In this document: one piece after another, positions 1-64,000 of the stretch
Layout of the letters: each line of letters begins with the position of its first letter
Position numbering within the stretch: the first letter of the stretch is position 1
NCBI GenBank assembly: GCA_003389215.1
Contig: QQVP01000121.1
Span: 62,001-126,000 of the forward strand
DNA: 64,000 nt
Origin: Planctomycetota bacterium
Lineage (GTDB): Bacteria; Planctomycetota; Planctomycetia; Pirellulales; UBA7805
Direction: 5' to 3'
Made by a program: the position numbers and the translations under genes
The notes under the pieces: generated by a model
Told to the model about the DNA's origin: nothing
Databases searched by the model: none
Seen by the model: only the letters and a program-made list of their open reading frames with translations

Positions 1-49
1 TTCTACCGCCACGCCTGTCGGCTGGGGATGGCCCCCGCGGGAGTCGACC

Positions 50-1156
<1,107 letters not shown>

Positions 1157-1160
1157 GCTG

Positions 1161-1169
1161 TGGTATAGT
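1161..1169 (+). promoter_or_regulatory. Putative extended -10 promoter for the ABC exporter genes
   Basis: TGG followed by TATAGT (1164-1169) lies just after the mqnC stop codon and reads as an extended -10 element. No convincing -35 is seen. A start near 1176 would give a leader of about 190 bases before the ATPase gene at 1363; I see no clear structure or other gene in that leader. Confidence 0.4.
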
Positions 1170-1362
1170 ATTTAAGGCCAGCAGCGGGGGCGCCGCTGGC
1201 CTGGCTTCGGGGGAAGAAAGCGTCGGTCCTTCTCGGCACGCCCGGTTCGGCCTTCCCTTTGTCCGTGGCCCAACATCGGTTTCGGCGGAATCAACGGCGG
1301 GACTCGTTCCCGACGGATTCCCCACGCCCTCCCGGCGGCGAGACGAGCACGGACCTTTGGCG

Positions 1363-2130
1363 ATGATTCACGTCCGCGACCTCACGAAGTACTACACCGA
1401 CTTGGAGCGCGGTCGTATCGTCGCGCTCGACGGCGTCAGCTTCCACGCCATGGAAGGTCAGATCTTCGGGTTGCTCGGTCCCAACGGCGCCGGCAAGACG
1501 ACCGCCTTGCGAATTCTCAGCACGGTGCTGCAACCAACTTCCGGCACCGCCACCGTCAACGGTTACGACGTCGTCACCCAGGCGGAACAGGTCCGCCATC
1601 AGATCGGCTTTGTCTCGGCGAACACCGCCGTCTACGACCGCATGACCGCCTGGGAGATGGTCGAGTACTTCGGCCGCCTGTTCGGAATCGGTGACGAAGA
1701 ACTGCGCGCGCGGATGGAGAGCATCTTCGACCGCTTTCAGATGAACGAGTTTCGCGATCGCCTGGGCGCCAAGATGTCGACCGGCATGAAGCAAAAGGTC
1801 TCGATCGCCCGCGCGATTGTCCACGATCCGCCGGTGGTGATTCTCGATGAAGCGACCGTCGGGCTGGACGTCCTGGTCGCACGCACGATGATCGACGCCG
1901 TCGCGGAGTTGCGCGACCACGGCAAGTCGATCATCTACTCCACGCACATCATGCGCGAGGCGGAGAAGCTCTGCGATCGTGTGGCGATCATCCATCACGG
2001 ACGCGTCTTTGCCCACGGCACCGTCGACGAGCTACGCGATAAGTATCATCAGCACGATCTAGAAGACATCTTCTTCGATCTGATTTCGAGTCAGCCGCCC
2101 GTGGAGATACAGGACGCCTCGGCCGTCTGA
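1363..2130 (+). CDS. ABC transporter ATP-binding protein (NatA-like)
   Basis: Seen: 255 residues from an ATG at 1363, starting [11 protein letters not shown]. Walker [10 protein letters not shown], a signature-like [13 protein letters not shown] and Walker [13 protein letters not shown] are present, followed by the H-loop [13 protein letters not shown]. The frame is open further upstream, but the family start is clearly at 1363. The Walker B segment reads DEAT rather than the common DEPT; this should be tolerated. Known: this subfamily powers ABC-2 type exporters such as NatAB. The permease gene follows after 76 bases on the same strand, so the two probably form one exporter in the cytoplasmic membrane. 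Substrate is unknown; NatA is a sodium exporter in Bacillus, but that cannot be transferred here. Confidence 0.88.
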
Positions 2131-2206
2131 GCCGAGCCGACGCCCGAGGCCCCATCGCACAACTACACGACAAGCCAAGAGAACAAGACACCACGATCCG
2201 TAAGAC

Positions 2207-4471
2207 ATGAGCTGGCCGAACGTACGCCTGATCTTTCTCCGCGAAATGCGCGACCAGCTTCGCGATCGGCGCACGCTGTTCATGATCGCGGTGTTGCCGA
2301 TCCTGTTCTATCCGCTGCTGGGCGTGAGTTTCTTTCAGATCGCCCAGTTTCTCAAGAAGCACGAGAGCCGCGTGCTCATCGTCGGCGAAGAGTCGGTGAA
2401 AGAGATCCCGGGGCTCTTCGAAGGCGAGACCTTCTCTTCGAACCTGACCGAGCAGGTCGTGCGGGTGAAATTCCGGGAGCTCGAATCGCTTCCCTTCTTC
2501 AGGAAGTACCGCGATGAGTTCGTAAGCCCCGACGGCCCGCGGCCGGACGTGCTGACGGAATTCAAGAATCAGTTGCTGATGGTGATGGAAGAGGAGGACT
2601 GTCACGCCGTTCTCTACTATCCGCCGGGGGTTGCGCAGAAGTTCACGAACTACGCCGTCGAGCTTGCCGAGCGACGTGACGCCGGCCAATCGGCACCCCC
2701 GCTTCCAGAGCCTAAGATCGTCTCGCCGATGCGGACCGATGCCGAGTCGATGACGGCCGGCCTGCTCAAGCATGTCGTCAAGAAGCACGACCGGGCGACC
2801 AAAGATTCGGCCGCGGAACAGCGGGAACTGGACGAATTGGTGCGTGAAGCGGACCCCATCGTTTACCGCGGCGAAGGCTCCGAGAGGCGGATCAATACCT
2901 CGCTGTGGTCCAAGATCCTGCCCTTCGTGCTGATGATCTGGGCCGTCACAGGGGCCTTCTATCCCGCGGTCGATCTCTGCGCTGGCGAGAAGGAACGTGG
3001 CACGCTGGAGACGCTACTGAGCAGCCCGGCGCGTCGCAGCGAAATCGTGATGGGCAAGCTGTTCACGGTGATGATGTTCAGTATCGCCACGGCGATGCTC
3101 AACCTGACCGTGATGTTCGGCACGGGGGCGATCGTTCTCTCGCAGATCGAAGACCTGGCCAAGGTCGCCAACGTCGGACCGCCGCCGCTGGCCGCCTTCG
3201 CCTGGTCGCTGCTGTTGATCGTGCCGGTGTCCGTGTTGGTCAGTGCCGTCTGTCTGGCACTCGCCGCCTTGGCCAAGAGCACCAAGGAGGGCCAGCATTA
3301 CCTGGCTCCGGTGATGCTCGTGGCCCTGCCGCTGACCTTGTTGCCGATGGCGCCGCAAGTCGAATTGAACTTCGCCTTCAGCCTGGTTCCCATTTCCGGC
3401 ATCGTGCTCGTGATGCGATCGCTGTTGGAAGGAACATTCTTTGAACTCTGGCCGTACGCGATCATCGTCGCGGTGGTCACGTTCTTCTGCTGCTGGTGGT
3501 CGATCCGCTGGGCGGTCGAGCAGTTCAATAGCGAATCGGTGCTCTTCCGCGAGGGCGAGCGGTGGACCCTCGGCACCTGGCTGCGACACCTGGCCCGCGA
3601 CCGTCAGGATACGCCTTCCGCGGCGCAGGCCTTGCTCTGCGGCCTGGTCATCTTGATCGTGAGCTTCTTCCTGAGCGTCTTCCTGGCCAAGTCGTTCGAG
3701 GAATTGCTGGCGCGCGGGACGTTTGCGGACCTGTTCAAGTCGGCGTTCATCTCGATCGTCGTCGGCGTCGCCCTGCCGGCGCTGCTGTTCTCGATCATGC
3801 TGACTCGCAGCCCGCGCCGCACGTTGCAGTTGGGGCCGCCAACCAAGCTGCTGACGATCCCCGTGGCGGCGCTGCTCGCCCTGGCCGCGATTCCCCTCTC
3901 GCGACTGTTGCTCGAGGGTTTGCAGGTCGTGTTGCCAATGACCGAGGCGACCGCCCAGCTGGAACAACTGGCGAAGCTGTTCGACAGCGCCCCTAACGTG
4001 TTGGCCGCCCTCGGTGTCATCGCCTTGATGCCAGCGGTGTTCGAGGAGCTGGCTTTTCGCGGCTTCATCCTCTCGGGCTTTCGGCATACCGGTCACAAGT
4101 GGCGGGCGATTGCCCTCTCGAGCATCTTCTTTGCCCTCGCCCATAGCATCGTCTATCAGGAGATCAATGCGCTGCTGCTGGGCCTGATCCTGGGTTACCT
4201 GGCGATTCAGACGGGCAGCATCTGGCCCTGCATGACCTTCCACTTTGTCTTCAATGCCAGCCAGTATCTGCTGTTCACCAACCAACTCCCGCTGCGACAC
4301 TACGTCGAAGAGGTACGCGGCGAACCGGCCCTCTACGTGCCGATCTTGCTCGCCAGCGTCGCCCTCGGAGCGCTGTTGTTCTTCTACCTGCAGCGTCTGC
4401 CCTATCGCCGCACGCGAGAAGAAGATCTTGTCGAAGCGATTCAGCGCGAGAACGCGCACCAGCTTGCTTAG
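2207..4471 (+). CDS. ABC-2 permease fused to a CPBP intramembrane protease
   Basis: Seen: 754 residues in two modules. Residues 1-430 form an ABC-2/NatB-like permease: a first membrane segment at about 24-45, a long soluble region with charged stretches to about 230, then several hydrophobic helices and the CAGEKERGTLE motif typical of NatB-type permeases. From about 480 a second membrane module carries the CPBP (Abi/Rce1) signature EELAFRGF at about 612 and FALAHS about 30 residues later, the Glu/Arg/His set of these glutamic intramembrane proteases. Known: permease-CPBP fusions are a recognised family in planctomycetes and some other groups. Inferred: partner of the ATPase just upstream, with the protease acting on an exported or membrane peptide. 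Substrate unknown. Confidence 0.88.
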   Translation: MSWPNVRLIFLREMRDQLRDRRTLFMIAVLPILFYPLLGVSFFQIAQFLKKHESRVLIVGEESVKEIPGLFEGETFSSNLTEQVVRVKFRELESLPFFRKYRDEFVSPDGPRPDVLTEFKNQLLMVMEEEDCHAVLYYPPGVAQKFTNYAVELAERRDAGQSAPPLPEPKIVSPMRTDAESMTAGLLKHVVKKHDRATKDSAAEQRELDELVREADPIVYRGEGSERRINTSLWSKILPFVLMIWAVTGAFYPAVDLCAGEKERGTLETLLSSPARRSEIVMGKLFTVMMFSIATAMLNLTVMFGTGAIVLSQIEDLAKVANVGPPPLAAFAWSLLLIVPVSVLVSAVCLALAALAKSTKEGQHYLAPVMLVALPLTLLPMAPQVELNFAFSLVPISGIVLVMRSLLEGTFFELWPYAIIVAVVTFFCCWWSIRWAVEQFNSESVLFREGERWTLGTWLRHLARDRQDTPSAAQALLCGLVILIVSFFLSVFLAKSFEELLARGTFADLFKSAFISIVVGVALPALLFSIMLTRSPRRTLQLGPPTKLLTIPVAALLALAAIPLSRLLLEGLQVVLPMTEATAQLEQLAKLFDSAPNVLAALGVIALMPAVFEELAFRGFILSGFRHTGHKWRAIALSSIFFALAHSIVYQEINALLLGLILGYLAIQTGSIWPCMTFHFVFNASQYLLFTNQLPLRHYVEEVRGEPALYVPILLASVALGALLFFYLQRLPYRRTREEDLVEAIQRENAHQLA

Positions 4472-4483
4472 GCAATCCGCTGC

Positions 4484-5806
4484 ATGAATGCCGCATCGCA
4501 GAAGGTCGCGCTACGGGCTCGCTATGTCGTGCCGGTCGCGGCGCCGCCCCTGCAGAACGCCTGCGTGGTGATGCGCGGTGAGCAGATCGAGGCCGTCACC
4601 GCGACTCCCCCGGCCGACGCGGAGATCGTCGATCTCGGTTCCGTGGCAATCCTGCCGGGACTCGTGAACGCCCATGTGCACTTGGAATTTTCGGCGCTGG
4701 AGGAACGCCTGGGCGAAGCCGGAATGCCGCTGCCCGCGTGGATTCGCGAGGTTCTCGCGTGGCGTCAGCGGGTCGCGAACGATCCGGACGGCGCAGTCTC
4801 GACCCAGGACGCACTCGCCCGTGGTCTTGCCGAAGCGGTCCGCCACGGCACCACGGCGCTGGGCGAAATTGCCACGGTGAATTGGCGACGTAACGGCGAA
4901 ATCGGTGGCACCGGACCAAGCAGGGGGCCGCTTGATCTGCCGCTCGACGTCACCGTGTTTCGCGAGCTGATCGCCCCCACGTCCGAGCCGCTGCGGATCG
5001 CCGAGTGTATGCTCACCGCGGGGCCTCACTTGGCCGAAGGCGAAGTCTCGAAGACCTGGTCCGCCGGACTCAGTCCGCACGCCCCCTACTCCGCCCATCC
5101 GCAGCTCTGCGAAGCCGTCGTGCGGCTCCATGCCCGTAGCCCCTTTCCGGTGGCGATCCACCTGGCTGAATCGCGCGAGGAACTGGAGTGGCTTGCGCAT
5201 GGCACAGGACCACTGGCCGATCTGTTTGACGAACTGGAGTTACCCAGCCCGTTTGCCGCATCTCGGCGGCCGCTCGAGGTGATCGAACAACTCGGCGGAT
5301 TGTCGAACACGCTGTTCGTGCACGGCAACTACCTGGCCCCCGACGAGATGGCGGCACTGGCGGAGCGAGCGTCAACGACGGCGGTCGTCTATTGCCCTCG
5401 TACTCACGCTTACTTCGGCCACGAGCCGTATCCGCTCGTAGAGATGCTGAATGCCGGCGTCAGCGTCGCGTTGGGAACGGACGGTCGCGGCAGCAATCCC
5501 GACCTGAGCCTGCTAGCCGAGATGCGGCACGTGGCGCGTCAGCACCCCGAAGTTCCGCTCGCTCGCATCCTGGAATTGGGGACGCTCGCCGGGGCCCGGG
5601 CGCTCGGTCGGGAAGCGAAAGCGGGCAGTTTGACGCCGGGCAAGGTCGCCAATCTGGCCATGATCGCGCTCCCTGAGGGCGCGACGGACGATGCCTACGA
5701 CATGCTGCTCAGGGCGGATACCGAGGTCGTCGCCACCCTCGTGCGCGGTCGTCCGGTGTTTGCGACGGACGAGACGCCGCTGGCCGCGTGGGCGAAGTCG
5801 GACTGA
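4484..5806 (+). CDS. COG0402 amidohydrolase, candidate aminodeoxyfutalosine deaminase
   Basis: Seen: 440 residues with the amidohydrolase metal site: HVHLEF near residue 64 (HxH), HLAE, VHGNYL and a late LGTDGRGSNPD that supplies the metal-binding Asp. This is the ATZ/TRZ/guanine-deaminase group, which uses one divalent metal to deaminate ring amines. It starts 12 bases after the permease stop, so it is probably cotranscribed. Known: members of this group deaminate 6-aminodeoxyfutalosine in futalosine pathways that lack a nucleosidase route. Inferred: because mqnC and a probable mqnA lie about 3 kb upstream on the same strand, that reaction is a good guess here; a cytosine- or chlorotriazine-type substrate is the alternative. 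Confidence 0.8.
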   Translation: MNAASQKVALRARYVVPVAAPPLQNACVVMRGEQIEAVTATPPADAEIVDLGSVAILPGLVNAHVHLEFSALEERLGEAGMPLPAWIREVLAWRQRVANDPDGAVSTQDALARGLAEAVRHGTTALGEIATVNWRRNGEIGGTGPSRGPLDLPLDVTVFRELIAPTSEPLRIAECMLTAGPHLAEGEVSKTWSAGLSPHAPYSAHPQLCEAVVRLHARSPFPVAIHLAESREELEWLAHGTGPLADLFDELELPSPFAASRRPLEVIEQLGGLSNTLFVHGNYLAPDEMAALAERASTTAVVYCPRTHAYFGHEPYPLVEMLNAGVSVALGTDGRGSNPDLSLLAEMRHVARQHPEVPLARILELGTLAGARALGREAKAGSLTPGKVANLAMIALPEGATDDAYDMLLRADTEVVATLVRGRPVFATDETPLAAWAKSD

Positions 5807-5893
5807 TGCGCGTTTCTGCGTCGCCCCGATCGTGGTCCCGCTTCCGCGGCAATTCCAGCAGTCGCCACCTGCCTTGCCAATCCGCTCACCCCA

Positions 5894-6883
5894 TCAGGCG
5901 AGGCCGACGCGCATCCAGGCCTCGACGCTCTGACCAGGCTCAAGCAGCCGCAGCCCGGTACCGATAGACTCCGTCTCGATGCCTCGCTCCGCCAAGGCGT
6001 AGGCGTCCGGAACACAGGTGTACGGCTCGATACAGACCGCTTCGCGGGTGTCCGGCGTATAGAGTACGCACTCGCGGAACGTGTCGTCGAAACGGACGGC
6101 GATCGCATGACCGCTCTGCGGATCGCGCAGGCGGCTGGTCGCCACGCCATCGACAAATTCGACCCCGGTAAACACGTCGTCCAGATGTCGATCGCCCAGC
6201 GTCACGCCGGTCCGCAGGTCCTCGCCGCGCATCCCCTCGATCTCGGTGGCCGCAAGAATCTTGCCGGTAGGAAGCATCGCGTCGAGCTCCCACGCTTTCG
6301 CCACCGGCACCTGCAGTTCACATTCGGCGGCCCGGCCGGCTCGCCCGTCGCCGGCGGCCGAGTCGATCGGCACGCGGAAGTAAGGGTGCAGCCCGAGCCC
6401 CCAAGGACACGACGTCTGCCCCGGGTTTTCCAGCTTGATGTCGAGCACCAGCTCTTCCTGCTCGATCCGGTAGCTTGCCGTGATTTGAAAGTCGGCCGGC
6501 CAGCGGTCGAGAATCGTCGGATCATCGATCGAGGCGGTGAACTGGGCCGTCACTCGGTCGGACGCCCGCTCCAACACGCGCCAGGGACGTGTGTAAGCAA
6601 AGCCGTGCAGGGCATGCTCGCGACCTTCTTCGACTTCCAACGAGTATTCACGGCCGCCGTAGCGAAAGCGGCCCTGTCCGATGCGGCCGGGAAAGGGAAA
6701 CAGAATTGGAATCCCGCTGCCGGAAGGTCTTTCCCCTCCTTCGCGAAAGCCCTCGGCCGCCCAGAGCAACTCGATCGGCTCGCCGCCTCGCTGCACACGA
6801 AAGCTGTAGCAGTTGAAGCCCAACTCGGGCAAAATCTCAGCCGTCGCGCCGGTCGCCGCTGCGGTGATCGTCACTGGGGTCAT
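5894..6883 (-). CDS. Aldose 1-epimerase family protein
   Basis: Seen: 329 residues from ATG at 6883, preceded by a strong AGGAGG. Galactose-mutarotase landmarks are present: LHGFAY (catalytic His region), GLGLHPYFRVP, and CIEPYTCVPDAY, which supplies the catalytic Glu. Known: these enzymes interconvert alpha and beta anomers of free sugars, or hexose-6-phosphates in the YeaD branch, in the cytoplasm. Its ATG overlaps the stop codon of the upstream membrane-protein gene (ATGA), so translation is coupled. The frame is open 26 codons further upstream, but those residues are Arg-rich and lie inside the neighbouring gene, so I reject the longer form. The sugar is not determined. Confidence 0.85.
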   Translation of the reverse strand: MTPVTITAAATGATAEILPELGFNCYSFRVQRGGEPIELLWAAEGFREGGERPSGSGIPILFPFPGRIGQGRFRYGGREYSLEVEEGREHALHGFAYTRPWRVLERASDRVTAQFTASIDDPTILDRWPADFQITASYRIEQEELVLDIKLENPGQTSCPWGLGLHPYFRVPIDSAAGDGRAGRAAECELQVPVAKAWELDAMLPTGKILAATEIEGMRGEDLRTGVTLGDRHLDDVFTGVEFVDGVATSRLRDPQSGHAIAVRFDDTFRECVLYTPDTREAVCIEPYTCVPDAYALAERGIETESIGTGLRLLEPGQSVEAWMRVGLA

Positions 6884-7935
6884 CCGTGCCCCTCCTGGTC
6901 GTCTCTCTCGTAAATGCCTGCCTGATCGCTGCCGGCCGCGCCCGCACGTACGCAAACGCACCGCGCGAGGGCGTGGCCGAGTTCTTCCTCAGCGCTCTCG
7001 CGCAGCGGCCCCGGCTCGCGGAGGCGCACCAGCATACCGGTCATCAACAGCACGGTCACCAGCATCCACGCGATCGACGCGCGAATCTTGCCCCGCTCCG
7101 TCTCGCCAAAGGAGACGGCGGCCAGGTTGTGCAGCAACAGTACCGCCGCAAGCACTCCGGACAGGAGCAATCCGCCCGCCCAGAGGTCCTGCCCCATCAC
7201 CTCTTCGCGCTCGGCGATGGGCAGCTGCAGCAGCACCCATACCCCCACCGGCAGCTGAATCACGGTGATGGCCAACGCGACCCGCGCGGCCCCCGCAACA
7301 ATCTGCCCTGCCGACGCTTGCTCCGCTTCGTCGCCTTCGCCTTCAATTCGCCGTGCCGCCATGCCCATGACGACCGCGCCGGTGACGGCAATCGCGGCCA
7401 GGATGTAATGCACCGAACGCGAAACGACCTCGGCGTCGAGCAGCAATCCACGAAAGGTCTCGCGCGAAACCGGCTCGGCCAGCGCTCCGGCATTTCGCAG
7501 CTTGGCAAAGATCACGAACAGCGTGGGAAAGTGGTAGATCAGATTCGTGGCCGCCAAGAACGCCAGCAGATGCAGGACCCACGGGCGGCGGGCCATCCGC
7601 TTCCAAAGGGCTGCGTAGAGAAGCATCAGCACCAAGGAAAAGAGCAGTTCCATGCCGCCCCAGAAGATCCTGCCGTGAGGTAGCTGCAAGAGCTCTTCGA
7701 ACCACTCCTCGCCTGGAATGTGCAGAATTCCCGCGATAACGAGTCCCAACACGATCCCCGCGAGTAGCGCCTGCCAACTTCGCTGGGCCAGCCGGTGCCC
7801 GAGCTCATCGGCAACCGTGTCGTTGTGACGCGTCGCGCGGCGGCAGAGCCAAATGCAGTAGAGCGGCCCCGCCATGGCGAGATTCATGGCCAACAGATGG
7901 GCGGTTTGCGTGAGCGTGAGGAGCAGATCGAGCAT
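6880..7935 (-). CDS. Polytopic membrane protein of unknown function
   Basis: I do not recognise this family with certainty. Seen: 351 residues with about eight or nine hydrophobic segments (for example near residues 8-28, 57-75, 95-112, 118-140, 175-195, 220-240, 255-275, 290-310) and short charged loops. Several His residues lie at membrane edges (HLLAMNLAM at the N-terminus, LLLHNLAAV late), which could in principle bind haem, but no bd-oxidase or other known signature is clear. The last 40 residues are hydrophilic with two Cys. It precedes the aldose epimerase with a 4-base overlap, so both probably come from one transcript driven from a TATAAT box at 7981-7986. Confidence 0.7.
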   Translation of the reverse strand: MLDLLLTLTQTAHLLAMNLAMAGPLYCIWLCRRATRHNDTVADELGHRLAQRSWQALLAGIVLGLVIAGILHIPGEEWFEELLQLPHGRIFWGGMELLFSLVLMLLYAALWKRMARRPWVLHLLAFLAATNLIYHFPTLFVIFAKLRNAGALAEPVSRETFRGLLLDAEVVSRSVHYILAAIAVTGAVVMGMAARRIEGEGDEAEQASAGQIVAGAARVALAITVIQLPVGVWVLLQLPIAEREEVMGQDLWAGGLLLSGVLAAVLLLHNLAAVSFGETERGKIRASIAWMLVTVLLMTGMLVRLREPGPLRESAEEELGHALARCVCVRAGAAGSDQAGIYERDDQEGHG

Positions 7936-7980
7936 GCTGCCGCGGGGCGCAAAGGGCGACGGAAGGTGGGCTGGCGGATC

Positions 7981-7986
7981 ATTATA
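7981..7986 (-). promoter_or_regulatory. Putative -10 box of the membrane protein/epimerase operon
   Basis: The minus strand reads TATAAT here, about 45 bases upstream of the start codon at 7935. No good -35 is visible at the right distance. The surrounding 172-base gap separates two divergent genes and holds nothing else that I can name. Confidence 0.4.
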
Positions 7987-8107
7987 GCGCGCCCGGCAGT
8001 GACCCAGTAGACGAACCGTCGACCCGCGCGGGGAGCGCGCCGATCAAAACAACTGTTCGCAGGCGACTGATCTTGGGGCACCGGCAGGCTCCGAGTAAGC
8101 TACGCGC

Positions 8108-8626
8108 ATGTTCTTCGGCCTGACCTTCATGGCGATCGCCAATTCAAAGTCCTCGCAGCAGCGCTGGCGCGACGAGGCCCGCGCCCGCTCCGAGCGGATG
8201 GACCGGCATCAGCGGCTGAGTTGGCTCGCCGACGACCATCTCGACGCCGATGAGCGGGCGCTGCTCGACGACTTGACGGCGCAAATCGAGGCCGACGATC
8301 CTCCGCATGCGGCGCGCGACTGCCCCGAGTGCGGGCGCCCCTTCGTGCTGGTCCGCCTCCGCGGTGTGCAGCTCGACTGCTGTGCGCGCTGTCGCGGCAT
8401 CTGGTTCGACCCAGGCGAACTGAAGCTGATCTCGGAGGTCGACAGCGAAGTTCCCCAAACGCAGAAGGCGACGCGGCCCTCACGTCACGCCTGTCCCGAT
8501 TGCGGGGAGGTGATGATCGAGTACGCCCTGTTCAACCCGCTGAACCTGCTGGTCGATCGTTGTCCGCGGGGACACGGCGTCTATCTGGAAGACCGGGAAC
8601 TCGAGCGGGTCTTCCAGATCTCGTAA
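8108..8626 (+). CDS. Zinc-ribbon protein of the TFIIB-type zinc-finger family
   Basis: Seen: 172 residues. A charged, helical N-terminal half (residues 10-70) is followed by two zinc ribbons: CPECGRPF with CCARCRGIWFDPGEL (about 77-112), and CPDCGEVM with RCPRGHGVYLEDREL (about 130-165). The phrase GIWFDxGEL is the hallmark of the zf-TFIIB family of small bacterial proteins. Known: the family is widespread and poorly characterised; the ribbons bind zinc. The second ribbon replaces the final Cys by His (CPRGH), which can still bind metal. It stands alone between divergent and convergent neighbours. A start at the second Met (residue 8) is also possible. Confidence 0.8.
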   Translation: MFFGLTFMAIANSKSSQQRWRDEARARSERMDRHQRLSWLADDHLDADERALLDDLTAQIEADDPPHAARDCPECGRPFVLVRLRGVQLDCCARCRGIWFDPGELKLISEVDSEVPQTQKATRPSRHACPDCGEVMIEYALFNPLNLLVDRCPRGHGVYLEDRELERVFQIS

Positions 8627-8637
8627 GGGCGCGCCCG

Positions 8638-8871
8638 CTAACGCGTCTCGCAATAGCAATCGCGGCCCGGCACGCACTTGCTGCGGCCCACCAGCGAGTC
8701 GTCCGGTCCGAAGACGTGCTGCGTCTTGTTGCACCAACAGTGGTTGTCGCAGGCTTCGTCGATGTCGGTCGGATTCATATCGCCGGTCACGCACATCGCC
8801 TTGCTGCGCAGATGCACGCAGGCGGGTTGGTCGACTGCGCCCCGTTCTTCGTAAAGCTTCAGCTCGCTCAT
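8638..8871 (-). CDS. Small 8-cysteine protein coupled to the molybdo-flavoenzyme operon
   Basis: Seen: 77 residues with eight Cys at positions 18, 27, 41, 45, 47, 66, 72 and 74, grouped as C-x8-C, C-x3-C-x-C (CDNHCWC) and C-x5-C-x-C (CVPGRDCYC). No signal peptide is seen. Its ATG overlaps the stop codon of the FAD subunit (ATGA), the third such tight junction in the operon, so it is almost surely translated. I do not recognise a named family, although small planctomycete proteins with similar wording come to mind. Inferred: metal or Fe-S binding, possibly an electron carrier or assembly factor for the enzyme upstream. Function unknown. Confidence 0.75.
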   Translation of the reverse strand: MSELKLYEERGAVDQPACVHLRSKAMCVTGDMNPTDIDEACDNHCWCNKTQHVFGPDDSLVGRSKCVPGRDCYCETR

Positions 8872-9878
8872 TCGTCGAATCCTCCCGTGGCAAGGCCCGC
8901 CGCCTTCAAGATCGCGCGGGTCGCGGCCACCTCGGCCAGTTGAACTTTGTACTCGTTTCGCGACAGGGGCGTGGCATCGGCGACGGCGGCGCGGCCCGCC
9001 GCTTCGGCCCGCAGTTGATCAACCGCGTGGCCCACCAGCAGCCGGCTCGCCGTGTCAGCCACACGTGGCGTCGGGGCAACCTGTCCCAGCACCAGCTTCG
9101 CCTGACGCACGACGCCGCTTTCGATCTGCAAAGACACGGCGGCCGCCGCGAGCGGATCGTCGGGCCCTTCGCCATGGCGAACCTCATAGGCGGCGCTCGC
9201 CACAGCTGCGCTGGCGTCTGCTTGTGGCAGCAGAATCTGGGCCAGGACCTGATTCGGCTGCAGAATCGTCTCCCGTTGCGATTCGTCGATCGGGGTTTGA
9301 TAAAGCTCCTCGAGCGGGACCACGCTGAGGTACTCTGGCTCAGGACCGACCAAAACCGCCCGGGCATCGAGTGCGATCAGGGCGGGAGCCAATCGCGACG
9401 CGCTGACAAACTTGGCCGGACCGGCGTTGTCGAAGATCGCGTGGTAGCGGTTGTCTCCCTCGCGAATCAGTCGGCCCCCGTCGGCCAACAAGCCGTGACC
9501 GGCGCGGAAGTACCAACAACGCGGCCGCCGGCACAGTTCGCCGCCCAGCGTGCTCTGGGCCTGGTACTGGAGGCTCCGCAGTCCGCAGATCGCCTGATGC
9601 AGCGCGGTGTACGACTCGAGCAACGGATGCTCGTGCAACTCGTCGAGTCGCATCGCCGCCCCCAGCGCAAGCGCGCCCCCTTCGGGCACCTCGTGCACGC
9701 CTTGAAGCTCTTCGACATCGCAGACGTTGACGACCCGCTCGGGAGTCAGCACGCGCTCTCTCAAGAGGCCGACCAGATCGGTACCGCCGGCCAGCACCTC
9801 CGTTTCGCCGGGGGTCGGCGAGAGCAGGGCCAATAGCGACTCGAGACGACGTGGTTGGGCATAGGCAAAGTTGTTCAT
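8868..9878 (-). CDS. FAD-binding subunit of xanthine dehydrogenase/aldehyde oxidase-type enzyme
   Basis: Seen: 336 residues from ATG at 9878 (GGGAGGG upstream; ATGA overlap with the Mo subunit stop). The FAD motif AGGTDLVGLLR is at about 30-40 and STLGGELC at 109-116. Known: this subunit passes electrons from the Fe-S centres to FAD. In PaoB of E. coli and in 4-hydroxybenzoyl-CoA reductase an insert with four Cys holds a [4Fe-4S] cluster. Here the first pair is kept (C116, C121 in CRRPRCWYF), but the following stretch up to DNRYHAIF (142-149) has no Cys, so the cluster site looks incomplete. C-terminal residues 230-330 match the CO-dehydrogenase flavoprotein C-terminal domain. Alternative: nicotinate- or aldehyde-type enzyme. 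Confidence 0.88.
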   Translation of the reverse strand: MNNFAYAQPRRLESLLALLSPTPGETEVLAGGTDLVGLLRERVLTPERVVNVCDVEELQGVHEVPEGGALALGAAMRLDELHEHPLLESYTALHQAICGLRSLQYQAQSTLGGELCRRPRCWYFRAGHGLLADGGRLIREGDNRYHAIFDNAGPAKFVSASRLAPALIALDARAVLVGPEPEYLSVVPLEELYQTPIDESQRETILQPNQVLAQILLPQADASAAVASAAYEVRHGEGPDDPLAAAAVSLQIESGVVRQAKLVLGQVAPTPRVADTASRLLVGHAVDQLRAEAAGRAAVADATPLSRNEYKVQLAEVAATRAILKAAGLATGGFDE

Positions 9879-12121
9879 GACGAGGCCCTCCCTTGGCTCT
9901 TGATCGCCGCGAGCACACGATCGGGCGTCATCGGCAAGACGGGAACTCGCACTCCCGTCGCGTTGCAAACGGCGTTGGAAATCGCCGCCCCGCCGCTGAT
10001 GACCGGCGGTTCGCCGAGGCCAATCACGCCCCGCTCGCGTTGGTCGGGCGGTTCATAAATCTCCACGACAATCTCGCCCACGTCGCCCAGACGCGGCAGT
10101 CGATAGTTGGCCAGGTTGCTGTTGAGAAATGCGCCCGTCTTCGGGTCCATGATCCGCTGCTCGAACAGCGAATAGGCAATGCCCATAATCACGCCGCCGT
10201 AGATCTGACTTTCGGCCGTCTGCGGGTTGAGCACCAGGCCCATGTCCTGCACGGCGACGATCTTCTTGACACGGACCTGGCCGGTGGCGGTGTCGACTTC
10301 GACGTGCGCCATTTGCACGCCACCGACGCCTTCGTCGGAAAGAGGCGTCTTTTGGCCGCGTTTGAACGTGGCCGTGACCTCAAGCGGGCGCATCCCCAGC
10401 AGGCTGCACGCCTCGCGCCAGGAAAGTCCCTCGTCCGGCTTGCCCGCAACGTGAATCCGTCCGGCGGCGGCCACGAGCGAAGCAGGCTTCACACCCAGCT
10501 TTTCGCCGACCTTCTCGCACAGTTGTGCCAGCGCGTCCTGGCCGGCACGGCGATGCGATTCGGCAACCGCACCGACGGTGGTGCTGCCGCCCGAGGCTCC
10601 GCTGAAGGGAAACTTGGATGTGCCGATGTTGGCGTTCACGGCTGAGATCGGCAGGCCGAACGTCTCGGCCAGCACCATCGCGCAGATCGTCCGCGTCCCG
10701 GTGCCGAGATCCTGCGTGCCGCAGTACGACTCGACCCCGCCGTCGGGATGAATCTTCACCTGGCACGTCGACGCATTGGCGCCGCCGCCCCACATGTGAA
10801 TCGCCATGCCAAGACCGTCGACCACGGAGCCGCGGCGCGGGCCCTTGCCGTGCGGATGCCACTTGGCCTGCCAGTCCATCAACCGCGCGCCGATCTTCAT
10901 CTCTTCGGCGTAGACTTCGGCCTTCTGTCGGCTGCTGATGTGTTTCAGGTTTCGCTCGAAGATGTCGTAGCTGTTGGCGCCCATCTTGGCGGCCAAGTCA
11001 TCGTAGGCGGTCTGCGACATCGCACAGGCCTGCGGATGATTGGGGGCTCGCCAGGCACGCGACTGATCGGTGTTCGTGGTGATGAACGTGCTGCGACGAC
11101 GATAGTTGGGCGGCTCGTAGACGTACGGAATCCACTTGTCGGCCACCCCGCCTCCGGTAACGCCGGAGGTTCCCCACTGCGCCGAATCCCATATCTGGAC
11201 GACGCCCTTCTCGTCGGCACCCAGCTTGACGTTCAGATAGCCCGAGGGCCGGTTGCCGGCAATCATCAACTCCTGATCGCGCTCCAGCATGAATTTGACC
11301 GGACGGCCGGTCTTCTTGGAAATCTCGGCCGCGGCGATACCCCAGTAGTCGGGGCGAAACTTACTGCCAAACCCGCCGCCGATGTACTCGCAATGGACGT
11401 CGACGTCGTCGGCCGTCATGTCCAGCGCGGCTGCAAAGCCGTCGTCGCAGCCCGAGACATTCTGCGTGGAGAGGTAGGCCACCAGGCGGCCGTCCTGCCA
11501 GTGCAGCGTCGTGCCGTGCGGTTCCAGGCAGCAGTGCGTAATCGCATCGATGCCGTAGTAGCCTTCGACGACATACTTCGCCTCGCGGAAGAGACGTTCG
11601 ATCTCGTCGTTCTCGAATTGTTCTTCGTCCTCGACGTCGTCGTCCGGCTCGGCCTGGATGGAGACGCGCGGGCGACCTTCCTTGGCCCGCTGGGCCTGCA
11701 CGGCGGCGTCAAGTTCTTCTTCGCTGACAAACGGCTCGAGCACTTCGTACTCGACCTTGAGTTTGCCCACGCCTTCGGCCGCCGCGCCTTCGGTCTCGGC
11801 CGCCACCGCCACGAGCAATTCGCCCTGGAAGAGCACTTCAGGCAAGACCGTATTGCCGTCCGCATCCTTCTTGGGGGTCTTGATCACATGTACGTGGACC
11901 ACGCCCGGCACGCGACGGGCGGCGCTGGTGTCGATCGATTTGATCCGACAATGGGCGTGCGGACAATCGAGTGCCTTGACGATCAACTGCTTCGGCAGAT
12001 TGACGTCGTAGGTGTACTTGGCGGCTCCGGTCGACTTGTCCGCTCCGTCGAGGCGGCGCTGACGCGTGCCCAACAGCTGGGCTGCGGAGGCACTCGGCCA
12101 TTGATATTGGACGTTAGCCAC
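9875..12121 (-). CDS. Molybdopterin-binding catalytic subunit, xanthine dehydrogenase family
   Basis: Seen: 748 residues from a GTG at 12121 that overlaps the stop of the Fe-S subunit by 8 bases. The N-terminal a/b hammerhead domain (about 20-150) is followed by the Mo-cofactor domains with GGGFGSKF, GTQDLGTGT and, near the C-terminus, GLGEPPVISG, whose Glu is the catalytic base of this family. Known: these enzymes hydroxylate purines, aldehydes or N-heterocycles at a Mo-cytosine- or Mo-pterin centre. No signal peptide is present, but the Fe-S partner has a Tat signal, so the folded complex is probably carried to the periplasm by hitchhiking, as for PaoABC. An acidic loop (DDDVEDEEQFENDE, about 160-173) is unusual. 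Substrate unknown. Confidence 0.9.
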   Translation of the reverse strand: MANVQYQWPSASAAQLLGTRQRRLDGADKSTGAAKYTYDVNLPKQLIVKALDCPHAHCRIKSIDTSAARRVPGVVHVHVIKTPKKDADGNTVLPEVLFQGELLVAVAAETEGAAAEGVGKLKVEYEVLEPFVSEEELDAAVQAQRAKEGRPRVSIQAEPDDDVEDEEQFENDEIERLFREAKYVVEGYYGIDAITHCCLEPHGTTLHWQDGRLVAYLSTQNVSGCDDGFAAALDMTADDVDVHCEYIGGGFGSKFRPDYWGIAAAEISKKTGRPVKFMLERDQELMIAGNRPSGYLNVKLGADEKGVVQIWDSAQWGTSGVTGGGVADKWIPYVYEPPNYRRRSTFITTNTDQSRAWRAPNHPQACAMSQTAYDDLAAKMGANSYDIFERNLKHISSRQKAEVYAEEMKIGARLMDWQAKWHPHGKGPRRGSVVDGLGMAIHMWGGGANASTCQVKIHPDGGVESYCGTQDLGTGTRTICAMVLAETFGLPISAVNANIGTSKFPFSGASGGSTTVGAVAESHRRAGQDALAQLCEKVGEKLGVKPASLVAAAGRIHVAGKPDEGLSWREACSLLGMRPLEVTATFKRGQKTPLSDEGVGGVQMAHVEVDTATGQVRVKKIVAVQDMGLVLNPQTAESQIYGGVIMGIAYSLFEQRIMDPKTGAFLNSNLANYRLPRLGDVGEIVVEIYEPPDQRERGVIGLGEPPVISGGAAISNAVCNATGVRVPVLPMTPDRVLAAIKSQGRASS

Positions 12122-12734
12122 GCGGGCCTCCTTTCACCAGGGCGATGACCGCCTGGAGCACGTTCGCGTAGGTACCACAGCGGCAGACGTTGCCGTTGAG
12201 CCCGGCACGAATCTCCGCTTCCGACGCGTTGGGATTCTTGTCGAGAAAGGCCCGCACGGCGACGACGAAACCGGGCGTGCAGAAACCGCACTGCTGGGCG
12301 TCGTATTCGACAAAGGCGGCCGGGACCGCCCCCGAATTGCGTTGCGACACGCTCTCGACGGTCTCGATCTTCTTGTCGCGCACGGAAAGTGCCAACAGCG
12401 TCGAGGCCATCATCGGCTTGCCGTCGATCAGCACCGTGCTGGCTCCGCTCGATCCGTCGGCCGAAACCGGTTTGGCCCCGGTCAGCTCGAACTGGTAACG
12501 GAGGACTTCCAACAACGTCGTGCGCGGCTCGACGACGGCCTGGCGGTTCTGGCCGTTGACGTGGAGCGTGATCGTGGTTTCACCGGCGATCACTTCATCG
12601 CCGTGATGATCGGCCAGTGCTTCGCCACCGGTGGTGGCCAAGACGGTGGCCGCCGCGGCAGCGCCGCTGCCCTGGAGAAACTTGCGTCGCGTGAAGCCGG
12701 AGGCCGGCGGCGACGCACTCGTCGACTGCTTCAT
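12114..12734 (-). CDS. Tat-exported Fe-S subunit with Ser replacing all four plant-type cluster cysteines
   Basis: Seen: 206 residues. A Tat signal (FTRRKFLQG, 14-22, then an Ala-rich stretch) is followed by the ferredoxin-like domain (about 53-125) and the four-helix domain (130-200). In the first domain the four ligand positions are S91, S96, S99 and S111 (VSADGSSGAS, then MMAS) where the family has Cys; the backbone pattern C-x4-C-x2-C-x11-C is otherwise kept, including TVLIDGKP. The second cluster is intact: CGFC (149-152) and CRC (184-186). Known: both clusters normally relay electrons from Mo to FAD. Inferred: the first [2Fe-2S] cluster is absent. AGGAAG lies upstream of the ATG. First gene of a four-gene operon. 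Confidence 0.9.
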   Translation of the reverse strand: MKQSTSASPPASGFTRRKFLQGSGAAAAATVLATTGGEALADHHGDEVIAGETTITLHVNGQNRQAVVEPRTTLLEVLRYQFELTGAKPVSADGSSGASTVLIDGKPMMASTLLALSVRDKKIETVESVSQRNSGAVPAAFVEYDAQQCGFCTPGFVVAVRAFLDKNPNASEAEIRAGLNGNVCRCGTYANVLQAVIALVKGGPRG

Positions 12735-12813
12735 GACTTTCTTCCTGGAAAGGCCGCGCCTTGGGCAAGTGTCGCGCGCAACGCGCGGACCGCGGCGATC
12801 TGCGAACGGCTAA

Positions 12814-12841
12814 ATTATAAGGGGTCGCTCGGGCCATACAA
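12814..12841 (-). promoter_or_regulatory. Putative promoter of the molybdo-flavoenzyme operon
   Basis: On the minus strand TTGTAT (12836-12841) and TATAAT (12814-12819) are 16 bases apart. Transcription would begin near 12807, leaving a leader of about 70 bases before the ATG at 12734. It is one of the best sigma-70-like promoters in the window. Confidence 0.6.
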
Positions 12842-12903
12842 GCAATCGCCGCGGACGATACCACAACGGGAGGTGGCGGTGTCGTGAGAAAACGGAACAG
12901 CGA

Positions 12904-13968
12904 CTACTTGTCGGAAGACGCCGACACCGCATCGATCGGCTTGCCGTCCGCGTTGACCTGACGTTCGCGCAAGCGATTGTCCCCTTGACAGCAATCGCAG
13001 ACGCCGTGCTGAAACATCTGAATCGCGCAGATGTCACACCAGTAGTCAAGCTCGTAGCGGCCGTCTTCCCGGAGCGCGTAGAGACGAATCACCTGAATGA
13101 GTGGGGAGCCTTCGTGCCGTCGGGCCAGCACCTCGACGGGTCGCTCCCGCAGCCGCGGGTCGAGACGAAAGGCATGACCGCGCGTATCCTCGACGACGGG
13201 ATGAATCTCGCCTTCGTCCGTCTCGAGTGCCAGCATTTGCTCACGGGCATCGGCCGCCGTGGCAATCGCGAATCGGCGCAAGAGGGCGTCGTTGAGCCAG
13301 ACGATCCGACCCCGCAGCGTAATCGTCGAGAACTTTTGGGCGGGCGTCAGCTTGGCGGCGGGAACAACCGAGCCATCCGGCTCGGCAGGCGATTCACCGG
13401 GGGTTTCAACAGGCGGTGACTGCTCAGGCGATTCCTTAGGCGCTTCATCGGCCTGCGGCGTCGGATCCTTCGAAGTCGCCGTTGTCGACGGCTCTGCAGG
13501 CTCGACCGCCGCGACGTCCGCCGCTGCCGGCATGTCTGGCTCGGCTCCTGCCTTTGGCTCCTCCGCGTCGAGCGCGATCGCGACCGGCTGCCAACCGTCG
13601 TCGTCGGAAGCGGACTCTGCGTCGCCGTCGCTCGCTCGTTCCGCGACCACCAGACCTTCAAGCAAGCTGTCCGACTCGCTCTCTGAGAGCGGCTCGGTTA
13701 TCTCTCCCAGCACTTCCCCCTCGCCTGCGACGCCGGCGCCTTCGTCGCCCGGCTTGGCTCCCGTTCGCTCTCTTTCTTCGTCGACCGCGTCTTGCGGTGC
13801 CGTTTCCGCCGCCGGCACCTCGCGCCTCGCAATCTCGCCCGCCCCGCGGCCACCGAAGAGCAACTCGAGGGCGGTCACCACGACCACCAACACGGCCAGC
13901 CAACGCACGCCGCGGTGCCAGAGCGCGGTGAACGAGTCGTGGGCGCGATACGGTTCGATGGTGCTCAT
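12904..13968 (-). CDS. Membrane-anchored protein with acidic linker and Cys-rich C-terminus
   Basis: I do not recognise a named family. Seen: 354 residues from ATG at 13968. One membrane helix lies at about 23-41 (WLAVLVVVVTALELL). Residues 55-220 are low-complexity, rich in Glu, Ala, Pro and Ser. A folded domain (about 225-325) contains TITLRGRIVWLNDALLRR. The end carries a Cys cluster, C-x2-C-x9-C-x-C-C (WCDIC, then VCDCCQG), suited to a zinc or other metal site. The gene follows a secreted protein by 35 bases on the same strand and precedes the molybdo-flavoenzyme operon. Inferred: envelope protein with a C-terminal, probably periplasmic, metal site. An upstream in-frame extension of 44 residues is Arg-rich and rejected. 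Confidence 0.7.
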   Translation of the reverse strand: MSTIEPYRAHDSFTALWHRGVRWLAVLVVVVTALELLFGGRGAGEIARREVPAAETAPQDAVDEERERTGAKPGDEGAGVAGEGEVLGEITEPLSESESDSLLEGLVVAERASDGDAESASDDDGWQPVAIALDAEEPKAGAEPDMPAAADVAAVEPAEPSTTATSKDPTPQADEAPKESPEQSPPVETPGESPAEPDGSVVPAAKLTPAQKFSTITLRGRIVWLNDALLRRFAIATAADAREQMLALETDEGEIHPVVEDTRGHAFRLDPRLRERPVEVLARRHEGSPLIQVIRLYALREDGRYELDYWCDICAIQMFQHGVCDCCQGDNRLRERQVNADGKPIDAVSASSDK

Positions 13969-14003
13969 GAACGCTTGCTCGGAACACGCGATGGTGGGTA
14001 ACT

Positions 14004-14684
14004 CTATTCGGCCGCCTGGCCGACGACGACCAGGTCGAGCTGCAACTCGCGGCGGGCATCGCCGGCCACTGCCTGGCCGACGACTTGCAGGATCGTCCAC
14101 TCGCGATCTTCATGCTCCCGCAGGGCGGGCAGTTCGTCGGCGCCCTCGGCCGTCTGCAAACAGAAGATCGCCGGGTGGTTGCTGCCGGCCGCATGGCTGC
14201 TGTTGGCCTCCAGCGTATCCGCGTCCGCCGGTTCGACGGCGCGGTCAACCTCGGCACTGATCACCATCAAGAAGTCGCGGGTTGGCGAAGTTCCCTCGTG
14301 GTTGCCGTCGACCGGCTGTTGCCCGTAGCGAAGCGTGTAGACTCCGCGCAGGAGCTCCTGGTCGCGGAAGTCGGGCGTCTTGCGTTTGAATCGCACCAGC
14401 CCGATGAGCTGGCCCGGCGTAAAGGGGTAGAGGACCTCTGAAGTGGCCGTGAAGTCGGGCTTGACCGCCCACTCCTTGCAGAGCCAGATGTCGCAAACGG
14501 TGCGTTTCGTACCGCGGATGACCTTCACGCCCGTGGGAGCGACCGCCGCCATGATCTCTTCCGAGACCTCATCGGCGGGAGGGCCCTCGTCGAGCGGTTC
14601 GACCCGATAGTCGGCGGCCAGCACGGTGCCGGCACAAAGCAACGAGAACACGGTCAAGGCGGCGGTCCGATAGCGAATCGACAT
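14004..14684 (-). CDS. Secreted protein of unknown function
   Basis: Seen: 226 residues from ATG at 14684, with a classical signal peptide (hydrophobic AALTVFSLLCAGTVLA, cut near residue 24). The mature part has two Cys close together (TVCDIWLCKEW), then a beta-rich stretch (FTPGQLIGLVRF, GVYTLRYG, FLMVISAEV). Wording such as 'GVYTLRYGQQP' suggests a small periplasmic beta domain; I do not recognise a named family. It lies 35 bases before the membrane-anchored Cys-rich gene on the same strand, so the two may act together in the periplasm. A longer frame upstream lacks sense and would hide the signal peptide. Function unknown. Confidence 0.65.
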   Translation of the reverse strand: MSIRYRTAALTVFSLLCAGTVLAADYRVEPLDEGPPADEVSEEIMAAVAPTGVKVIRGTKRTVCDIWLCKEWAVKPDFTATSEVLYPFTPGQLIGLVRFKRKTPDFRDQELLRGVYTLRYGQQPVDGNHEGTSPTRDFLMVISAEVDRAVEPADADTLEANSSHAAGSNHPAIFCLQTAEGADELPALREHEDREWTILQVVGQAVAGDARRELQLDLVVVGQAAE

Positions 14685-14852
14685 AGGGATTGGCGAGCTT
14701 CCTTTCAAGGCGCAAGAAGCGTGCAAACGCTTTTGAATTCTGCGGTGGCGGCGCGGGTGCGATGTGAGCACTCGCCTATCGCTAATATAGTCGTGCCCCA
14801 GCGACGCGACAATTCGCGCACCGCTTGGCGGCGCACTAGGAATCACCCTGCA

Positions 14853-15449
14853 CTAGGAATCACCCGAAATTCGCCGATAATCCTCGGGCGTATCGATGTC
14901 GCGAAGAATTGCCGCATCGGGCCAAGGCACTTCGCGGACACCGTCGCGCCGCAGTAGCGCGTTGATCCCCTCGTCTTCGCCCAACGTGGCGACTGCGCCG
15001 GCCCACGACCAGGGCAACAGCACGGGGTGTCCGCGCCGTCCGGCTACCGTCGGAACCAGCGCCTGCGCATGGTCCGCGCTAAATTCATCGAGCAGGTGGT
15101 CAATCAATTCGGCGGTGATGCCCGGTAGATCGGCCGGGGCCAGGAGCCAGACATCGCCGTCCTGCGCAGCCATTTCGTCGACCAGGTAGTCGAGACCCAA
15201 CTGGACCGAGGCCTTCATGTCCACCGGAGCGTGCAACGGGAGCACGGCGTGGACTTGAAGCCGCCGGATCAGCGGCAAGAGTGCCCGATCGTCGGCGCGG
15301 GCGACAACCACGATCTGATCGACCCGACTCGCCCGCCAGGTGGCAACCGCGTGCTCGAAGAGCGTCGTCTCGCCGTAGGGCAACAGCAGCTTGTCCCCAC
15401 CGAGTCGCTCGCCACGACCGGCCGCGGGGATCACGGCAAAGCTGCGCAT
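14853..15449 (-). CDS. mocA: Molybdenum cofactor cytidylyltransferase-like NTP transferase (MocA)
   Basis: Seen: 198 residues starting with the nucleotidyltransferase signature AAGRGERLGGDKLLLP (about 9-24); LLAPADLPGIT (about 101-111) holds the metal-binding Asp, and GRRGHPVLLP follows. Known: MocA adds CMP to molybdopterin, giving the cytosine dinucleotide form used by xanthine-dehydrogenase-family enzymes of the Pao/Cox type; MobA, which adds GMP, is the sister family. Here the context decides: xdhC lies 66 bases upstream on the same strand and a matching enzyme operon is 2 kb downstream. Inferred: it makes the cofactor for that enzyme. A MobA-like role cannot be excluded by eye. Confidence 0.82.
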   Translation of the reverse strand: MRSFAVIPAAGRGERLGGDKLLLPYGETTLFEHAVATWRASRVDQIVVVARADDRALLPLIRRLQVHAVLPLHAPVDMKASVQLGLDYLVDEMAAQDGDVWLLAPADLPGITAELIDHLLDEFSADHAQALVPTVAGRRGHPVLLPWSWAGAVATLGEDEGINALLRRDGVREVPWPDAAILRDIDTPEDYRRISGDS

Positions 15450-15515
15450 GGGCGTCCTCCATCACAGTACGCAACAGCGCGCAAGACCAACGTGTCATCC
15501 GAGCACAACGGCCCG

Positions 15516-16622
15516 CTACGACGTGGCCCTTGCGGCGCTCGGCTCGACCGCCGTGGGTCGGCCCGGCACATCGCCGGCACAGTTGCGGTGGGCGATCAAC
15601 TCCGCGGCAATACTGACGGCGATCTCCGGCACGGTCTGCGAGCCGATGTCGATGCCGACCGGGGCATGCACGGCGGCCAGCTTTTCGACGGCAATCCCCT
15701 CAGCCGCCAGCGCGTCGAAGATCAGCCGAATCTTGCGGCGGCTGCCGATCATGCCGACGTAGGCGGCGCCGCGGTCGACCAAATGGTACAAGGCCTCCTG
15801 GTCGTGGCTGTGCCCGCGGGTCACGATCAGGCAGTAGGTTTGCGGCGTGACATGGAATTCCGGTAGCAGCTCTCCGACCGGTCCCACGAGCCGCTCGATG
15901 CCGCCGGGAAATCGCTCGGCCGAGGCGAGCGTCTCGCGATCGTCAACGACGCTGACGTCGAAATCGAGATCGACCGCCAACTCGGCGACCTGTTTGCCGA
16001 CGTGTCCGGCACCGACGATCAGCAAGCGATAGCGGGGATAGATCGGCAGATAGGAAACGTCCTCTTCGACATAGGGCCGGCGGCGCTCGTGCAAGGCCGT
16101 CAGCCGAGGAACGAAGTCGTCGCGGGCCGGGCCGTGCGTGGCCAGCAGGCTCCCCTCGTGGTCGTAGAGGTAGGCCACCGGTTGGGCGGCCCCGTCGGAG
16201 GCGGCGGCTTCGACGCCAAAGGCGATCGCCTCGCAGCCCCCTTGCCCCTGCGTCATCAGCGCGTGCAGCTGGCGAAAATAGTCGGGCAGGCTGGCCTCGC
16301 CCGCTTCTTCGGGCACGAGCGGATCGATGACGACCTGCATCCGCCCGCCGCAGATCAGCCCATCATCCCAGCCGTAGTCGTGATCGAGATCGAAGCGGGC
16401 CACCTCGGGCAGCTTGCGTCGCAGCGAGGCCAGGGCGCGGCGTTTCACTTCCGCCTCGACACAGCCGCCGCCGAGCGTACCGACCTGCGAGGCATCTTCG
16501 TAGACGAGCATCGCCGCGCCGGCTTTTTGCGGCGTCGATCCGCGGGTCTCGACAAGCCGGCAGTAGACCAACGGCCGACCGCCGCGGAGCGATTCGCAAA
16601 GGGCCTCAAGCAACTCGAGCAT
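15516..16622 (-). CDS. xdhC: XdhC-family molybdenum cofactor insertion/sulfuration protein
   Basis: Seen: 368 residues. The N-terminal XdhC/CoxI domain has TRGSTPQKAGAAMLV and GTLGGGCVEAEV (about 27-60), including the conserved Cys. The C-terminal Rossmann domain has LLIVGAGHVGKQVAEL (about 200-215) and TRGHSHDQEAL. Known: XdhC binds molybdenum cofactor, helps its sulfuration and hands it to the apo-enzyme. The gene begins 10 bases after the isomerase-like gene and precedes mocA, so the three form one minus-strand unit. Inferred: dedicated maturation factor for the molybdo-flavoenzyme at 8.6-12.7 kb. Length and both domains are as in the family. Confidence 0.92.
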   Translation of the reverse strand: MLELLEALCESLRGGRPLVYCRLVETRGSTPQKAGAAMLVYEDASQVGTLGGGCVEAEVKRRALASLRRKLPEVARFDLDHDYGWDDGLICGGRMQVVIDPLVPEEAGEASLPDYFRQLHALMTQGQGGCEAIAFGVEAAASDGAAQPVAYLYDHEGSLLATHGPARDDFVPRLTALHERRRPYVEEDVSYLPIYPRYRLLIVGAGHVGKQVAELAVDLDFDVSVVDDRETLASAERFPGGIERLVGPVGELLPEFHVTPQTYCLIVTRGHSHDQEALYHLVDRGAAYVGMIGSRRKIRLIFDALAAEGIAVEKLAAVHAPVGIDIGSQTVPEIAVSIAAELIAHRNCAGDVPGRPTAVEPSAARATS

Positions 16623-16632
16623 GGATGGAACT

Positions 16633-17481
16633 TCAGTCGGTCAGCACGACGTTGGAAACGATCCTGTTCAAATAGTCGAGACTCCGCTGGATGCCGTCTT
16701 CGACGTCGTGGAGCGGCTCGTACTCGATTTGGTAAACGCCATCGAAGGTCATCCGGTCGAGCAGCGGCTTGTAGTCGAGATCGTCATCGCCGATCGCGCA
16801 GGCCGTCCACCCGTCACCGTTGCGCTTCCAGTCCTTCATATGACAATAGTTGATGCGATCGTTGATGAGGTCCAGCCGCAGCGAGGCGTCGCCGTCGGCC
16901 AGCGGCTTGAGATTGCCTGGATCGTAGTTGAAGCCCACCCGCGGCGGCAGCTCGGCGACGAGCCGTTTGAGGCTCTCGATGTCGGTGGACACGGTGTGGA
17001 TGTGCTTGAGGGCCCCGCCGCCCAGGTCCTCGATCTTGCCGTGCGTTTCGATGGCGATGAGCATGTCGAGTTCTTCGCACAGCGCTTCGCTTTGGCGAAA
17101 GGCGTCGAACATACGGGACCAGATCTCTTCGGTCATCTCGGCGGCCGGCGTGAAACCGGCGAAGAGCCGCATGTGCGTGGCTCCGCACTCCTTGGCGGTG
17201 CGCATGCTCTGGAGCGTCTTGGCCAGCATGGCGTCGTGGGCCGCGGCATCGGGCAGCGTGTAGTCGTTTTCGACGCAGCAGAAGGGCGTAACGATGTTGT
17301 ACTCGCGGCCCAACGCGACGAAGTCCTCGACGTCCTTGGCCGTCGGCTCCTCGGGCAGGCGACCGACCTGGCCACCGCCGATGCCGAACTCGAGGTACTT
17401 GAAGCCGAACTTCTTCGCGATGCGGAAGTGATCTTCCATCGGCATCTCGCGAAATCCCCATTCTCCGACACCAACGAGCAT
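16633..17481 (-). CDS. Sugar phosphate isomerase/epimerase family TIM-barrel protein
   Basis: Seen: 282 residues from ATG at 17481 with GGAG upstream; a TTG six codons earlier is possible but has no ribosome site. Segments such as KYLEFGIGGG, LIAIETHG, VGFNYDPGN, YCHMKDWKRN and YQIEYEP follow the beta strands of the xylose-isomerase-like / AP-endonuclease-2 barrel, with Glu, Asp, His and Glu metal ligands in the usual places. Known: these enzymes isomerise or epimerise sugars and polyols; substrates vary widely. It is the first gene of a unit with xdhC and mocA, 10 bases apart, an odd pairing that I cannot explain; it may simply share a promoter. Confidence 0.82.
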   Translation of the reverse strand: MLVGVGEWGFREMPMEDHFRIAKKFGFKYLEFGIGGGQVGRLPEEPTAKDVEDFVALGREYNIVTPFCCVENDYTLPDAAAHDAMLAKTLQSMRTAKECGATHMRLFAGFTPAAEMTEEIWSRMFDAFRQSEALCEELDMLIAIETHGKIEDLGGGALKHIHTVSTDIESLKRLVAELPPRVGFNYDPGNLKPLADGDASLRLDLINDRINYCHMKDWKRNGDGWTACAIGDDDLDYKPLLDRMTFDGVYQIEYEPLHDVEDGIQRSLDYLNRIVSNVVLTD

Positions 17482-17541
17482 GATCGGTTCTCCGTGCAAA
17501 TCCGTGGAACACTCGCCCGCACCGCCGTCGAGCGAGCCGCA

Positions 17542-17547
17542 ATTCTA
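17542..17547 (-). promoter_or_regulatory. Putative -10 box upstream of the isomerase-xdhC-mocA unit
   Basis: The minus strand reads TAGAAT, 61 bases upstream of the ATG at 17481. The same hexamer recurs in other gaps of the window. No clear -35 is seen. Confidence 0.35.
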
Positions 17548-17614
17548 CACGGAAAGAGAAGGAGGGTCGATGAGCGACCCGTACGGCACACGACGAATGC
17601 GTGACGCGAGTACG

Positions 17615-19099
17615 TCAGGCGATGATGTCGTGAATGACCTCGGCCTCTTTGACGCCGGTCAGCTTGCGATCGAGCCCGCCGTAGAAGTAGGTCAGCTTGT
17701 GATGGTCGAGGCCCATCAGGTGCAGGATCGTGGCGTGAAGGTCGCGAATATGGTGTCGATCGACGACCGCCTCGCCGCCGAACTCGTCGGTCTCGCCGTG
17801 TTGGTAGCCACCTTTGACGCCGCCCCCGGCCATCCAGTACATGAAGCCCTTCGGATTGTGATCGCGGCCGTTGAGCTTGTCCTGACTGACCGGCTGTCGG
17901 CCGAACTCGCCGCCCCAGATCACCAGCGTCTCTTCCAGAAGTCCCCGCTGCTTCAGGTCCGTCAGCAAGGCGTCGATCGGCTTGTCGATCTCGCAGGTGT
18001 GAATGTCGAGGTTCTCCTCCATGCCGTGATGGGCGTCCCAGTTCTGCTGCTGGTGGCCGCCGCCCGAGTAGATCTGCACGTAGCGGGTGCCACGCTCGAT
18101 CATGCGGCGGGCGATCAGACACTGGCGGCCGAAATGCGACGGGCCGATCGAAAGCTTGTGCGCGCCCTTAGGATCGAACAGGCCGTAGGCCTCGAGCGTC
18201 TTCTGCGACTCCGAAGCGAGGTCCATCGCCTCGGGCGCCGTTCGCTGCAGCTGGAAGGCAAGCTCGTAGCTGGCGATGCGGGCCGGCAACTCGGAGTAGC
18301 CGGGCCGATCGGCGAGATGCTCGGCATTGAGCGCGGCCAGCGTGTCGATGTGATCACGCTGCATCTGTCGCGTCATGCCACTGCGGGGCGAGAGATTGCG
18401 GATCGGATCGCCCTTCGAGTTGAAGCACGTTCCCTGGTACACCGCGGGCATGTATCCGGCACCCCAGTTGGGCGGACCGGAAACGGGACCGCCACGCGGG
18501 TCGAGCATCACGACATACGCGGGCAGGTCCTTGTTCTCTGTACCGAGCCCGTAGCCGAGCCACGAGCCGAGTGTGGGCGAGCCCTGAATGAACTCGCCGC
18601 TGTTGATCTGCAAGAGCGCCGTGCCGTGGGCGAAGGAGTCGCAGTAGAGACTCTTGACCAGGCAGAGCTCGTCCATGTGCTTGGCGATATTGGGAAAGGC
18701 ATCGCTGCACCACAGGCCCGACTCGCCGTGTTGCTTGAATTTGCGTTGGGAAGCCAACAGTCGCATCTTCTTCGTCACACCACGGCGCGACTCGATGTCG
18801 ATCTCTTCGCCGTCGCGCTTCTGCAACTCGGGCTTGTAGTCGAAGGTGTCCATCGACGACGGGCCGCCGTAGATGAACAGAAAGATGCAGCGTTTGGCCT
18901 TGGGAGCGAAGTGGGGCATCTTGGGCGCGAGCGGGTCGACGTAGCCGTCCAGCGGTGCCGGTTCGCCGTAGGCATGCTTGGCGAAGAAGCCATCTTCGGA
19001 CAAGAGCGAGGCGAGCGCAACGCCCCCAAAACCGGCTCCCAGCTCCCACACGAACTGGCGGCGACTCCCGCGACAACTACCTAAACTCTCGTGCGACAT
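17615..19099 (-). CDS. DUF1501 (sulfatase-like) protein with Tat-type leader
   Basis: Seen: 494 residues. A twin-arginine leader (SRRQFVWELGAGFGG, about 12-26) is followed by CIFLFIYGGPSSMDTFDYKPEL (start of the DUF1501 domain), then PRGGPVSGPPNWGAGYMPAVY, YSGGGHQQQNWDAHHG, LVIWGGEFGRQP, NGRDHNPKGF and late LHATILHLMGLDH. The Asp, His and Gly pattern resembles alkaline-phosphatase/sulfatase folds. Known: DUF1501 proteins are hugely amplified in planctomycetes and nearly always encoded beside PSCyt/DUF1549/DUF1553 proteins, as here (gap of 153 bases). Inferred: exported, probably acting with that partner on complex polysaccharide. Biochemical function of the family is not established. Confidence 0.92.
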   Translation of the reverse strand: MSHESLGSCRGSRRQFVWELGAGFGGVALASLLSEDGFFAKHAYGEPAPLDGYVDPLAPKMPHFAPKAKRCIFLFIYGGPSSMDTFDYKPELQKRDGEEIDIESRRGVTKKMRLLASQRKFKQHGESGLWCSDAFPNIAKHMDELCLVKSLYCDSFAHGTALLQINSGEFIQGSPTLGSWLGYGLGTENKDLPAYVVMLDPRGGPVSGPPNWGAGYMPAVYQGTCFNSKGDPIRNLSPRSGMTRQMQRDHIDTLAALNAEHLADRPGYSELPARIASYELAFQLQRTAPEAMDLASESQKTLEAYGLFDPKGAHKLSIGPSHFGRQCLIARRMIERGTRYVQIYSGGGHQQQNWDAHHGMEENLDIHTCEIDKPIDALLTDLKQRGLLEETLVIWGGEFGRQPVSQDKLNGRDHNPKGFMYWMAGGGVKGGYQHGETDEFGGEAVVDRHHIRDLHATILHLMGLDHHKLTYFYGGLDRKLTGVKEAEVIHDIIA

Positions 19100-19240
19100 T
19101 TCGTCCCTGTCCTCAATTGCGCCTGGGATTCTGGCGCGCCTGGGGTTTTGACGCGCCTGGAATTCTCGTTCCGCATCCGTGGCCTTCCGCCTGGCTGATC
19201 TTCAGGGCAGCCACCGCCGCCCGCCGATCAGGCCACCCAC

Positions 19241-19246
19241 ATTCTA
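19241..19246 (-). promoter_or_regulatory. Possible internal -10 box before the DUF1501 gene
   Basis: TAGAAT on the minus strand lies in the 153-base gap between the PSCyt gene and the DUF1501 gene. It could give the second gene an independent start; no clear -35 is seen. Confidence 0.25.
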
Positions 19247-19252
19247 GTCTCG

Positions 19253-22200
19253 TCAATCGATGTAGAGAAACTCGTTCAAATTCAAAATCATGTTGCACAT
19301 GGCCACCAGGGCGCGCCGCTCAGGCGTCAGCCCGGCCCGTTCGTCGCCCGCGGGAGGCCGGAAATCGGCCCGCCATTGCTGGCCTTCGCCCCGAGCCACC
19401 AGATCGGTGAAGCGGGCTTCGCCCCCGGTCCGCAGGGCGACACGCCCGCGGGGCAGCGGCTTGGCGTCGTAGTGATCGATCAGCGGCTGCTCGCCCCCGT
19501 CGACGTACACGCGGATATGCCCCCCGTCGAGCCGCACCCGCACATGGTGCCACTCGTTCGCCTTAATGTCGTAGGGCACATCGACGATCGGTTGAAAATC
19601 GTCTTCGTGCTTGGCCAGCCGCACGTAGCCCGCGCGGGCATTGATGGCCACCTCGTACCCACGGAACGTGTCGGTACCGCGGCGGGGGCTGGTAACACGG
19701 AAGAGCACTTCGGCATCGTATTCGTCACTCGACATCAAGCGGGCTTCGACTTCGCCGTTGGCAAACGTCGGTTGCAACCAGACCGCGTACTGATAGCCGT
19801 CGGTCTTGGCACCATAGCTGCCGTCTTCGTAGGCAGTCCAGTCGCCGCCGTAGTAATGCCAATCGGGCAGGCGGGCCAGCACATCGCCCATGTCGCCTTG
19901 GTAGGTAGCGGCGTCGACCTGGCTTCCGTTGGCGTCGACGCGAAGCGTGTCGAACGTGAGAGCCGCCCCCCAGGTACGGAGCCCGACGTGGCCCGGCGCC
20001 GTGAACGGCTGATCGTCCTTGGCCTCGAGCAGCGGCTTGCTGCTTCCGTCGAGCCAGGCACGAAGTTGTGAACCGGTCAGCTCCAGTTTAAGGTCGTACC
20101 AGCGCGAGTCGACCAGGTTCACCGGCACCTCGGCGAGCGTTGTTACCTCGCGTCCGTGTCGTCGCAGCGCCGCGCGGTTCTTCTGCAGATCGAGGTACAG
20201 CTCGTAGCCTTGGAACAATTCGCCATCGGCGTTGGCGCGAGCCACCAGGGCGACGAAGTGGGAATTGCGATGGGGATAGACACGCGTCGTCACCGTCGCG
20301 TCTGCGAACTTTACGGGATCCCAAAGGGCAAACGGCCCCCGCTCATACTGAATCCAGTGGATGCTATCGCCACGGCCCGGCCAGTCGCCGATGTAGTAGG
20401 ACCAGCCGACGCGCGGTCCGGCCAAAAACTCCGTCGAGCGGGCCCCGGCCAGATACGACTTGTGCAAGGCGGAGGGAAGTCGGGGTTCGATCGTCGGCGC
20501 GACCTTGACCCGATGGAAGGCCGCCCGCTGGCGGCTCACATAGTCGAGGATCGCCGCCACTTCGGCGGGCCGCGCTTCGCGAGCCAAGGCCAGCCGATAG
20601 GCGAGGCGAATCTGTTCGGCCGGGTCGTCGCCCACTTCACGCGTCAGCCGATCGGCCAGCGATTCGGCCTGCTCCTGCAAGAACTCGCTGTTCAGCAGGG
20701 CCAGCGCCTGCGGTGCCACAGTCGTCGAAACGCGACGGGCCACCGGTTTGTCGGTCGTGGGGAAATCGAAGGTGTCGAGCATGGGGATGCGAACGCTGCG
20801 CTTGATGAACGCATAGACGCTGCGGCGACTGCGCTCCTGGCGACTCGATCGTCCCCAGCCGCGCCCCGGCATCGACTGCCCGGCCAACACATCGGCCGTC
20901 AGGTTGGGGTAGAAACTGGGCCCGCCCATCCGCGAGTTGAGCGTGCCGTTGACGGCCAGCATCGAGTCGCGAATCGCTTCCGCCTCGAGACGGCGAAGAT
21001 TTTGTCGCCAGAGCAAGGTGTTTCCGGGATCGACCTCAACCGCTTTCGCGCTGTGAACGCGGGACGACTGCTGATAGGTGCTGGTGAGCATGATCAGCTT
21101 GTGCATGCGCTTGAGCCGCCAGCCACCGTCGACCAGTTCCGAGGCGAGCCAGTCGAGCAACTCGGGGTGCGAAGGCGGACTGCCGATCTTGCCGAAGTCG
21201 CTCGTCGTCTGCACGATTCCCTGGCCGAAGTGATAGTGCCAAAGTCGGTTGGCCATCACGCGGGCGGTAAGGGGATTCGTCTCATTTGCGATCCACTCGG
21301 CCAGCACCCGGCGGCGACCGCTTGTACGGGCAGTTTCCGGGCGCTCGGGGAAGCTCGGCTTCGTCGCTTCTTCCGACGCGCTCAGGACCAGCGGGAAGCG
21401 GGGCTCGACCTCCTTACCCATCGAGGCGGCCTGGCCTCGAATGGTGACGTTTGTCTTACGCGGCTCACGCCCATACTCGTGCACGGAAAGCGCCCGCGAA
21501 TGCCCGTCGGAGAGCTGGGTGAAGATGACCTCGTTCTTGGAGTCCTCATTCGGCTTGCGATAGTAGTTCACATTGCGAATGAAGGCGGTGAGCTGATAGT
21601 ACTCGTCGTTTGAGATGGGGTCGAACTTGTGCTCGTGGCACCGGGCGCAACCAATCGTCATGCCTAGAAACGCCGTGCCCGTGGTCGACAGCATATCGTC
21701 GAGACCGTCGTAGTAGGCCTGCAAGATCGTGTCGGGCTCGTCATCCCAGACGCCGAGGCGGTAGAACCCGGTGGCAATGATCGAGTCGTCGGTCACCTCA
21801 TCCAACTCGTCGCCGGCGAGTTGTTCGCGGACGAACTGGTCATACGGTTTGTCCTCGTTGAAGGCGCGAATCACGTAGTCGCGAAACCGCCAGGCGAAAG
21901 GCTTCTCGTCGTCGCGCTCGTAGCCGTTCGTCTGTGCGTAGCGAACCAGGTCGAGCCAGTGGCGGCCCCATCGCTCGCCATACTGCGGCATCGCGAGCAA
22001 ACGATCGACCACCTTCTCGAAGGCGTCAGGGGAATCGTCCTGCTCGAACGCCCGGACTTCTGCCAGCGTCGGCGGCAGTCCGATCAGATCGAAATAGGCC
22101 CGGCGAATCAACGCGCGCTTCGTCGCGGGCGGTGCCGGCTCGAGCCCCTGTTCGAGCTGTTTGCGGCGGATGAACGCGTCGACGTCGCTGGTTACCCAGT

Positions 22201-22798
22201 CGTCATCCTGCAGGTGGGGCACCGCGGGGCGCACGCGCGGTCGATAGGACCAGAACTGACGATCCTCCTCCGTGACATGGGGCTCATCCTCGCCGACGGA
22301 CGACCGCACCTTCCCCGCGTTGGGCCAGGGCGCGCCCATCTCGACCCAGCGAGTCAACAGAGCAATCTTGTCGTCGGAGAGCTGCGCGTCGGGCGGCATC
22401 TCCAGACCCTCGTAGAGGATCGCCTCGATCAGCGGGCTCTCGTCGGGCTGGTGCGGCACGACAGCCGGCCCGTAGCTCCCACCTTCGAGAATGGCCGCCA
22501 GAGAATCGAGCCGCAGTTCGCCCTTCTGCTTCTCTTCGCCGTGGCACTTGTAGCAGTGCTCGGCGAGCAGGGGGCGAATGTTGGTCTCGAAGAAGCGCAG
22601 CTCTTCCGGGTTGAACGCGGGAGTCTCGGCTTCTTCGGCAACCACCACACCCGCGACGAGCGACAAGGTCAGGCCAATCAGCCAGCGGGCAGCGAGCGTG
22701 GAGAAAGCCGGCCCAACCGAGCCGGCGGTACCGGCGTCGCGATCGGCAACGTAGCGAGGAACTCGGGGCGCTGAACTCATTTCGGCGGTTCGATCCAT
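19253..22798 (-). CDS. Planctomycete cytochrome c (PSCyt1)-DUF1549-DUF1553 protein with two C-terminal LamG-like domains
   Basis: Seen: 1181 residues from ATG at 22798 (an ATG at 22780 is also possible). A membrane/signal helix lies at about 37-54; a haem motif C-x2-C-H (HCYKCHGEE) at 82-86 opens PSCyt1. DUF1549 follows at about 170-380 (DVDAFIRRKQLE, RRAYFDLIGLPPT, RWGRHWLDLVRYAQT, GCARCHEHKFDP with a second CxxCH). DUF1553 spans about 490-740 (LAEWIANETNPLTARVMANR). The last 400 residues hold two concanavalin-like/LamG or DUF1080-like domains (WYDLKLELTGSQLRAWLDG; HHVRVRLDGGHIRVYVDGG). Known: PSCyt proteins are exported and of unknown enzymology. Inferred: carbohydrate binding by the C-terminal pair. 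The frame upstream of 22798 is ignored. Confidence 0.9.
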   Translation of the reverse strand: MDRTAEMSSAPRVPRYVADRDAGTAGSVGPAFSTLAARWLIGLTLSLVAGVVVAEEAETPAFNPEELRFFETNIRPLLAEHCYKCHGEEKQKGELRLDSLAAILEGGSYGPAVVPHQPDESPLIEAILYEGLEMPPDAQLSDDKIALLTRWVEMGAPWPNAGKVRSSVGEDEPHVTEEDRQFWSYRPRVRPAVPHLQDDDWVTSDVDAFIRRKQLEQGLEPAPPATKRALIRRAYFDLIGLPPTLAEVRAFEQDDSPDAFEKVVDRLLAMPQYGERWGRHWLDLVRYAQTNGYERDDEKPFAWRFRDYVIRAFNEDKPYDQFVREQLAGDELDEVTDDSIIATGFYRLGVWDDEPDTILQAYYDGLDDMLSTTGTAFLGMTIGCARCHEHKFDPISNDEYYQLTAFIRNVNYYRKPNEDSKNEVIFTQLSDGHSRALSVHEYGREPRKTNVTIRGQAASMGKEVEPRFPLVLSASEEATKPSFPERPETARTSGRRRVLAEWIANETNPLTARVMANRLWHYHFGQGIVQTTSDFGKIGSPPSHPELLDWLASELVDGGWRLKRMHKLIMLTSTYQQSSRVHSAKAVEVDPGNTLLWRQNLRRLEAEAIRDSMLAVNGTLNSRMGGPSFYPNLTADVLAGQSMPGRGWGRSSRQERSRRSVYAFIKRSVRIPMLDTFDFPTTDKPVARRVSTTVAPQALALLNSEFLQEQAESLADRLTREVGDDPAEQIRLAYRLALAREARPAEVAAILDYVSRQRAAFHRVKVAPTIEPRLPSALHKSYLAGARSTEFLAGPRVGWSYYIGDWPGRGDSIHWIQYERGPFALWDPVKFADATVTTRVYPHRNSHFVALVARANADGELFQGYELYLDLQKNRAALRRHGREVTTLAEVPVNLVDSRWYDLKLELTGSQLRAWLDGSSKPLLEAKDDQPFTAPGHVGLRTWGAALTFDTLRVDANGSQVDAATYQGDMGDVLARLPDWHYYGGDWTAYEDGSYGAKTDGYQYAVWLQPTFANGEVEARLMSSDEYDAEVLFRVTSPRRGTDTFRGYEVAINARAGYVRLAKHEDDFQPIVDVPYDIKANEWHHVRVRLDGGHIRVYVDGGEQPLIDHYDAKPLPRGRVALRTGGEARFTDLVARGEGQQWRADFRPPAGDERAGLTPERRALVAMCNMILNLNEFLYID

Positions 22799-23415
22799 GG
22801 ATACTTGCCAGGGCCAGAGGTCATCGGCCAGGGCAAATGTCCATTTGCCAAGGGCCGAAACGCGGCCCAAGTTGGTGGGAAGCGGCCGCGGGAATGTGCA
22901 TTGGGGTGGGGGCACTCCTCGGGCAGCAACCTCAGGCCGGCAAAATCGAAGCCGGTGCGGTCCGCAACCGCGAGCTAGCAGGCCAGGAGTGAATAGCCGT
23001 ATCGTAGTGCATAAGCCGTCATGGGTCAAGGAGTTAAAGCGACCCCGATGAGCCGAGGGGCACGCCCTTGGGCACTGACTTCGAGTCACAAGACGCTCGC
23101 CAGCCTGGGGTTGAGCAACGCCCGTGGTCCCAGGCGAGTTGTGGGGCAGGAAAAGCGTCCGAGTGGAGTTACCCCCGGATCCGGCGTCCGCCGACGTCGA
23201 ATCCCGCCACGATCGCGCGCGGGGGCTCACAAGTCCTGTGGCCCGCCCGCGGCGGCGGATAACTTTCTATGCCGCCGCGGCATTGCAGGCTACATTAATC
23301 GCTGTGCCCACGTCTCGTGTTGCCCGGCGCGAATTCGAAACTCCGGCTGGGCCGTGGGCGTCCCGCAACTTGGATGTGGGCAGCTTGGAAACTGGCAGCA
23401 AGTGGGAGCATCTCG
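22799..23415 (+). other. 617-base divergent intergenic region with two palindromes
   Basis: Between the PSCyt gene and the PEP-CTERM gene. It holds an 8-bp inverted repeat with a 2-base centre at 22832-22849 (GGCAAATG/CATTTGCC), about 35 bases upstream of the PSCyt start, and a 7-bp inverted repeat with a 1-base centre at 23269-23283 (ATGCCGC/GCGGCAT), about 130 bases upstream of the PEP-CTERM start. Either may be an operator for a dimeric regulator. I see no convincing promoter, RNA gene or ORF here; a sigma-54 type -24/-12 site was looked for and not found. Confidence 0.4.
22832..22849. repeat. 18-bp palindrome upstream of the PSCyt gene
   Basis: GGCAAATG-TC-CATTTGCC is a perfect inverted repeat of eight base pairs. 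Its position 34-51 bases before the start codon at 22798 suits an operator or an mRNA leader hairpin. No partner regulator is visible in the window. Confidence 0.45.
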
Positions 23416-24879
23416 GTGAATTCTCGATTCCTCCTCGTCGTGGCCGTTCTGTCGTTGATGTTGGCGATCTCGCCGGAGCCTTCGGCCGCCGTTACGGTGA
23501 CGTTGCTCAACGACCCGATCGCGGATGGAATCTTCACGGAGGACGGAGTCACCGGCTACCAGTACTTCTACGACGTGACGTTTGACTTTGGCGGCGAAAT
23601 CAACTTCGTCCAGGCCGACGCTCAGGTGCACCTGGGCGGAACGATTGGCCCGGCCGGACCGGCCGGAGCCTTTAACGGGACGGAGTCGGCGTACTATCGC
23701 GAGGCGGCCACGGATGCTTCTCGGTTCGGCGTCTGGCAGGTTTGGTATCACTCGAGCGTCGGCCAGTCCTGCTCACTCTTCGGCTGCAATACGGACAAGG
23801 ACTTCAACTACCCCGCGGCAATCGGCGATGTCGGCGGCACGGTTTGGGATACGAACGTCGTCGATACCAACGGTGACTTCGGACCCGTCGGCGCTCCGCT
23901 GCCGTGGGCCCTGGCGAATCCGTTTCACGATCCGGCCGACTATCCGCAAGACACGGCGTTGATGGATCCCGGCGGGTCGCTCAGTCCCACGCTGGGACTT
24001 GCCTGGCGAAACCTGAGTTCGGTCGTGCAAGGCAACGGCTGGATTCCGGTCCTTTCGATGACGGTGCGTATCGTGCACCCGAACTCGCCCGGTTCAATGA
24101 ACTACTACCTGACGATGGACGCTTTCGGCTTTCCCAACGGTGGCGTCGTCACCGGACCAACGGGGCCGCCGGTCGAGGTCAATACGTGTGTCATTGGGGA
24201 CGCCGACTGCGACGGCGACGTCGACATCGGCGGCGACATTCTCCCCGCGTTTACCAACTTCACCGGCCCCGGTTCGTTCGGCAAGACGCGTCTCGAAGGA
24301 GACGTGCAAGGCAGCGTGACCGGCGCTACGACCGACCCCAATGGTCACGACTCGGATGTCGATGTGAGCGACTTGCTGACCATGTTTGGGGCCTTCACGG
24401 GTCCCCTGGACGAAGCGGGCGGTTTGGGCGCGCCCGCGGCGGCAGGTGATCCTGCGATTCCCGACTTGATTTACGACCCGGCTACCGGGGAGGTGATCCT
24501 CGACCCCGATGGAAGCTCCATCATCGGCTATTCGCTGCAGAACGCCACGAACGGTTTTCTGCCAGGAGCCCACACGCCGATTCTGGCCGGCGTCACGACG
24601 GCGCTGCCGTCCCAACTCGAAGAGGCGGCCTTGGCTGCCGGCTCCGGTTCGCTTGGCCCGGTGTTTCCCACCGGCCTCGACCTGGCAGGCCTTCAATCGC
24701 TGCTCACGGTGAATCAGGTGAGCCGTTCGCTGGGGACCCCACTGGTTCCTTTCGATCTCGTCGTGCTGGGCGGTTCGCCGGCCGTGCCCGAGCCGACGTC
24801 GCTCGTGTTGTGGCTGTGCGGCTCAATTGGTGTGGGACTGCTGACGAGATGGCGCCGCCGCCTGTCGCTTGCTGGCTGA
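23416..24879 (+). CDS. Secreted PEP-CTERM protein with dockerin-like calcium repeats
   Basis: Seen: 487 residues from GTG at 23416 with GGGAG seven bases upstream (23404-23408). The signal peptide is LLVVAVLSLMLAI with a cut near residue 25. A beta-rich domain follows to about 250. A dockerin-like/EF-hand pair comes next (GDADCDGDVDIGGDIL, about 260-275; HDSDVDVSDLLTMFGAF, about 316-332). The C-terminus is VPEP, a hydrophobic helix (LVLWLCGSIGVGLL) and TRWRRR, the PEP-CTERM sorting signal. Known: exosortase EpsH-type enzymes cut PEP-CTERM and anchor or release the protein. No exosortase is in the window. Inferred: surface or extracellular protein. A longer frame starting at 23317 lacks a ribosome site and a leader. 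Confidence 0.85.
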   Translation: MNSRFLLVVAVLSLMLAISPEPSAAVTVTLLNDPIADGIFTEDGVTGYQYFYDVTFDFGGEINFVQADAQVHLGGTIGPAGPAGAFNGTESAYYREAATDASRFGVWQVWYHSSVGQSCSLFGCNTDKDFNYPAAIGDVGGTVWDTNVVDTNGDFGPVGAPLPWALANPFHDPADYPQDTALMDPGGSLSPTLGLAWRNLSSVVQGNGWIPVLSMTVRIVHPNSPGSMNYYLTMDAFGFPNGGVVTGPTGPPVEVNTCVIGDADCDGDVDIGGDILPAFTNFTGPGSFGKTRLEGDVQGSVTGATTDPNGHDSDVDVSDLLTMFGAFTGPLDEAGGLGAPAAAGDPAIPDLIYDPATGEVILDPDGSSIIGYSLQNATNGFLPGAHTPILAGVTTALPSQLEEAALAAGSGSLGPVFPTGLDLAGLQSLLTVNQVSRSLGTPLVPFDLVVLGGSPAVPEPTSLVLWLCGSIGVGLLTRWRRRLSLAG

Positions 24880-24946
24880 TTCCCGCGTCGCGCGGCGTGT
24901 CGCATGCGTCGTTGTTCGCTGGACGCAGTCGGTTGCAACAAACCGC

Positions 24947-24975
24947 CTGACGGTCCGTCGCGAGCGTGGTATCAT
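24947..24975 (+). promoter_or_regulatory. Promoter predicted to give a leaderless mRNA
   Basis: CTGACG (24947-24952), a 17-base spacer and an extended -10 TGG-TATCAT (hexamer 24970-24975) fit sigma-70 consensus well. The expected start, about seven bases downstream, falls at 24982-24983, exactly at the ATG of the next gene (24983). No Shine-Dalgarno sequence precedes that ATG, which agrees with leaderless translation. Confidence 0.55.
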
Positions 24976-24982
24976 TGCGGTT

Positions 24983-27004
24983 ATGGCGCAAGCGAATAAA
25001 AACGAGCCGGCGGGTCGGCGCGGAGCGTCCACCCAAAAGTCGTCGGGGGGTTCTCCTGCGGGATGGATCGCGCCGGTCGTTGTGCTGGCGGTCGGACTGG
25101 GGGCCATCGCGTGGCAAAGCGGACTGCTGGGCGAGGCAGACCGACCCGCGGAGGAGGCGGACGGGAAGTCCGCGGACTCCGCAGCAAAGAACCCGCCTTC
25201 GCGACCTCAGTTGCTGACGGACTCGGCCGAGTTGCAACTCGTCCGCGTGCGCCCGCTCGCAGAGATCGACGACCCGTCGAGCGACGGTTGGAAGAGTGAA
25301 GACGTTCACCTCCGCCTCAAGAAGCAGCTGGCCAAGCTAGGGCGACTGCTCACCTCCCCGGAGCGTGCTACGCCCGAGGCGCTCGCGCCGCTGCTGACGA
25401 ATGACTTTCGTTGTGCCCCGTTGCGCCCTGGAGAATTGGTCGTCGACCTGGAGGACGCGGCCCTGATTGTGGAGCGCGGACGTTTTGGGGACGACGCCGC
25501 GGACGCCTTTCGCGGCGCCGAGGGCCTGGCCGCGGCCATCACGGGGTTGGTCGAACCGCTCGGATCGATCAGCGAGATGCGACATGAGTTCAAGGTGACT
25601 CGGGTCGAGGTGCATGAAGACGACGTCGGCGAGGACGACGTGGACGAGGACTCCGTGGAGACCGACCTGCGCTTGGCCCTTTCCGGACAAAATGACGATG
25701 GCTTCTTCGAGCAGCACGCCCATTGGGTCTGCGAGTGGAAGCAGCCCTCCGGTGCGAAGCCGAAGCTGCATTCCCTTCGCGTCACGCGGTTCGAACAGAC
25801 CCGCGCACGCGCGCCGGCTGCCTCTTTGTTCGTAGACGTCACCGACTCGGCTCTGCGCGACACCAAGAACTACCGTGAGCAGATTCTGCGCGGTGCAAAT
25901 CACCTGTTCGAGCGGATTCCCTTCCGCTCCATGCTCAACCTGTTCAGCATGCCGGGCATTGCCGTGGGCGATGTGAATGGCGACGGACTGGAAGACCTCT
26001 ATCTGTGCCAGGACCCGGGTCTTCCCAACCGGCTCTACTTGCAGAATCGCGACGGGACCGCGCGCGAGGTCTCGCGGCAGTGGGGCGTCGACTGGTTGGA
26101 AGATGCCCGCAGTGCCCTGCTGGTCGACCTGGACAACGACGGCGACCAAGACCTGGTCGTGGCGATGCACACGGCGCTTGTGCTGGCCGAGAACGACGCG
26201 CAGCAGACGTTCCGCGTGAAGACGGTGCTGACCCCGAGCGAGGACCCGACATCGCTCGTCGCGCTCGATTACGACATGGATGGGCGACTCGACCTCTACG
26301 TCTGCGCCTATCATCCCGACGAGCTGCTGCAGGAATCTGCTGGCGCGGCGCTGGGCGCGGCGCGGGAGCGCTTCGTCATTCACGACGCCAACGACGGCGC
26401 GGCGAACCGCCTGTTTCGTAACGTTTCCGAGGATGGCGGTCCCTGGAAGTTCGACGATGTCACGGTCGACGTGGGGCTCGACGTGAACAATCGCCGCTGG
26501 AGCTTCGCGGCCGCAGCCGAAGACTACGACAACGACGGCGACCTCGACCTTTACGTGGCCAACGACTACGGCCGTGACAATCTGTATCGGAACGACGTTG
26601 GCGAGGATGGCGGGCGGCATTTTGTCGACGTGAGCGATGCTGCCCAGATCGAAAACAGTGCCGGCGGCATGGCGGTGAGCTGGGGCGACTACGATCGCGA
26701 CGGCTGGGTCGATGCGTACGTCAGCAACATGTGGTCGTCGGCCGGCCATCGGGTGACCGCCCAGCGTCGCTTCAAGGAGGGCGTCGACGAGCGCATTCGG
26801 AAGCGATTTCGACACGTCGCCGAGGGCAACACCCTGATGCGCAACAACGGGAAGGGCGTGTTTGCGAATCGCACGCTCGAAGCCGGCGTCGAAATGGGAC
26901 GGTGGGCCTGGGCCAACCGCTTCTTCGACTTGAACAACGACGGCTGGCAAGACCTCGTCGTCGCCAACGGTTACATGACGACGGAGGACACGGGCGACTT
27001 GTGA
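24983..27004 (+). CDS. FG-GAP/VCBS-repeat protein, first part of a 1341-residue frame interrupted by UGA
   Basis: Seen: 673 residues from ATG at 24983 to a TGA at 27002-27004. A membrane anchor lies at about 28-45 (GWIAPVVVLAVGLGAIAW), a soluble region to about 300, then at least six VCBS/FG-GAP calcium repeats (GDVNGDGLEDL, VDLDNDGDQDLVV, LDYDMDGRLDLYV, EDYDNDGDLDLYV, GDYDRDGWVDAYV, FDLNNDGWQDLVV). The protein ends in the middle of the repeat array, at TTEDTGDL. The same frame continues without another stop to 29008 with another calcium repeat and the ASPIC/UnbV domain that normally closes this CRTAC1-like family. Inferred: the real product is the full-length protein, with UGA read as selenocysteine (residue 674) or, alternatively, a nonsense mutation. 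Confidence 0.85.
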   Translation: MAQANKNEPAGRRGASTQKSSGGSPAGWIAPVVVLAVGLGAIAWQSGLLGEADRPAEEADGKSADSAAKNPPSRPQLLTDSAELQLVRVRPLAEIDDPSSDGWKSEDVHLRLKKQLAKLGRLLTSPERATPEALAPLLTNDFRCAPLRPGELVVDLEDAALIVERGRFGDDAADAFRGAEGLAAAITGLVEPLGSISEMRHEFKVTRVEVHEDDVGEDDVDEDSVETDLRLALSGQNDDGFFEQHAHWVCEWKQPSGAKPKLHSLRVTRFEQTRARAPAASLFVDVTDSALRDTKNYREQILRGANHLFERIPFRSMLNLFSMPGIAVGDVNGDGLEDLYLCQDPGLPNRLYLQNRDGTAREVSRQWGVDWLEDARSALLVDLDNDGDQDLVVAMHTALVLAENDAQQTFRVKTVLTPSEDPTSLVALDYDMDGRLDLYVCAYHPDELLQESAGAALGAARERFVIHDANDGAANRLFRNVSEDGGPWKFDDVTVDVGLDVNNRRWSFAAAAEDYDNDGDLDLYVANDYGRDNLYRNDVGEDGGRHFVDVSDAAQIENSAGGMAVSWGDYDRDGWVDAYVSNMWSSAGHRVTAQRRFKEGVDERIRKRFRHVAEGNTLMRNNGKGVFANRTLEAGVEMGRWAWANRFFDLNNDGWQDLVVANGYMTTEDTGDL

Positions 27005-27032
27005 AGTTTCTTCTGGCGACAGGTCGTGTCGC
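27002..27032 (+). promoter_or_regulatory. In-frame UGA with SECIS-like hairpin
   Basis: UGA (27002-27004) is followed, 11 bases later, by a perfect 5-bp stem GCGAC/GUCGC (27016-27020 with 27028-27032) closing a 7-base loop AGGUCGU (27021-27027). The distance from UGA to the loop is 16 bases. Known: the E. coli fdhF SECIS presents AGGUCU in its loop, 17 bases after the UGA, and general bacterial SECIS rules ask for a G in the first two loop positions, a 4-bp or longer stem and about 16-37 bases of spacing. All are met here. The bulged U of the E. coli element is absent. Inferred, not proven. Confidence 0.5.
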
Positions 27033-29008
27033 GTGGTGCCAACGATTCCGACGACAAGCCGACCCAGGTGGCAAATCAGCGTCAGTCCGATCTTAACGAA
27101 ATGATGCGCCGTGGTCGCTCGTTCAGCGGCCGGGAACGCAATTGCGTGTTCCTCAATACGGGTCGGCCTTCCACCGACTCACCTCGATTCGCCGACATCT
27201 CGGCCGCCTCCGGAATCGACTGGCCCGACGACGGTCGTGGCGTGGCCATCACGGACTGGGACGGCGACGGCGACCTAGACATGTGGATTTCCAATCGCAA
27301 CGCCCCGCGGGTGCGATTGATGCGAAATGAAACCAAGAGCGATCACCACTTCGTCGCGCTGCGTCTGGCTGGAAACGGCACGGATACGAATCGCGACGCG
27401 ATTGGTGCCCGGGTCGCCGTGCACCTTGCCGGTGAAGAGACGCCGCTGTTGCAGACCCTTCGAGCGGGCGAGGGTTTTGTCGCTCAGTCGACGAAGTGGC
27501 TGCACTTCGGCTTGGGCAGCAACGACCAAATCGACCGCGTCGAGGTTCGCTGGCCGCGACAGGACGATGCCCTCGAGGTATTTCGTCTGCCGGCCGTCGA
27601 CAAGCGCTATCGACTCGAACAAGCAAGCGGTGAGGCTGTGGAGCTGCCCCCGCGCGAGGATGCCATCGGCCTCGCCGCGGGAGAACCGGAGTATCCGAAA
27701 CCGGTGAGTTCGCAGCGCATTCCCGTGGTCTCCTTGCTCCGCATTCCCCCCGTGCAGTTTGCCAGCCCCTCGGTCTCGGGCAACGTGGCCACCGGCGAGG
27801 GGAAGGCGGTGCTGTTCAACCTGTGGGGAAGTTGGTGTCGCCCCTGCCGCGAGGAGCTCGCCGAGTTCACTGCGCGGGCCAAGGAATTGCGACGGGCGGG
27901 CATCGAGGTCGTCGCCATCTCGGTGGACGCGGTCGATCAGGACCGCGGCAACGTCGATGCCGCCAAGAAGTACGTCCGCCAACTGCGGTTCCCCTTCGTC
28001 GTCAAACCGGCCAGCGAAGGCGAACTCGAACTGTTTCAGGCCTACGACAGCATCCTCACGACGTTGAACCGGCCGCTGCCGATCCCTTCGAGTTTCTTGA
28101 TCGATGGTCAAGGTCGCCTGGCGGTGATCTACAAAGGTCGCGTCGGCGTCGATCAGCTGCTCGAGGATGTTGCCTACTCGTATCAATCGCTGGACGAGCG
28201 TTGGGTCGCGGCTGCGGCCTTGCCCGGCAGCCTCGTCGATCACGAGAAGCTGTCGGCTTCGCGTCGCGCTTACGAGGCCACGATTATGTTCCGCCACGCC
28301 CTCAGCCAGCTCAAGAACGATCAACTCGAACAGGCGATCTATCACCTGGGACAGGCCGTTCGTTATCGGGCCAACTTTGCTCAGGCCCACGACTACCTGG
28401 GGGCCGCCTACTCGGAGCAGGGGAATCTCCGTGCTGCGCTGCGATCGCTGCAAACCGCAGTGGCCCAGGATCCGCAGCTCGCGTCAGCCCACTACCACCT
28501 GGCCATGGTTCATGTCGAAGCGCGCGCCATGCCGCCGGCGGTGCTGTCGATGCGCGAAGCGGTTCGTGCCAACCCCGAAAAGACATTCGAGCTTACCGAC
28601 CTGGCCACGCTGCTCAGTCGCACGGCCGGCTCGGAGCAGTTGATGACGTTGGGCTCGAATGTCGTCACGCTGCACCGCCGCGTCGCCTGGCTCATGGCGA
28701 CCTCACCCGACGACCAGATGCGCAACGGCGAGGAGGCCGTTCGCTGGGCGAAACGGGTCGTCGACGTCACTGCGCGACGCCAGCCCGGTCCGCTCTGGAC
28801 CTTGGCGGCAGCATACGCAGAGGTAGGACGATTCGAAGAAGCGATCACCGTCGCCAAGGAAGCGCAGACGCTGATCGAGAACTTCAACCTGCCCGCTGCG
28901 CAGAAGGACGAGATGCTGGGCCGACTCGACGAGCAGATCGAGTTCTACGCACGTGGCGAACCTTACCGGGAAGCCGCGGCCTCGCCCGCAGCGGGTCCCC
29001 AGACCTAG
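27005..29008 (+). CDS. ASPIC/UnbV-thioredoxin-TPR part downstream of the in-frame UGA
   Basis: Seen: this frame is the direct continuation of the preceding one; from the codon after the UGA it reads SFFWRQVVSRGAND. An independent GTG start at 27026 is possible but has no ribosome site. It holds a last calcium repeat (TDWDGDGDLDMW), an ASPIC/UnbV domain (IGARVAVHLAGE to VEVRWPRQ), a thioredoxin/redoxin domain with a WCRPC active site (about 270 residues in), and TPR repeats (about 430-560 in; LEQAIYHLGQAVRY, HYHLAMVHVEA). Known: such FG-GAP-ASPIC-Trx-TPR proteins are planctomycete-rich and of unknown function, probably exported and membrane-anchored. Inferred: one protein with the upstream part. 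Confidence 0.85.
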   Translation, partial: SFFWRQVVSRGANDSDDKPTQVANQRQSDLNEMMRRGRSFSGRERNCVFLNTGRPSTDSPRFADISAASGIDWPDDGRGVAITDWDGDGDLDMWISNRNAPRVRLMRNETKSDHHFVALRLAGNGTDTNRDAIGARVAVHLAGEETPLLQTLRAGEGFVAQSTKWLHFGLGSNDQIDRVEVRWPRQDDALEVFRLPAVDKRYRLEQASGEAVELPPREDAIGLAAGEPEYPKPVSSQRIPVVSLLRIPPVQFASPSVSGNVATGEGKAVLFNLWGSWCRPCREELAEFTARAKELRRAGIEVVAISVDAVDQDRGNVDAAKKYVRQLRFPFVVKPASEGELELFQAYDSILTTLNRPLPIPSSFLIDGQGRLAVIYKGRVGVDQLLEDVAYSYQSLDERWVAAAALPGSLVDHEKLSASRRAYEATIMFRHALSQLKNDQLEQAIYHLGQAVRYRANFAQAHDYLGAAYSEQGNLRAALRSLQTAVAQDPQLASAHYHLAMVHVEARAMPPAVLSMREAVRANPEKTFELTDLATLLSRTAGSEQLMTLGSNVVTLHRRVAWLMATSPDDQMRNGEEAVRWAKRVVDVTARRQPGPLWTLAAAYAEVGRFEEAITVAKEAQTLIENFNLPAAQKDEMLGRLDEQIEFYARGEPYREAAASPAAGPQT

Positions 29009-29030
29009 TGCGGCACGAAGTCCGGGCCGC

Positions 29031-31643
29031 TCAACGCGGACGCGCCGTCGACTCTTCTTCCAGACTTTCCTGCCACTGGCAGATGTGCTTGAGTGCCTCC
29101 ATGGGCGTCATCTGGTTGGGGTCCAGCGAGCGAAGCTCTTCGATCAGCGGGTGGTCGTGCGGCCCGAACAGGGTCAACTGCAGATTTCCCGCACGGTCGT
29201 CCGGGTTGGCAATTTTTGGTCGTCCGCCGGCGTCGAGGTGTTCGTCTTCGAGTCGTGCCAAGATCGTCTTCGCCCGCTCGTTGACTTCACGCGGCACGCC
29301 CGCCAGTCGCGCGACGTGGATTCCGTAGCTCTTATCGGCGGGTCCTTCACTCAACTCATAGAGAAAGACCAACTCGTCCTGCCACTCGCGCACGGCGACG
29401 TTCAGGTTTTTGACGCCCTCGAGCAGGCTCTCCAAATCGGTCAGTTCGTGATAGTGGGTGGCGAACAACGTGCGACAGCCGATCTTGTCGTGCAGGTACT
29501 CGACGACACTCCAGGCCAGCGAGATGCCGTCGTAGGTGCTCGTCCCGCGACCGATTTCGTCGAGGATGACGAGGCTGCGATCGGTCGCCGTATTGAGGAT
29601 CCGCGCCGTCTCGACCATTTCGACCATGAACGTACTTTGACGCCGCGAGAGTTCGTCGCTCGCCCCCACACGGGCGAAGATGCGATCAGTCAGACCCACA
29701 ATGGCCCGCTTGGCGGGCACGAAGCTGCCCATTTGCGCCATCAAGGTGATCAGCGCCACCTGTCGAATGTACGTGCTCTTGCCGGCCATGTTCGGTCCGG
29801 TGATCAGCAACACGCGACGGTCCTCGTTACCCACGTCGGTGTCGTTGGGCACGAATGAACCGTCGGCCGCCAGCAGGTCGAGCACCGGGTGTCGCCCCGC
29901 CTCGATCCGCAACCGGCGTCCCTCATGCATCTCGGGACGGCAATAGCCACGTTCTCGCGCCAGCTGAGCCAGGGCCACCAGGACGTCGACCTGGGCGAGC
30001 ACCTCGGCCGTCGATCGCAAACGACCGGCTGCGGCCGCCACCCGCTCACGGAGTGCGATGAAGAGCTCGTATTCCAGCTCCTTGCTCTCGTCGTCCGCCG
30101 TGAGCACCTTCTCTTCGTGCTCTTTCAGGTCGGGCGTGATATAGCGCTCGGCATTCTTGAGCGTCTGCTTGCGGATATAGTGTTCGGGCACCTTGTCGCG
30201 GTGGGCGTGCGTCACCTCGAGGTAGTAACCGAAGACCTTGTTGTAGCCGATCTTCAAACTTGGAATCCCCGATCCTTCGATCTCGGCCTGTTGGTACTCG
30301 GCAATCCACTGCTTGCCGCCGCGGGTCAGCTCGCGCAGTTCGTCGAGTCGCTCGTGATAGTCCGGACGGATGATGCCTCCCTCGCGAGCGGTCAGCGGGC
30401 AATCGTCGACCAGCGCGGCTTCGAGCTCGCCGCGCAACTCGTGGCAAAGATCGAGTCGCGTCTCCAGCTTCTGCAGCAGCTTACTCGCGCGTCCCGTCAG
30501 CTTGGCCTTCAAACGCGGCAAGGCGGCCAGCGTCTGGGCCACGAACCGCAGGTCGCGGGGACTGGCACGCTGGGTCGTCACCCGCGCGACCAACCGTTCC
30601 ATGTCATAGACGCCGCGGAGCAGGTCTCGCAGTTCGTCGGTTAGCTTGGCGTCGCCCACGAGCTCCTCGACGGCATCGTGGCGGGCGGTGATTTCGCTCA
30701 AGTCGGTGAGTGGATTGGCGATCCACTCTGCGAGCAATCGCGAACCCATCGCGGCAACCGTGCGGTCGATCGTTGCCAACAGCGACCCTTCGCGAAGGCC
30801 GTGTCGCAGCGTCTGCGCGATTTCGAGGCTCCGACGTGTCGCCTCGTCAATTTGTACCGAATCGGCCGTCCGATAGCGGATAAGCCGATCGACGTGCGCC
30901 AATTCGCACTTTTGGGTCTCGCTCAGATAGGCAACGACCCCGCCCGCCGCGCGGACGGCCAGGGTGTCGTCGTCGGCAAACCCAAAGCCCTCCAGGCTCG
31001 CGGTGCCAAACTGCCTGAGAAGGGCCTGCTCGGCGGACGCCAACGCGAACGTCCAACCCGGTCGCTTGGTGACGACCGGCGTCGAACTGCCAAACTGCGG
31101 CAAGGGATCGGCCGATTCGCTCACCAGGCACTCGGCCGGGGCAATTCGCATCAACTCGTCGGCCAGTCCGGCGCGAGAGCACCCCGACGCGAAGAAACGT
31201 CCCGTGGAAAGATCGATCCAAGCCAGCCCGCACTGCTTCTCCTCGCCTACCACCGCCACCAGAAAATTGCTGTGGCGCGGGTCGAGCAAGGCATCGTCGG
31301 TGAGCGTGCCGGGCGTGACGACCCGCGTCACTTCGCGTCGTACGAGTCCCTTTGCCTTCTTCGGGTCTTCAACCTGATCGCAGATTGCGACCCGCACGCC
31401 GAGCTTGATGAGCTTGGCCAGATAGCCGTCGAGCTGATGATGCGGAAACCCGGCCATCGGAATCGGGTTTTCCGACTTGTCGCGGCTGGTCAGCGTGATG
31501 CCGAGCAGTCGATGCGCCTCCTTGGCGTCGTCGTGAAACAGCTCGTAGAAGTCGCCCATGCGAAACAGCAACAGCGCATCGCCGCAGGCCGCTTTGGCCT
31601 CGTCGTACTGTTTCATCATGGGCGAGCTGGACATCCTCGCCAT
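29031..31643 (-). CDS. mutS: DNA mismatch repair protein MutS
   Basis: Seen: 870 residues from ATG at 31643 (31634 is an alternative). The mismatch-recognition Phe-x-Glu lies in RMGDFYELFHDDA near the N-terminus; FPHHQLDGYLAKLI, the connector and lever domains follow; the ATPase has Walker A GPNMAGKSTYIRQ, Walker B ILDEIGRGTSTYDG and the C-terminal helix-turn-helix. Known: MutS homodimer scans DNA for mismatches and recruits MutL. Length is normal. It follows fliG by 132 bases on the same strand and ends 22 bases from the convergent ASPIC gene. No mutL is in the window. The frame upstream of 31643 is Arg/Pro-rich and not part of the family. Confidence 0.97.
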   Translation of the reverse strand: MARMSSSPMMKQYDEAKAACGDALLLFRMGDFYELFHDDAKEAHRLLGITLTSRDKSENPIPMAGFPHHQLDGYLAKLIKLGVRVAICDQVEDPKKAKGLVRREVTRVVTPGTLTDDALLDPRHSNFLVAVVGEEKQCGLAWIDLSTGRFFASGCSRAGLADELMRIAPAECLVSESADPLPQFGSSTPVVTKRPGWTFALASAEQALLRQFGTASLEGFGFADDDTLAVRAAGGVVAYLSETQKCELAHVDRLIRYRTADSVQIDEATRRSLEIAQTLRHGLREGSLLATIDRTVAAMGSRLLAEWIANPLTDLSEITARHDAVEELVGDAKLTDELRDLLRGVYDMERLVARVTTQRASPRDLRFVAQTLAALPRLKAKLTGRASKLLQKLETRLDLCHELRGELEAALVDDCPLTAREGGIIRPDYHERLDELRELTRGGKQWIAEYQQAEIEGSGIPSLKIGYNKVFGYYLEVTHAHRDKVPEHYIRKQTLKNAERYITPDLKEHEEKVLTADDESKELEYELFIALRERVAAAAGRLRSTAEVLAQVDVLVALAQLARERGYCRPEMHEGRRLRIEAGRHPVLDLLAADGSFVPNDTDVGNEDRRVLLITGPNMAGKSTYIRQVALITLMAQMGSFVPAKRAIVGLTDRIFARVGASDELSRRQSTFMVEMVETARILNTATDRSLVILDEIGRGTSTYDGISLAWSVVEYLHDKIGCRTLFATHYHELTDLESLLEGVKNLNVAVREWQDELVFLYELSEGPADKSYGIHVARLAGVPREVNERAKTILARLEDEHLDAGGRPKIANPDDRAGNLQLTLFGPHDHPLIEELRSLDPNQMTPMEALKHICQWQESLEEESTARPR

Positions 31644-31775
31644 TGGACCAACTGGCCGGGAAACGGACAAGGCGGCAGAAGGCCGCATTTGTCGACGTGT
31701 CGACGCGCCGCCTTGACAAGGCCAACCGCGTGGCGGCGGCACAGGACTGCCACAACGCGAAACGAGCGTTCCGCG

Positions 31776-32768
31776 TTAGGTGATCATTTCCTCGGCCTCG
31801 TCGGCACCCTGGACCGTGATCTCGCCGGCGTCTTCCAGACGTCGCACGATGTCCACAATCTGCTGCTGAACCTGCTCGACGGAGGATACCTTGACCGGCC
31901 CCAGATACTCCATCTCCTCCTTCAGCAGCTCGCCGGCACGCTGGGAGAGGTTGCCCAGGATCTTCTCCTGCACCAGATCGCTCGCGCCCTTGAGGGCCAT
32001 CGCCCACTGCGAGTTCTCGACGTTCTTGAGCACCGTCTGGATATCCCGGTCGGTGAGCTTGCCGATGTCCTCGAACACGAACATCAGGCGTCGGATTTCC
32101 TCGACCAGATCGGGGTCTTCCTGGGCCAGGTTTTCCAGTAGGCTGCGTTCCGTGGTGCGATCCGTCACGTTGAGAATTTCGGCAACACAGGGCACCCCGC
32201 CGGCGTTTTCGAATTGCTGGCTCATCACGCTGGCCATGCGCGTCTCGAGGCCGTGCTCGACCTCCTGAATGATTTCGGGGTTCGTCTGGCCCATGGTCGC
32301 CACGCGACGAATCACCGAGAGCTGACGCTCCGTCGGCAGACCCGCCAAAATCTCCGCACCCTGGCCGGCGGGCAAGTGGGAGAGAATCAAGGCGATCGTC
32401 TGCGGGTGTTCGTCGATGATGAACGTCAACAGGTTCTGGCTGTCGACATTCTTCAAGAAGCCAAACGGCAGAGCCTCGATCGACTGGCGAACCGTGTCGA
32501 TCGTCGAGTGGGCGTCCTTGCCAAGTGCCCGCTCCATGAGCGCTTCGGCCAGCTTCATGCCCCCTTCACCGCCAAAGGCGTGCGGATTGGCTTCCGCAAA
32601 CTCGTGGGCGACGTTCTCCATCTCGGGTCCGGAGACATGATCGAGCTTGGCGATTTCGATCGAGACCGCCTCCACCAACTTGGCATCGAGACGGCCGAGC
32701 AAGTCGCCCGCCGTATCGGGCGGAAGACTCGTCAACAGGACGGCGGCTTTGCGGATGTCGGTGCTCAC
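31776..32768 (-). CDS. fliG: Flagellar motor switch protein FliG
   Basis: Seen: 330 residues from GTG at 32768 with GAGGA eight bases upstream. The N-terminal domain (IRKAAVLLTSLPPDTAG), the EHPQTIAL motif of the middle domain (about 124-131) and the C-terminal torque domain with MFVFEDIGKLTDRDIQTVLK (about 232-251) are all present, the last carrying the charged residues that meet MotA. Known: FliG sits at the MS/C-ring junction and transmits torque. It stands alone, without other flagellar genes, and precedes mutS. Inferred: this genome has flagellar genes elsewhere; scattered flagellar genes are common in planctomycetes. Confidence 0.95.
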   Translation of the reverse strand: MSTDIRKAAVLLTSLPPDTAGDLLGRLDAKLVEAVSIEIAKLDHVSGPEMENVAHEFAEANPHAFGGEGGMKLAEALMERALGKDAHSTIDTVRQSIEALPFGFLKNVDSQNLLTFIIDEHPQTIALILSHLPAGQGAEILAGLPTERQLSVIRRVATMGQTNPEIIQEVEHGLETRMASVMSQQFENAGGVPCVAEILNVTDRTTERSLLENLAQEDPDLVEEIRRLMFVFEDIGKLTDRDIQTVLKNVENSQWAMALKGASDLVQEKILGNLSQRAGELLKEEMEYLGPVKVSSVEQVQQQIVDIVRRLEDAGEITVQGADEAEEMIT

Positions 32769-33016
32769 GTTCCAATTCCTCGCGACACAAATCTCGACCG
32801 AGAAGCGGGCGCACAGAGTCGCTGGCCGTATATCGGCATTCTGGGCCGACTTTCTGAAGTCCCGTGGCCAGCTAGCACACTCGATTCCGCAAGAAAGTGC
32901 GGCAACGACCGCTGGCGCGTAAAGCTCCGCCGCCTTCGATGTGCAAAGTCGGCGCCCGCCCGACTTGGTTTTGCATGTGACACCGCGAAGTGCGGCGAGA
33001 AGCGTGCCCCCGCAGC

Positions 33017-33508
33017 CTACTCATCCAGAAGCTCGCAAACCCCCAACTGCCCGAAATTCTCGTCAACTTCCAGACGTAGGTGGCTCGGGCGAGTGCCAGT
33101 GCGGACTTCCAGGGCGTCGAGCAGGCGTTTACCCAGGTAGCGAGCCAGCAGTTCCGTGGTCGTGTTGGGCACCGGCAACAGCACGCAGTCTTCACGAGGA
33201 AAGACCCAACGGCGGTCTTCGAATGTCGCTTCCACGCTGGTCTCATCCGCGGTGACGCGAATCTTGGGATGTTCCGTTGGCAGCAGCATGCGGTGATCCA
33301 GTTCGTCGACCAACTGCTTGAGCGTGTCGCGCAGGGCGATGAAATCGATCACGTAGTGATTCTCGTCCAGCTCGCCGTGAACCTCGGCGGCCACGCGATA
33401 GTTGTGTCCGTGGAGACGCTCGCAGGTATCGCCGTCGAACGTGATGAAGTGACCGGCACTAAAAACGAGAAAGTCCTTGGAGATACGGACGTGGTATCTT
33501 TCGCTCAT
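33017..33508 (-). CDS. 6-pyruvoyl-tetrahydropterin synthase/QueD family protein
   Basis: Seen: 163 residues with the zinc-binding His set: FSAGHF (about 17-22) and LHGHNY (about 32-37), a Cys four residues before the first of these (TCERLHGH), and ELDHRMLL (about 69-76). VPNTTTELLARYL provides the substrate-binding Glu region. Known: the family makes 6-pyruvoyl-tetrahydropterin or, as QueD, 6-carboxy-tetrahydropterin for queuosine and deazapurines. It is 43 bases downstream of a CitG-like gene. I recall that planctomycetes with tetrahydromethanopterin-linked C1 metabolism carry a PTPS homologue beside such genes, so a role in methanopterin-type cofactor synthesis is a third option. No other queuosine gene is near. 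Confidence 0.85.
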   Translation of the reverse strand: MSERYHVRISKDFLVFSAGHFITFDGDTCERLHGHNYRVAAEVHGELDENHYVIDFIALRDTLKQLVDELDHRMLLPTEHPKIRVTADETSVEATFEDRRWVFPREDCVLLPVPNTTTELLARYLGKRLLDALEVRTGTRPSHLRLEVDENFGQLGVCELLDE

Positions 33509-33551
33509 GGCTGACTACCGATTCGATGTTCCCGTCGACTGGATATCTTGG

Positions 33552-34469
33552 CTAAGCGTCGTGCAGCGTGGGCACCTCGACCCGGTGCGTCATCGACCCG
33601 GTGTCGAGCAGACCGATGCGTAACATGACGAACAAGCTGGCCGCAATCAGGTCCGCGGTCGTCCCCGGATTGCGCCGGTGTCCGTCACTGCGGAGCCAGA
33701 AGTCGAGATCGCCAAGGCCGCGCTCGTACGCCTCGTCGCCCGGTTCACCCGCCGAGAGCACCGCGGCGGCCCGGCGGCATGCGGTCGCCGCCGTTTCCGC
33801 ACCACACTTTCTCGCGATCAAGCTGTCCGGGTGCGCGGCCATCAGCTGCACGTGGGCGTGAACGAGGCTCGCGGCCAGGTGCCAACCTTGGGCGAGGCCC
33901 CGTCCGATCCAAGGCACGACCACTTCGAACACCTCGGCGAAACCGTTCGTGTACTGACGGGCGACGAGGTCCCGTGCGGCTGCGGCCCGCATGGCGGCCA
34001 ACAAGTCGTCGGGAGCTTCGTCGGCGACGTCCATCTCGTCGACTTCGTCGAGCCCTCCCGGCTGGGCCAATCGAATCGCCTCGTAGACGTGCTCCGCATC
34101 CGCCGAACCGAGGCCCTGGAGCGTCTGCTCGAGCTGCGACCGGAATTGTTCCGCATCGAGCGTCACTTCGTCCAAGTCGGACCGCACGGCGGCGAGCGGA
34201 GCGAGCAGCAGGATCGTCCCCAGATTGGTATTGGTCGAGACCGCGGCCCGCGTGGCTCCCACCGCTTCCAGCACGGCCGCACCGATGCCCTGCCCCGCTG
34301 CCATCTCCATCGCCGGGGCAATCGCCACCGCGCTGGTCACAAAATCGAAGAACGTGAGGTCCTCGAAGTCGGTACCGCGATGGACGTTGCCTGGCTTGGG
34401 CACGCTCACCTCCCACAAGCAGGCGAGCGTCGCCGCTTGTCCCACGGAAAGACTAGGCTTTGTCTCCAA
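33552..34469 (-). CDS. Triphosphoribosyl-dephospho-CoA synthase (CitG)-like protein
   Basis: Seen: about 305 residues from a TTG at 34469 that has GGAAG five bases upstream; a GTG at 34445 is an alternative. The family core is clear: EVSVPKPGNVHRGTDFEDLTF near the N-terminus, TNTNLGTILLLAPLA, LVARQYTNGFAEVF, HPDSLIARKCG and RNPGTTADLIAASLF. Known: CitG makes the prosthetic-group precursor of citrate lyase, but archaeal-type homologues with the KPGNVHR wording occur beside C1-cofactor genes and probably do something else. No citrate lyase gene is in the window. Inferred: works with the PTPS homologue in a cofactor pathway. The longer frame to 34703 runs through an intergenic repeat and is not coding. 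Confidence 0.78.
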   Translation of the reverse strand: METKPSLSVGQAATLACLWEVSVPKPGNVHRGTDFEDLTFFDFVTSAVAIAPAMEMAAGQGIGAAVLEAVGATRAAVSTNTNLGTILLLAPLAAVRSDLDEVTLDAEQFRSQLEQTLQGLGSADAEHVYEAIRLAQPGGLDEVDEMDVADEAPDDLLAAMRAAAARDLVARQYTNGFAEVFEVVVPWIGRGLAQGWHLAASLVHAHVQLMAAHPDSLIARKCGAETAATACRRAAAVLSAGEPGDEAYERGLGDLDFWLRSDGHRRNPGTTADLIAASLFVMLRIGLLDTGSMTHRVEVPTLHDA

Positions 34470-34555
34470 ACGCGCTTCCGAACGTCCGTCGCGAGGGGCG
34501 AAGCTCCGCTCGGCTGAGCTCGCGACCGAAGCCTGCTGAGCCGCAGAATCATTCG

Positions 34556-34596
34556 TGACTCTCGGCTCGCGGGGAGGCTCGCCCTCCCTTGTTGGA
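34556..34596. repeat. Planctomycete-type intergenic repeat (GGCTCGC...GAGGCTCGCCCTCCC)
   Basis: The sequence GGCTCGCGGGGAGGCTCGCC followed by CTCCC lies between the CitG-like and hydrolase genes. Read on the minus strand it begins GGGAGGGCGAG. From memory, closely similar short repeats are scattered through planctomycete genomes; only one copy is seen in this window, so the repeat status rests on recall. Confidence 0.35.
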
Positions 34597-34602
34597 CAAA
34601 GC

Positions 34603-35559
34603 CTAGGCATGGGACCGCGCCTCCTCGGCTGCCGTCGTCTTCGCGGCGGGCGTCTGCTTCGCGAGAGGATGGGCCGTGAGAAACTCTGCAAGCCGCTCGA
34701 CAATCGCCTCCGAGGCCTCTTCGACGACGTAGTGCCCCGCGTTTTCCAGCTTCGTTACCTCGGCCGCAGGTACGTGCTGCAAGAATCGCTCCAGACACGC
34801 GGGGGTAAAGCACCAGTCACGCATGCCCCAGATGAACAGGAACGGACTCGTCGCCAGGCCCGGCAGGGCTGCCTCGAGCCGTTCGAGAACCTGCCACGTC
34901 GGGTGTCGCGGCGTGGCGGGGATGTCCGCAATGAAGCGGTAGATGGCATGGCGATGTGCCCAACTGTCGTAGGGAGCCAGCAATCCCGCGCGTTCGGCGG
35001 GCGAGAGTCTCGAGGGATCTTCCAGGGCCATCGTGAGGGCCGCGCGGGCAAACACGTTCAACCGCTGCACGGCCCAGCGACCGAGGAGCGGGGTGCGGCA
35101 AACGCGAATCCGCCAGGGAAAGTGCGGTGGAGGAAACGCCGCCGTGTTGAAGAGCACATAGCGGGCGAAGCGCTCCGGCTCACAGGCCGCGGCCCCGAGG
35201 CCGATCGCCCCACCCCAATCGTGGGCCAAGAGGGTCACGTCGCGCAGGTCGAGCTGACGGATCAACGCGCCCAGGTTCGCCGTGTGCTGGGCGAGCGTGT
35301 AAGGATAGTCGAGCGGCTTGTCGCTCAGGCCACATCCGATGTGGTCGACCGCGATGAGTCGGTAACGATCGGCCAGCGCCGTGACGATTTTGCGCCAGTA
35401 GAAGGACCAAGTCGGATTGCCGTGCACCAGCAGCAGCGGCTCGCCGGCACCTTCGTCCACAAAATGGTAACGCAGTCTTGAACCGCCGTGGGGTGCATCG
35501 AGCTCGATCGTGCGTGAGCGAAACGAATAGAGCGGCCGCCAGTCGTGGTCGATGTTCAT
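34603..35559 (-). CDS. Alpha/beta hydrolase of the haloalkane dehalogenase/OleB group
   Basis: Seen: 318 residues from ATG at 35559. Oxyanion segment [10 protein letters not shown] (about 46-55), [11 protein letters not shown], nucleophile Asp in AHDWGGAIG (about 112-120), [14 protein letters not shown] with an acidic residue, and catalytic His in [10 protein letters not shown] (about 287). Known: this Asp-His-acid set is that of haloalkane dehalogenases and of OleB, the beta-lactone decarboxylase of long-chain olefin synthesis; [11 protein letters not shown] and NTAAF look more like OleB. OleA, OleC and OleD are not in the window, so the assignment is not settled. It is convergent with nothing and divergent from the DnaJ-type gene. 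The last 25 residues are a low-complexity Ala/Lys/Thr tail. Confidence 0.8.
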
Positions 35560-35601
35560 CGGGCTCGCTCACACTCGGTTCGTCGGGCTCGCTCACACTC
35601 G
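35559..35601. repeat. 19-bp direct repeat, two copies
   Basis: TCGGGCTCGCTCACACTCG occurs at 35559-35577 and again at 35583-35601, period 24. The first copy touches the start codon of the minus-strand hydrolase. Similar 'GAGTGTGAGCGAGCC' strings are, from memory, common in planctomycete intergenic DNA. The 286-base gap up to the DnaJ-type gene shows nothing else clear. Confidence 0.6.
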
Positions 35602-35845
35602 ACGCGGCGACTCGCGTCTAGACGTCCGCGGTGGCGACACAATACCCTGGCAACACCCATTCCGCCGCAACCGTCAAATATACCGTAGCGATCCGATGGG
35701 CGACAGTTCCGCGGTGCCGCGGGGGCCGTTATGGACCGTGAAGACCTCGCCCGGAGGCGAGCTTGATGATCGGCCGCGTACGGCCGTAAGATGTCGTTGG
35801 CGGCGACGCCAGGCGAACAACGACAGCAGGACCGGCAAGCAGCGC

Positions 35846-36805
35846 ATGGCCACCGACTACTACGAAACGCTCGGCATCTCTCGCAGCGCCTCGCAAAGCG
35901 ATATCGAGAAGGCCTATCGCGATTTGGCGCGGAAGTACCACCCCGATCGCAATCCCGACGACAAGTCGGCGAAGCAGAAGTTCCAAGAGGTGCAAACCGC
36001 CTTTGACGTGCTTAGCGACGCCGAAAAACGCGAGATGTACGACCGCTACGGCAGCTCTTTCGAATCGATGGGCGGGGGCGGTCCGGGTGGCGGTTCGTCC
36101 GCCTCCGGCACGGGCGCGGGCCCCGGCGGCTTCGGGGGCTTCGACTTCAGCGAGATCTTTGGCGGCATGGGCGGCGGTGGTCCCAGCGGGCCGGGCGGCT
36201 TCGAGCACGTGTTTCGCCAGGCCGCCGGACATGGTGCCCAGACCCGTCCCCGTGCGACCAGGGGCGCCAACATTCAGCACGAGCTGAAGATCCCCTTCAC
36301 CACGGCCATCCAAGGGGGCGAGGCGCAGATCACCATCCGTCGTCGCGACGGACGGACCGAGACGCTGGCGGTAAAGATCCCCGCCGGTATCGCCGACAAC
36401 AAGAAAATTCGCCTCCGCGGACAGGGCGAGTCCTCGCCCGACGGCTCCGGTGCCGCCGGCGATGTGCTGATCACGATTCGCGTCAGCCCCCATCCCTGCT
36501 TTACCCGCAACGGATCGAATCTTGAAGTCAAGGTTCCGCTCACGGTCGTCGAAGCGACGCGTGGGGCGCGGGTCGACGTGCCGACCCCTGGTGGTGCGGT
36601 CAGTCTGAGCGTACCGGCGGGGACCTCCAGCGGCACCAAGCTGCGCATCAAGGGTCACGGTGTCAAAGCGACTGGCCGACCGCCCGGCGACCTGTTGGCG
36701 GAAATCCAGATCGTCGTGCCGAAGCGTGTCGACGCAGAGACCGAAACGTTGCTGGAGAAACTCAGCAGCCAGACGCCCGACGTCCGTGAGCGCCTGAAGT
36801 GGTAG
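35846..36805 (+). CDS. DnaJ-type co-chaperone without zinc finger (CbpA-like, class B)
   Basis: Seen: 319 residues from ATG at 35846. J domain at about 2-67 with the essential HPD ([10 protein letters not shown]), a Gly-rich linker with repeated GGGG and FGG (about 72-125), then two C-terminal beta-sandwich substrate domains ([35 protein letters not shown]). The Cys-rich zinc finger of DnaJ is absent, so it belongs with CbpA and class B proteins. Known: such proteins stimulate Hsp70 ATPase and deliver clients. It precedes rnpA by 52 bases on the same strand. A longer open frame to 35552 lacks homology and begins in the direct repeats. Confidence 0.9.
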
Positions 36806-36857
36806 GTCTGCGGCGGCTGGTGGTGACACGGCAAGTTCCCAGAGGTGTCTGCTCGAC

Positions 36858-37220
36858 ATGATGGGTGATCAACGTTTTCCCCGCGCCGCCCGACTCGGTT
36901 CCAGCAGCGACTTCGACCGCGTCTATCGCCGGCGGCGTTCGGCGGCGGACGACGTGCTACTGGTGTATGGGCTAGCCAACGGTCGGGGGCACTCGCGGTT
37001 GGGGCTGTCGGTCTCCCGCAAGGTTGGCTCGGCCGTGAAACGCAATCGCTGGAAACGGCTGATTCGCGAGGCCTTTCGCACCCAGGCAGATCGCCTGCCC
37101 GACGGTTACGATTGGGTGGTGATTCCGCGGTCGCCGGTGGCCCCGGTGCTGCCCGCGGTAGCCGCTTCGCTGCGGAAGTTGACCGAGCGGATTGCCCGGC
37201 GTTTGGAGCGTGAGTCGTGA
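36858..37220 (+). CDS. rnpA: Ribonuclease P protein component
   Basis: Seen: 120 residues, strongly basic, with the RNR signature VKRNRWKRLIREAFR (about 55-69) and FPRAARLGSSSDFDRVYRRR at the N-terminus. Known: RnpA binds RNase P RNA and helps it cut the 5' leader of pre-tRNAs. The stop codon overlaps the ATG of yidD, the classical rnpA-yidD junction. The usual upstream neighbour rpmH and the downstream yidC are missing; a DnaJ-type gene takes the upstream place. Length is normal. Confidence 0.95.
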   Translation: MMGDQRFPRAARLGSSSDFDRVYRRRRSAADDVLLVYGLANGRGHSRLGLSVSRKVGSAVKRNRWKRLIREAFRTQADRLPDGYDWVVIPRSPVAPVLPAVAASLRKLTERIARRLERES

Positions 37221-37456
37221 TGAGAATGTGGACCAGCCTGGGGCGACTGCCTTCGCGCGTGCTCGTCTTTGCGGTGCGTTTCTATCAGGTGACGATCAGT
37301 CCCGTGATCGGAGCCCACTGTCGCTATCGCCCCACGTGCAGCTCCTACCTCATCGAGTCGGTGTGCAAGTACGGCGCCCTGCGGGGCACCTGGCGCGGCG
37401 CGCGACGGATCGCCCGCTGCCATCCCTGGGGCGGCTCGGGTTACGACCCGCCGTAA
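37220..37456 (+). CDS. yidD: Membrane protein insertion efficiency factor YidD
   Basis: Seen: 78 residues from ATG at 37220 (a GTG at 37217 would add one). The family core FYQVTISPVIGAHCRYRPTCSSYLIESV is present (read as FYQVTISP, CRYRPTCS) and RCHPWGGSGYDPP closes the protein. Known: YidD is a small, amphipathic, membrane-associated protein that helps YidC-dependent insertion. The start overlaps the rnpA stop by one base (TGATG), so the two are translationally coupled. Length and motifs are normal. Confidence 0.95.
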   Translation: MRMWTSLGRLPSRVLVFAVRFYQVTISPVIGAHCRYRPTCSSYLIESVCKYGALRGTWRGARRIARCHPWGGSGYDPP

Positions 37457-37489
37457 GGCCTTGAAGGTTACGGTCGGAGGGGCCGCGCG

Positions 37490-38305
37490 TCACTCATAAG
37501 ATTCACCACTCGGTGCCGGCAGAACTTCGTAAGCTTCGTAATCGGCAGGGACGTCGCCGGCCTCACTGCTGACCGGGAATTCGAATGTAAGTATTTGGCA
37601 GTCCGGTAGCGCTTCTTGGAGCAGCTGAAGTTGTTCGTCCTCGACGAAGCCGTCGACAAGAGAGATGGACCGCAGCTGCTTCAGACGCGTCAACGGCCCG
37701 ACGTCATCGAGACGAAGTCCGTGCAAAACCAATCGTTCCAGATTGTCGAGCTTGAGCAGCGGTTCGAGGTAGTCTCGCTCGCGGACGACAAAGGTCTCGC
37801 TTGTGATGAATCCATCTACCGTCAAGCGAGGCTCGTTAATGGAAATCACACGAAGCTGCGACATCCCCTCCAACGGCGACAAGCTCTTGGGCATCGGTCC
37901 GACGATATGCAGCTCTTCGAGATTCTCCAACCGCGACAGGAGTGTCAGGTCGAGTGGCTCGTCATCCTGGAATGTAATCGACCCGTCGCCCGCAGCAATC
38001 ATATTCAGCCCCCAGAGGTAGACCTTCCTCACGTCCGGACCAAACCATTCGTCGAACCGCTCCTGGAAGCGTTCGGAGAGCGGCTTTGGAGGCGGGCTAA
38101 ACTGCGGTGAAACGAAGTACAATTCCATCTCTTCATTGAGGAGACCGCCGATATTGCGAATCCATTCGACCGCCGGACGCTGACGCCGCCGCTGTTGGAT
38201 CTCCCAAGCCAGCCAGGACAGAGGAAGCGAAATCAGCGTGATGGCGATCAACAGGGTCCGCAGGCGAAACTGACACCAGCGGCGACGAGGCTTCTCGGTA
38301 TTCAT
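37490..38305 (-). CDS. Membrane-anchored protein with leucine-rich repeats
   Basis: Seen: 271 residues. The start, WCQFRLRTLLIAITLISLPLSWLAW, is a membrane helix (about 15-34) of a kind repeated in many planctomycete proteins of unknown function. The rest carries irregular leucine-rich repeats (LLSRLENLEELHIVG, LEGMSQLRVISINE, LLKLDNLERLVLHG, LTRLKQLRSISLVDG). Known: LRR arcs mediate protein contact. Inferred: anchored with the repeats outside the cytoplasm or in the periplasm; partner unknown. It stands alone, convergent with yidD and divergent from the small membrane-protein pair. Confidence 0.8.
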   Translation of the reverse strand: MNTEKPRRRWCQFRLRTLLIAITLISLPLSWLAWEIQQRRRQRPAVEWIRNIGGLLNEEMELYFVSPQFSPPPKPLSERFQERFDEWFGPDVRKVYLWGLNMIAAGDGSITFQDDEPLDLTLLSRLENLEELHIVGPMPKSLSPLEGMSQLRVISINEPRLTVDGFITSETFVVRERDYLEPLLKLDNLERLVLHGLRLDDVGPLTRLKQLRSISLVDGFVEDEQLQLLQEALPDCQILTFEFPVSSEAGDVPADYEAYEVLPAPSGESYE

Positions 38306-38421
38306 CGCGAAACCGTGTAGTAATCGACTTAGCTGGCCGCAAGAACTGCCCGACAGTAGACTCAGTATGGGCGCGCTGGAGCGAAGAGGGCAACGTCGGC
38401 CGCATTTCGCGGAATCTGGGC

Positions 38422-38849
38422 ATGAGCGAAAAGTTCTTTGTACCGCGGCGATTCGACCTGGCGACGCTGATCGCCTTGGTCGTCGGCTATGCGATCCTCT
38501 TTGGCGTCATCCGCGCAGTCACCGATTCGCCCTGGATCTTCGCAGGCGTCGTGGGATTGTTTACCTGCGTGGGCATCGCCCAGTCGTGGTTCTACGGCGG
38601 CAATCGACCGCGCGTGGCCTCGATGCACGTCGGGGTCTTCTACGCCATCGGCGTGGCGGTCGTGGCCACCTACCGCGACAACCCGGCCGGTTTCAGCACG
38701 CTCAGGGCCTCTGGGCGCTCAACGCCGGCGCGTTTCCGGCCGTGCTGTGGGGCATTCCGGCGGGAATCTTCGCCGGCATTTTGACCGAGCTGCACTTCAC
38801 GTTGTTCGCCCGAATGCGGCGCCCTCGGCAGTCTGGACAGTCAAGTTGA
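38422..38849 (+). pseudogene. Small membrane protein, frameshifted tandem paralogue
   Basis: Seen: from ATG at 38422 the frame reads as a membrane protein (LATLIALVVGYAILFGVIRA, GLFTCVGIAQSWFYGG) close to the product of the next gene. After about residue 93 (DNPAGF) that frame turns into Arg/Ser-rich nonsense and ends at 38784, while the frame one base back continues with WALNAGAFPAVLWGIPAGIF and ILTELHFTLFARM to a stop at 38849, matching the paralogue's end. A one-base loss around 38690-38712 explains this. It may be a true pseudogene, a sequencing error, or programmed frameshifting; no slippery run is obvious. Function of the family unknown. Confidence 0.7.
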
Positions 38850-39045
38850 TAGACGTCAGCGTCTCCGGAGTGCCCGCGTTCAATCACCGTTCCATCATCA
38901 GCCGGCATTCGCCGCCGAAGATGCAAGAATCGAGACCGACAATCGCCACACCCAGAGCGGGACGTTTGGGGAGTCCGGACGTAGCGTTCCCCTCGGGCAA
39001 ACTCCTCGCGAGGGAGCTGGGGCAAGGGTGCCTCGAAGTTCCGAC

Positions 39046-39504
39046 ATGCGAATAAGAAAGAGCTTCGACGTCACGACCGCGCTGGCCATCGTCATGGGCT
39101 ACGCGATGCTGTTTGGCGCGTTGAGAGCCTGTGGTCTTGGGGTCGTCTTCGGGGCGATCCTGATCGGGCTGTTCACGTGCGTCGGCATCGCGCAGGCCAC
39201 GCTGTATCGCGGATATCGCGCACGCGAGGTCTCCATCGTCGTCGGCATTGTCTATACGGGATTCGTGTTGGCCCTGTCGGCAATCGGCGCGTACGGCTAC
39301 GAAGCGTTCCATTGGCGATTCCTTGCCGACAACCTGCTCACTGCCATCGGTGCCGCCGTCTACTTTGGCACTCCCGTGGGGCTCTTTTTAGGCATCCTCA
39401 TCGAAGCCTATTTCCAAATCGTCGCCAATCTGAGCCACTGGCTCAATCGACGCCTTGCCAAAAGGGAGGCGGACGACGTGGCTCAGGATACGCGCATGGA
39501 CTAA
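39046..39504 (+). CDS. Small polytopic membrane protein, paralogue of the preceding frameshifted gene
   Basis: Seen: 152 residues from ATG at 39046, chosen because it aligns with the paralogue; a GTG at 39028 is possible. Four hydrophobic helices (LAIVMGYAMLFGAL, GAILIGLFTCVGIAQ, VVGIVYTGFVLALSAIGAY, AAVYFGTPVGLFLGILI). The phrase GLFTCVGIAQ is shared exactly with the frameshifted gene 200 bases upstream, so the pair is a tandem duplication. I do not recognise a named family. Inferred: intact copy of a duplicated planctomycete membrane protein. Confidence 0.65.
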   Translation: MRIRKSFDVTTALAIVMGYAMLFGALRACGLGVVFGAILIGLFTCVGIAQATLYRGYRAREVSIVVGIVYTGFVLALSAIGAYGYEAFHWRFLADNLLTAIGAAVYFGTPVGLFLGILIEAYFQIVANLSHWLNRRLAKREADDVAQDTRMD

Positions 39505-39588
39505 CGCGGCAACGCGGCGGCGGCAGCCGCTCCGCAACGGCAACGCCCGACCACGGTTCGCTCGGCGAGCTGCGGACCGCTTTGCCCC

Positions 39589-42500
39589 CTAGTCCTCGAT
39601 CGTCAGCTTGATCTCGTCGCTGTTGGCCTTCAATTCGGGGGCGTACATCGCGCTGGCCCGGGTCGGCAGGGCGCTGAACTTGCCCGGAATCTCCGCCCGC
39701 ATGCGATAGGCCAGACTGTGTTTGCCGCGGGCCAGGCGGCGGACGAAGAAGGCCACCCGGTTGTCGCGGAGTTCCATGTAGGCGCCCATGTCGTTGCCGC
39801 CATAGCCGCTGCGAACCTCGACCGGTTCGAAGCCGGCCGCCTTCATGTCCTCGAAGATCAAGTACTCGTAATCGTTCTTGCTTTCGATCACCAGCTCGAT
39901 CTCGACCAGGTCGCCGCTCTTCAGCGTGCCCCGGTGAGAGACCGCCTCGCGCTCGTACTTCTCGACGCGCTGGTCGACCGCCTGGCCGCGCGACCCCTCG
40001 GCCTTGATCGTCTTGTCGACGCGGCGGAGCTTGTAGTAGTTCCGCTGCACTTTGATTTCCAAGCCCGCCTTCTCGATGAAGTCCTCGAGCGTGAAATTCG
40101 TCGTGTAGGCGTTGTAGTAGAGCGGTCCGGTTCCCTTCTTACGCAGCTCGATCGCCTGCGGGCCACTCTCCAATGCGTCGCCGGTCAGCACGAACTTGTT
40201 GTCGAAGGTGAACAGGTTGTGCGGCGTGATCTCGACGGTTTGCTGGTGTTCACCGTTGACCCACACCTCGACGGTCATCTCGGGACGATCCTCGCCACTG
40301 GCCCGCATGAAGTCGGCCAGGGCCTCGATGCAGATCGCCGTATCGCGGGTCGAGTTCCAGTAGGTGGCGTGCTTGCGATTGTTGATCAGGTATTTTGCCA
40401 GTCGCGAGGCCACGCGGCCCTTCGGATCGGTGCGCGAGAGCAGCTTCAGGTAATAGGCCTGGGCTTCAAACTCGCTGCCGTACCAGAACCACCAGTAGTT
40501 GTCCTGGGGCAGGTTGAGCCAGGCCGTCTGGTTCTCGTCGTCTTCGACCAGGAACTGCGAGATGTTTCGCAGCACCATGGTGAGCTTCTCGGCCTCCTGC
40601 TGCTTCTCCAAGGCAATACCGTACATCGCCAGGCTGTAGACGGCCAGCTTGCCGCGATCGCGATACAGGTAGTCGCGCATCTTCTCGCTCTTCTGCCCGG
40701 CATCGGCGAGCACCATGTAGACAAAGGCGTCGAGGTTGTCGGCGTGCCGCTTGTAGGGATGCGTCTCCGTCTTGGCGTTGTCGAGTCGCACGAGCTGCTC
40801 CACCTGGTAGGCCTTCAGCCACTCGACGCCGCGCTCCAACACACCTGGCACGATCGCTACGTCGTTGGCCTGAGCAATCTGCAGCCCGTGCACGACGTAG
40901 GCCGTGGTGTGGGGGTACGACCGCTCGCCGTAGCCGGAGAACCAACCCCAGCCGCCGTCGGAAAGCTGCATCTCGGTGAGCCGCGTGAGGCCGTCCTTGA
41001 CCATCCGGGCGACCTCGTCGCGGTCGAACACAGGATTGTGCTCGAACCGCTGCCAGCGGCGGGCCCGCTCGCGATCGTCGCCGATTTCCTGGGCGTTCAG
41101 GTTGGTTCGCTTGTCCTTGATCGCCGCCAGGTCGAGATTCATGTCGAGCAGAATCTTCTGGGTAATGACCGTGGGCAGGAACCGATTGAGTGTCTGCTCG
41201 GTGCAGCCGTAGGGGTACGAGACGAGATACGGCAGGGCGTCGACCATCGCCCCGGCCAGCGTGGGCGAGTAACGAATCTCGAGTCGCGATTGCTCAGGGC
41301 GTCGCTGCTCGGGAATCTTGACGGTGAACTTGGCCGTTTCCTCCTCGGGTCGCAGGGCCCCGGCCAACGAATCCATCTTCAGCATGCCGTGGATATAGAC
41401 CGGGAACTTCATCTCCATCGCGTCCGACTCTTCGTCGGTCAGGGCCTTCATGCGGACGAAGGCCTCGCCTTCGCCGCTCACGCGGACTCGCCAGTCGACA
41501 CGCTTCTCTTCGCCGGCGCCGATTTCGACTTGCTGTGTCGCCTCGGACTGGGGCGCGAGATAATTCTCGTCGACCTCCAACGAGACGGTGACCGACTTCT
41601 TCTCGTCGAGATAGTTGTGGACGTTGGCCGAGAGCACCACTTCGTCGGTGTCGACGAAGAAGCGCGGTGCTTGCAGCCGCAAAATCAGGTTCTTGCGGGT
41701 CACCACCTCCGCCTCCGACGAGCCGACCCGGGTGCCGTGCCCCATGCTCCAGGCCTTGATCTTCCACGCCGAGAGGTTCTCGGGCATGTCGAACTCGACC
41801 TCGGCGATGCCGTTCTCGTCAGTCGACAGCGCAGCCGCCCAATAGGCGGTGTCGGCGAAGTTGGTTCGCACGGTGGGTTCGACAAGCGCGCCCAATTGCG
41901 GCAGTTGCACGGTCGTTCCGGTCTCACTTTCCGACGGGCCCGCATACCCAACGCCTTCACGGTCCGCCTCCTCGAACCTGTCTACTTCGATGTCCGCCGG
42001 GGCCGCCGCGGCCATTGGCATCGCCCGACCGGCTCGTCCGTTCAGAGCGGCGCCACCGAAACCTCCACCGCCAAAGCCCCCGCCTCCAAAGCCAGCTTTA
42101 TCACGGCGCTCCCCACCCTCGGTCGCGATCTCGTCGGCCACCGTCTCGCCGAAGACGCCCAGGTTCTGCATGGCGACCTTGTTCTTGAGCACCAGATTGG
42201 CGAACAGGCGGCCCAGATTGGTTTCGCTGTGGGCGTGGTGGCGCCGGCGGAACTTCCAGAAGAACTCCTTGATCTCGGCCACGTTCGATCCGCCCGAGAT
42301 GTACTCGAGCGCCTTGTCGTAGACGGCCAACACGGTCGACGCGTCGGCCAGCGGCTTGCCGTCGGGCCCCGTGAGCTTGAGCTTCACCTTGGCCTTCTCG
42401 CCCGGCTTGTATTCGTCGGCCGACGTCTCGATGGCGACGTCGAACACCCGTTTCTCGGGCGGCACGACAATCTCGCGGGTCGCGGTATGCAGTCGGCCGT

Positions 42501-45500
42501 CGGCGATGGTGAGCGCCTCGATGAAGAAGTTGGGCATGTCGCGCTGGACGACGGCGATTTCCTCCGCGACGCTCTTGCCCGACAGACGCAAAACGGTCGG
42601 CTTCAGGTAGGCCCCGCCCGCGGCGCGGGGAAAGAGCAGCACAGTGCCGCCCGTGCGATCGGTGTTGACCAGCAGGTTGACCGTCTCACCCGGCCTGTAT
42701 TCGCGCTTGTCGGGCACGAGTTCCAGGTGATTGAAGCGGAAGGCCGACGAATCGAACCCCTCGCCGCGCACCACAAACACGTAGCCGCCCTCGATGGCGT
42801 GCCCGGCCTTGTCGGTTACCGTGTACGACAGTCGATACTGACCGGCACGACTCGCCTTGAGTTGTTGCGTTGCCCGCCCGGTGGCGTCGGGGTCGAGGTC
42901 CCACTCGCGCTCGACGGTTTCGACCGGCTGTCGATTCTTGTCGTAGCGGATCGAGAGCAGCTTGAGCTTGCCACTGCCCGCGACCGGCTCTTGATCGAGC
43001 GTCTGGGCCTGGAAACTGGCGGTGACCGTGTCGCCCACGCGATAGTGCCCCCGGTCGACCCAGGAAAAGACCTTGAACGGCTTGCGGGCCACCAGCACGC
43101 GACCGGTACCGACAATCGTGCGGCGCGATTGGTCGACGACCTCGGCGGTAATCGTGTACTCGTGGTCCTGGTTGCCGTGAATCTCCTTGGCCACGGCGGT
43201 GTCGATCTCGATCTCGACCTTGCCTTCGGCACCGATCTCCATTTCCCGCTCGGCGATCAGCTCGGGCTGCTGCATCGGCATCGGCCACCACCAGGGCGAC
43301 GGCGCCACACAACCCCACTCGGACCAACCGGGATACCAGGTGTAGTTCGAGGCGAACCACCAATAGCCGCGTCCGTAGAGCCAATCCCAGCGGCCGATGG
43401 GGAACCAGGTGCTCGTATAGCTCTTGCGAAGAATCTTGTACTTGACCTTCGCCTCGGTCACGGGCGAGCCAAAGTAATAGCGGGCATTGAGCGTGGCCGT
43501 GATCTTCTCGCCCAGCATGACCGGCTCGCTGGGGGCATCGACGGTCACTTCGAACTCGGGCTTCTTGTACTCTTCCACGCGAAAGTTGCCGCTGCCCACG
43601 TGGGTGCCGTCCTTGGCGCCCACACGCACGATGTACTGATACGCCCCAAGCGTGGCGTCGGCCGGCAGCGGCAGCTCGCCCGCGATGCCGCCGAACTTGT
43701 CGGCGGTGTACTTTTCGTGCTGAATCGTCTCGCGCTTGGGATTGAAGAACTCGACGTAGAATTCCTTGTCCGCGTAGCTCGACTCGGCGGGCTGATCGAA
43801 CCGCGGGCGGCGGATCCAGCACTTGAACTTCACCGTCTGGTCGGGCCGATAGACGGGTCGGTCGGTGATCGCAAACGTCTTGGTCTGGTGATAGACCGGA
43901 TCGGTGTAGCGCGGATGCCAGACACCGCTGAAGCCGAGATAGGCCAACCGTTGCGGCTGTCCATCGGGCCGCTTGGTGCGGGCAATGGCGATCCATTGAA
44001 AGTTGCTCGGCTGTCGTTTGCCGTCCAGAATGATCTGGCCGTCGCCGTCCGTCTTCTCGGCGAAATTCTTGGTGTGCACAGTGTATTGCCGCGCGCGGCC
44101 GCGGGCCCGACCGCCTTTAGGGCGATTGCCCAGGTACTCTTGCCGGTAGCCGAAGAACTCGACGTTGACGCCATCGAGCGGCGTGCCGCTGACCGCATCG
44201 GCGACGAAATAGAACGTTGCCCCGTCGAGTGGTTTCTTCACGATCGCCGTGTCCGAGAGCCAGACCACGATCTTGCTGGTGTTGCCACCGTCCATCTTGG
44301 CGGTCACCAGGTAGGCGCCCGCTTTTTGCAGCGGAGTGGTCACGGTGACCCGTTTGTCGAAGTGCGCCTCGCGGGGTTCGACATCGAGCTCCCAGCTGGC
44401 GGTCTTCTCGCCCAGGTACTTCCGCTCGTTCTGGTGCACCAGACGATAGCCGATGTTGCCGATGTTGATCTTGTTCCATTCGATCTGGGCCGGGTTCGAC
44501 TCGAGATATTCCTTCAGGTCGGAGAGCAAGAGTTCAACCTTGATCGGGTGCGCCTCGAAGCGCACCTTCTTGCCGTTGCGGAACCGATAATCGACCGTGG
44601 CCCCGCTGCCGGCCGGCTGATTCATGACCGGTTCGAAGCGTCCCCAGTTGTCGACGATCTGAGACAGCTGGCGTTGGGCCGACGCGCCCCCGTTGTTCTT
44701 GATCAAGGCCCGCAGGACCTCCGCGGCACGCGGATATTGCCGGCGGTTCTGAAAGATCTGGGCCAGCTGCGACTGGGCCTCGCGCACGAACGACCAGTTT
44801 CCGCGACCAGCAGCGTCGCCGCGCGCGATCTGCTCGAAGAGCTTGATGAAGTTATGCTCGTCGGGCAGCTCAAAGCGTTTGATCCCCGTGGCCAGACGGG
44901 CGATTGTCTCGTTTTCGCCGAGAGTGTGCAGCGCGTAGGTGCCGCTTTCGTCGTTCGTGGTGTCGTCGTCGAGCAATCCCCCGGCGAAAAAACGGCCGAA
45001 GTAAGCCATCGTCTGCACGCCGAACTGCTGCATGAGAAACTGTGCGCGGGTGAATCGCACGCGATTCAGCTGCGACGGATCCGACTCGGCCGCCTGGTCG
45101 AGCGCCCAGCGCCATCGCTCGCCGTCGGTCTTCGCCTCGGCAAAGGTGCGAACCGTATCGTGATAGATCGGCGTTCCTTCCGCGTCGACCGGCGCCCCAC
45201 TCGCCCCGCGGCCAAAGTTCCATGACTCTTCGTAGTCGGGTAGTTCGTCGATGTTCGTCAGGTACTGCAGCCGCCACGCTCCGCCGCCTCCGCGGGAATG
45301 GAGCAAATCGTTGGCCAGCTGAAAGTAGAAATTAAAACGTTCGCCGGGCGTGGCGTCCTCACCCATCGCCTCGCTTGCCTGAACCATCAACTGAAGCGAG
45401 CGAACACGATCGCGCTCGAGGGCGAAAACCTGTCGCCCGCCTCCCCGATGGCGACCGCGGCGAAACTCGCCGGCGATCATGAAGCCGTCGTGTTGAATCG

Positions 45501-45849
45501 ACATGTAATTGCGGGCAGCGGCGAACAGCAGTCGCCAATTGTCCGCATGACGGGCGATCACCGCCTCGCGATAGGCATCGATCTCGTGGACTCGGTTGAG
45601 GCGCACCAGACAGTAGGTGGCTTGCTGAAGATCCTGCCCGACGGTCTTGGGATCGGCATCGGCGGCGAGCGTGATTTGGCGATAGAGCTCGTAGGCTTCG
45701 GCGAAGTTGTTCTCTTGATAGAGCTGAGCCGCCCGCTTTCGCAAGTCGCCCGGTTCCGCATCGGCCGAGAGCAGTGGGGTCCCGCTGAGCGTGAGCAGGA
45801 GAGGAAAGCCGAGCAGGCAAGCGGTCCGCCGATAGCTGGTGAACATCAT
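39589..45849 (-). CDS. Bacterial alpha-2-macroglobulin family protein
   Basis: Seen: 2086 residues from ATG at 45849 (AAGGAA upstream). A signal peptide (about 10-33) is followed by TPR-like helices (to about 400), the macroglobulin beta domains (DRPVYRPDQTVKFKCW, RDMPNFFIEAL and others), a Gly-rich spacer (GFGGGGFGGGGFGG), and the thioester domain with GCTEQT near residue 1545, whose Cys and Gln form the thioester. The complement-like and receptor-binding-like ends follow. Known: these periplasmic or surface proteins trap attacking proteases by thioester capture; E. coli YfhM is often paired with PbpC, absent here. The protein is larger than YfhM (about 1650), mainly through the helical N-terminus. 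Upstream extension to 46026 rejected. Confidence 0.92.
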   Translation of the reverse strand: MMFTSYRRTACLLGFPLLLTLSGTPLLSADAEPGDLRKRAAQLYQENNFAEAYELYRQITLAADADPKTVGQDLQQATYCLVRLNRVHEIDAYREAVIARHADNWRLLFAAARNYMSIQHDGFMIAGEFRRGRHRGGGRQVFALERDRVRSLQLMVQASEAMGEDATPGERFNFYFQLANDLLHSRGGGGAWRLQYLTNIDELPDYEESWNFGRGASGAPVDAEGTPIYHDTVRTFAEAKTDGERWRWALDQAAESDPSQLNRVRFTRAQFLMQQFGVQTMAYFGRFFAGGLLDDDTTNDESGTYALHTLGENETIARLATGIKRFELPDEHNFIKLFEQIARGDAAGRGNWSFVREAQSQLAQIFQNRRQYPRAAEVLRALIKNNGGASAQRQLSQIVDNWGRFEPVMNQPAGSGATVDYRFRNGKKVRFEAHPIKVELLLSDLKEYLESNPAQIEWNKINIGNIGYRLVHQNERKYLGEKTASWELDVEPREAHFDKRVTVTTPLQKAGAYLVTAKMDGGNTSKIVVWLSDTAIVKKPLDGATFYFVADAVSGTPLDGVNVEFFGYRQEYLGNRPKGGRARGRARQYTVHTKNFAEKTDGDGQIILDGKRQPSNFQWIAIARTKRPDGQPQRLAYLGFSGVWHPRYTDPVYHQTKTFAITDRPVYRPDQTVKFKCWIRRPRFDQPAESSYADKEFYVEFFNPKRETIQHEKYTADKFGGIAGELPLPADATLGAYQYIVRVGAKDGTHVGSGNFRVEEYKKPEFEVTVDAPSEPVMLGEKITATLNARYYFGSPVTEAKVKYKILRKSYTSTWFPIGRWDWLYGRGYWWFASNYTWYPGWSEWGCVAPSPWWWPMPMQQPELIAEREMEIGAEGKVEIEIDTAVAKEIHGNQDHEYTITAEVVDQSRRTIVGTGRVLVARKPFKVFSWVDRGHYRVGDTVTASFQAQTLDQEPVAGSGKLKLLSIRYDKNRQPVETVEREWDLDPDATGRATQQLKASRAGQYRLSYTVTDKAGHAIEGGYVFVVRGEGFDSSAFRFNHLELVPDKREYRPGETVNLLVNTDRTGGTVLLFPRAAGGAYLKPTVLRLSGKSVAEEIAVVQRDMPNFFIEALTIADGRLHTATREIVVPPEKRVFDVAIETSADEYKPGEKAKVKLKLTGPDGKPLADASTVLAVYDKALEYISGGSNVAEIKEFFWKFRRRHHAHSETNLGRLFANLVLKNKVAMQNLGVFGETVADEIATEGGERRDKAGFGGGGFGGGGFGGAALNGRAGRAMPMAAAAPADIEVDRFEEADREGVGYAGPSESETGTTVQLPQLGALVEPTVRTNFADTAYWAAALSTDENGIAEVEFDMPENLSAWKIKAWSMGHGTRVGSSEAEVVTRKNLILRLQAPRFFVDTDEVVLSANVHNYLDEKKSVTVSLEVDENYLAPQSEATQQVEIGAGEEKRVDWRVRVSGEGEAFVRMKALTDEESDAMEMKFPVYIHGMLKMDSLAGALRPEEETAKFTVKIPEQRRPEQSRLEIRYSPTLAGAMVDALPYLVSYPYGCTEQTLNRFLPTVITQKILLDMNLDLAAIKDKRTNLNAQEIGDDRERARRWQRFEHNPVFDRDEVARMVKDGLTRLTEMQLSDGGWGWFSGYGERSYPHTTAYVVHGLQIAQANDVAIVPGVLERGVEWLKAYQVEQLVRLDNAKTETHPYKRHADNLDAFVYMVLADAGQKSEKMRDYLYRDRGKLAVYSLAMYGIALEKQQEAEKLTMVLRNISQFLVEDDENQTAWLNLPQDNYWWFWYGSEFEAQAYYLKLLSRTDPKGRVASRLAKYLINNRKHATYWNSTRDTAICIEALADFMRASGEDRPEMTVEVWVNGEHQQTVEITPHNLFTFDNKFVLTGDALESGPQAIELRKKGTGPLYYNAYTTNFTLEDFIEKAGLEIKVQRNYYKLRRVDKTIKAEGSRGQAVDQRVEKYEREAVSHRGTLKSGDLVEIELVIESKNDYEYLIFEDMKAAGFEPVEVRSGYGGNDMGAYMELRDNRVAFFVRRLARGKHSLAYRMRAEIPGKFSALPTRASAMYAPELKANSDEIKLTIED

Positions 45850-46074
45850 GGGTTCCTTGTTCCTGTAGTTCCGTTCCGAAGCTCGTCTTGCCCTTCGATC
45901 CCCGTGCTCATCTCGTTCCCTGGCCCAAGGACGGTGGTCCCCCCCCCCAACAATTCGCCAGCATGGAGCCCCAGGCCTCAGACCTGAGACGCGCCGGCGG
46001 GCTGATTCGTTCCCGAGATTTTCCACAGCATACCTGGAACCGGCGATTCGGCGTGCCTAACCCGGAAACGGGGC

Positions 46075-46080
46075 ATTCTA
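46075..46080 (-). promoter_or_regulatory. Putative -10 box of the alpha-2-macroglobulin gene
   Basis: TAGAAT on the minus strand would start transcription near 46068 and give a leader of about 220 bases. A TTGCCA lies too far upstream (20-base spacer) to be a convincing -35. Confidence 0.3.
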
Positions 46081-46353
46081 GCGGCACTTCGTATTGAACG
46101 TGGCAATTTCTTCCCCGCTCCGCGCTGTCGCCGCTGGCGACCCCAGACCTTCGTTGGCCGAACTGGTTGATCGAGGCAAGAGTCTTCGGATTTCCCCCTC
46201 GTGTGGCGAAAAAACTCCGGCCGAGACACGGCCTGACAGGCGGCAACGGAGCGCGTTTCCTCGGGAATCTCCCCTCCAGGCGGAGCGGCACCGCCGGTAC
46301 ATGATTGCAGGGCCGCGTGCGTGTGGGGGTCGGGCTTGCCCGAGGTCCTTTTT

Positions 46354-46397
46354 CAGCGGGGCGGCTTTTTGTGGTTCAGTGGGGCTGCTTTTTGTGG
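46354..46397 (+). repeat. 21-bp direct repeat pair with T-tracts
   Basis: CAGCGGGGCGGCTTTTTGTGG (46354-46374, two mismatches) and its second copy at 46377-46397 lie head to tail 23 bases apart. A related 'GGTCCTTTTTCAG' precedes them. They lie 40-80 bases upstream of the imuA promoter and could bind a regulator. Confidence 0.6.
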
Positions 46398-46436
46398 CGC
46401 GCGGGGGTCCCCTTGGAAGAATTCCTGATCCTCGCC

Positions 46437-46465
46437 TGGACAACCTAACGATACATATGTATACT
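46437..46465 (+). promoter_or_regulatory. imuA-imuB-dnaE2 promoter with overlapping palindromic operator
   Basis: TGGACA (46437-46442), a 17-base spacer and TATACT (46460-46465) form a near-consensus promoter. The perfect 12-bp palindrome ATACATATGTAT (46451-46462) fills the end of the spacer and the first half of the -10. A repressor bound there would block RNA polymerase. Known: imuA-imuB-dnaE2 cassettes are usually under LexA control. Inferred: a LexA-type SOS operator of this lineage. No lexA gene is in the window. Confidence 0.6.
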
Positions 46466-46485
46466 ATCCGGCAATGTCGGGCACG

Positions 46486-46628
46486 GCCCCGAAGGGCGCC
46501 GAAATCACCGCCCCGAAGGGAGCCGAAATCCCGCTCCGAAGGGGCCCGAAAAAAGAGTCCCGAAGGACGCCGAAATCACGATCCCAAAAGGACCTGAAAA
46601 AAAGAGCCCCAACGGGACAGGAAATCAG
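46486..46628 (+). repeat. Six imperfect 23-25-bp tandem repeats in the imuA leader
   Basis: Units begin at 46486, 46510, 46533, 46557, 46581 and 46606. The theme is GCCCCGAAGGG-CGCCGAAATC-ACC; the tail is GAAATC in units 1, 2, 4 and 6 and GAAAAAA in units 3 and 5. Each unit starts with a small CCC-GAA-GGG fold-back. The array ends 34 bases before the ATG of imuA and, given the promoter at 46437, lies in the 5' untranslated leader. It is not a CRISPR: there are no spacers. Confidence 0.85.
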
Positions 46629-46662
46629 ACGGAAGCCTGGTCAAACTTAGAGACCCACAACG

Positions 46663-47496
46663 ATGAGCACCGATCCGCCGCCGACCGAACCGGTCCGGCC
46701 CGAAATCTTGCGGCAGTTGGCCGAGGTGCTTCGTCGGGCGGAACGGACCGCGGGCGTGGCGGGTGGGGGTGTCGATACGCCTCATTCGTCGCTGGTGACC
46801 AGTGGCGTGCCGGCGGTCGATCGCCTGTTGCCATCTGGCGGATTTGTGCGGGGCACGCTGGTCGAGTGGCTTGCTCCGCCCAATGTATGCGGACCAGGAG
46901 CCGCCGGCGGAGCGGGAGCACTAGCCCTGTCGGCCGCCCGTGAGGCCGCCCTCGCTGGCGGCGCGGTTGTGGTGGTCGAGCGAGCCGACGGCGACGCGCT
47001 CCGTTTTCATCCTCCGGCGGCCGCCGCCTGGGGAGTCGATCTGGCACGATTGCTGATCGTCCGTCCCACCAGCGACGCCGACGAAATCTGGGCTCTCGAT
47101 CAGGTCGCACGTTGCCGGGGTGTGGCGGCCTGGTTGTGGTGGGGCGGCGGGCTCGAGGGGCGTGACTTTCGCCGTTTGCAGTTGGCCACCGAACAGAGCG
47201 GATCGCTGGGACTATTGGTGCGGCCGTGCGCCCTGCAAAGCCAACCCTCCTGGGCCACGTTGCGAATGGTCGTTGAGCCGCTGCCCGCTGCCCACACCGC
47301 CGGTGCCAATGACGAGCCCCGCCAAACGGTGCAGCGGTTGCGCGTCCGATTGTTGCGAGTCCGTGGGGGAGCCGACGCGGCGACCGTAGATTTGGAGATC
47401 GACGATGCGACGTACACGATCGCGGCCGCGAAGCGTGGCGATTTGGCTGCCTCGCTGGCCGATTCAGCGTCTCTTGCGCGACGAGCCGGAGCTTAG
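46663..47496 (+). CDS. imuA: ImuA-like RecA-related protein of the mutasome cassette
   Basis: Seen: 277 residues. SGVPAVDRLLPSGGFVRGTLVEWL (about 46-69) marks the RecA-like core; AREAALAGGAVVVVERAD and LLIVRPTSDADEIWALDQVA follow. A strict Walker A is not visible; the loop reads Gly/Ala-rich (PGAAGGAGALAL). Known: ImuA (also called ImuA' or SulA-like/RecA-like) works with ImuB and DnaE2 in DNA-damage-induced mutagenesis. Context decides: imuB overlaps its end by 92 bases and dnaE2 follows. The start has only a weak ribosome site. The leader holds the 24-bp repeat array. Confidence 0.85.
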   Translation: MSTDPPPTEPVRPEILRQLAEVLRRAERTAGVAGGGVDTPHSSLVTSGVPAVDRLLPSGGFVRGTLVEWLAPPNVCGPGAAGGAGALALSAAREAALAGGAVVVVERADGDALRFHPPAAAAWGVDLARLLIVRPTSDADEIWALDQVARCRGVAAWLWWGGGLEGRDFRRLQLATEQSGSLGLLVRPCALQSQPSWATLRMVVEPLPAAHTAGANDEPRQTVQRLRVRLLRVRGGADAATVDLEIDDATYTIAAAKRGDLAASLADSASLARRAGA

Positions 47497-49117
47497 CGGC
47501 CGCGCGGTGGTGCTTTACGAATCGTTCCGCGGCGGACGGCGCGTTTGCGCCGTTTCGCAGCGGGCCGCGCAGCGAGGCGTGCATATCGACATGCCGGTCG
47601 CCGAAGCGACTTCGCTCGTCGAGCGGCACGAACGGCACGTGGCCGCTCACGACGCGGCGGCCGATCGGGCGATGCTGGAACAACTGGCCGGCTGGTGCCA
47701 AAGGTTCAGTCCCCTCGTGGCTCTTGATATTGCTGAAGAAAAAGGGGCTCGTGAAACAGCCGCCAGCGGGCCACAGGGTCTGCTCTTGGACGTCACGGGT
47801 TTGCCGTCGCTCTTCGGCGGCGAAGGCGCCTTCGCCCGTCAGATCGTCCGCGACTTTTCTCGCGAAGGTTGGTATGTCCGTGTGGCCTTGGCCGATACGG
47901 CCGGAACCGCCTGGGCGATGGCTCATTATGGCGGAGGTCGCACGGCGGTAGGTCGCACTGTGGCAGATCGTCGTTCTCACCGCGGCTCGAAGCTGCCGCG
48001 CGAGGTGCCGCAGATCGTTCCTGCCGGCCAGAGCCTGGCGGCATTGGCTCCTTTGCCCGTCGCGGCCCTGCGCCTGAGTGAGGCAACCGTTACGCGGTTG
48101 GCCAGCTTGGGGCTGATCACAATCGGCCAGGTGGCCGAGCTTCCACGGGCGGCTTTGGCCAGCCGTTTTGACGAGGAACTACTGCGGCGTTTGGACGAGG
48201 CGCTCGGCAGCCGCGAAGAAGCCACGCCGGCCGAACACGCGGCCGAGCCTCTGATGGCGGCCTGTCGTTTCCCCACCCCGACCGATCGTCGTGAGGTGCT
48301 CGAATTTGCCTGGCAAGATCTGATTGACCAGCTTTGCCGTCAGCTCGTCCAACGCGGTGAAGGAGCGCTGCGTTTGGAGTGCTCCCTGGAATTGGAGGCC
48401 GGAGAGCCCCTCTTGATTTCGCTGAGCACCTATCGCCCCGTGGCCGATGCACGTCACCTGAAAGACCTGCTTCGCCTGCGATGGGAGTGTCAGCCGCTCG
48501 ACCAGGCGGCGTGGCGAATCGAAGTCAGCGTGCCGCTGACGGCCCCCTTGGAACGCCGTCAGCAAACCCTCTTCGACGCCACCACCACGCATCCAAGCGG
48601 GTCAGGCGGCGAGTTCACTGGTCAAACGACACAGCGGGCCGTGGCCACATTGATCGATCGGCTCAGCAGTCGTCTGGGACGCGAGGCCGTTCTTTCTGCA
48701 CGACTCACCGGCGACGCCGTACCCGAGTATGCCTCCCTGACGCGACCGCTGAGCGGACAGCGACCACTTCGCACCACCGCCCGGCACCGCTCGTCGCGGC
48801 AGCCGCAACAGCCCGCCAAGCGACCCGCCGGAGCGCGACCGTTGTGGCTCGTGCCCCGACCGCTGCGTGTGCCGGTCGTGGCGACGGTCGTCGTTGCCGA
48901 ACATGAACGCGAGGGAACGCCGATTCGCTTTCGACTCCGTGGAACCGATCACGTCGTGGCCCGCTGCTGGGGACCGGAGCGCATCGAAACCGGATGGTGG
49001 CGCGGCGCCGCGGTGCGACGCGACTACTACCGTGTCGAAACGACGACCGGTTTGCGATTTTGGTTGTTTCGTTGTCTGCGGCAACAGGCCTGGTTCCTGC
49101 ACGGCATGTTCGAGTAA
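47405..49117 (+). CDS. imuB: ImuB, catalytically inactive Y-family polymerase homologue
   Basis: Seen: 570 residues beginning MRRTRSRPRSVAIWLPRWPIQRL; the conserved VAIWLPRWP segment lies within the 92-base overlap with imuA, so the overlap is real. Later parts include LLLDVTGLPSLFGGE, ADTAGTAWAMAHYG and the little-finger-like region, ending in the family tail GGWWRG-like (IETGWWRGAAVRRDYYRV). Known: ImuB lacks the acidic active-site residues of Y-family polymerases (here WLPRW stands where they have DxDxFF), and acts as the hub that binds the beta clamp, ImuA and DnaE2. Inferred: same role. An overlap of this length is more than the usual few bases. Confidence 0.9.
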   Translation: MRRTRSRPRSVAIWLPRWPIQRLLRDEPELSGRAVVLYESFRGGRRVCAVSQRAAQRGVHIDMPVAEATSLVERHERHVAAHDAAADRAMLEQLAGWCQRFSPLVALDIAEEKGARETAASGPQGLLLDVTGLPSLFGGEGAFARQIVRDFSREGWYVRVALADTAGTAWAMAHYGGGRTAVGRTVADRRSHRGSKLPREVPQIVPAGQSLAALAPLPVAALRLSEATVTRLASLGLITIGQVAELPRAALASRFDEELLRRLDEALGSREEATPAEHAAEPLMAACRFPTPTDRREVLEFAWQDLIDQLCRQLVQRGEGALRLECSLELEAGEPLLISLSTYRPVADARHLKDLLRLRWECQPLDQAAWRIEVSVPLTAPLERRQQTLFDATTTHPSGSGGEFTGQTTQRAVATLIDRLSSRLGREAVLSARLTGDAVPEYASLTRPLSGQRPLRTTARHRSSRQPQQPAKRPAGARPLWLVPRPLRVPVVATVVVAEHEREGTPIRFRLRGTDHVVARCWGPERIETGWWRGAAVRRDYYRVETTTGLRFWLFRCLRQQAWFLHGMFE

Positions 49118-49129
49118 GAGCACCGAATC

Positions 49130-52100
49130 GTGGCCTACGCCGAGTTGCACTGCAAAACGAACTTCTCCTTTCTCGAGGGGGCTTCGCATCCACATGAGCT
49201 GGTCGAGCGGGCCGCGGAGCTCGAATACCGTGCGCTGGCGATCACCGATCGCAACAGCCTGGCGGGGGTCGTCCGCGCGCACGCGGCGGCCAAACCGCTG
49301 GGGCTGAAGCTGCTGATCGGCGCCGAGATCACGCCCGACGATGCGCCGCCGGTGGTGCTACTGGCAACCGACCGGGCCGGCTATGGCCGCTTGGCTCGCT
49401 TGATTACCCGCGGTCGCCGGCGATGTGAGAAGGGAGCATGCCAACTGACGCTCGACGATCTGGCGGACTTTCACGAAGGCCTCATCGCGGCGGTCGTTTC
49501 CGACCAACTGTCTGCCTCTTCCCCATCCAAAGAATCGTCGCTTCGCGCACTGGCCACCTATCGCGAGATATTTCCGCGGAGCTGCTACCTGCTGGCCGAG
49601 GTGCATTATGGCAGTGACGACGAACGTCGCCTGGCCGAGCTCGATACTCTGGCACGCGGCAGTCGACTGCCGCTGGTCGCCGCCGGAGGGGTTCACTTTC
49701 ACCGTCGCGAGCGACGCACCCTTTGCGACATCCTGACCGCCACGCGATGGGGCCAAACGGTCGACGAAGCCCGCGACGTGCTGTTGCCGAATCGCGAGCG
49801 CTACCTGAAATCGGCGGCCGAGATGCGAGCCCGCTTCACTCGTTATCCGGCCGCCCTACGGCGGACACTCGAAATCGCCCAGCGGTGTACCTTTTCGCTC
49901 GACGAGCTGCGCTACGAGTATCCCGAGGAACTCGTCCCGGCCGGCATCGAGGCGATCGACTACCTGACCGAACTCACCTGGCAGGGAGCTTGTCGGCGTT
50001 ATCCCGACGGGCTGCCCGACAAGGTCGCCGGCCTGCTGCGACACGAGCTCGCGCTGATTCGCGAGTTGAAGTACGAGGCCTACTTTCTCACCGTCTGGGA
50101 CCTGGTTCGTTTTGCGCGGCGCCGGGGCATCTTGTGCCAGGGACGCGGCTCGGCCGCCAATTCGGCCGTTTGCTATTGCCTGGGAATCACGTCGGTCGAT
50201 CCCGGACAAATGGACTTGCTGTTCGAGCGATTCGTCAGTCGCGAGCGCAACGAAGCGCCTGACATCGACGTCGATTTCGAACACGAGCGCCGCGAGGAGG
50301 TCCTGCAGTACATCTATCAGAAGTACGGTCGCGAGCGAGTCGGCATGACCGCCGAGGTGATTACCTACCGCACGCGGTCGGCGATTCGCGATGTGGGCAA
50401 GGCCCTGGGCCTATCGCTCGATCGGGTCGACGCTTTGACCAAGAGCATCGAGGTACGAGGCGAGCCGCAATATGCCAAACGATTTGCCGAAGCGGGTCTC
50501 GACGTCGAATCGGAACTGGGGCGCCGCCTGATCTCGCTGGTGCAGGAACTTTGCGGCTTTCCGCGGCACCTCTCTCAGCACGTCGGCGGCATGGTCATGA
50601 CCGAAGGCCCGCTTTGCGAGCTGGTGCCGATTGAAAATGCGGCCATGGCCGACCGCACGGTCATTCAGTGGAACAAAGATGACTTGGACGAGCTGGGCAT
50701 CCTCAAGGTCGACTGCCTCTCGCTGGGCATGCTCACCGCGATTCGCAAAGCCCTCGATCTGGTCGAGCGACATCGCCTTCACCAGGGACCAGGCGGACCC
50801 CGGCTCACCCTGGCCAGCGTGCCCCCGGAGGATCCACGGGTTTACGAGATGATCTGCCGGGCCGATACGATCGGCGTCTTTCAGATCGAGAGCCGAGCCC
50901 AGATGAGCATGCTACCGAGACTGCGACCGCGTTGTTATTACGACCTGGTGATCGAGGTGGCCATCGTGCGACCGGGACCGATTCAGGGCAACATGGTCCA
51001 TCCCTTTTTGCGGCGCCGCATGGGCCAGGAAGCGGTTACTTATCCCAACGACGCGATTCGCCAGGTGCTCGACAAGACGCTCGGCGTGCCGATCTTTCAG
51101 GAACAGGCGATGCGTCTGGCGGTCGTGGCCGCGGGCTTTACCCCGGGCGAGGCCGACGAGCTGCGCCGCGCGATGGCCGCCTGGCGGCGGCGCGGATCGA
51201 TCGAACCGTTCCGCCTGAAGCTGCTCGCGGGCATGAAGGCGAACGGGCTTTCCGCCGAGTTTGCCGAAAACGTCTTTCGCCAGATTCGCGGCTTTGGCGA
51301 GTATGGGTTTCCCGAGTCGCACGCGGCGAGCTTTGCCCTGTTGGTTTACGTCTCGGCCTGGCTGAAATGCCATCACCCGGCGGTGTTTGCCGCGGCGGTG
51401 ATCAACAGCCAGCCGATGGGCTTCTATGCCCCCGCCCAACTGGTGCGCGACGCTCGTGAACATGGCGTCGAGGTTCGCGGCGTCGACGCGAATTACAGCC
51501 GTTGGGATTGCACATTGGAAAGCCAGGCGACCGGCACGTCCCCCGCTCTGCGGCTCGGCTTTCGCATGCTCGCTGGCATGCGAAAGGTCGATGCCGAGAC
51601 GATCGAGCGCGAGCGAGCCCGCGAGCCTTATCGATCGATTGAAGATTTCACGGTGCGCACTGGCTTGCCGCGAACCGTGATTGTCCGCCTGAGCGATGCG
51701 GACGCCTTCGGTTCGCTGCGCCTCGACCGTCGCGGGGCCCTCTGGAACGCCCTGGCCCAGGAGCGCGCCCCCCAGCCGATGCCATTGTTCGACGATTTGC
51801 CGGGCGAGGACGATCACCAAGAGGCGCTGCCGCGACTCGACGCCGAGGCCGAAGTACACGCCGACTATCGAGCGACCGGCCTGTCCTTGCGGGCCCATCC
51901 GATTTCGTTTTATCGCGATCAACTCCGGGTGCTGCGGGTCGCAACGAGTCGCGAGCTGGCCACTCGCCCATCCGGGCGACCGGTCCGCGTGGCGGGCCTG
52001 GTATTGCTACGACAACGCCCGAGTACGGCCAAGGGGATCACCTTCGTGACGCTCGAGGACGAAACGGGCACAGCCAATCTGGTCATCCGGCCGCCGATCT

Positions 52101-52258
52101 GGGAGCGTTACTATCGCGTGGCGAAAACGTCGGCCGCGATGATCGCCCACGGCAAGCTGGAACGCAAACACGGCGTGATTCACGTCGTGGTCAACAAGCT
52201 GGAAGACTTGCAGGGGCGAATTCGCGAGATGAGCTCACGCTCGCGTGACTTCCGCTAG
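49130..52258 (+). CDS. dnaE2: Error-prone DNA polymerase DnaE2
   Basis: Seen: 1042 residues from GTG at 49130, 12 bases after imuB. PHP domain with YAELHCKTNFSFLEGASHP at the start and AITDRNSLAG; polymerase core with GRGSAANSAVCYCLGIT, catalytic acids in PDIDVDFEHERR (about 382) and IVRPGPIQG; helix-hairpin-helix and a C-terminal OB fold (VAGLVLLRQRPSTAKGITFVTLEDE). The length, about 120-150 residues below DnaE, and the missing clamp-loader tail fit DnaE2. Known: DnaE2 does error-prone translesion synthesis with ImuA/ImuB after DNA damage. The imuA-imuB-dnaE2 order is intact. Nothing suggests inactivation. Confidence 0.95.
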   Translation: MAYAELHCKTNFSFLEGASHPHELVERAAELEYRALAITDRNSLAGVVRAHAAAKPLGLKLLIGAEITPDDAPPVVLLATDRAGYGRLARLITRGRRRCEKGACQLTLDDLADFHEGLIAAVVSDQLSASSPSKESSLRALATYREIFPRSCYLLAEVHYGSDDERRLAELDTLARGSRLPLVAAGGVHFHRRERRTLCDILTATRWGQTVDEARDVLLPNRERYLKSAAEMRARFTRYPAALRRTLEIAQRCTFSLDELRYEYPEELVPAGIEAIDYLTELTWQGACRRYPDGLPDKVAGLLRHELALIRELKYEAYFLTVWDLVRFARRRGILCQGRGSAANSAVCYCLGITSVDPGQMDLLFERFVSRERNEAPDIDVDFEHERREEVLQYIYQKYGRERVGMTAEVITYRTRSAIRDVGKALGLSLDRVDALTKSIEVRGEPQYAKRFAEAGLDVESELGRRLISLVQELCGFPRHLSQHVGGMVMTEGPLCELVPIENAAMADRTVIQWNKDDLDELGILKVDCLSLGMLTAIRKALDLVERHRLHQGPGGPRLTLASVPPEDPRVYEMICRADTIGVFQIESRAQMSMLPRLRPRCYYDLVIEVAIVRPGPIQGNMVHPFLRRRMGQEAVTYPNDAIRQVLDKTLGVPIFQEQAMRLAVVAAGFTPGEADELRRAMAAWRRRGSIEPFRLKLLAGMKANGLSAEFAENVFRQIRGFGEYGFPESHAASFALLVYVSAWLKCHHPAVFAAAVINSQPMGFYAPAQLVRDAREHGVEVRGVDANYSRWDCTLESQATGTSPALRLGFRMLAGMRKVDAETIERERAREPYRSIEDFTVRTGLPRTVIVRLSDADAFGSLRLDRRGALWNALAQERAPQPMPLFDDLPGEDDHQEALPRLDAEAEVHADYRATGLSLRAHPISFYRDQLRVLRVATSRELATRPSGRPVRVAGLVLLRQRPSTAKGITFVTLEDETGTANLVIRPPIWERYYRVAKTSAAMIAHGKLERKHGVIHVVVNKLEDLQGRIREMSSRSRDFR

Positions 52259-52459
52259 CCCCTAGAACGATTCTCATTTCCCTGTAGCGTCTCGGCTGGC
52301 TACGACCGCGCTTGACGTTGTCGACCTGCATCGACGAATCTTCTGGATTCGCCTGCATCGGTCTCCTCGTCAAACTTGTCTCGCGGGCGCCGAAGACACC
52401 ACATCGATCCGAGAAACGCTCGAGAACGTGCGTCGCCATCGAGCGCACCATTAACGGAA
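52259..52459. other. Convergent gap after dnaE2
   Basis: About 200 bases between the ends of dnaE2 and the SUMF1-like gene. I see no gene, terminator hairpin or repeat that I can support. Confidence 0.3.
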
Positions 52460-54946
52460 TCACTCTGGCAAGACGACGCGAAAGCCGGTCCAGGGTCGAA
52501 ACCGTCCCGTGTTGAGCGGCACATCTCGCGGTCCCGCCTTGCGACCGCTGAACAGGGCCCTCGCGGCACTGCGACAGAAGGCGGCGATGTTGTCGCATCC
52601 TCCCCCGCGCAGAATCCGCATCCCGCTACTCCTCGGACCGATCGGGTCGACCGCCACCTTGTTGTTGTCGGCAAACTCGGCGTAGTAGCCATCGCGGTGG
52701 TAATCGCGAACCCACTCGTAGACGTTGCCATGCATGTCGTAGAGCCCCCAAGCGTTGGGCTGGTAGGAACCGACCGGCCCGGGCCCCGTGTCCTCGGCAC
52801 CCTTGGGCAGTCCGAAAGTCGCTTGAGACTGCTTCAGCACATCGCCGAAGGCATAGGCCGACGTCGTGCCGGCTCGACAGGCGTACTCCCACTCGGCCTC
52901 GGTCGGCAGACGATAGTTGCGACCTTCCCTGTTCTTTAGGGCGGCACAGAACTGCCGGGCATCCATCGTCGTTACGTTGTGCACCGGAAGGTTTTCGCCG
53001 ATCTTCTCGCTGGGGTTCGCCGCCAAGGCACGCTCGAACTGTCCCTGCGTCACTTCGTGGGTCCCGATATAGAAGCCACGCGTCAGGCGGACCCGATGTT
53101 GTCGCTCGGAAACGGGTGTCAAGACGTTGTTGACAATGCGTATCTGGAAGACCTCACGTCCCGCTTCGGATTCGGGCGACCCCATGAGGAACTCGCCCGG
53201 CGGACAGTAGATCAGACGCATTTGCAGGGCGTTGATGATCAGCAATCGCTCGTCGATCAACGTCTGCTCGATCGCGGCTCGCTTTTCATCCGTGGCTTTC
53301 ACGTAGGCGTCGATCAGGAAATGTCGACCCCGCGTATTGATGTCGACCTGATAGTCTTTCGCCTTGCCGCGAATCTTGCGACCCGCGAGTCGCCACGCCT
53401 TGCCAATCTCGACGAGATCGTCGAGACCGCGTCCCGCGCTTGACTCGAGTTCCGCGGCGGCGGCGATCTTGGCGTCGGAGCCGAGCCGCAGGTGGGGCAA
53501 GCCGGCCGCATGGTTGCCCTGAACGAAGTAGAGATAGAGCCCCAGCAGCAAGTTCGCGTTGGCGTCGTTGGCGTCCTCGGCGAGAGCCTTGCGCCATTGC
53601 GGCAGTTTCTGGGCGTAGGCCCTGGCGATTTCGATCTGGTGCCGCCGCTTCTCGATCTCGACCTGCACACTTCGCCGCCGGTGCTCGGTGCCCATCTCGT
53701 AGATCGCCTCGGAGAGATCGAGCGCGATTTGCAGCTCGTCTTGCTTGAACATCTTGTCGATCAGCAGCGCCGCCTGCTCCCAAAAATACTCGTACATGTC
53801 GGCCTGCGGCTTGATCCGCTTGCTCATGGCGATCACCATCTCCGCGCGCACCTTTGGCCCGTCGACCTGATAGTTTTCCTCAAGCAGCTTGACGGCCTTC
53901 TCCGCGCTGATGATGTCCGCCCGCTTCAGGGCCAGGGCGAGTACTTCTTGCAGGATGAAGTACTGGGTCGGCGCATCTCCCTGATAGAGTTCATACTCCG
54001 ACAAGAGGACGCCGATGCGGAACTCCTCATCCTCTTTCAACGGAGGCGGGTCCTTCGCGTCGAGCTTCTGCTTGGCCTCGCGCAGCTGCTGCTTGGTCGC
54101 GATCGGGTGCCGAATCTTCGCTCCGCCATCGACCTCGGCCGTGGGCCGCTGCGGGGCACCGCCGATGTCAGGCAGGTCGCTGCCGCTGGGCGTCGATGGA
54201 GTGACTCCTGGCTGGGACACATCAACGTCGGCCACACCGTTCCCGCCGTCGCCATCGGACACGGGAAGATCCGGGAGCGAATCGTCGCCCCCCTCGATCT
54301 CGACCGTCGTCAAACTGCCGGACGTGCCGTCCGACGCGGTCGCGTCGTTCGGCCCGATCTCGACCGGCGGATCGCCGTCCGACGTATCGGTCTCGGGGCG
54401 GAGTTCCAGGGTGCCGACCGGTGAAATCTCCAAGCCGCCTCGCGTTTCCAGCGGGACGACCGCCAGCATGCGCGAACTCACGACGTCGGTCAGCAAGACC
54501 CCGACCAGCAGCATCACGAGGGTCGCGACTCCATAGACCGGTAGATGCCAGGATCGCGTGAGCGCGGGCTGCCGGCCGCGCCGCCGCACGCGGCGGCGCT
54601 CGGGCATGGGAAACTCGGTCACCGTGCCAAGATTTGCGGCATCTTGCTCTTCAATGTCGTCCGAGGCGGCGGCCTTCCGCAAACCGGCGTCGTATTTGGC
54701 CTTCGTCTCCGGTTGCAGCAGTTCGATGCGAGCGGAGGCGATGTGATTGAGAATCTGTTGCGAGAGATCGACGTGGGGGCCGATTGCGCACTCGCGGACA
54801 TAGGTCATCCGCTGATTGGCGGCCGCCTCGATGACGTCCGCATCGGCCTCGAAATCGACCAATCCAAGCAGCCGATAGTGGTTCGGCGGCTGCTCGTCGG
54901 GCGGAATCCCGAGCCACTTATGGTAGGCGTCGAATTGTTCTGCCAT
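52460..54946 (-). CDS. Formylglycine-generating-enzyme-like (SUMF1) protein with J-like N-terminus and membrane helix
   Basis: Seen: 828 residues from ATG at 54946, with AGGA seven bases upstream. Residues 5-85 form a planctomycete domain, YHKWLGIPPDEQPPNHYRLLGL to LLQPETKAKYDAGLRK, that looks like a J domain without its HPD. A membrane helix follows at about 130-150 (VYGVATLVMLLVGVLL), then an acidic linker (to about 260), a helical region (270-550) and the SUMF1/FGE domain (about 580-828; EFLMGSPESEAGRE, YIGTHEVTQGQFERAL, RLPTEAEWEYACRAGT, GNVYEWVRDY, FRVVLPE). Known: SUMF1 domains act as sulfatase activators or in many unrelated roles. The usual RGGSW is RGGGCDN here. Divergent from an Hsp70 gene, 317 bases away. 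Confidence 0.85.
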   Translation of the reverse strand: MAEQFDAYHKWLGIPPDEQPPNHYRLLGLVDFEADADVIEAAANQRMTYVRECAIGPHVDLSQQILNHIASARIELLQPETKAKYDAGLRKAAASDDIEEQDAANLGTVTEFPMPERRRVRRRGRQPALTRSWHLPVYGVATLVMLLVGVLLTDVVSSRMLAVVPLETRGGLEISPVGTLELRPETDTSDGDPPVEIGPNDATASDGTSGSLTTVEIEGGDDSLPDLPVSDGDGGNGVADVDVSQPGVTPSTPSGSDLPDIGGAPQRPTAEVDGGAKIRHPIATKQQLREAKQKLDAKDPPPLKEDEEFRIGVLLSEYELYQGDAPTQYFILQEVLALALKRADIISAEKAVKLLEENYQVDGPKVRAEMVIAMSKRIKPQADMYEYFWEQAALLIDKMFKQDELQIALDLSEAIYEMGTEHRRRSVQVEIEKRRHQIEIARAYAQKLPQWRKALAEDANDANANLLLGLYLYFVQGNHAAGLPHLRLGSDAKIAAAAELESSAGRGLDDLVEIGKAWRLAGRKIRGKAKDYQVDINTRGRHFLIDAYVKATDEKRAAIEQTLIDERLLIINALQMRLIYCPPGEFLMGSPESEAGREVFQIRIVNNVLTPVSERQHRVRLTRGFYIGTHEVTQGQFERALAANPSEKIGENLPVHNVTTMDARQFCAALKNREGRNYRLPTEAEWEYACRAGTTSAYAFGDVLKQSQATFGLPKGAEDTGPGPVGSYQPNAWGLYDMHGNVYEWVRDYHRDGYYAEFADNNKVAVDPIGPRSSGMRILRGGGCDNIAAFCRSAARALFSGRKAGPRDVPLNTGRFRPWTGFRVVLPE

Positions 54947-55263
54947 GGTCAGTCCTCGTCCTGCGGCCCCGCCATCACGGGCCCGCTGTTCCGGTTGGCC
55001 GCGGCCCCATGCTGGCCCTCTCCCCCTGCCCGGGCAGGCAACCACCCTACCGCTGCCAGCGCACGTGATTATCGTGGGCTGGACTCCGCAAGGCAACGGG
55101 AACGAAGAAACGCCGGAAGTTCCGTGCCCCTGCGCCCTGCGTCGGCCTGCCAATTTGCTAGAATGAGAGTTTCCTGCGGAGAGAGGACAGGTCGATCACG
55201 AAATCTCGGAATCCCAGGACCAACGAAGGAAGCCGACAAAGGAAGCCAACAAAGGAAGAGAGA
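54947..55263. other. Divergent promoter region of the SUMF1-like and Hsp70-like genes
   Basis: A probable extended -10, TGC-TAGAAT (hexamer 55159-55164), points to the Hsp70 gene and would start transcription near 55171. From 55226 to 55258 the sequence AAGGAAG occurs three times at 13-base spacing (55226-55232, 55239-55245, 55252-55258); the last lies five bases before the GTG start and serves as ribosome site. No good promoter for the minus-strand gene was found. Confidence 0.5.
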
Positions 55264-57252
55264 GTGGAGCGCGTGAGTCAGGCAAACGAACAACCGCCCA
55301 TTGGAATTGATCTGGGCACGACCTATTCGGTCGTGGCGACCCTCGACGCACAAGGCCGACCGCTGACGATCCAGAACGCGGAAGGCGACACGACCACGCC
55401 GAGCGTGGTGCTCTTCGACCCCAGCGAGATCATCGTGGGTCGCGAGGCGGTCAAGCTGGCCGCCCACGAACCCGACGCGGTGGCGGCCTATGCCAAGCGC
55501 GACATCGGGGCCTCGCGATTCGGACGTGCCCTGCGCGGAACGCACTTGCCGCCGGAGGTCGTGCAGTCGTTCGTGCTCTCCAAGCTGCGCGCGGACGCGG
55601 AGCTGAAGGTCGGCCCGATTCGCGACGTGGTGATTACGGTCCCGGCCTACTTCAACGAGCCTCGTCGCAAGGCGACGCAGGACGCCGGACGTCTTGCCCA
55701 TTTGAACGTGCTCGACATCATCAACGAGCCGACCGCAGCGGCGATCGCGCATGGAGTTGCCGAGGGCTTTCTGACCGGTGAAGGCGAAGCCAAATCTGCG
55801 GAAACGGTGCTCGTCTACGACCTCGGCGGCGGAACGTTCGACGTGACGCTAATGCGACTCGAAGGCCATGATTACACGGCGCTGGGCACTGCCGGTGATG
55901 TGTTTCTGGGCGGGCTCGATTGGGACCGTCGCATCATCGACTTCGTGGCCGAGCGGTTTGCCGAAGAACACGGCGGCATCGATCCGCGCGAGGACGAAGC
56001 GGCCCTGATTCGGCTCGCCAAAGAGGCCGAAGACGCCAAGAAGACACTCACCGCGCGCGAGGAAATCAAGATCACCTTCGAGCACGACGGCAAGCTGATT
56101 CGCACCCCCCTATCCCGCAAGCAGTTCGAGTTGATCACCAGCGACCTCGTCGAGCGAACCCGCTTCACCTGCCGACAGGTACTCCGCGAGGCCAATCTGG
56201 AGTGGAAGGACATTTCGCGGCTGCTGCTGGTCGGCGGATCGAGTCGCATGCCGATGGTGACCGCCATGCTGGCCAAGGAGAGCGGCCTCGACCCGGACCG
56301 CTCCCTAGCCGCCGACGAAGCGGTCGCCCACGGAGCCGCCATCTATGCGGGCTTTCTGACCTCGGGCCATGAGGACGCGGTGAAGGCGAGCGCCGTGGGC
56401 AGAATCACCAACGTCAGCTCGCACGACCTGGGTGTGATGGGGACGGAACCGGCCACGGGGCGACCACGACGGCGGATCATCATCCCGCGAAACACCCAGC
56501 TGCCGGCCAAGAAGGGAGGCCGATTCGCCACGCAAAAGGACAATCAGAAGAGTGTTGTCGTCACCGTGGTCGAGGGTGGTGATGACAGCGGCAAGAACTC
56601 GACGCCGATCGGCGTTTGCAAGGTGACCGACCTGCCGGCAAATCTGCCGGCCCATACGCCGGTCGATGTCGTCTTCAAGTACGAAGAGAACGGTCGCATC
56701 ACGGTCCGCGCCCATCTGCCCAAGGCGGGCCGCGACGCATCGCTCGAGATCACCCGCGATTCGGGCCTTTCCGAAGAGGATCTGGAGAACTGGGCAGAAC
56801 GGATTCGCGAGAATCGGCTGCTGCCCGAGCCGGGCGACGTCGCCGAAATCGCCGAGGAAGTCGACGAGGAAGAGCTGGCCGCGGTGTTCGATGACGCGGA
56901 CGATGCCGAGGACGACGTCTTCGAAGCGGATGTCGTCGATGAAGACGAGGAAGAAGACATCTTTGAGGCGGTCGACGAGCCTACCGTCGAGGTGCCCAAA
57001 ACCAAACGGCCAGGAAGCCGAACCAAACAGCGGCAGCCTGCCGAAGAGTCGGAAGCCGACGCCTTCGACTTTGCAGATGCGAACGAGCCGGAAGACGCGG
57101 AAGCTTCGTCCAATGCCTTTGGCTTTCTTGAAGATGAGTCGAACGACAAAGACGCGGGCAGCTTCGCGGGCTTCGACGATGCGGACGACGATCAGCAAAT
57201 CGACCCCGGCGACGACTCGCAGCTCGGCGACTTTCTCAAAGGGTTGCCGTAG
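55264..57252 (+). CDS. Hsp70 (DnaK-like) protein with acidic tail and no lid
   Basis: Seen: 662 residues from GTG at 55264 (a GTG at 55273 is possible). Nucleotide-binding domain at about 10-390: GIDLGTTYSVVA, VITVPAYFNEPRR, INEPTAAAIAHG, VYDLGGGTFDVTL, LLLVGGSSRMPMV. A beta substrate-binding domain follows (about 395-510). The alpha-helical lid of DnaK is not present; instead an acidic, low-complexity tail (about 530-662, many Asp/Glu) ends the protein. Known: lid-less Hsp70 relatives are common in planctomycetes; the tail resembles no domain. It overlaps the end of the convergent kinase gene by 17 bases. Inferred: a specialised Hsp70, perhaps partner of the SUMF1-like protein. dnaK itself is probably elsewhere. 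Confidence 0.9.
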   Translation: MERVSQANEQPPIGIDLGTTYSVVATLDAQGRPLTIQNAEGDTTTPSVVLFDPSEIIVGREAVKLAAHEPDAVAAYAKRDIGASRFGRALRGTHLPPEVVQSFVLSKLRADAELKVGPIRDVVITVPAYFNEPRRKATQDAGRLAHLNVLDIINEPTAAAIAHGVAEGFLTGEGEAKSAETVLVYDLGGGTFDVTLMRLEGHDYTALGTAGDVFLGGLDWDRRIIDFVAERFAEEHGGIDPREDEAALIRLAKEAEDAKKTLTAREEIKITFEHDGKLIRTPLSRKQFELITSDLVERTRFTCRQVLREANLEWKDISRLLLVGGSSRMPMVTAMLAKESGLDPDRSLAADEAVAHGAAIYAGFLTSGHEDAVKASAVGRITNVSSHDLGVMGTEPATGRPRRRIIIPRNTQLPAKKGGRFATQKDNQKSVVVTVVEGGDDSGKNSTPIGVCKVTDLPANLPAHTPVDVVFKYEENGRITVRAHLPKAGRDASLEITRDSGLSEEDLENWAERIRENRLLPEPGDVAEIAEEVDEEELAAVFDDADDAEDDVFEADVVDEDEEEDIFEAVDEPTVEVPKTKRPGSRTKQRQPAEESEADAFDFADANEPEDAEASSNAFGFLEDESNDKDAGSFAGFDDADDDQQIDPGDDSQLGDFLKGLP

Positions 57253-58936
57253 CGGCTGCCCCCGGAAGCGGGGCGAGGCGTCGTACCGTGTCCAGCAGCT
57301 CGGCGCAGTCGAGCGGACGAGCAAGATGGGCGTCGCAGCCGCCCACCAATTCGCTGGCACCGGCGGACTTGTCGACTGCCGGACCGATCGCCACGATCGG
57401 CATCTCGATGCCGGTCTGCCGCAATTCAAGCGCGACCCGCGCGGCATCCATCAGCGGGATCTGTTCGTCGAGCAACAACAGGTCGTACGGCCGATGATGC
57501 TCAATCGCGGACGCAATTTCTTCAACCGCCGCCACGCCATTCTCGACGAGCGTGACTTCCGTGTTCGGCTCTTCCTTGAGCGCACAGATTGCCGGTCCGC
57601 CCTGGTGACCGCCCTCGGCAAACAGCACGCGACGACCGCCGACCGGCTCACGGGCACGCCGGACACAGGCCGTGGTGGTCGGTTCCTGGCTGGGCAGCTC
57701 ATCGTGCTCGAGCAACGGCACGCCGTCGAGCGAGCCCGTGGCCACAGTGAATCGGAAGGTGCTGCCCTCGGGTCCGGTGCGAAGCACTCGTACATCTCCC
57801 CCCAGCAGCTTCGCCAGGTGCCGGCTGATCGTCAGTCCCAGGCCGGCACTGTGTTCTCTGCCGCTGCCCGACTTCAGGCCGTGCGCGAAGGCATCAAAGA
57901 GGTGGTCGATTTCGTGGGCATCCAGACCGATGCCCGTGTCGCTGACGTCGAACGCCAGTAATGCCCGGGTCGGGTCGGGGTCCGTCAGGTGAATTCGCAC
58001 CGTGACGCCACCCGTTTCGGTGTACTTGACCGCGTTGGTCAAGAGATTGAGCAGCACCTGACGGACACGTGTGGGATCTGTCTGAATCGTAAAGGGAATC
58101 GGCCCCGATTTCTCGACCGCCAGGGCGAGGTCTTTCTTGTCGGCTTGCTGCCGGACCATGGCCAGCACGTCTTCGACCAAACGCCCGGGATCGCTGGCGT
58201 CGCGATGGACGGCGATCTTGCCGGCTTCAATGCGGGATAGATCAAGCACGTCGTCGAGCATGGCCAACAGGTTTTCGCCGTTGCCGCGGATCACGTCGAC
58301 GACGGAACCGACGCGTCCTTGGGCCAGGCCGTCGGCCAACAGATCGGTATAGCCCATGATCGCCGTCATCAGGCAGCGAATCTCGTGACTCATGTTGGCG
58401 AGGAACTCGCTCTTGTCTTCGCCGGCCTGCGCCGCGGACGTGGTCGCCCGCTGCAGTGCGTCGTTGGCATCCTTGAGCTGTTGCTGCACGGAAACGAGCT
58501 GGTCGTGCTCGCGGTGAAAGGCTTCCCTTTGCAGTTGCTCGGCCGTTACGTCGCGCAGGATGACCACCGCTTCGCCGCGCTGCTCGCAAAGTCGGTGAAT
58601 TCGAATCTCCTGCATCATCGGCAGTCCGCCAAACTCCCCCTCGGCGGAAACGGGCAGCAAGTGGGGCACCAGCGGCGGTCGCAGCGTGGTCGGGCGGCCC
58701 GTGCGGATCACCGTCTCCAGCTGCGTCGTGATGTGCGAGGTGGCCAGGTGGGGGTAGCGGTCGATCAGGCTTACGCCGTCAACCTCGTCGGCCGAGATGC
58801 CCGTCCATTTCGCGAGCACTTCGTTCCAGCCGACAATTTCCCAATTGGGCCGCGCGACCAGAATCCCCAGCTGCAACGACGCGAACAGCTCGGGCGAGAA
58901 GTCGGCCTCGGCGAGAAAATCGGCAACGCGTTTCAT
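57236..58936 (-). CDS. Hybrid histidine kinase with degenerate receiver domain
   Basis: Seen: 566 residues from ATG at 58936. PAS domain at about 15-130 (GILVARPNWEIVGWNEV), a short coiled coil (about 135-175), then the kinase: His184 in FLANMSHEIRCLM (the usual Pro after the Arg pair is Leu), N box TNAVKYTETGG, G1 DTGIGLD, G2 GLGLTISRHLAK. The last 110 residues are a receiver: phospho-Asp in LLLLDEQIPLMD is kept, but the acidic pair reads AEGG, the conserved Thr/Ser is Gly (AIGPA) and the Lys is Arg (LARPLD). Known: such receivers often cannot be phosphorylated normally. No membrane helix: cytoplasmic sensor. Partner regulator unknown. Tail-to-tail overlap with the Hsp70 gene. Confidence 0.88.
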   Translation of the reverse strand: MKRVADFLAEADFSPELFASLQLGILVARPNWEIVGWNEVLAKWTGISADEVDGVSLIDRYPHLATSHITTQLETVIRTGRPTTLRPPLVPHLLPVSAEGEFGGLPMMQEIRIHRLCEQRGEAVVILRDVTAEQLQREAFHREHDQLVSVQQQLKDANDALQRATTSAAQAGEDKSEFLANMSHEIRCLMTAIMGYTDLLADGLAQGRVGSVVDVIRGNGENLLAMLDDVLDLSRIEAGKIAVHRDASDPGRLVEDVLAMVRQQADKKDLALAVEKSGPIPFTIQTDPTRVRQVLLNLLTNAVKYTETGGVTVRIHLTDPDPTRALLAFDVSDTGIGLDAHEIDHLFDAFAHGLKSGSGREHSAGLGLTISRHLAKLLGGDVRVLRTGPEGSTFRFTVATGSLDGVPLLEHDELPSQEPTTTACVRRAREPVGGRRVLFAEGGHQGGPAICALKEEPNTEVTLVENGVAAVEEIASAIEHHRPYDLLLLDEQIPLMDAARVALELRQTGIEMPIVAIGPAVDKSAGASELVGGCDAHLARPLDCAELLDTVRRLAPLPGAAATATL

Positions 58937-59382
58937 AGTTCGGCTTGCGTTTCTTGAGTCGACGCGCACTAGCGGCGCGCCATCACTGCACGGGCAGATC
59001 GCGCAACGGCGTCCGGACCCCCCAGGGCCCATTAGTGAAATGTAGGTTGTTCCCCAAACGGTCCAAGCGACGACCGCCGGATTGCCCCCTTTTCAATTCC
59101 CCGTTCCGCCGTTCTTCCCACCGATCGGCACGACCGGCATGACCGGTACTCGTGCTCGCCGTCAGGCTCTGCCGAGCCTGGCCGACGATGCGAGAACGAC
59201 CGGGCTGTCGTCGACGCCGTCGCGAACGGATGTGCGGGCTGTGCCGCATGGGAAAGGCGTCTGGCCGAAGAAGACTGCCATCCCCGCCGCAGTACGCCTG
59301 GGGCGACCATTGTTCGCGTCGGATTGCGGCTCTAGAATCGGGCTCGCCACGGCAGCCACCCGACGCCCAAGAGCCAATCTGC
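58937..59382. other. Divergent gap between histidine kinase and PIG-L genes
   Basis: About 445 bases. It holds a short repeat-like stretch with ACCGG-CATGA-CCGGT (inverted repeat) near 59137 and, near the right end, the promoter listed separately. Open frames here are Arg-rich and lack homology; I see no gene. Confidence 0.3.
59310..59338 (+). promoter_or_regulatory. Putative promoter of the PIG-L gene
   Basis: TTGTTC (59310-59315), a 17-base spacer and TAGAAT (59333-59338); transcription would begin near 59345, 38 bases before the ATG at 59383. The -35 is only half-matching. Confidence 0.45.
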
Positions 59383-60132
59383 ATGACGCAACCCGAAACG
59401 CACAGCGAGAATCAGCAGCTGGACGTGGTGGCGGTCGGCGCTCACCCGGACGACGTGGAAATCGCCTGCGGCGGGACCTTGGCCAGGCTGGTGTCGCAGG
59501 GCTACCGCGTCGGGATTATCGACCTGACCGACGGCGAGCCGACGCCCAAGTCGCCGGGTCCGGAGGTTCGTCTGGCGGAAGCGCAAGCCGCCGCCGCACG
59601 ACTCGGCGTCCCGCTGCGTGTCACGCTCGACCTGCCCAATCGCCGACTGTTCGATTCCTTCGACGCACGGGTGGCCTTGGCCCGCGAATTCCGCAAATAT
59701 CGTCCCCGCGTCGTCATCGGACTGGGAGACAAGACGCCGCTCGCCTCGCCCGACCATTGGCAGGCGATGCAAATCACCGACGCCGCCGTCTTCTATTCGA
59801 GACTCACCAAGTGGGATGAGCACTTCGCGAAATTGCCGGTGCACGCGATCGAGAAACAACTCTATTGCTCGCTGAACATCGTCGCCGGTGAGGAGCTTGC
59901 CGCTTCGAGCCAGGTCGTTGTCGATATTGGGGACCAACTCGAGGCCAAGATGGAGGCGATTCGCTGCTATCAAACGCAGTTTCCGCCGGAAAAGGAGTAC
60001 GTGCTGGAGCGGGTTCGGGCAATTGCCCTTTATCACGGCACCCGTGCCGGGTTCGCCGCGGGCGAGGTCCTGATGAGCCCCCGGGCCTTCGGAACGGACG
60101 ACCTGATGGGTTACCTCTTCCCGCAACCGTGA
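59383..60132 (+). CDS. PIG-L family deacetylase (BshB1-like)
   Basis: Seen: 249 residues from ATG at 59383. The zinc motif [15 protein letters not shown] (about 20-34) supplies His and Asp; [17 protein letters not shown] and [16 protein letters not shown] (late His) complete the active site. Known: PIG-L enzymes remove N-acetyl groups from N-acetylglucosamine-linked substrates; BshB1 does so in bacillithiol synthesis. The wording HPDDVEI and [11 protein letters not shown] is close to BshB1, but the other bacillithiol genes (bshA, bshC) are not in the window, so the substrate is open. The stop codon lies within a 41-bp tandem duplication shared with the 3' gap. Confidence 0.85.
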
Positions 60133-60199
60133 CTGGACCACGCGCGGGCAACCACGCTTTCCCGCAACCGTGACCGGACCACGCGCGGGCAACCGCGCT
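60118..60199. repeat. 41-bp tandem duplication between convergent genes, with GNRA hairpins
   Basis: The 41 bases at 60118-60158 (starting TTCCCGCAACCGTGACTGG) are repeated at 60159-60199 with two changes. The first copy contains the PIG-L stop codon; the second ends at the stop codon of the convergent pseudouridine synthase gene. Copy 2 carries a perfect 6-bp hairpin GCGCGG-GCAA-CCGCGC; in copy 1 one pair is broken and a TTT follows. It may act as a two-way terminator. Confidence 0.7.
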
Positions 60200-61197
60200 C
60201 AAGTCGAGGCGCTACTCCGCAGGAACTCGACGGTGGCCTGAAGATCCTCGGCAATCTCCGCCGTCAAACAGAGCGACTCTCCCGTCACGGGATGCTGCAG
60301 CGTCAACTGCCGCGCGTGCAGCGCTTGCCGCTCGAGGATCGGTTTGGACGAGGGACTCGCGACCTCTCGGCCCGAAATTTCCGCCCGGGCGATGCGGGCA
60401 CGTCCTCCATAGAGCCGGTCGCAGAGCACCGGATGACCGAGATGGCTCAGGTGGAGCCGTATTTGATGGGTGCGTCCTGTCTTCGGCAGGACTCGCACCG
60501 CTGCGAAGTTCTTGTATCGCTCGATCACTTCGTAGAACGTGTGCGCGTCGCGAGCGGTGTCGATGTCCCGGCGGATGGCCATCTTCTCGCGTTGGTAGGG
60601 ATGCGGACCGATCGGTTCCCGGATCTCGCCACGGTCGCGATCGGGATTGCCGACCACCAGGGCAAAATACTCCTTGGTCACTTCTCGGCGTTCGAATTGG
60701 CCAGCCAGCTGGTGATGGGCCGAGTCGGTCTTGGCAACGACAATCACCCCGCTCGTATCACGATCCAGTCGGTGCACGATGCCTGGTCGGCTGGGACCGC
60801 CCACGGAACTTAGCTGTTGGAAGTGATGTGCCAGGGCCGACGCGAGCGTTCCCTGCCAGTGGCCCTTGGCAGGATGAACGACCATTCCGGCCGGCTTGTC
60901 GATCGCTGCCAGGTGCTCGTCCTCGTAGAGAATCTCCAGGGGAATCGGCTCGGGCTCGGGCCCTTCGCGCGGGGGCTCGACCAGTTCCGCCTCGATCTGG
61001 TCGCCTTCACGAAGACGATAGGCCGCCTTCACGCGCTTGCCGCCCACGGTGATGTGGCCCTGCTGGATCAGTCGCCGCAAGTAGACGCGGCTGTAGCGGG
61101 TCAACTGGTCGCTGAGGTAGGCGTCGAGTCGGGCACCGACGTCGGCTTCAGCGATCGTCCAAGCCCGTAATTCGCCGCTGGACGGTTCCTCGGACAT
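60199..61197 (-). CDS. RluA/RluD-type pseudouridine synthase
   Basis: Seen: 332 residues. N-terminal S4 RNA-binding domain (about 18-75; LDAYLSDQLTRYSRVYLRRLI), then the catalytic domain with DKPAGMVVHPAKGH (about 100-113) and HRLDRDTSGVIVVAK, whose Asp is the nucleophile; RTHQIRLHLSHLGHPVLCD closes the core. Known: RluD-type enzymes isomerise uridines in 23S rRNA (positions 1911-1917 in E. coli) and related sites; RluC-like and TruC-like relatives modify other RNAs. Length and S4 domain favour RluD, without proof. It begins upstream of nothing obvious and converges on the PIG-L gene. Confidence 0.9.
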   Translation of the reverse strand: MSEEPSSGELRAWTIAEADVGARLDAYLSDQLTRYSRVYLRRLIQQGHITVGGKRVKAAYRLREGDQIEAELVEPPREGPEPEPIPLEILYEDEHLAAIDKPAGMVVHPAKGHWQGTLASALAHHFQQLSSVGGPSRPGIVHRLDRDTSGVIVVAKTDSAHHQLAGQFERREVTKEYFALVVGNPDRDRGEIREPIGPHPYQREKMAIRRDIDTARDAHTFYEVIERYKNFAAVRVLPKTGRTHQIRLHLSHLGHPVLCDRLYGGRARIARAEISGREVASPSSKPILERQALHARQLTLQHPVTGESLCLTAEIAEDLQATVEFLRSSAST

Positions 61198-61326
61198 GGT
61201 TCGAGTCCCAGCATGTGAGGGGCACGCAGGCCGGTCCGACTGCGTCAGGAACTCTGCGGAACGACCGCACCAAGGAGAGCCAAGACCCGTGTGGCGAATT
61301 TTCGCAACCCGACGAGTTGCACCCCA

Positions 61327-62343
61327 TCAGGGTTGCGCGTCGTCGGACGGATCGTCGTCCGTCGGAGCGGCGTCGCTGGGATCCACCGGTTGCGCATCCC
61401 CTTGCGAGTCGGCGCCGCCGCTTTCGGGCTCATCGCCACTCGTTTCGCCTGGGGGCGCGTCGGTGGCCGGTTCCTGAGCCCCGTCCGAGGTATCGACGTC
61501 CTGGGTGGGGTCCGCCTCCAGCGGCCTTTGATCACCGAGCTTCTCCGTGTTGACGCGATCGAGCACGGAGCGTTGTGTCGCGGGGCCGCCGCCGAAGGGG
61601 TCGCTCAGACCAACTTCGCCGAGCTCTTCGTCGAGTCCCGACTGGTCGGAAAAACCAGTGGTGGGGTCGACCCGTGTCGGATCGATTTGCGGAGGCCTCA
61701 GGTCGAGCCGATCGAACTCGTCATAGAATTCTCGGGTCGACGGCCGCTTCAGAAAGGCCGCGTGCTGTGCCGCGAGCCTTGCGTAGGGGCCCTCGGTCGC
61801 CTCGTAGTCTTCAATCGCCGGGTTCAGCTGGTTTCGCCACTCATAGGTGCGACCCCGCCGATAGCGGGCGAGCTGCGACCAGAGCTGCGGTGCCGTCTCG
61901 TCCTCGATGACCTTCGAGTAATACTCGGCGGCGGTCTCCATCGCGTCATACGCCTCGGCACGCCTGCCCCGCAGCATCACCTCGCCCTGTTGCATATAGG
62001 TGTCGCCGACCGCCAGGGCAGCGAGCTGCCCCATACGCGTTCCCTCGTGCTCTTCCGCCAGGTCCTTCAATTCAGTGGCGGCGGTCTGAAACTCGAAGAA
62101 CTTAGGAGGATTCTGCCGTAAAGCCGCCAGCGCATTGCTGCTGAGAGTGCTGATCTCCTGCTGCAGTGCGGCGGTCCCTTCGTTCTGTCGACCGGAACGA
62201 ATCTGCAGGAACACCAACAAAAGCACGACCGCAATCGCTCCCGCAATGATCCACGACATGTAGGGACCCAGCGACTGTGAGGTCTTCATCAACCAGGCAG
62301 CCAAGGCGTTCGACTGCAGTTCGTGGCGGCGTTCCGTCTTCAT
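61327..62343 (-). CDS. TPR-type membrane-anchored protein
   Basis: Seen: 338 residues. A membrane helix at about 29-48 (MSWIIAGAIAVVLLLVFLQI) follows a short cytoplasmic N-terminus (KTERRHELQSNALAAWL), as in YfgM/TPR_21 proteins. Helical TPR-like repeats span about 60-215 (LAEEHEGTRMGQLAALAVGDTYM..., AAEYYSKVIEDETAPQLWSQ). The last 90 residues are an acidic, Pro/Asp-rich low-complexity tail. Known: YfgM binds periplasmic chaperones near the Sec translocon; only the layout is similar here. Inferred: periplasmic TPR scaffold. Divergent from the helicase gene. Confidence 0.75.
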   Translation of the reverse strand: MKTERRHELQSNALAAWLMKTSQSLGPYMSWIIAGAIAVVLLLVFLQIRSGRQNEGTAALQQEISTLSSNALAALRQNPPKFFEFQTAATELKDLAEEHEGTRMGQLAALAVGDTYMQQGEVMLRGRRAEAYDAMETAAEYYSKVIEDETAPQLWSQLARYRRGRTYEWRNQLNPAIEDYEATEGPYARLAAQHAAFLKRPSTREFYDEFDRLDLRPPQIDPTRVDPTTGFSDQSGLDEELGEVGLSDPFGGGPATQRSVLDRVNTEKLGDQRPLEADPTQDVDTSDGAQEPATDAPPGETSGDEPESGGADSQGDAQPVDPSDAAPTDDDPSDDAQP

Positions 62344-62592
62344 AGGGCTTGGCCCGCGTCGGCGAGCTCAACATCGTGAATTTTGGCCGCACCGCAAAGT
62401 CAGCGGCGCGACGGAAACCAGCAATCTCGCCAGAGTATAGGGCCGCTCAGATTACAGGGTCAAGGTCGAGCCCGCGGCGGCACCCGAGCCCTATTGTCTT
62501 TTGGCGACGGGCAAAGTCTGCTGGGGGGCCATCGAGCCAGCGCGACAGGCAGCGACGCCTTCGCGAGCGACCAACGACACGGAGTCCGAATC
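62344..62592. other. Divergent gap before the helicase gene
   Basis: About 250 bases. I see no convincing promoter or repeat; GGAG at the right end is the helicase ribosome site. Confidence 0.3.
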
Positions 62593-64000
62593 GTGCCTGC
62601 CGAATTAAGTCCGACACAGCAAGACGCGGTGATGACCTCGACGGGCCCCCTGCTCGTCTTGGCGGGCGCCGGCAGCGGCAAGACGAGGGTCGTCACCTAT
62701 CGCATCGCGGAATTGATCCGACGCGGCACGGCGCCCGAGCGCATCCTGGCCGTGACCTTCACGAACAAGGCAGCCAGCGAGATGCGAGAGCGGGCCGCCG
62801 CGCGACTGCGGCAGAAGGGCAAAGCGCGACCGGAAATTTCCACATTTCACTCCCTTTGTGTGCGGATTCTGCGTCGGCACATTCAGCAGCTCGGTTATCC
62901 CCAGCAATTCGCGATCTACGATCGTGGCGATCAGGACAGCCTGGCCCGCGGTGCCCTGCGCGAGATGAACGTTCCGGGCGAGTCGCTGCGGCCCGGTGAG
63001 CTGCTCTGGTTCATCGGGCAGTGGAAGACGCACGGCATTTCCCCCGCCGCGGCCGAAGGGTCCGTGGAGACCGACAAGGAGCACCTGGCGGCGTTGGCCT
63101 ATCGTCGCTATCAGGCCGCGCTCAAGGCAGCCGGCGCCGTCGACTTCGACGATCTGCTGTTGCTGGTCGTCGAACTCTTCGAGAATCACGACAAGTCGCG
63201 CCGTGCCGAGGCGGCCCGCTTCGATCACGTCATGATCGACGAGTATCAGGACACCAACACCAGCCAATACCGGATCGTCAAAGCGCTGGCCGCGCCGCAT
63301 CGCAACCTGTGTGTCGTGGGCGACGACGACCAGGCCATCTACGGGTGGCGAGGCGCCGAGGTGACCCACATTCTCCGCTTCAAGATCGATTGGCCCGAGG
63401 CGAAGATCGTACGCCTGGAGGAGAACTATCGCTCCACTCCGCAGATCCTCGAGATGGCCAATACGCTGATCACCCACAATCGCGAACGACACGACAAGGT
63501 GCTTCGCCCCGCACGGCGCAGTGGAGCGGCGGTTCGCGTGCTACAGATGCAGGACGAGGCGGACGAGGCCCGGCAGGTGGTCGCCGATATCCGCCGACGG
63601 CTCGAGGCGGGTCAGATCCGCCTCAGCGACGTGGCCATTCTCTTCCGCACCAACGAACAGCCGCGCACGTTTGAAATGGAGTTGCGCCGTGTCGAAATGC
63701 CCTACGTGTTGATCGGCGGGATGTCGTTCTACGACCGCAAAGAGGTGCGGGACCTCCTTGCTTATCTCAAGGTGTTCGTCAACCCTAACGACGAGACGTC
63801 GCTGCTGCGGATCATCAACACGCCGCCGCGGGGAATCGCGCAGCCGGCCGTCAAGGCACTCCTCGCCGCCGCCGTCTCGCGCGGAGATTCGCTGTGGGAC
63901 GTCCTCGCCACGGCCGGTTCGGTCCAGGGCGTAACGCGTACTGCCGCCGAGGCCACCGCGAAGTTCCGCAAACTCGTCGAGCGGTACTCCGCCCGCTTTC
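62593..64000 (+). CDS. UvrD/PcrA-type superfamily 1 DNA helicase, 3' end beyond window
   Basis: Seen: 469 residues from GTG at 62593 (GGAG eight bases upstream), running off the right edge. LSPTQQDAVMTSTGPLLV (Q motif), Walker A AGAGSGKTRVV (motif I), VTFTNKAASEMRER (Ia), FHSLCVRILRRH (Ib), MIDEYQDTNTSQY (II), VVGDDDQAIYGWRGA (III) and LEENYRSTPQIL (IV) appear in order; FRTNEQPRTFE and INTPPRGI belong to the 2B region. Known: UvrD, Rep and PcrA unwind DNA 3'-5' in nucleotide excision repair, mismatch repair and replication. Which of the three applies cannot be told from the visible part; PcrA/UvrD is likely. Confidence 0.92.
   Translation, partial: MPAELSPTQQDAVMTSTGPLLVLAGAGSGKTRVVTYRIAELIRRGTAPERILAVTFTNKAASEMRERAAARLRQKGKARPEISTFHSLCVRILRRHIQQLGYPQQFAIYDRGDQDSLARGALREMNVPGESLRPGELLWFIGQWKTHGISPAAAEGSVETDKEHLAALAYRRYQAALKAAGAVDFDDLLLLVVELFENHDKSRRAEAARFDHVMIDEYQDTNTSQYRIVKALAAPHRNLCVVGDDDQAIYGWRGAEVTHILRFKIDWPEAKIVRLEENYRSTPQILEMANTLITHNRERHDKVLRPARRSGAAVRVLQMQDEADEARQVVADIRRRLEAGQIRLSDVAILFRTNEQPRTFEMELRRVEMPYVLIGGMSFYDRKEVRDLLAYLKVFVNPNDETSLLRIINTPPRGIAQPAVKALLAAAVSRGDSLWDVLATAGSVQGVTRTAAEATAKFRKLVERYSARF

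Follow-up and report, generated by a model that had tools for sequence, protein, structure and literature searches.

Within the 64,000-nucleotide stretch of planctomycete DNA analyzed here (the window), positions 24983–29008 form a single reading frame of 1342 codons, including the terminal TAG. As the earlier note had described, this frame is continuous except for one TGA (27002–27004, codon 674), which lies inside one domain array and is flanked on both sides by family sequence. The predicted mass of the product is ~148 kDa if the UGA is read through, a recalculation slightly above the ~145 kDa given previously, versus 74 kDa if translation terminates there.

Table 1 Features of the candidate selenoprotein locus (window coordinates)
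Feature	Position	Strand	Basis or remark
Predicted selenoprotein gene	24983–29008	+	1341 residues with UGA as Sec; stop TAG 29006–29008
Hydrophobic segment, residues 26–44	25058–25114	+	Hydropathy; probable N-terminal membrane anchor or signal
CRTAC1-like FG-GAP β-propeller region, residues ~275–805	25805–27397	+	Pfam FG-GAP_3, structural model, 9etn match
Leu codon TTG directly 5′ of the UGA	26999–27001	+	Codon comparison across TGA members
In-frame UGA, predicted selenocysteine 674	27002–27004	+	Frame and homologue alignment
Putative bacterial SECIS hairpin	27016–27032	+	Stem 27016–27021/27027–27032, loop 27022–27026 (GGUCG)
Cys721 in ERNC motif	27143–27145	+	Cys in 54/66 aligned rows
ASPIC/UnbV domain, residues 806–876	27398–27610	+	Pfam
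TlpA/ResA-like thioredoxin domain, residues 939–1047	27797–28123	+	Profile and fold matches
Redox motif CRPC (Cys952, Cys955)	27836–27847	+	Sequence motif
TPR repeats, residues ~1106–1300	28298–28882	+	Profile matches

Domain organization and predicted structure

Profile searches matched all the domains named in the earlier note (FG-GAP, ASPIC/UnbV, AhpC-TSA/thioredoxin-like and TPR) and establish their order along the product. The FG-GAP repeats and UnbV_ASPIC scored above the Pfam cut-offs, in agreement with the fold, and a C-terminal AhpC-TSA/Redoxin domain with a CxxC motif is present; hits to the NCBIfam models of TlpA and ResA all fell short of the curated cut-offs. In hmmsearch, the propeller and ASPIC regions matched CRTAC1/FG-GAP-ASPIC with an E-value of 7e-30, and Foldseek returned CRTAC1 (9etn) with an E-value of 1e-28 and TM-scores of 0.76 by target and 0.54 by query. 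The predicted structure, a confident model (pLDDT 90.1), places Sec674 (model residue 400) at the N-terminal end of a helix (399–410) on the CRTAC1-like propeller.

TGA serves as an ordinary stop in this DNA, where it terminates 7 of the 14 Pfam-matched open reading frames of the window. A coding-score scan of the window for other read-through TGAs proved insensitive, ranking the known site at 27002 only eighth; its best site, 53441 (+), scored 0.21/0.14, under the 0.24–0.41 of 11 of the 14 reference genes. The gene neighborhood offered hints, but no pathway was found in it.

Homologous sites and the selenocysteine machinery

We aligned 206 distinct homologous sites, mostly from Planctomycetota and Verrucomicrobiota, defined as hmmsearch matches (1e-10) spanning the Sec column, with sites identical over 90 bases merged. 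The codon is TGA at 182 of them, and the family is present in at least two phyla. Many of these sites are paralogues or come from near species and are therefore not independent, and 182/206 is not a frequency in nature, because some sites were chosen for showing no stop in the search: this applies to all 20 that are neither TGA nor Cys and to two among the four Cys loci. Conservation of the UGA is visible in the alignment. In the 57 nearest genomes, 56 matches had an E-value of at most 1.4e-66, and each contains exactly one TGA; one of them (G009:C92) was left out of the follow-up sequence set. A regular-expression search gave 60 matches, reduced to 57 by removal of three non-family sequences, and the further homologue set comprised the best 80 of at least 202 confirmed loci. 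Ten TGA-bearing genes of the family, the present one among them, occur in the source genome, and six genomes carry at least five paralogues with TGA in each.

The sense codons found at the Sec column differ between close and distant relatives. Close relatives without TGA carry Glu, Ala, Gln, Asn, Arg, Asp or Ser but not Cys, a pattern hard to square with a plain exchange of Sec for Cys. Cys occurs in a distant clade, at four sites of the main alignment. A separate search of that clade yielded 11 loci, nine of which span the Sec site (five Cys, two Gly, one Ala and one Gln); Cys is thus the commonest residue there, with at least one of the five Cys sites duplicating one of the main alignment (L280 = L104). 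Homologues were accordingly found with either TGA or Cys at this position, while no Trp was seen among the sense-codon homologues aligned there.

A search of the source genome for selA, selB, selC and selD found all four: selA, selB, a tRNA-Sec with anticodon UCA, and four selD genes, each of which itself contains an in-frame TGA. SelB presence tracks the TGA members of the family. Among the near genomes, SelB was found in 14 of 16 with TGA members (the source genome included) versus 11 of 41 without; the two TGA-bearing genomes in which it was not found are 65% and 70% complete. In a phylum-wide sample, where up to five candidates were scored per genome, the corresponding figures were 64 of 69 and 172 of 323, leaving five TGA-bearing genomes in which SelB was not found; the 69 are those among the matches listed, and genomes with only weaker matches count as lacking a TGA member. 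The statistics of both comparisons ignore kinship.

The hairpin downstream of the UGA

The five base pairs reported previously (27016–27020/27028–27032) exist, but positions 27021 and 27027 pair as well, giving a 6-bp stem (GCGACA/UGUCGC) with a 5-nt loop, 17 nt after the UGA rather than 16. The loop appears to resemble the AGGUCU of E. coli fdhF, as stated in the earlier note. The hairpin alone has a folding energy of −7.9 kcal/mol. According to PMC13188914, a bacterial SECIS (bSECIS) has a spacing of 16–37 nt and an energy of −7.5 kcal/mol or lower, and the window hairpin falls within both limits, in line with the earlier claim that it follows bacterial SECIS rules. In this single sequence, the stability of the UGA region was unremarkable against shuffles at three lengths (z 0.02, 0.37 and 0.86), and Rfam returned nothing at the gathering threshold, only two chance-level matches to unrelated families (E 3.9 and 4.2). 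The hairpin is therefore unconvincing by itself, being no more stable than shuffles, and it is the comparison of homologues that convinces.

All six pairs are present in 134 of the 155 close TGA members, where 5.2 are expected (maximum 13) from 300 redraws of synonymous codons. Among the farther TGA members, 18 of 19 have the complete set, with 0.9 expected (maximum 6). The set was complete in none of the four Cys homologues and in none of the 20 whose sense codon specifies another residue, although five non-TGA members keep five of the six pairs. TTG is the Leu codon that precedes the UGA in 137 of the 155 close TGA members, where codon use would predict 25.3. The pair types covary: on a FastTree tree, in which 62 of 203 inner branches are weak and some are long, the Watson-Crick type of one stem pair changes at least 15 times and that of a second pair nine times. 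These comparisons indicate that the hairpin is conserved beyond the needs of the protein, by selection at the RNA level that acts in TGA members only.

Hairpins within the published bSECIS limits (PMC13188914) were found at 124 of 182 TGA sites versus 5.8% of shuffles, and in 6 of 24 non-TGA members versus 8.3% of shuffles. The remaining 58 TGA sites fall short of the −7.5 kcal/mol limit in this simple, ungapped test. At eight of the 182 sites the pairs are absent in the common register; five of these (L262, L168 and three sites of a GU-type clade) have another hairpin within the limits, and three (L016 and two in L261) have none. On the tree, hairpin and TGA could be compared in just four well-supported contrasts, where the hairpin followed the TGA in 3.2 on average and opposed it in none; this is not significant alone, and it is the codon-redraw test that carries the link.

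Selenocysteine insertion and alternative explanations

We consider it very probable that the UGA at 27002–27004 encodes selenocysteine, as the earlier note had proposed for residue 674. This reading is strongly supported by the machinery, the conserved TGA and the hairpin, and none of the contrary outcomes open to sequence comparison (a genome lacking the machinery, a family with neither Cys nor TGA at the site, a misread TGC or TGG) was borne out on checking. The hairpin would recruit SelB with Sec-tRNA-Sec (UCA), so that Sec is inserted at residue 674 and one long protein results: a CRTAC1-like FG-GAP/ASPIC propeller, probably membrane-anchored or exported, fused to a TlpA/ResA-type thioredoxin and TPRs.

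A nonsense mutation or a sequencing error, the usual explanation of a lone in-frame stop and the main rival in the earlier note, has a negligible probability; since the ten paralogues of this genome share the identical TGA with dozens of other genomes, the homologues refute it. Reading of the UGA as another amino acid, either as Trp by a near-cognate tRNA or under a reassigned code of the kind that occurs in other bacteria, we rejected as highly improbable on the homologues, among which Trp does not appear, on the presence of tRNA-Sec and SelB, and on the normal TGA stops of the window. Were the UGA a true stop, the locus would make a 673-residue propeller fragment, by itself a product of 74 kDa, and a restarted downstream product; an open reading frame starting with GTG at 27026 and running to 29008 does exist mechanically. 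The codon would then split a single domain array, whereas the sense-codon homologues have an unbroken frame through the site, family sequence goes on past the UGA at 182 TGA sites, the hairpin is selected in TGA members only, and six genomes hold five or more paralogues with TGA in every one. We regard termination as very improbable. Somewhat less remote, but still improbable, is a selenium- or SelB-dependent switch in which truncated and full-length proteins are both made and the truncation is physiologically relevant. UGA decoding is generally incomplete, and the N-terminal product would retain most of the propeller, but conserved family sequence extends for hundreds of residues beyond the UGA.

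For the selenoprotein itself, the role of the residue is less certain. The product is likely a redox enzyme acting outside the cytoplasm, and a redox mechanism at Sec674 is slightly favored: Sec674 would most likely serve as an extracytoplasmic redox nucleophile. Cys721, the CRPC site of the fused thioredoxin, or both would return it to the reduced state, and different paralogues may serve different partners or substrates. A CxxC motif occurs in 97 of the 162 TGA members whose 3′ end is complete (96 for a narrower CxxC-type motif) versus none of 24 non-TGA members, but this association loses significance when the tree is taken into account, and we do not lean on these counts because the tree-controlled contrasts are too few. 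It is less likely, though of appreciable probability, that the Sec is non-redox and acts as a metal ligand or in other chemistry on the propeller. The residues of close sense-codon relatives, which never include Cys, are consistent with this, as are the 65 of these 162 TGA members that lack CxxC, the binding of Ca by FG-GAP repeats, and a weak fold match to the metal-dependent dehydratase 4a7y (TM 0.29 by target). Against it stand the prevalence of Cys in the distant clade, at 5 of 9 spanning sites and at the 4 sites of the main alignment, and the modeled position of Sec674 at a helix start, which resembles known redox Sec/Cys sites.

A widespread family would be added to the prokaryotic selenoproteome, one whose genes show up as two truncated pieces wherever the TGA is taken as a stop. 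The sense-codon paralogues provide natural controls for the function of Sec on the propeller. Given its copy number and the SelB link, the family may be among the drivers of selenocysteine use in planctomycetes and verrucomicrobia. The chances are about even that it constitutes a large, uncatalogued selenoenzyme class of these bacteria, with Sec on a β-propeller instead of a thioredoxin-like fold, a fused extracytoplasmic thioredoxin in many members and ten paralogues in one genome; if so, it would be a major reason for their retention of selenocysteine and would involve selenium chemistry so far undescribed.

Comparison with known systems

The family shares its propeller and ASPIC domain with bacterial FG-GAP/ASPIC proteins and with CRTAC1 (cartilage acidic protein 1; 9etn). 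CRTAC1 is not known to be a selenoprotein, whereas the present family has a putative Sec within a DLU-S-x-x-WR motif; many of its members also possess a thioredoxin domain. With its CRPC site, the C-terminal domain resembles thioredoxins of the TlpA/ResA/DsbE type, and it gave matches to both TlpA and ResA. It differs from the listed UGC-containing TlpA selenoproteins in that its own thioredoxin motif is Cys/Cys and the predicted Sec lies in the propeller, 278 residues upstream of the first thioredoxin Cys.

The 119-family prokaryotic selenoprotein catalogue in Table 1 of PMC13188914 has no FG-GAP, ASPIC/UnbV or CRTAC1 entry, and a word search of that paper gave 0 matches. The family therefore looks new, as judged by this one catalogue; the selenoprotein candidates of two planctomycetes in table S9 of PMC4807772 might include a member. 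Published selenoprotein finders (PMC2398784, PMC12013277) rely on Sec/Cys pairs, and the family was perhaps overlooked because close Cys homologues are missing. As in E. coli fdhF and the bacterial SECIS model (PMC13188914), a short coding-region hairpin, here with a 6-bp stem, directly follows the UGA; unlike them, it sits in a protein family that the published list lacks. For GrdA (glycine reductase selenoprotein A), Cys homologues were once believed not to exist (PMC12013277); the present family is unrelated to that protein and does have distant Cys homologues.

The in-frame UGA and its hairpin

The earlier note read the UGA at codon 674 of the FG-GAP/ASPIC-thioredoxin-TPR gene as selenocysteine (Sec). 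In the window sequence, the frame is indeed interrupted by this single TGA and is otherwise open. The hairpin proposed downstream of it is also present, although its stem comprises 6 bp, one pair more than had been described, with a loop GGUCG and a UGA-to-loop spacing of 17 nt. Taken as this one sequence alone, the hairpin folds no better than shuffles, and the case therefore rests on the comparison across homologues. Beyond the upstream ORF lie genes for a PSCyt1/PSCyt2/PSD1 protein and a DUF1501 protein, while the opposite flank carries mutS and fliG.

Features of the window with their coordinates
Feature	Position	Strand	Remark
Gene under study	24983-29008	+	
Leu codon ahead of UGA	26999-27001	+	
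TGA	27002-27004	+	codon 674
Hairpin	27016-27032	+	
ORF upstream of the gene	23317-24879	+	520 aa, without Pfam match
Very long ORF	39589-46026	-	2145 aa
Long ORF opposite the very long ORF	39718-45225	+	

Among close homologues with a TGA at the aligned Sec codon (TGA members; n = 155), the hairpin is conserved: six pairs are found in 134, five in 20 and four in one. When the codons after the UGA were redrawn synonymously with each gene's own usage (300 rounds), only 5.2 members with all six pairs were expected, with a maximum of 13 in any redraw. The next 19 TGA members gave 18 observed against 0.9 expected, and sense-codon homologues displayed no excess of six-pair hairpins (0/4 with Cys; 0/20 for the others, 0.5 expected). 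The most variable stem pair occurs as A-U, G-C, C-G, U-A, G-U and U-G. On the tree it switches between Watson-Crick types at least 15 times, and a second pair changes type nine times; the pair types covary, changing in step.

Of the 182 TGA members, 124 satisfy the published bacterial SECIS rule (loop of 3-9 nt, at least 4 bp, a G at loop position 1 or 2, 16-37 nt, -7.5 kcal/mol; PMC13188914), compared with 5.8% of shuffles; for non-TGA members the figures are 6 of 24 and 8.3%. Eight of the 182 TGA sites are off-register; another hairpin satisfies the rule in five of these and none does in three. The tree offers only four supported TGA/non-TGA contrasts, the hairpin tracking TGA in about three and opposing it in none. 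For the Leu codon preceding the UGA, 137 of the 155 close members use TTG versus 25 expected, an excess that possibly reflects a lower stem or recoding context.

Distribution of the codon and of the Sec machinery

With 298 residues around the site as query, 27 of 57 genomes (56 relatives and the one that contains the window) had a match. Every one of the 56 hits at E 1.4e-66 or better reads a single TGA, and weaker hits are mixed. The own genome holds ten TGA members, eight others counted hold 3-7, and the remaining fetched genomes fewer. In a phylum sample, 112 of 392 genomes had a match at 1e-30, with TGA present or absent. Phylum-labelled TGA sites from named genomes, among the best 80 of 202 loci, comprised 48 from Verrucomicrobiota and 21 from Planctomycetota, as well as one MAG each labelled Acidobacteriota and Pseudomonadota.

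Where homologues were expected to carry TGA or Cys, TGA was found at 182 of 206 distinct aligned sites and Cys in a distant clade. The 24 non-TGA sites (6 Glu, 4 Ala, 4 Cys, 3 Asn, 3 Arg, 2 Gln, 1 Asp and 1 Ser) were mostly chosen for fetching because the search showed no stop there. On the tree, the four sites with Cys group in a single distant clade; nine further members in its range that cover the site have 5 Cys, 2 Gly, 1 Ala and 1 Gln. Phylum relatives (loci L223-L236 and L237-L242) carry Glu, Ala, Gln, Asn, Arg, Asp or Ser in place of Sec, and not Cys.

The own genome (5.5 Mb, 135 contigs, 93% complete) encodes the whole machinery that the note had proposed to look for, selA, selB, selC and selD. 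The selB gene scores above its curated cut-off and adjoins selA on one contig, the tRNA-Sec has the anticodon UCA, and four selD genes (L048, L049, L050 and L051) lie above cut-off, each with one in-frame TGA. Of two family members, the closer one to the selD on contig G000:C21 is ~10 kb away. TGA also serves as an ordinary stop, ending 7 of the 14 Pfam-matched ORFs of the window. Of the near genomes, 14 of the 16 that carry TGA members, the own genome among them, have SelB, versus 11 of the 41 that carry none (p 5e-5, kinship ignored); the two SelB-less genomes with TGA members are 65% and 70% complete. In the phylum sample, SelB was found in 64 of 69 genomes with TGA members among the matches listed versus 172 of 323 without (p 8e-11, kinship ignored).

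Four loci (L016, L017, L105 and L106) represent a second FG-GAP subfamily, ~33% identical and 820-910 aa long, with its own in-frame TGA in the context GU-x-C-x-W and a different hairpin of 5-6 bp (GGCUGU-CGUGUC-ACAGCC in three of four). Two adjacent genes make up locus L261; they combine the motif variant DL-U-PPFW with a CxxC motif of the thioredoxin type, and the strength of their hairpins falls short of the published limit. An 89.6-kb contig (G008:C105, loci L263-L266) carries five Sec-FG-GAP genes in an array. Three of these directly adjoin a non-Sec FG-GAP/ASPIC gene, and between the array members lie multihaem-type cytochromes as well as one Cu-monooxygenase/TPR and one sulfotransferase/TPR protein.

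Possible role of Sec674 and relation to known proteins

Pfam matches to FG-GAP repeats, UnbV_ASPIC, AhpC-TSA and TPRs bear out the domain description. Residues 26-44 form a hydrophobic stretch, which suggests that the protein is membrane-anchored or exported. In the structure model of residues 275-1065 (66 rows; mean pLDDT 90.1, pTM 0.92), Sec674 is model residue 400, in a predicted helix at 399-410. Positions 342, 441, 721, 952 and 955 often hold Cys (49 to 57 of 66 rows).

Most likely, the propeller would be exported and Sec674 on it would act as a redox nucleophile, reduced in turn by Cys721 and/or the CRPC thioredoxin. The CxxC motif occurs in 97 of 162 TGA members versus 0 of 24 non-TGA members, a difference that is not significant on the tree; these counts fit the thioredoxin as reductant, and the motif is absent from 65 TGA members. 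In place of Cys, the close sense-codon relatives have Glu, Ala, Asn, Gln or Arg, so that Sec may instead be a metal ligand or have another role.

A 2026 review catalogues 119 prokaryotic selenoprotein families and subfamilies (PMC13188914); the whole of its Table 1 contains no FG-GAP/ASPIC selenoprotein, and a word search of the paper gave no hit. Among the matches listed from openly accessible journals, nearly all of them judged by their list entries, no paper joined selenoproteins with bacterial FG-GAP/ASPIC proteins. In passages of PMC12013277, a Sec-FG-GAP/ASPIC protein is not among the nine new families of deep-Sep, whose filter requires known Sec or Cys homologues. Among solved structures, murine CRTAC1 (9etn) is the top match to the model, whose C-terminal part has matches in ResA and TlpA.
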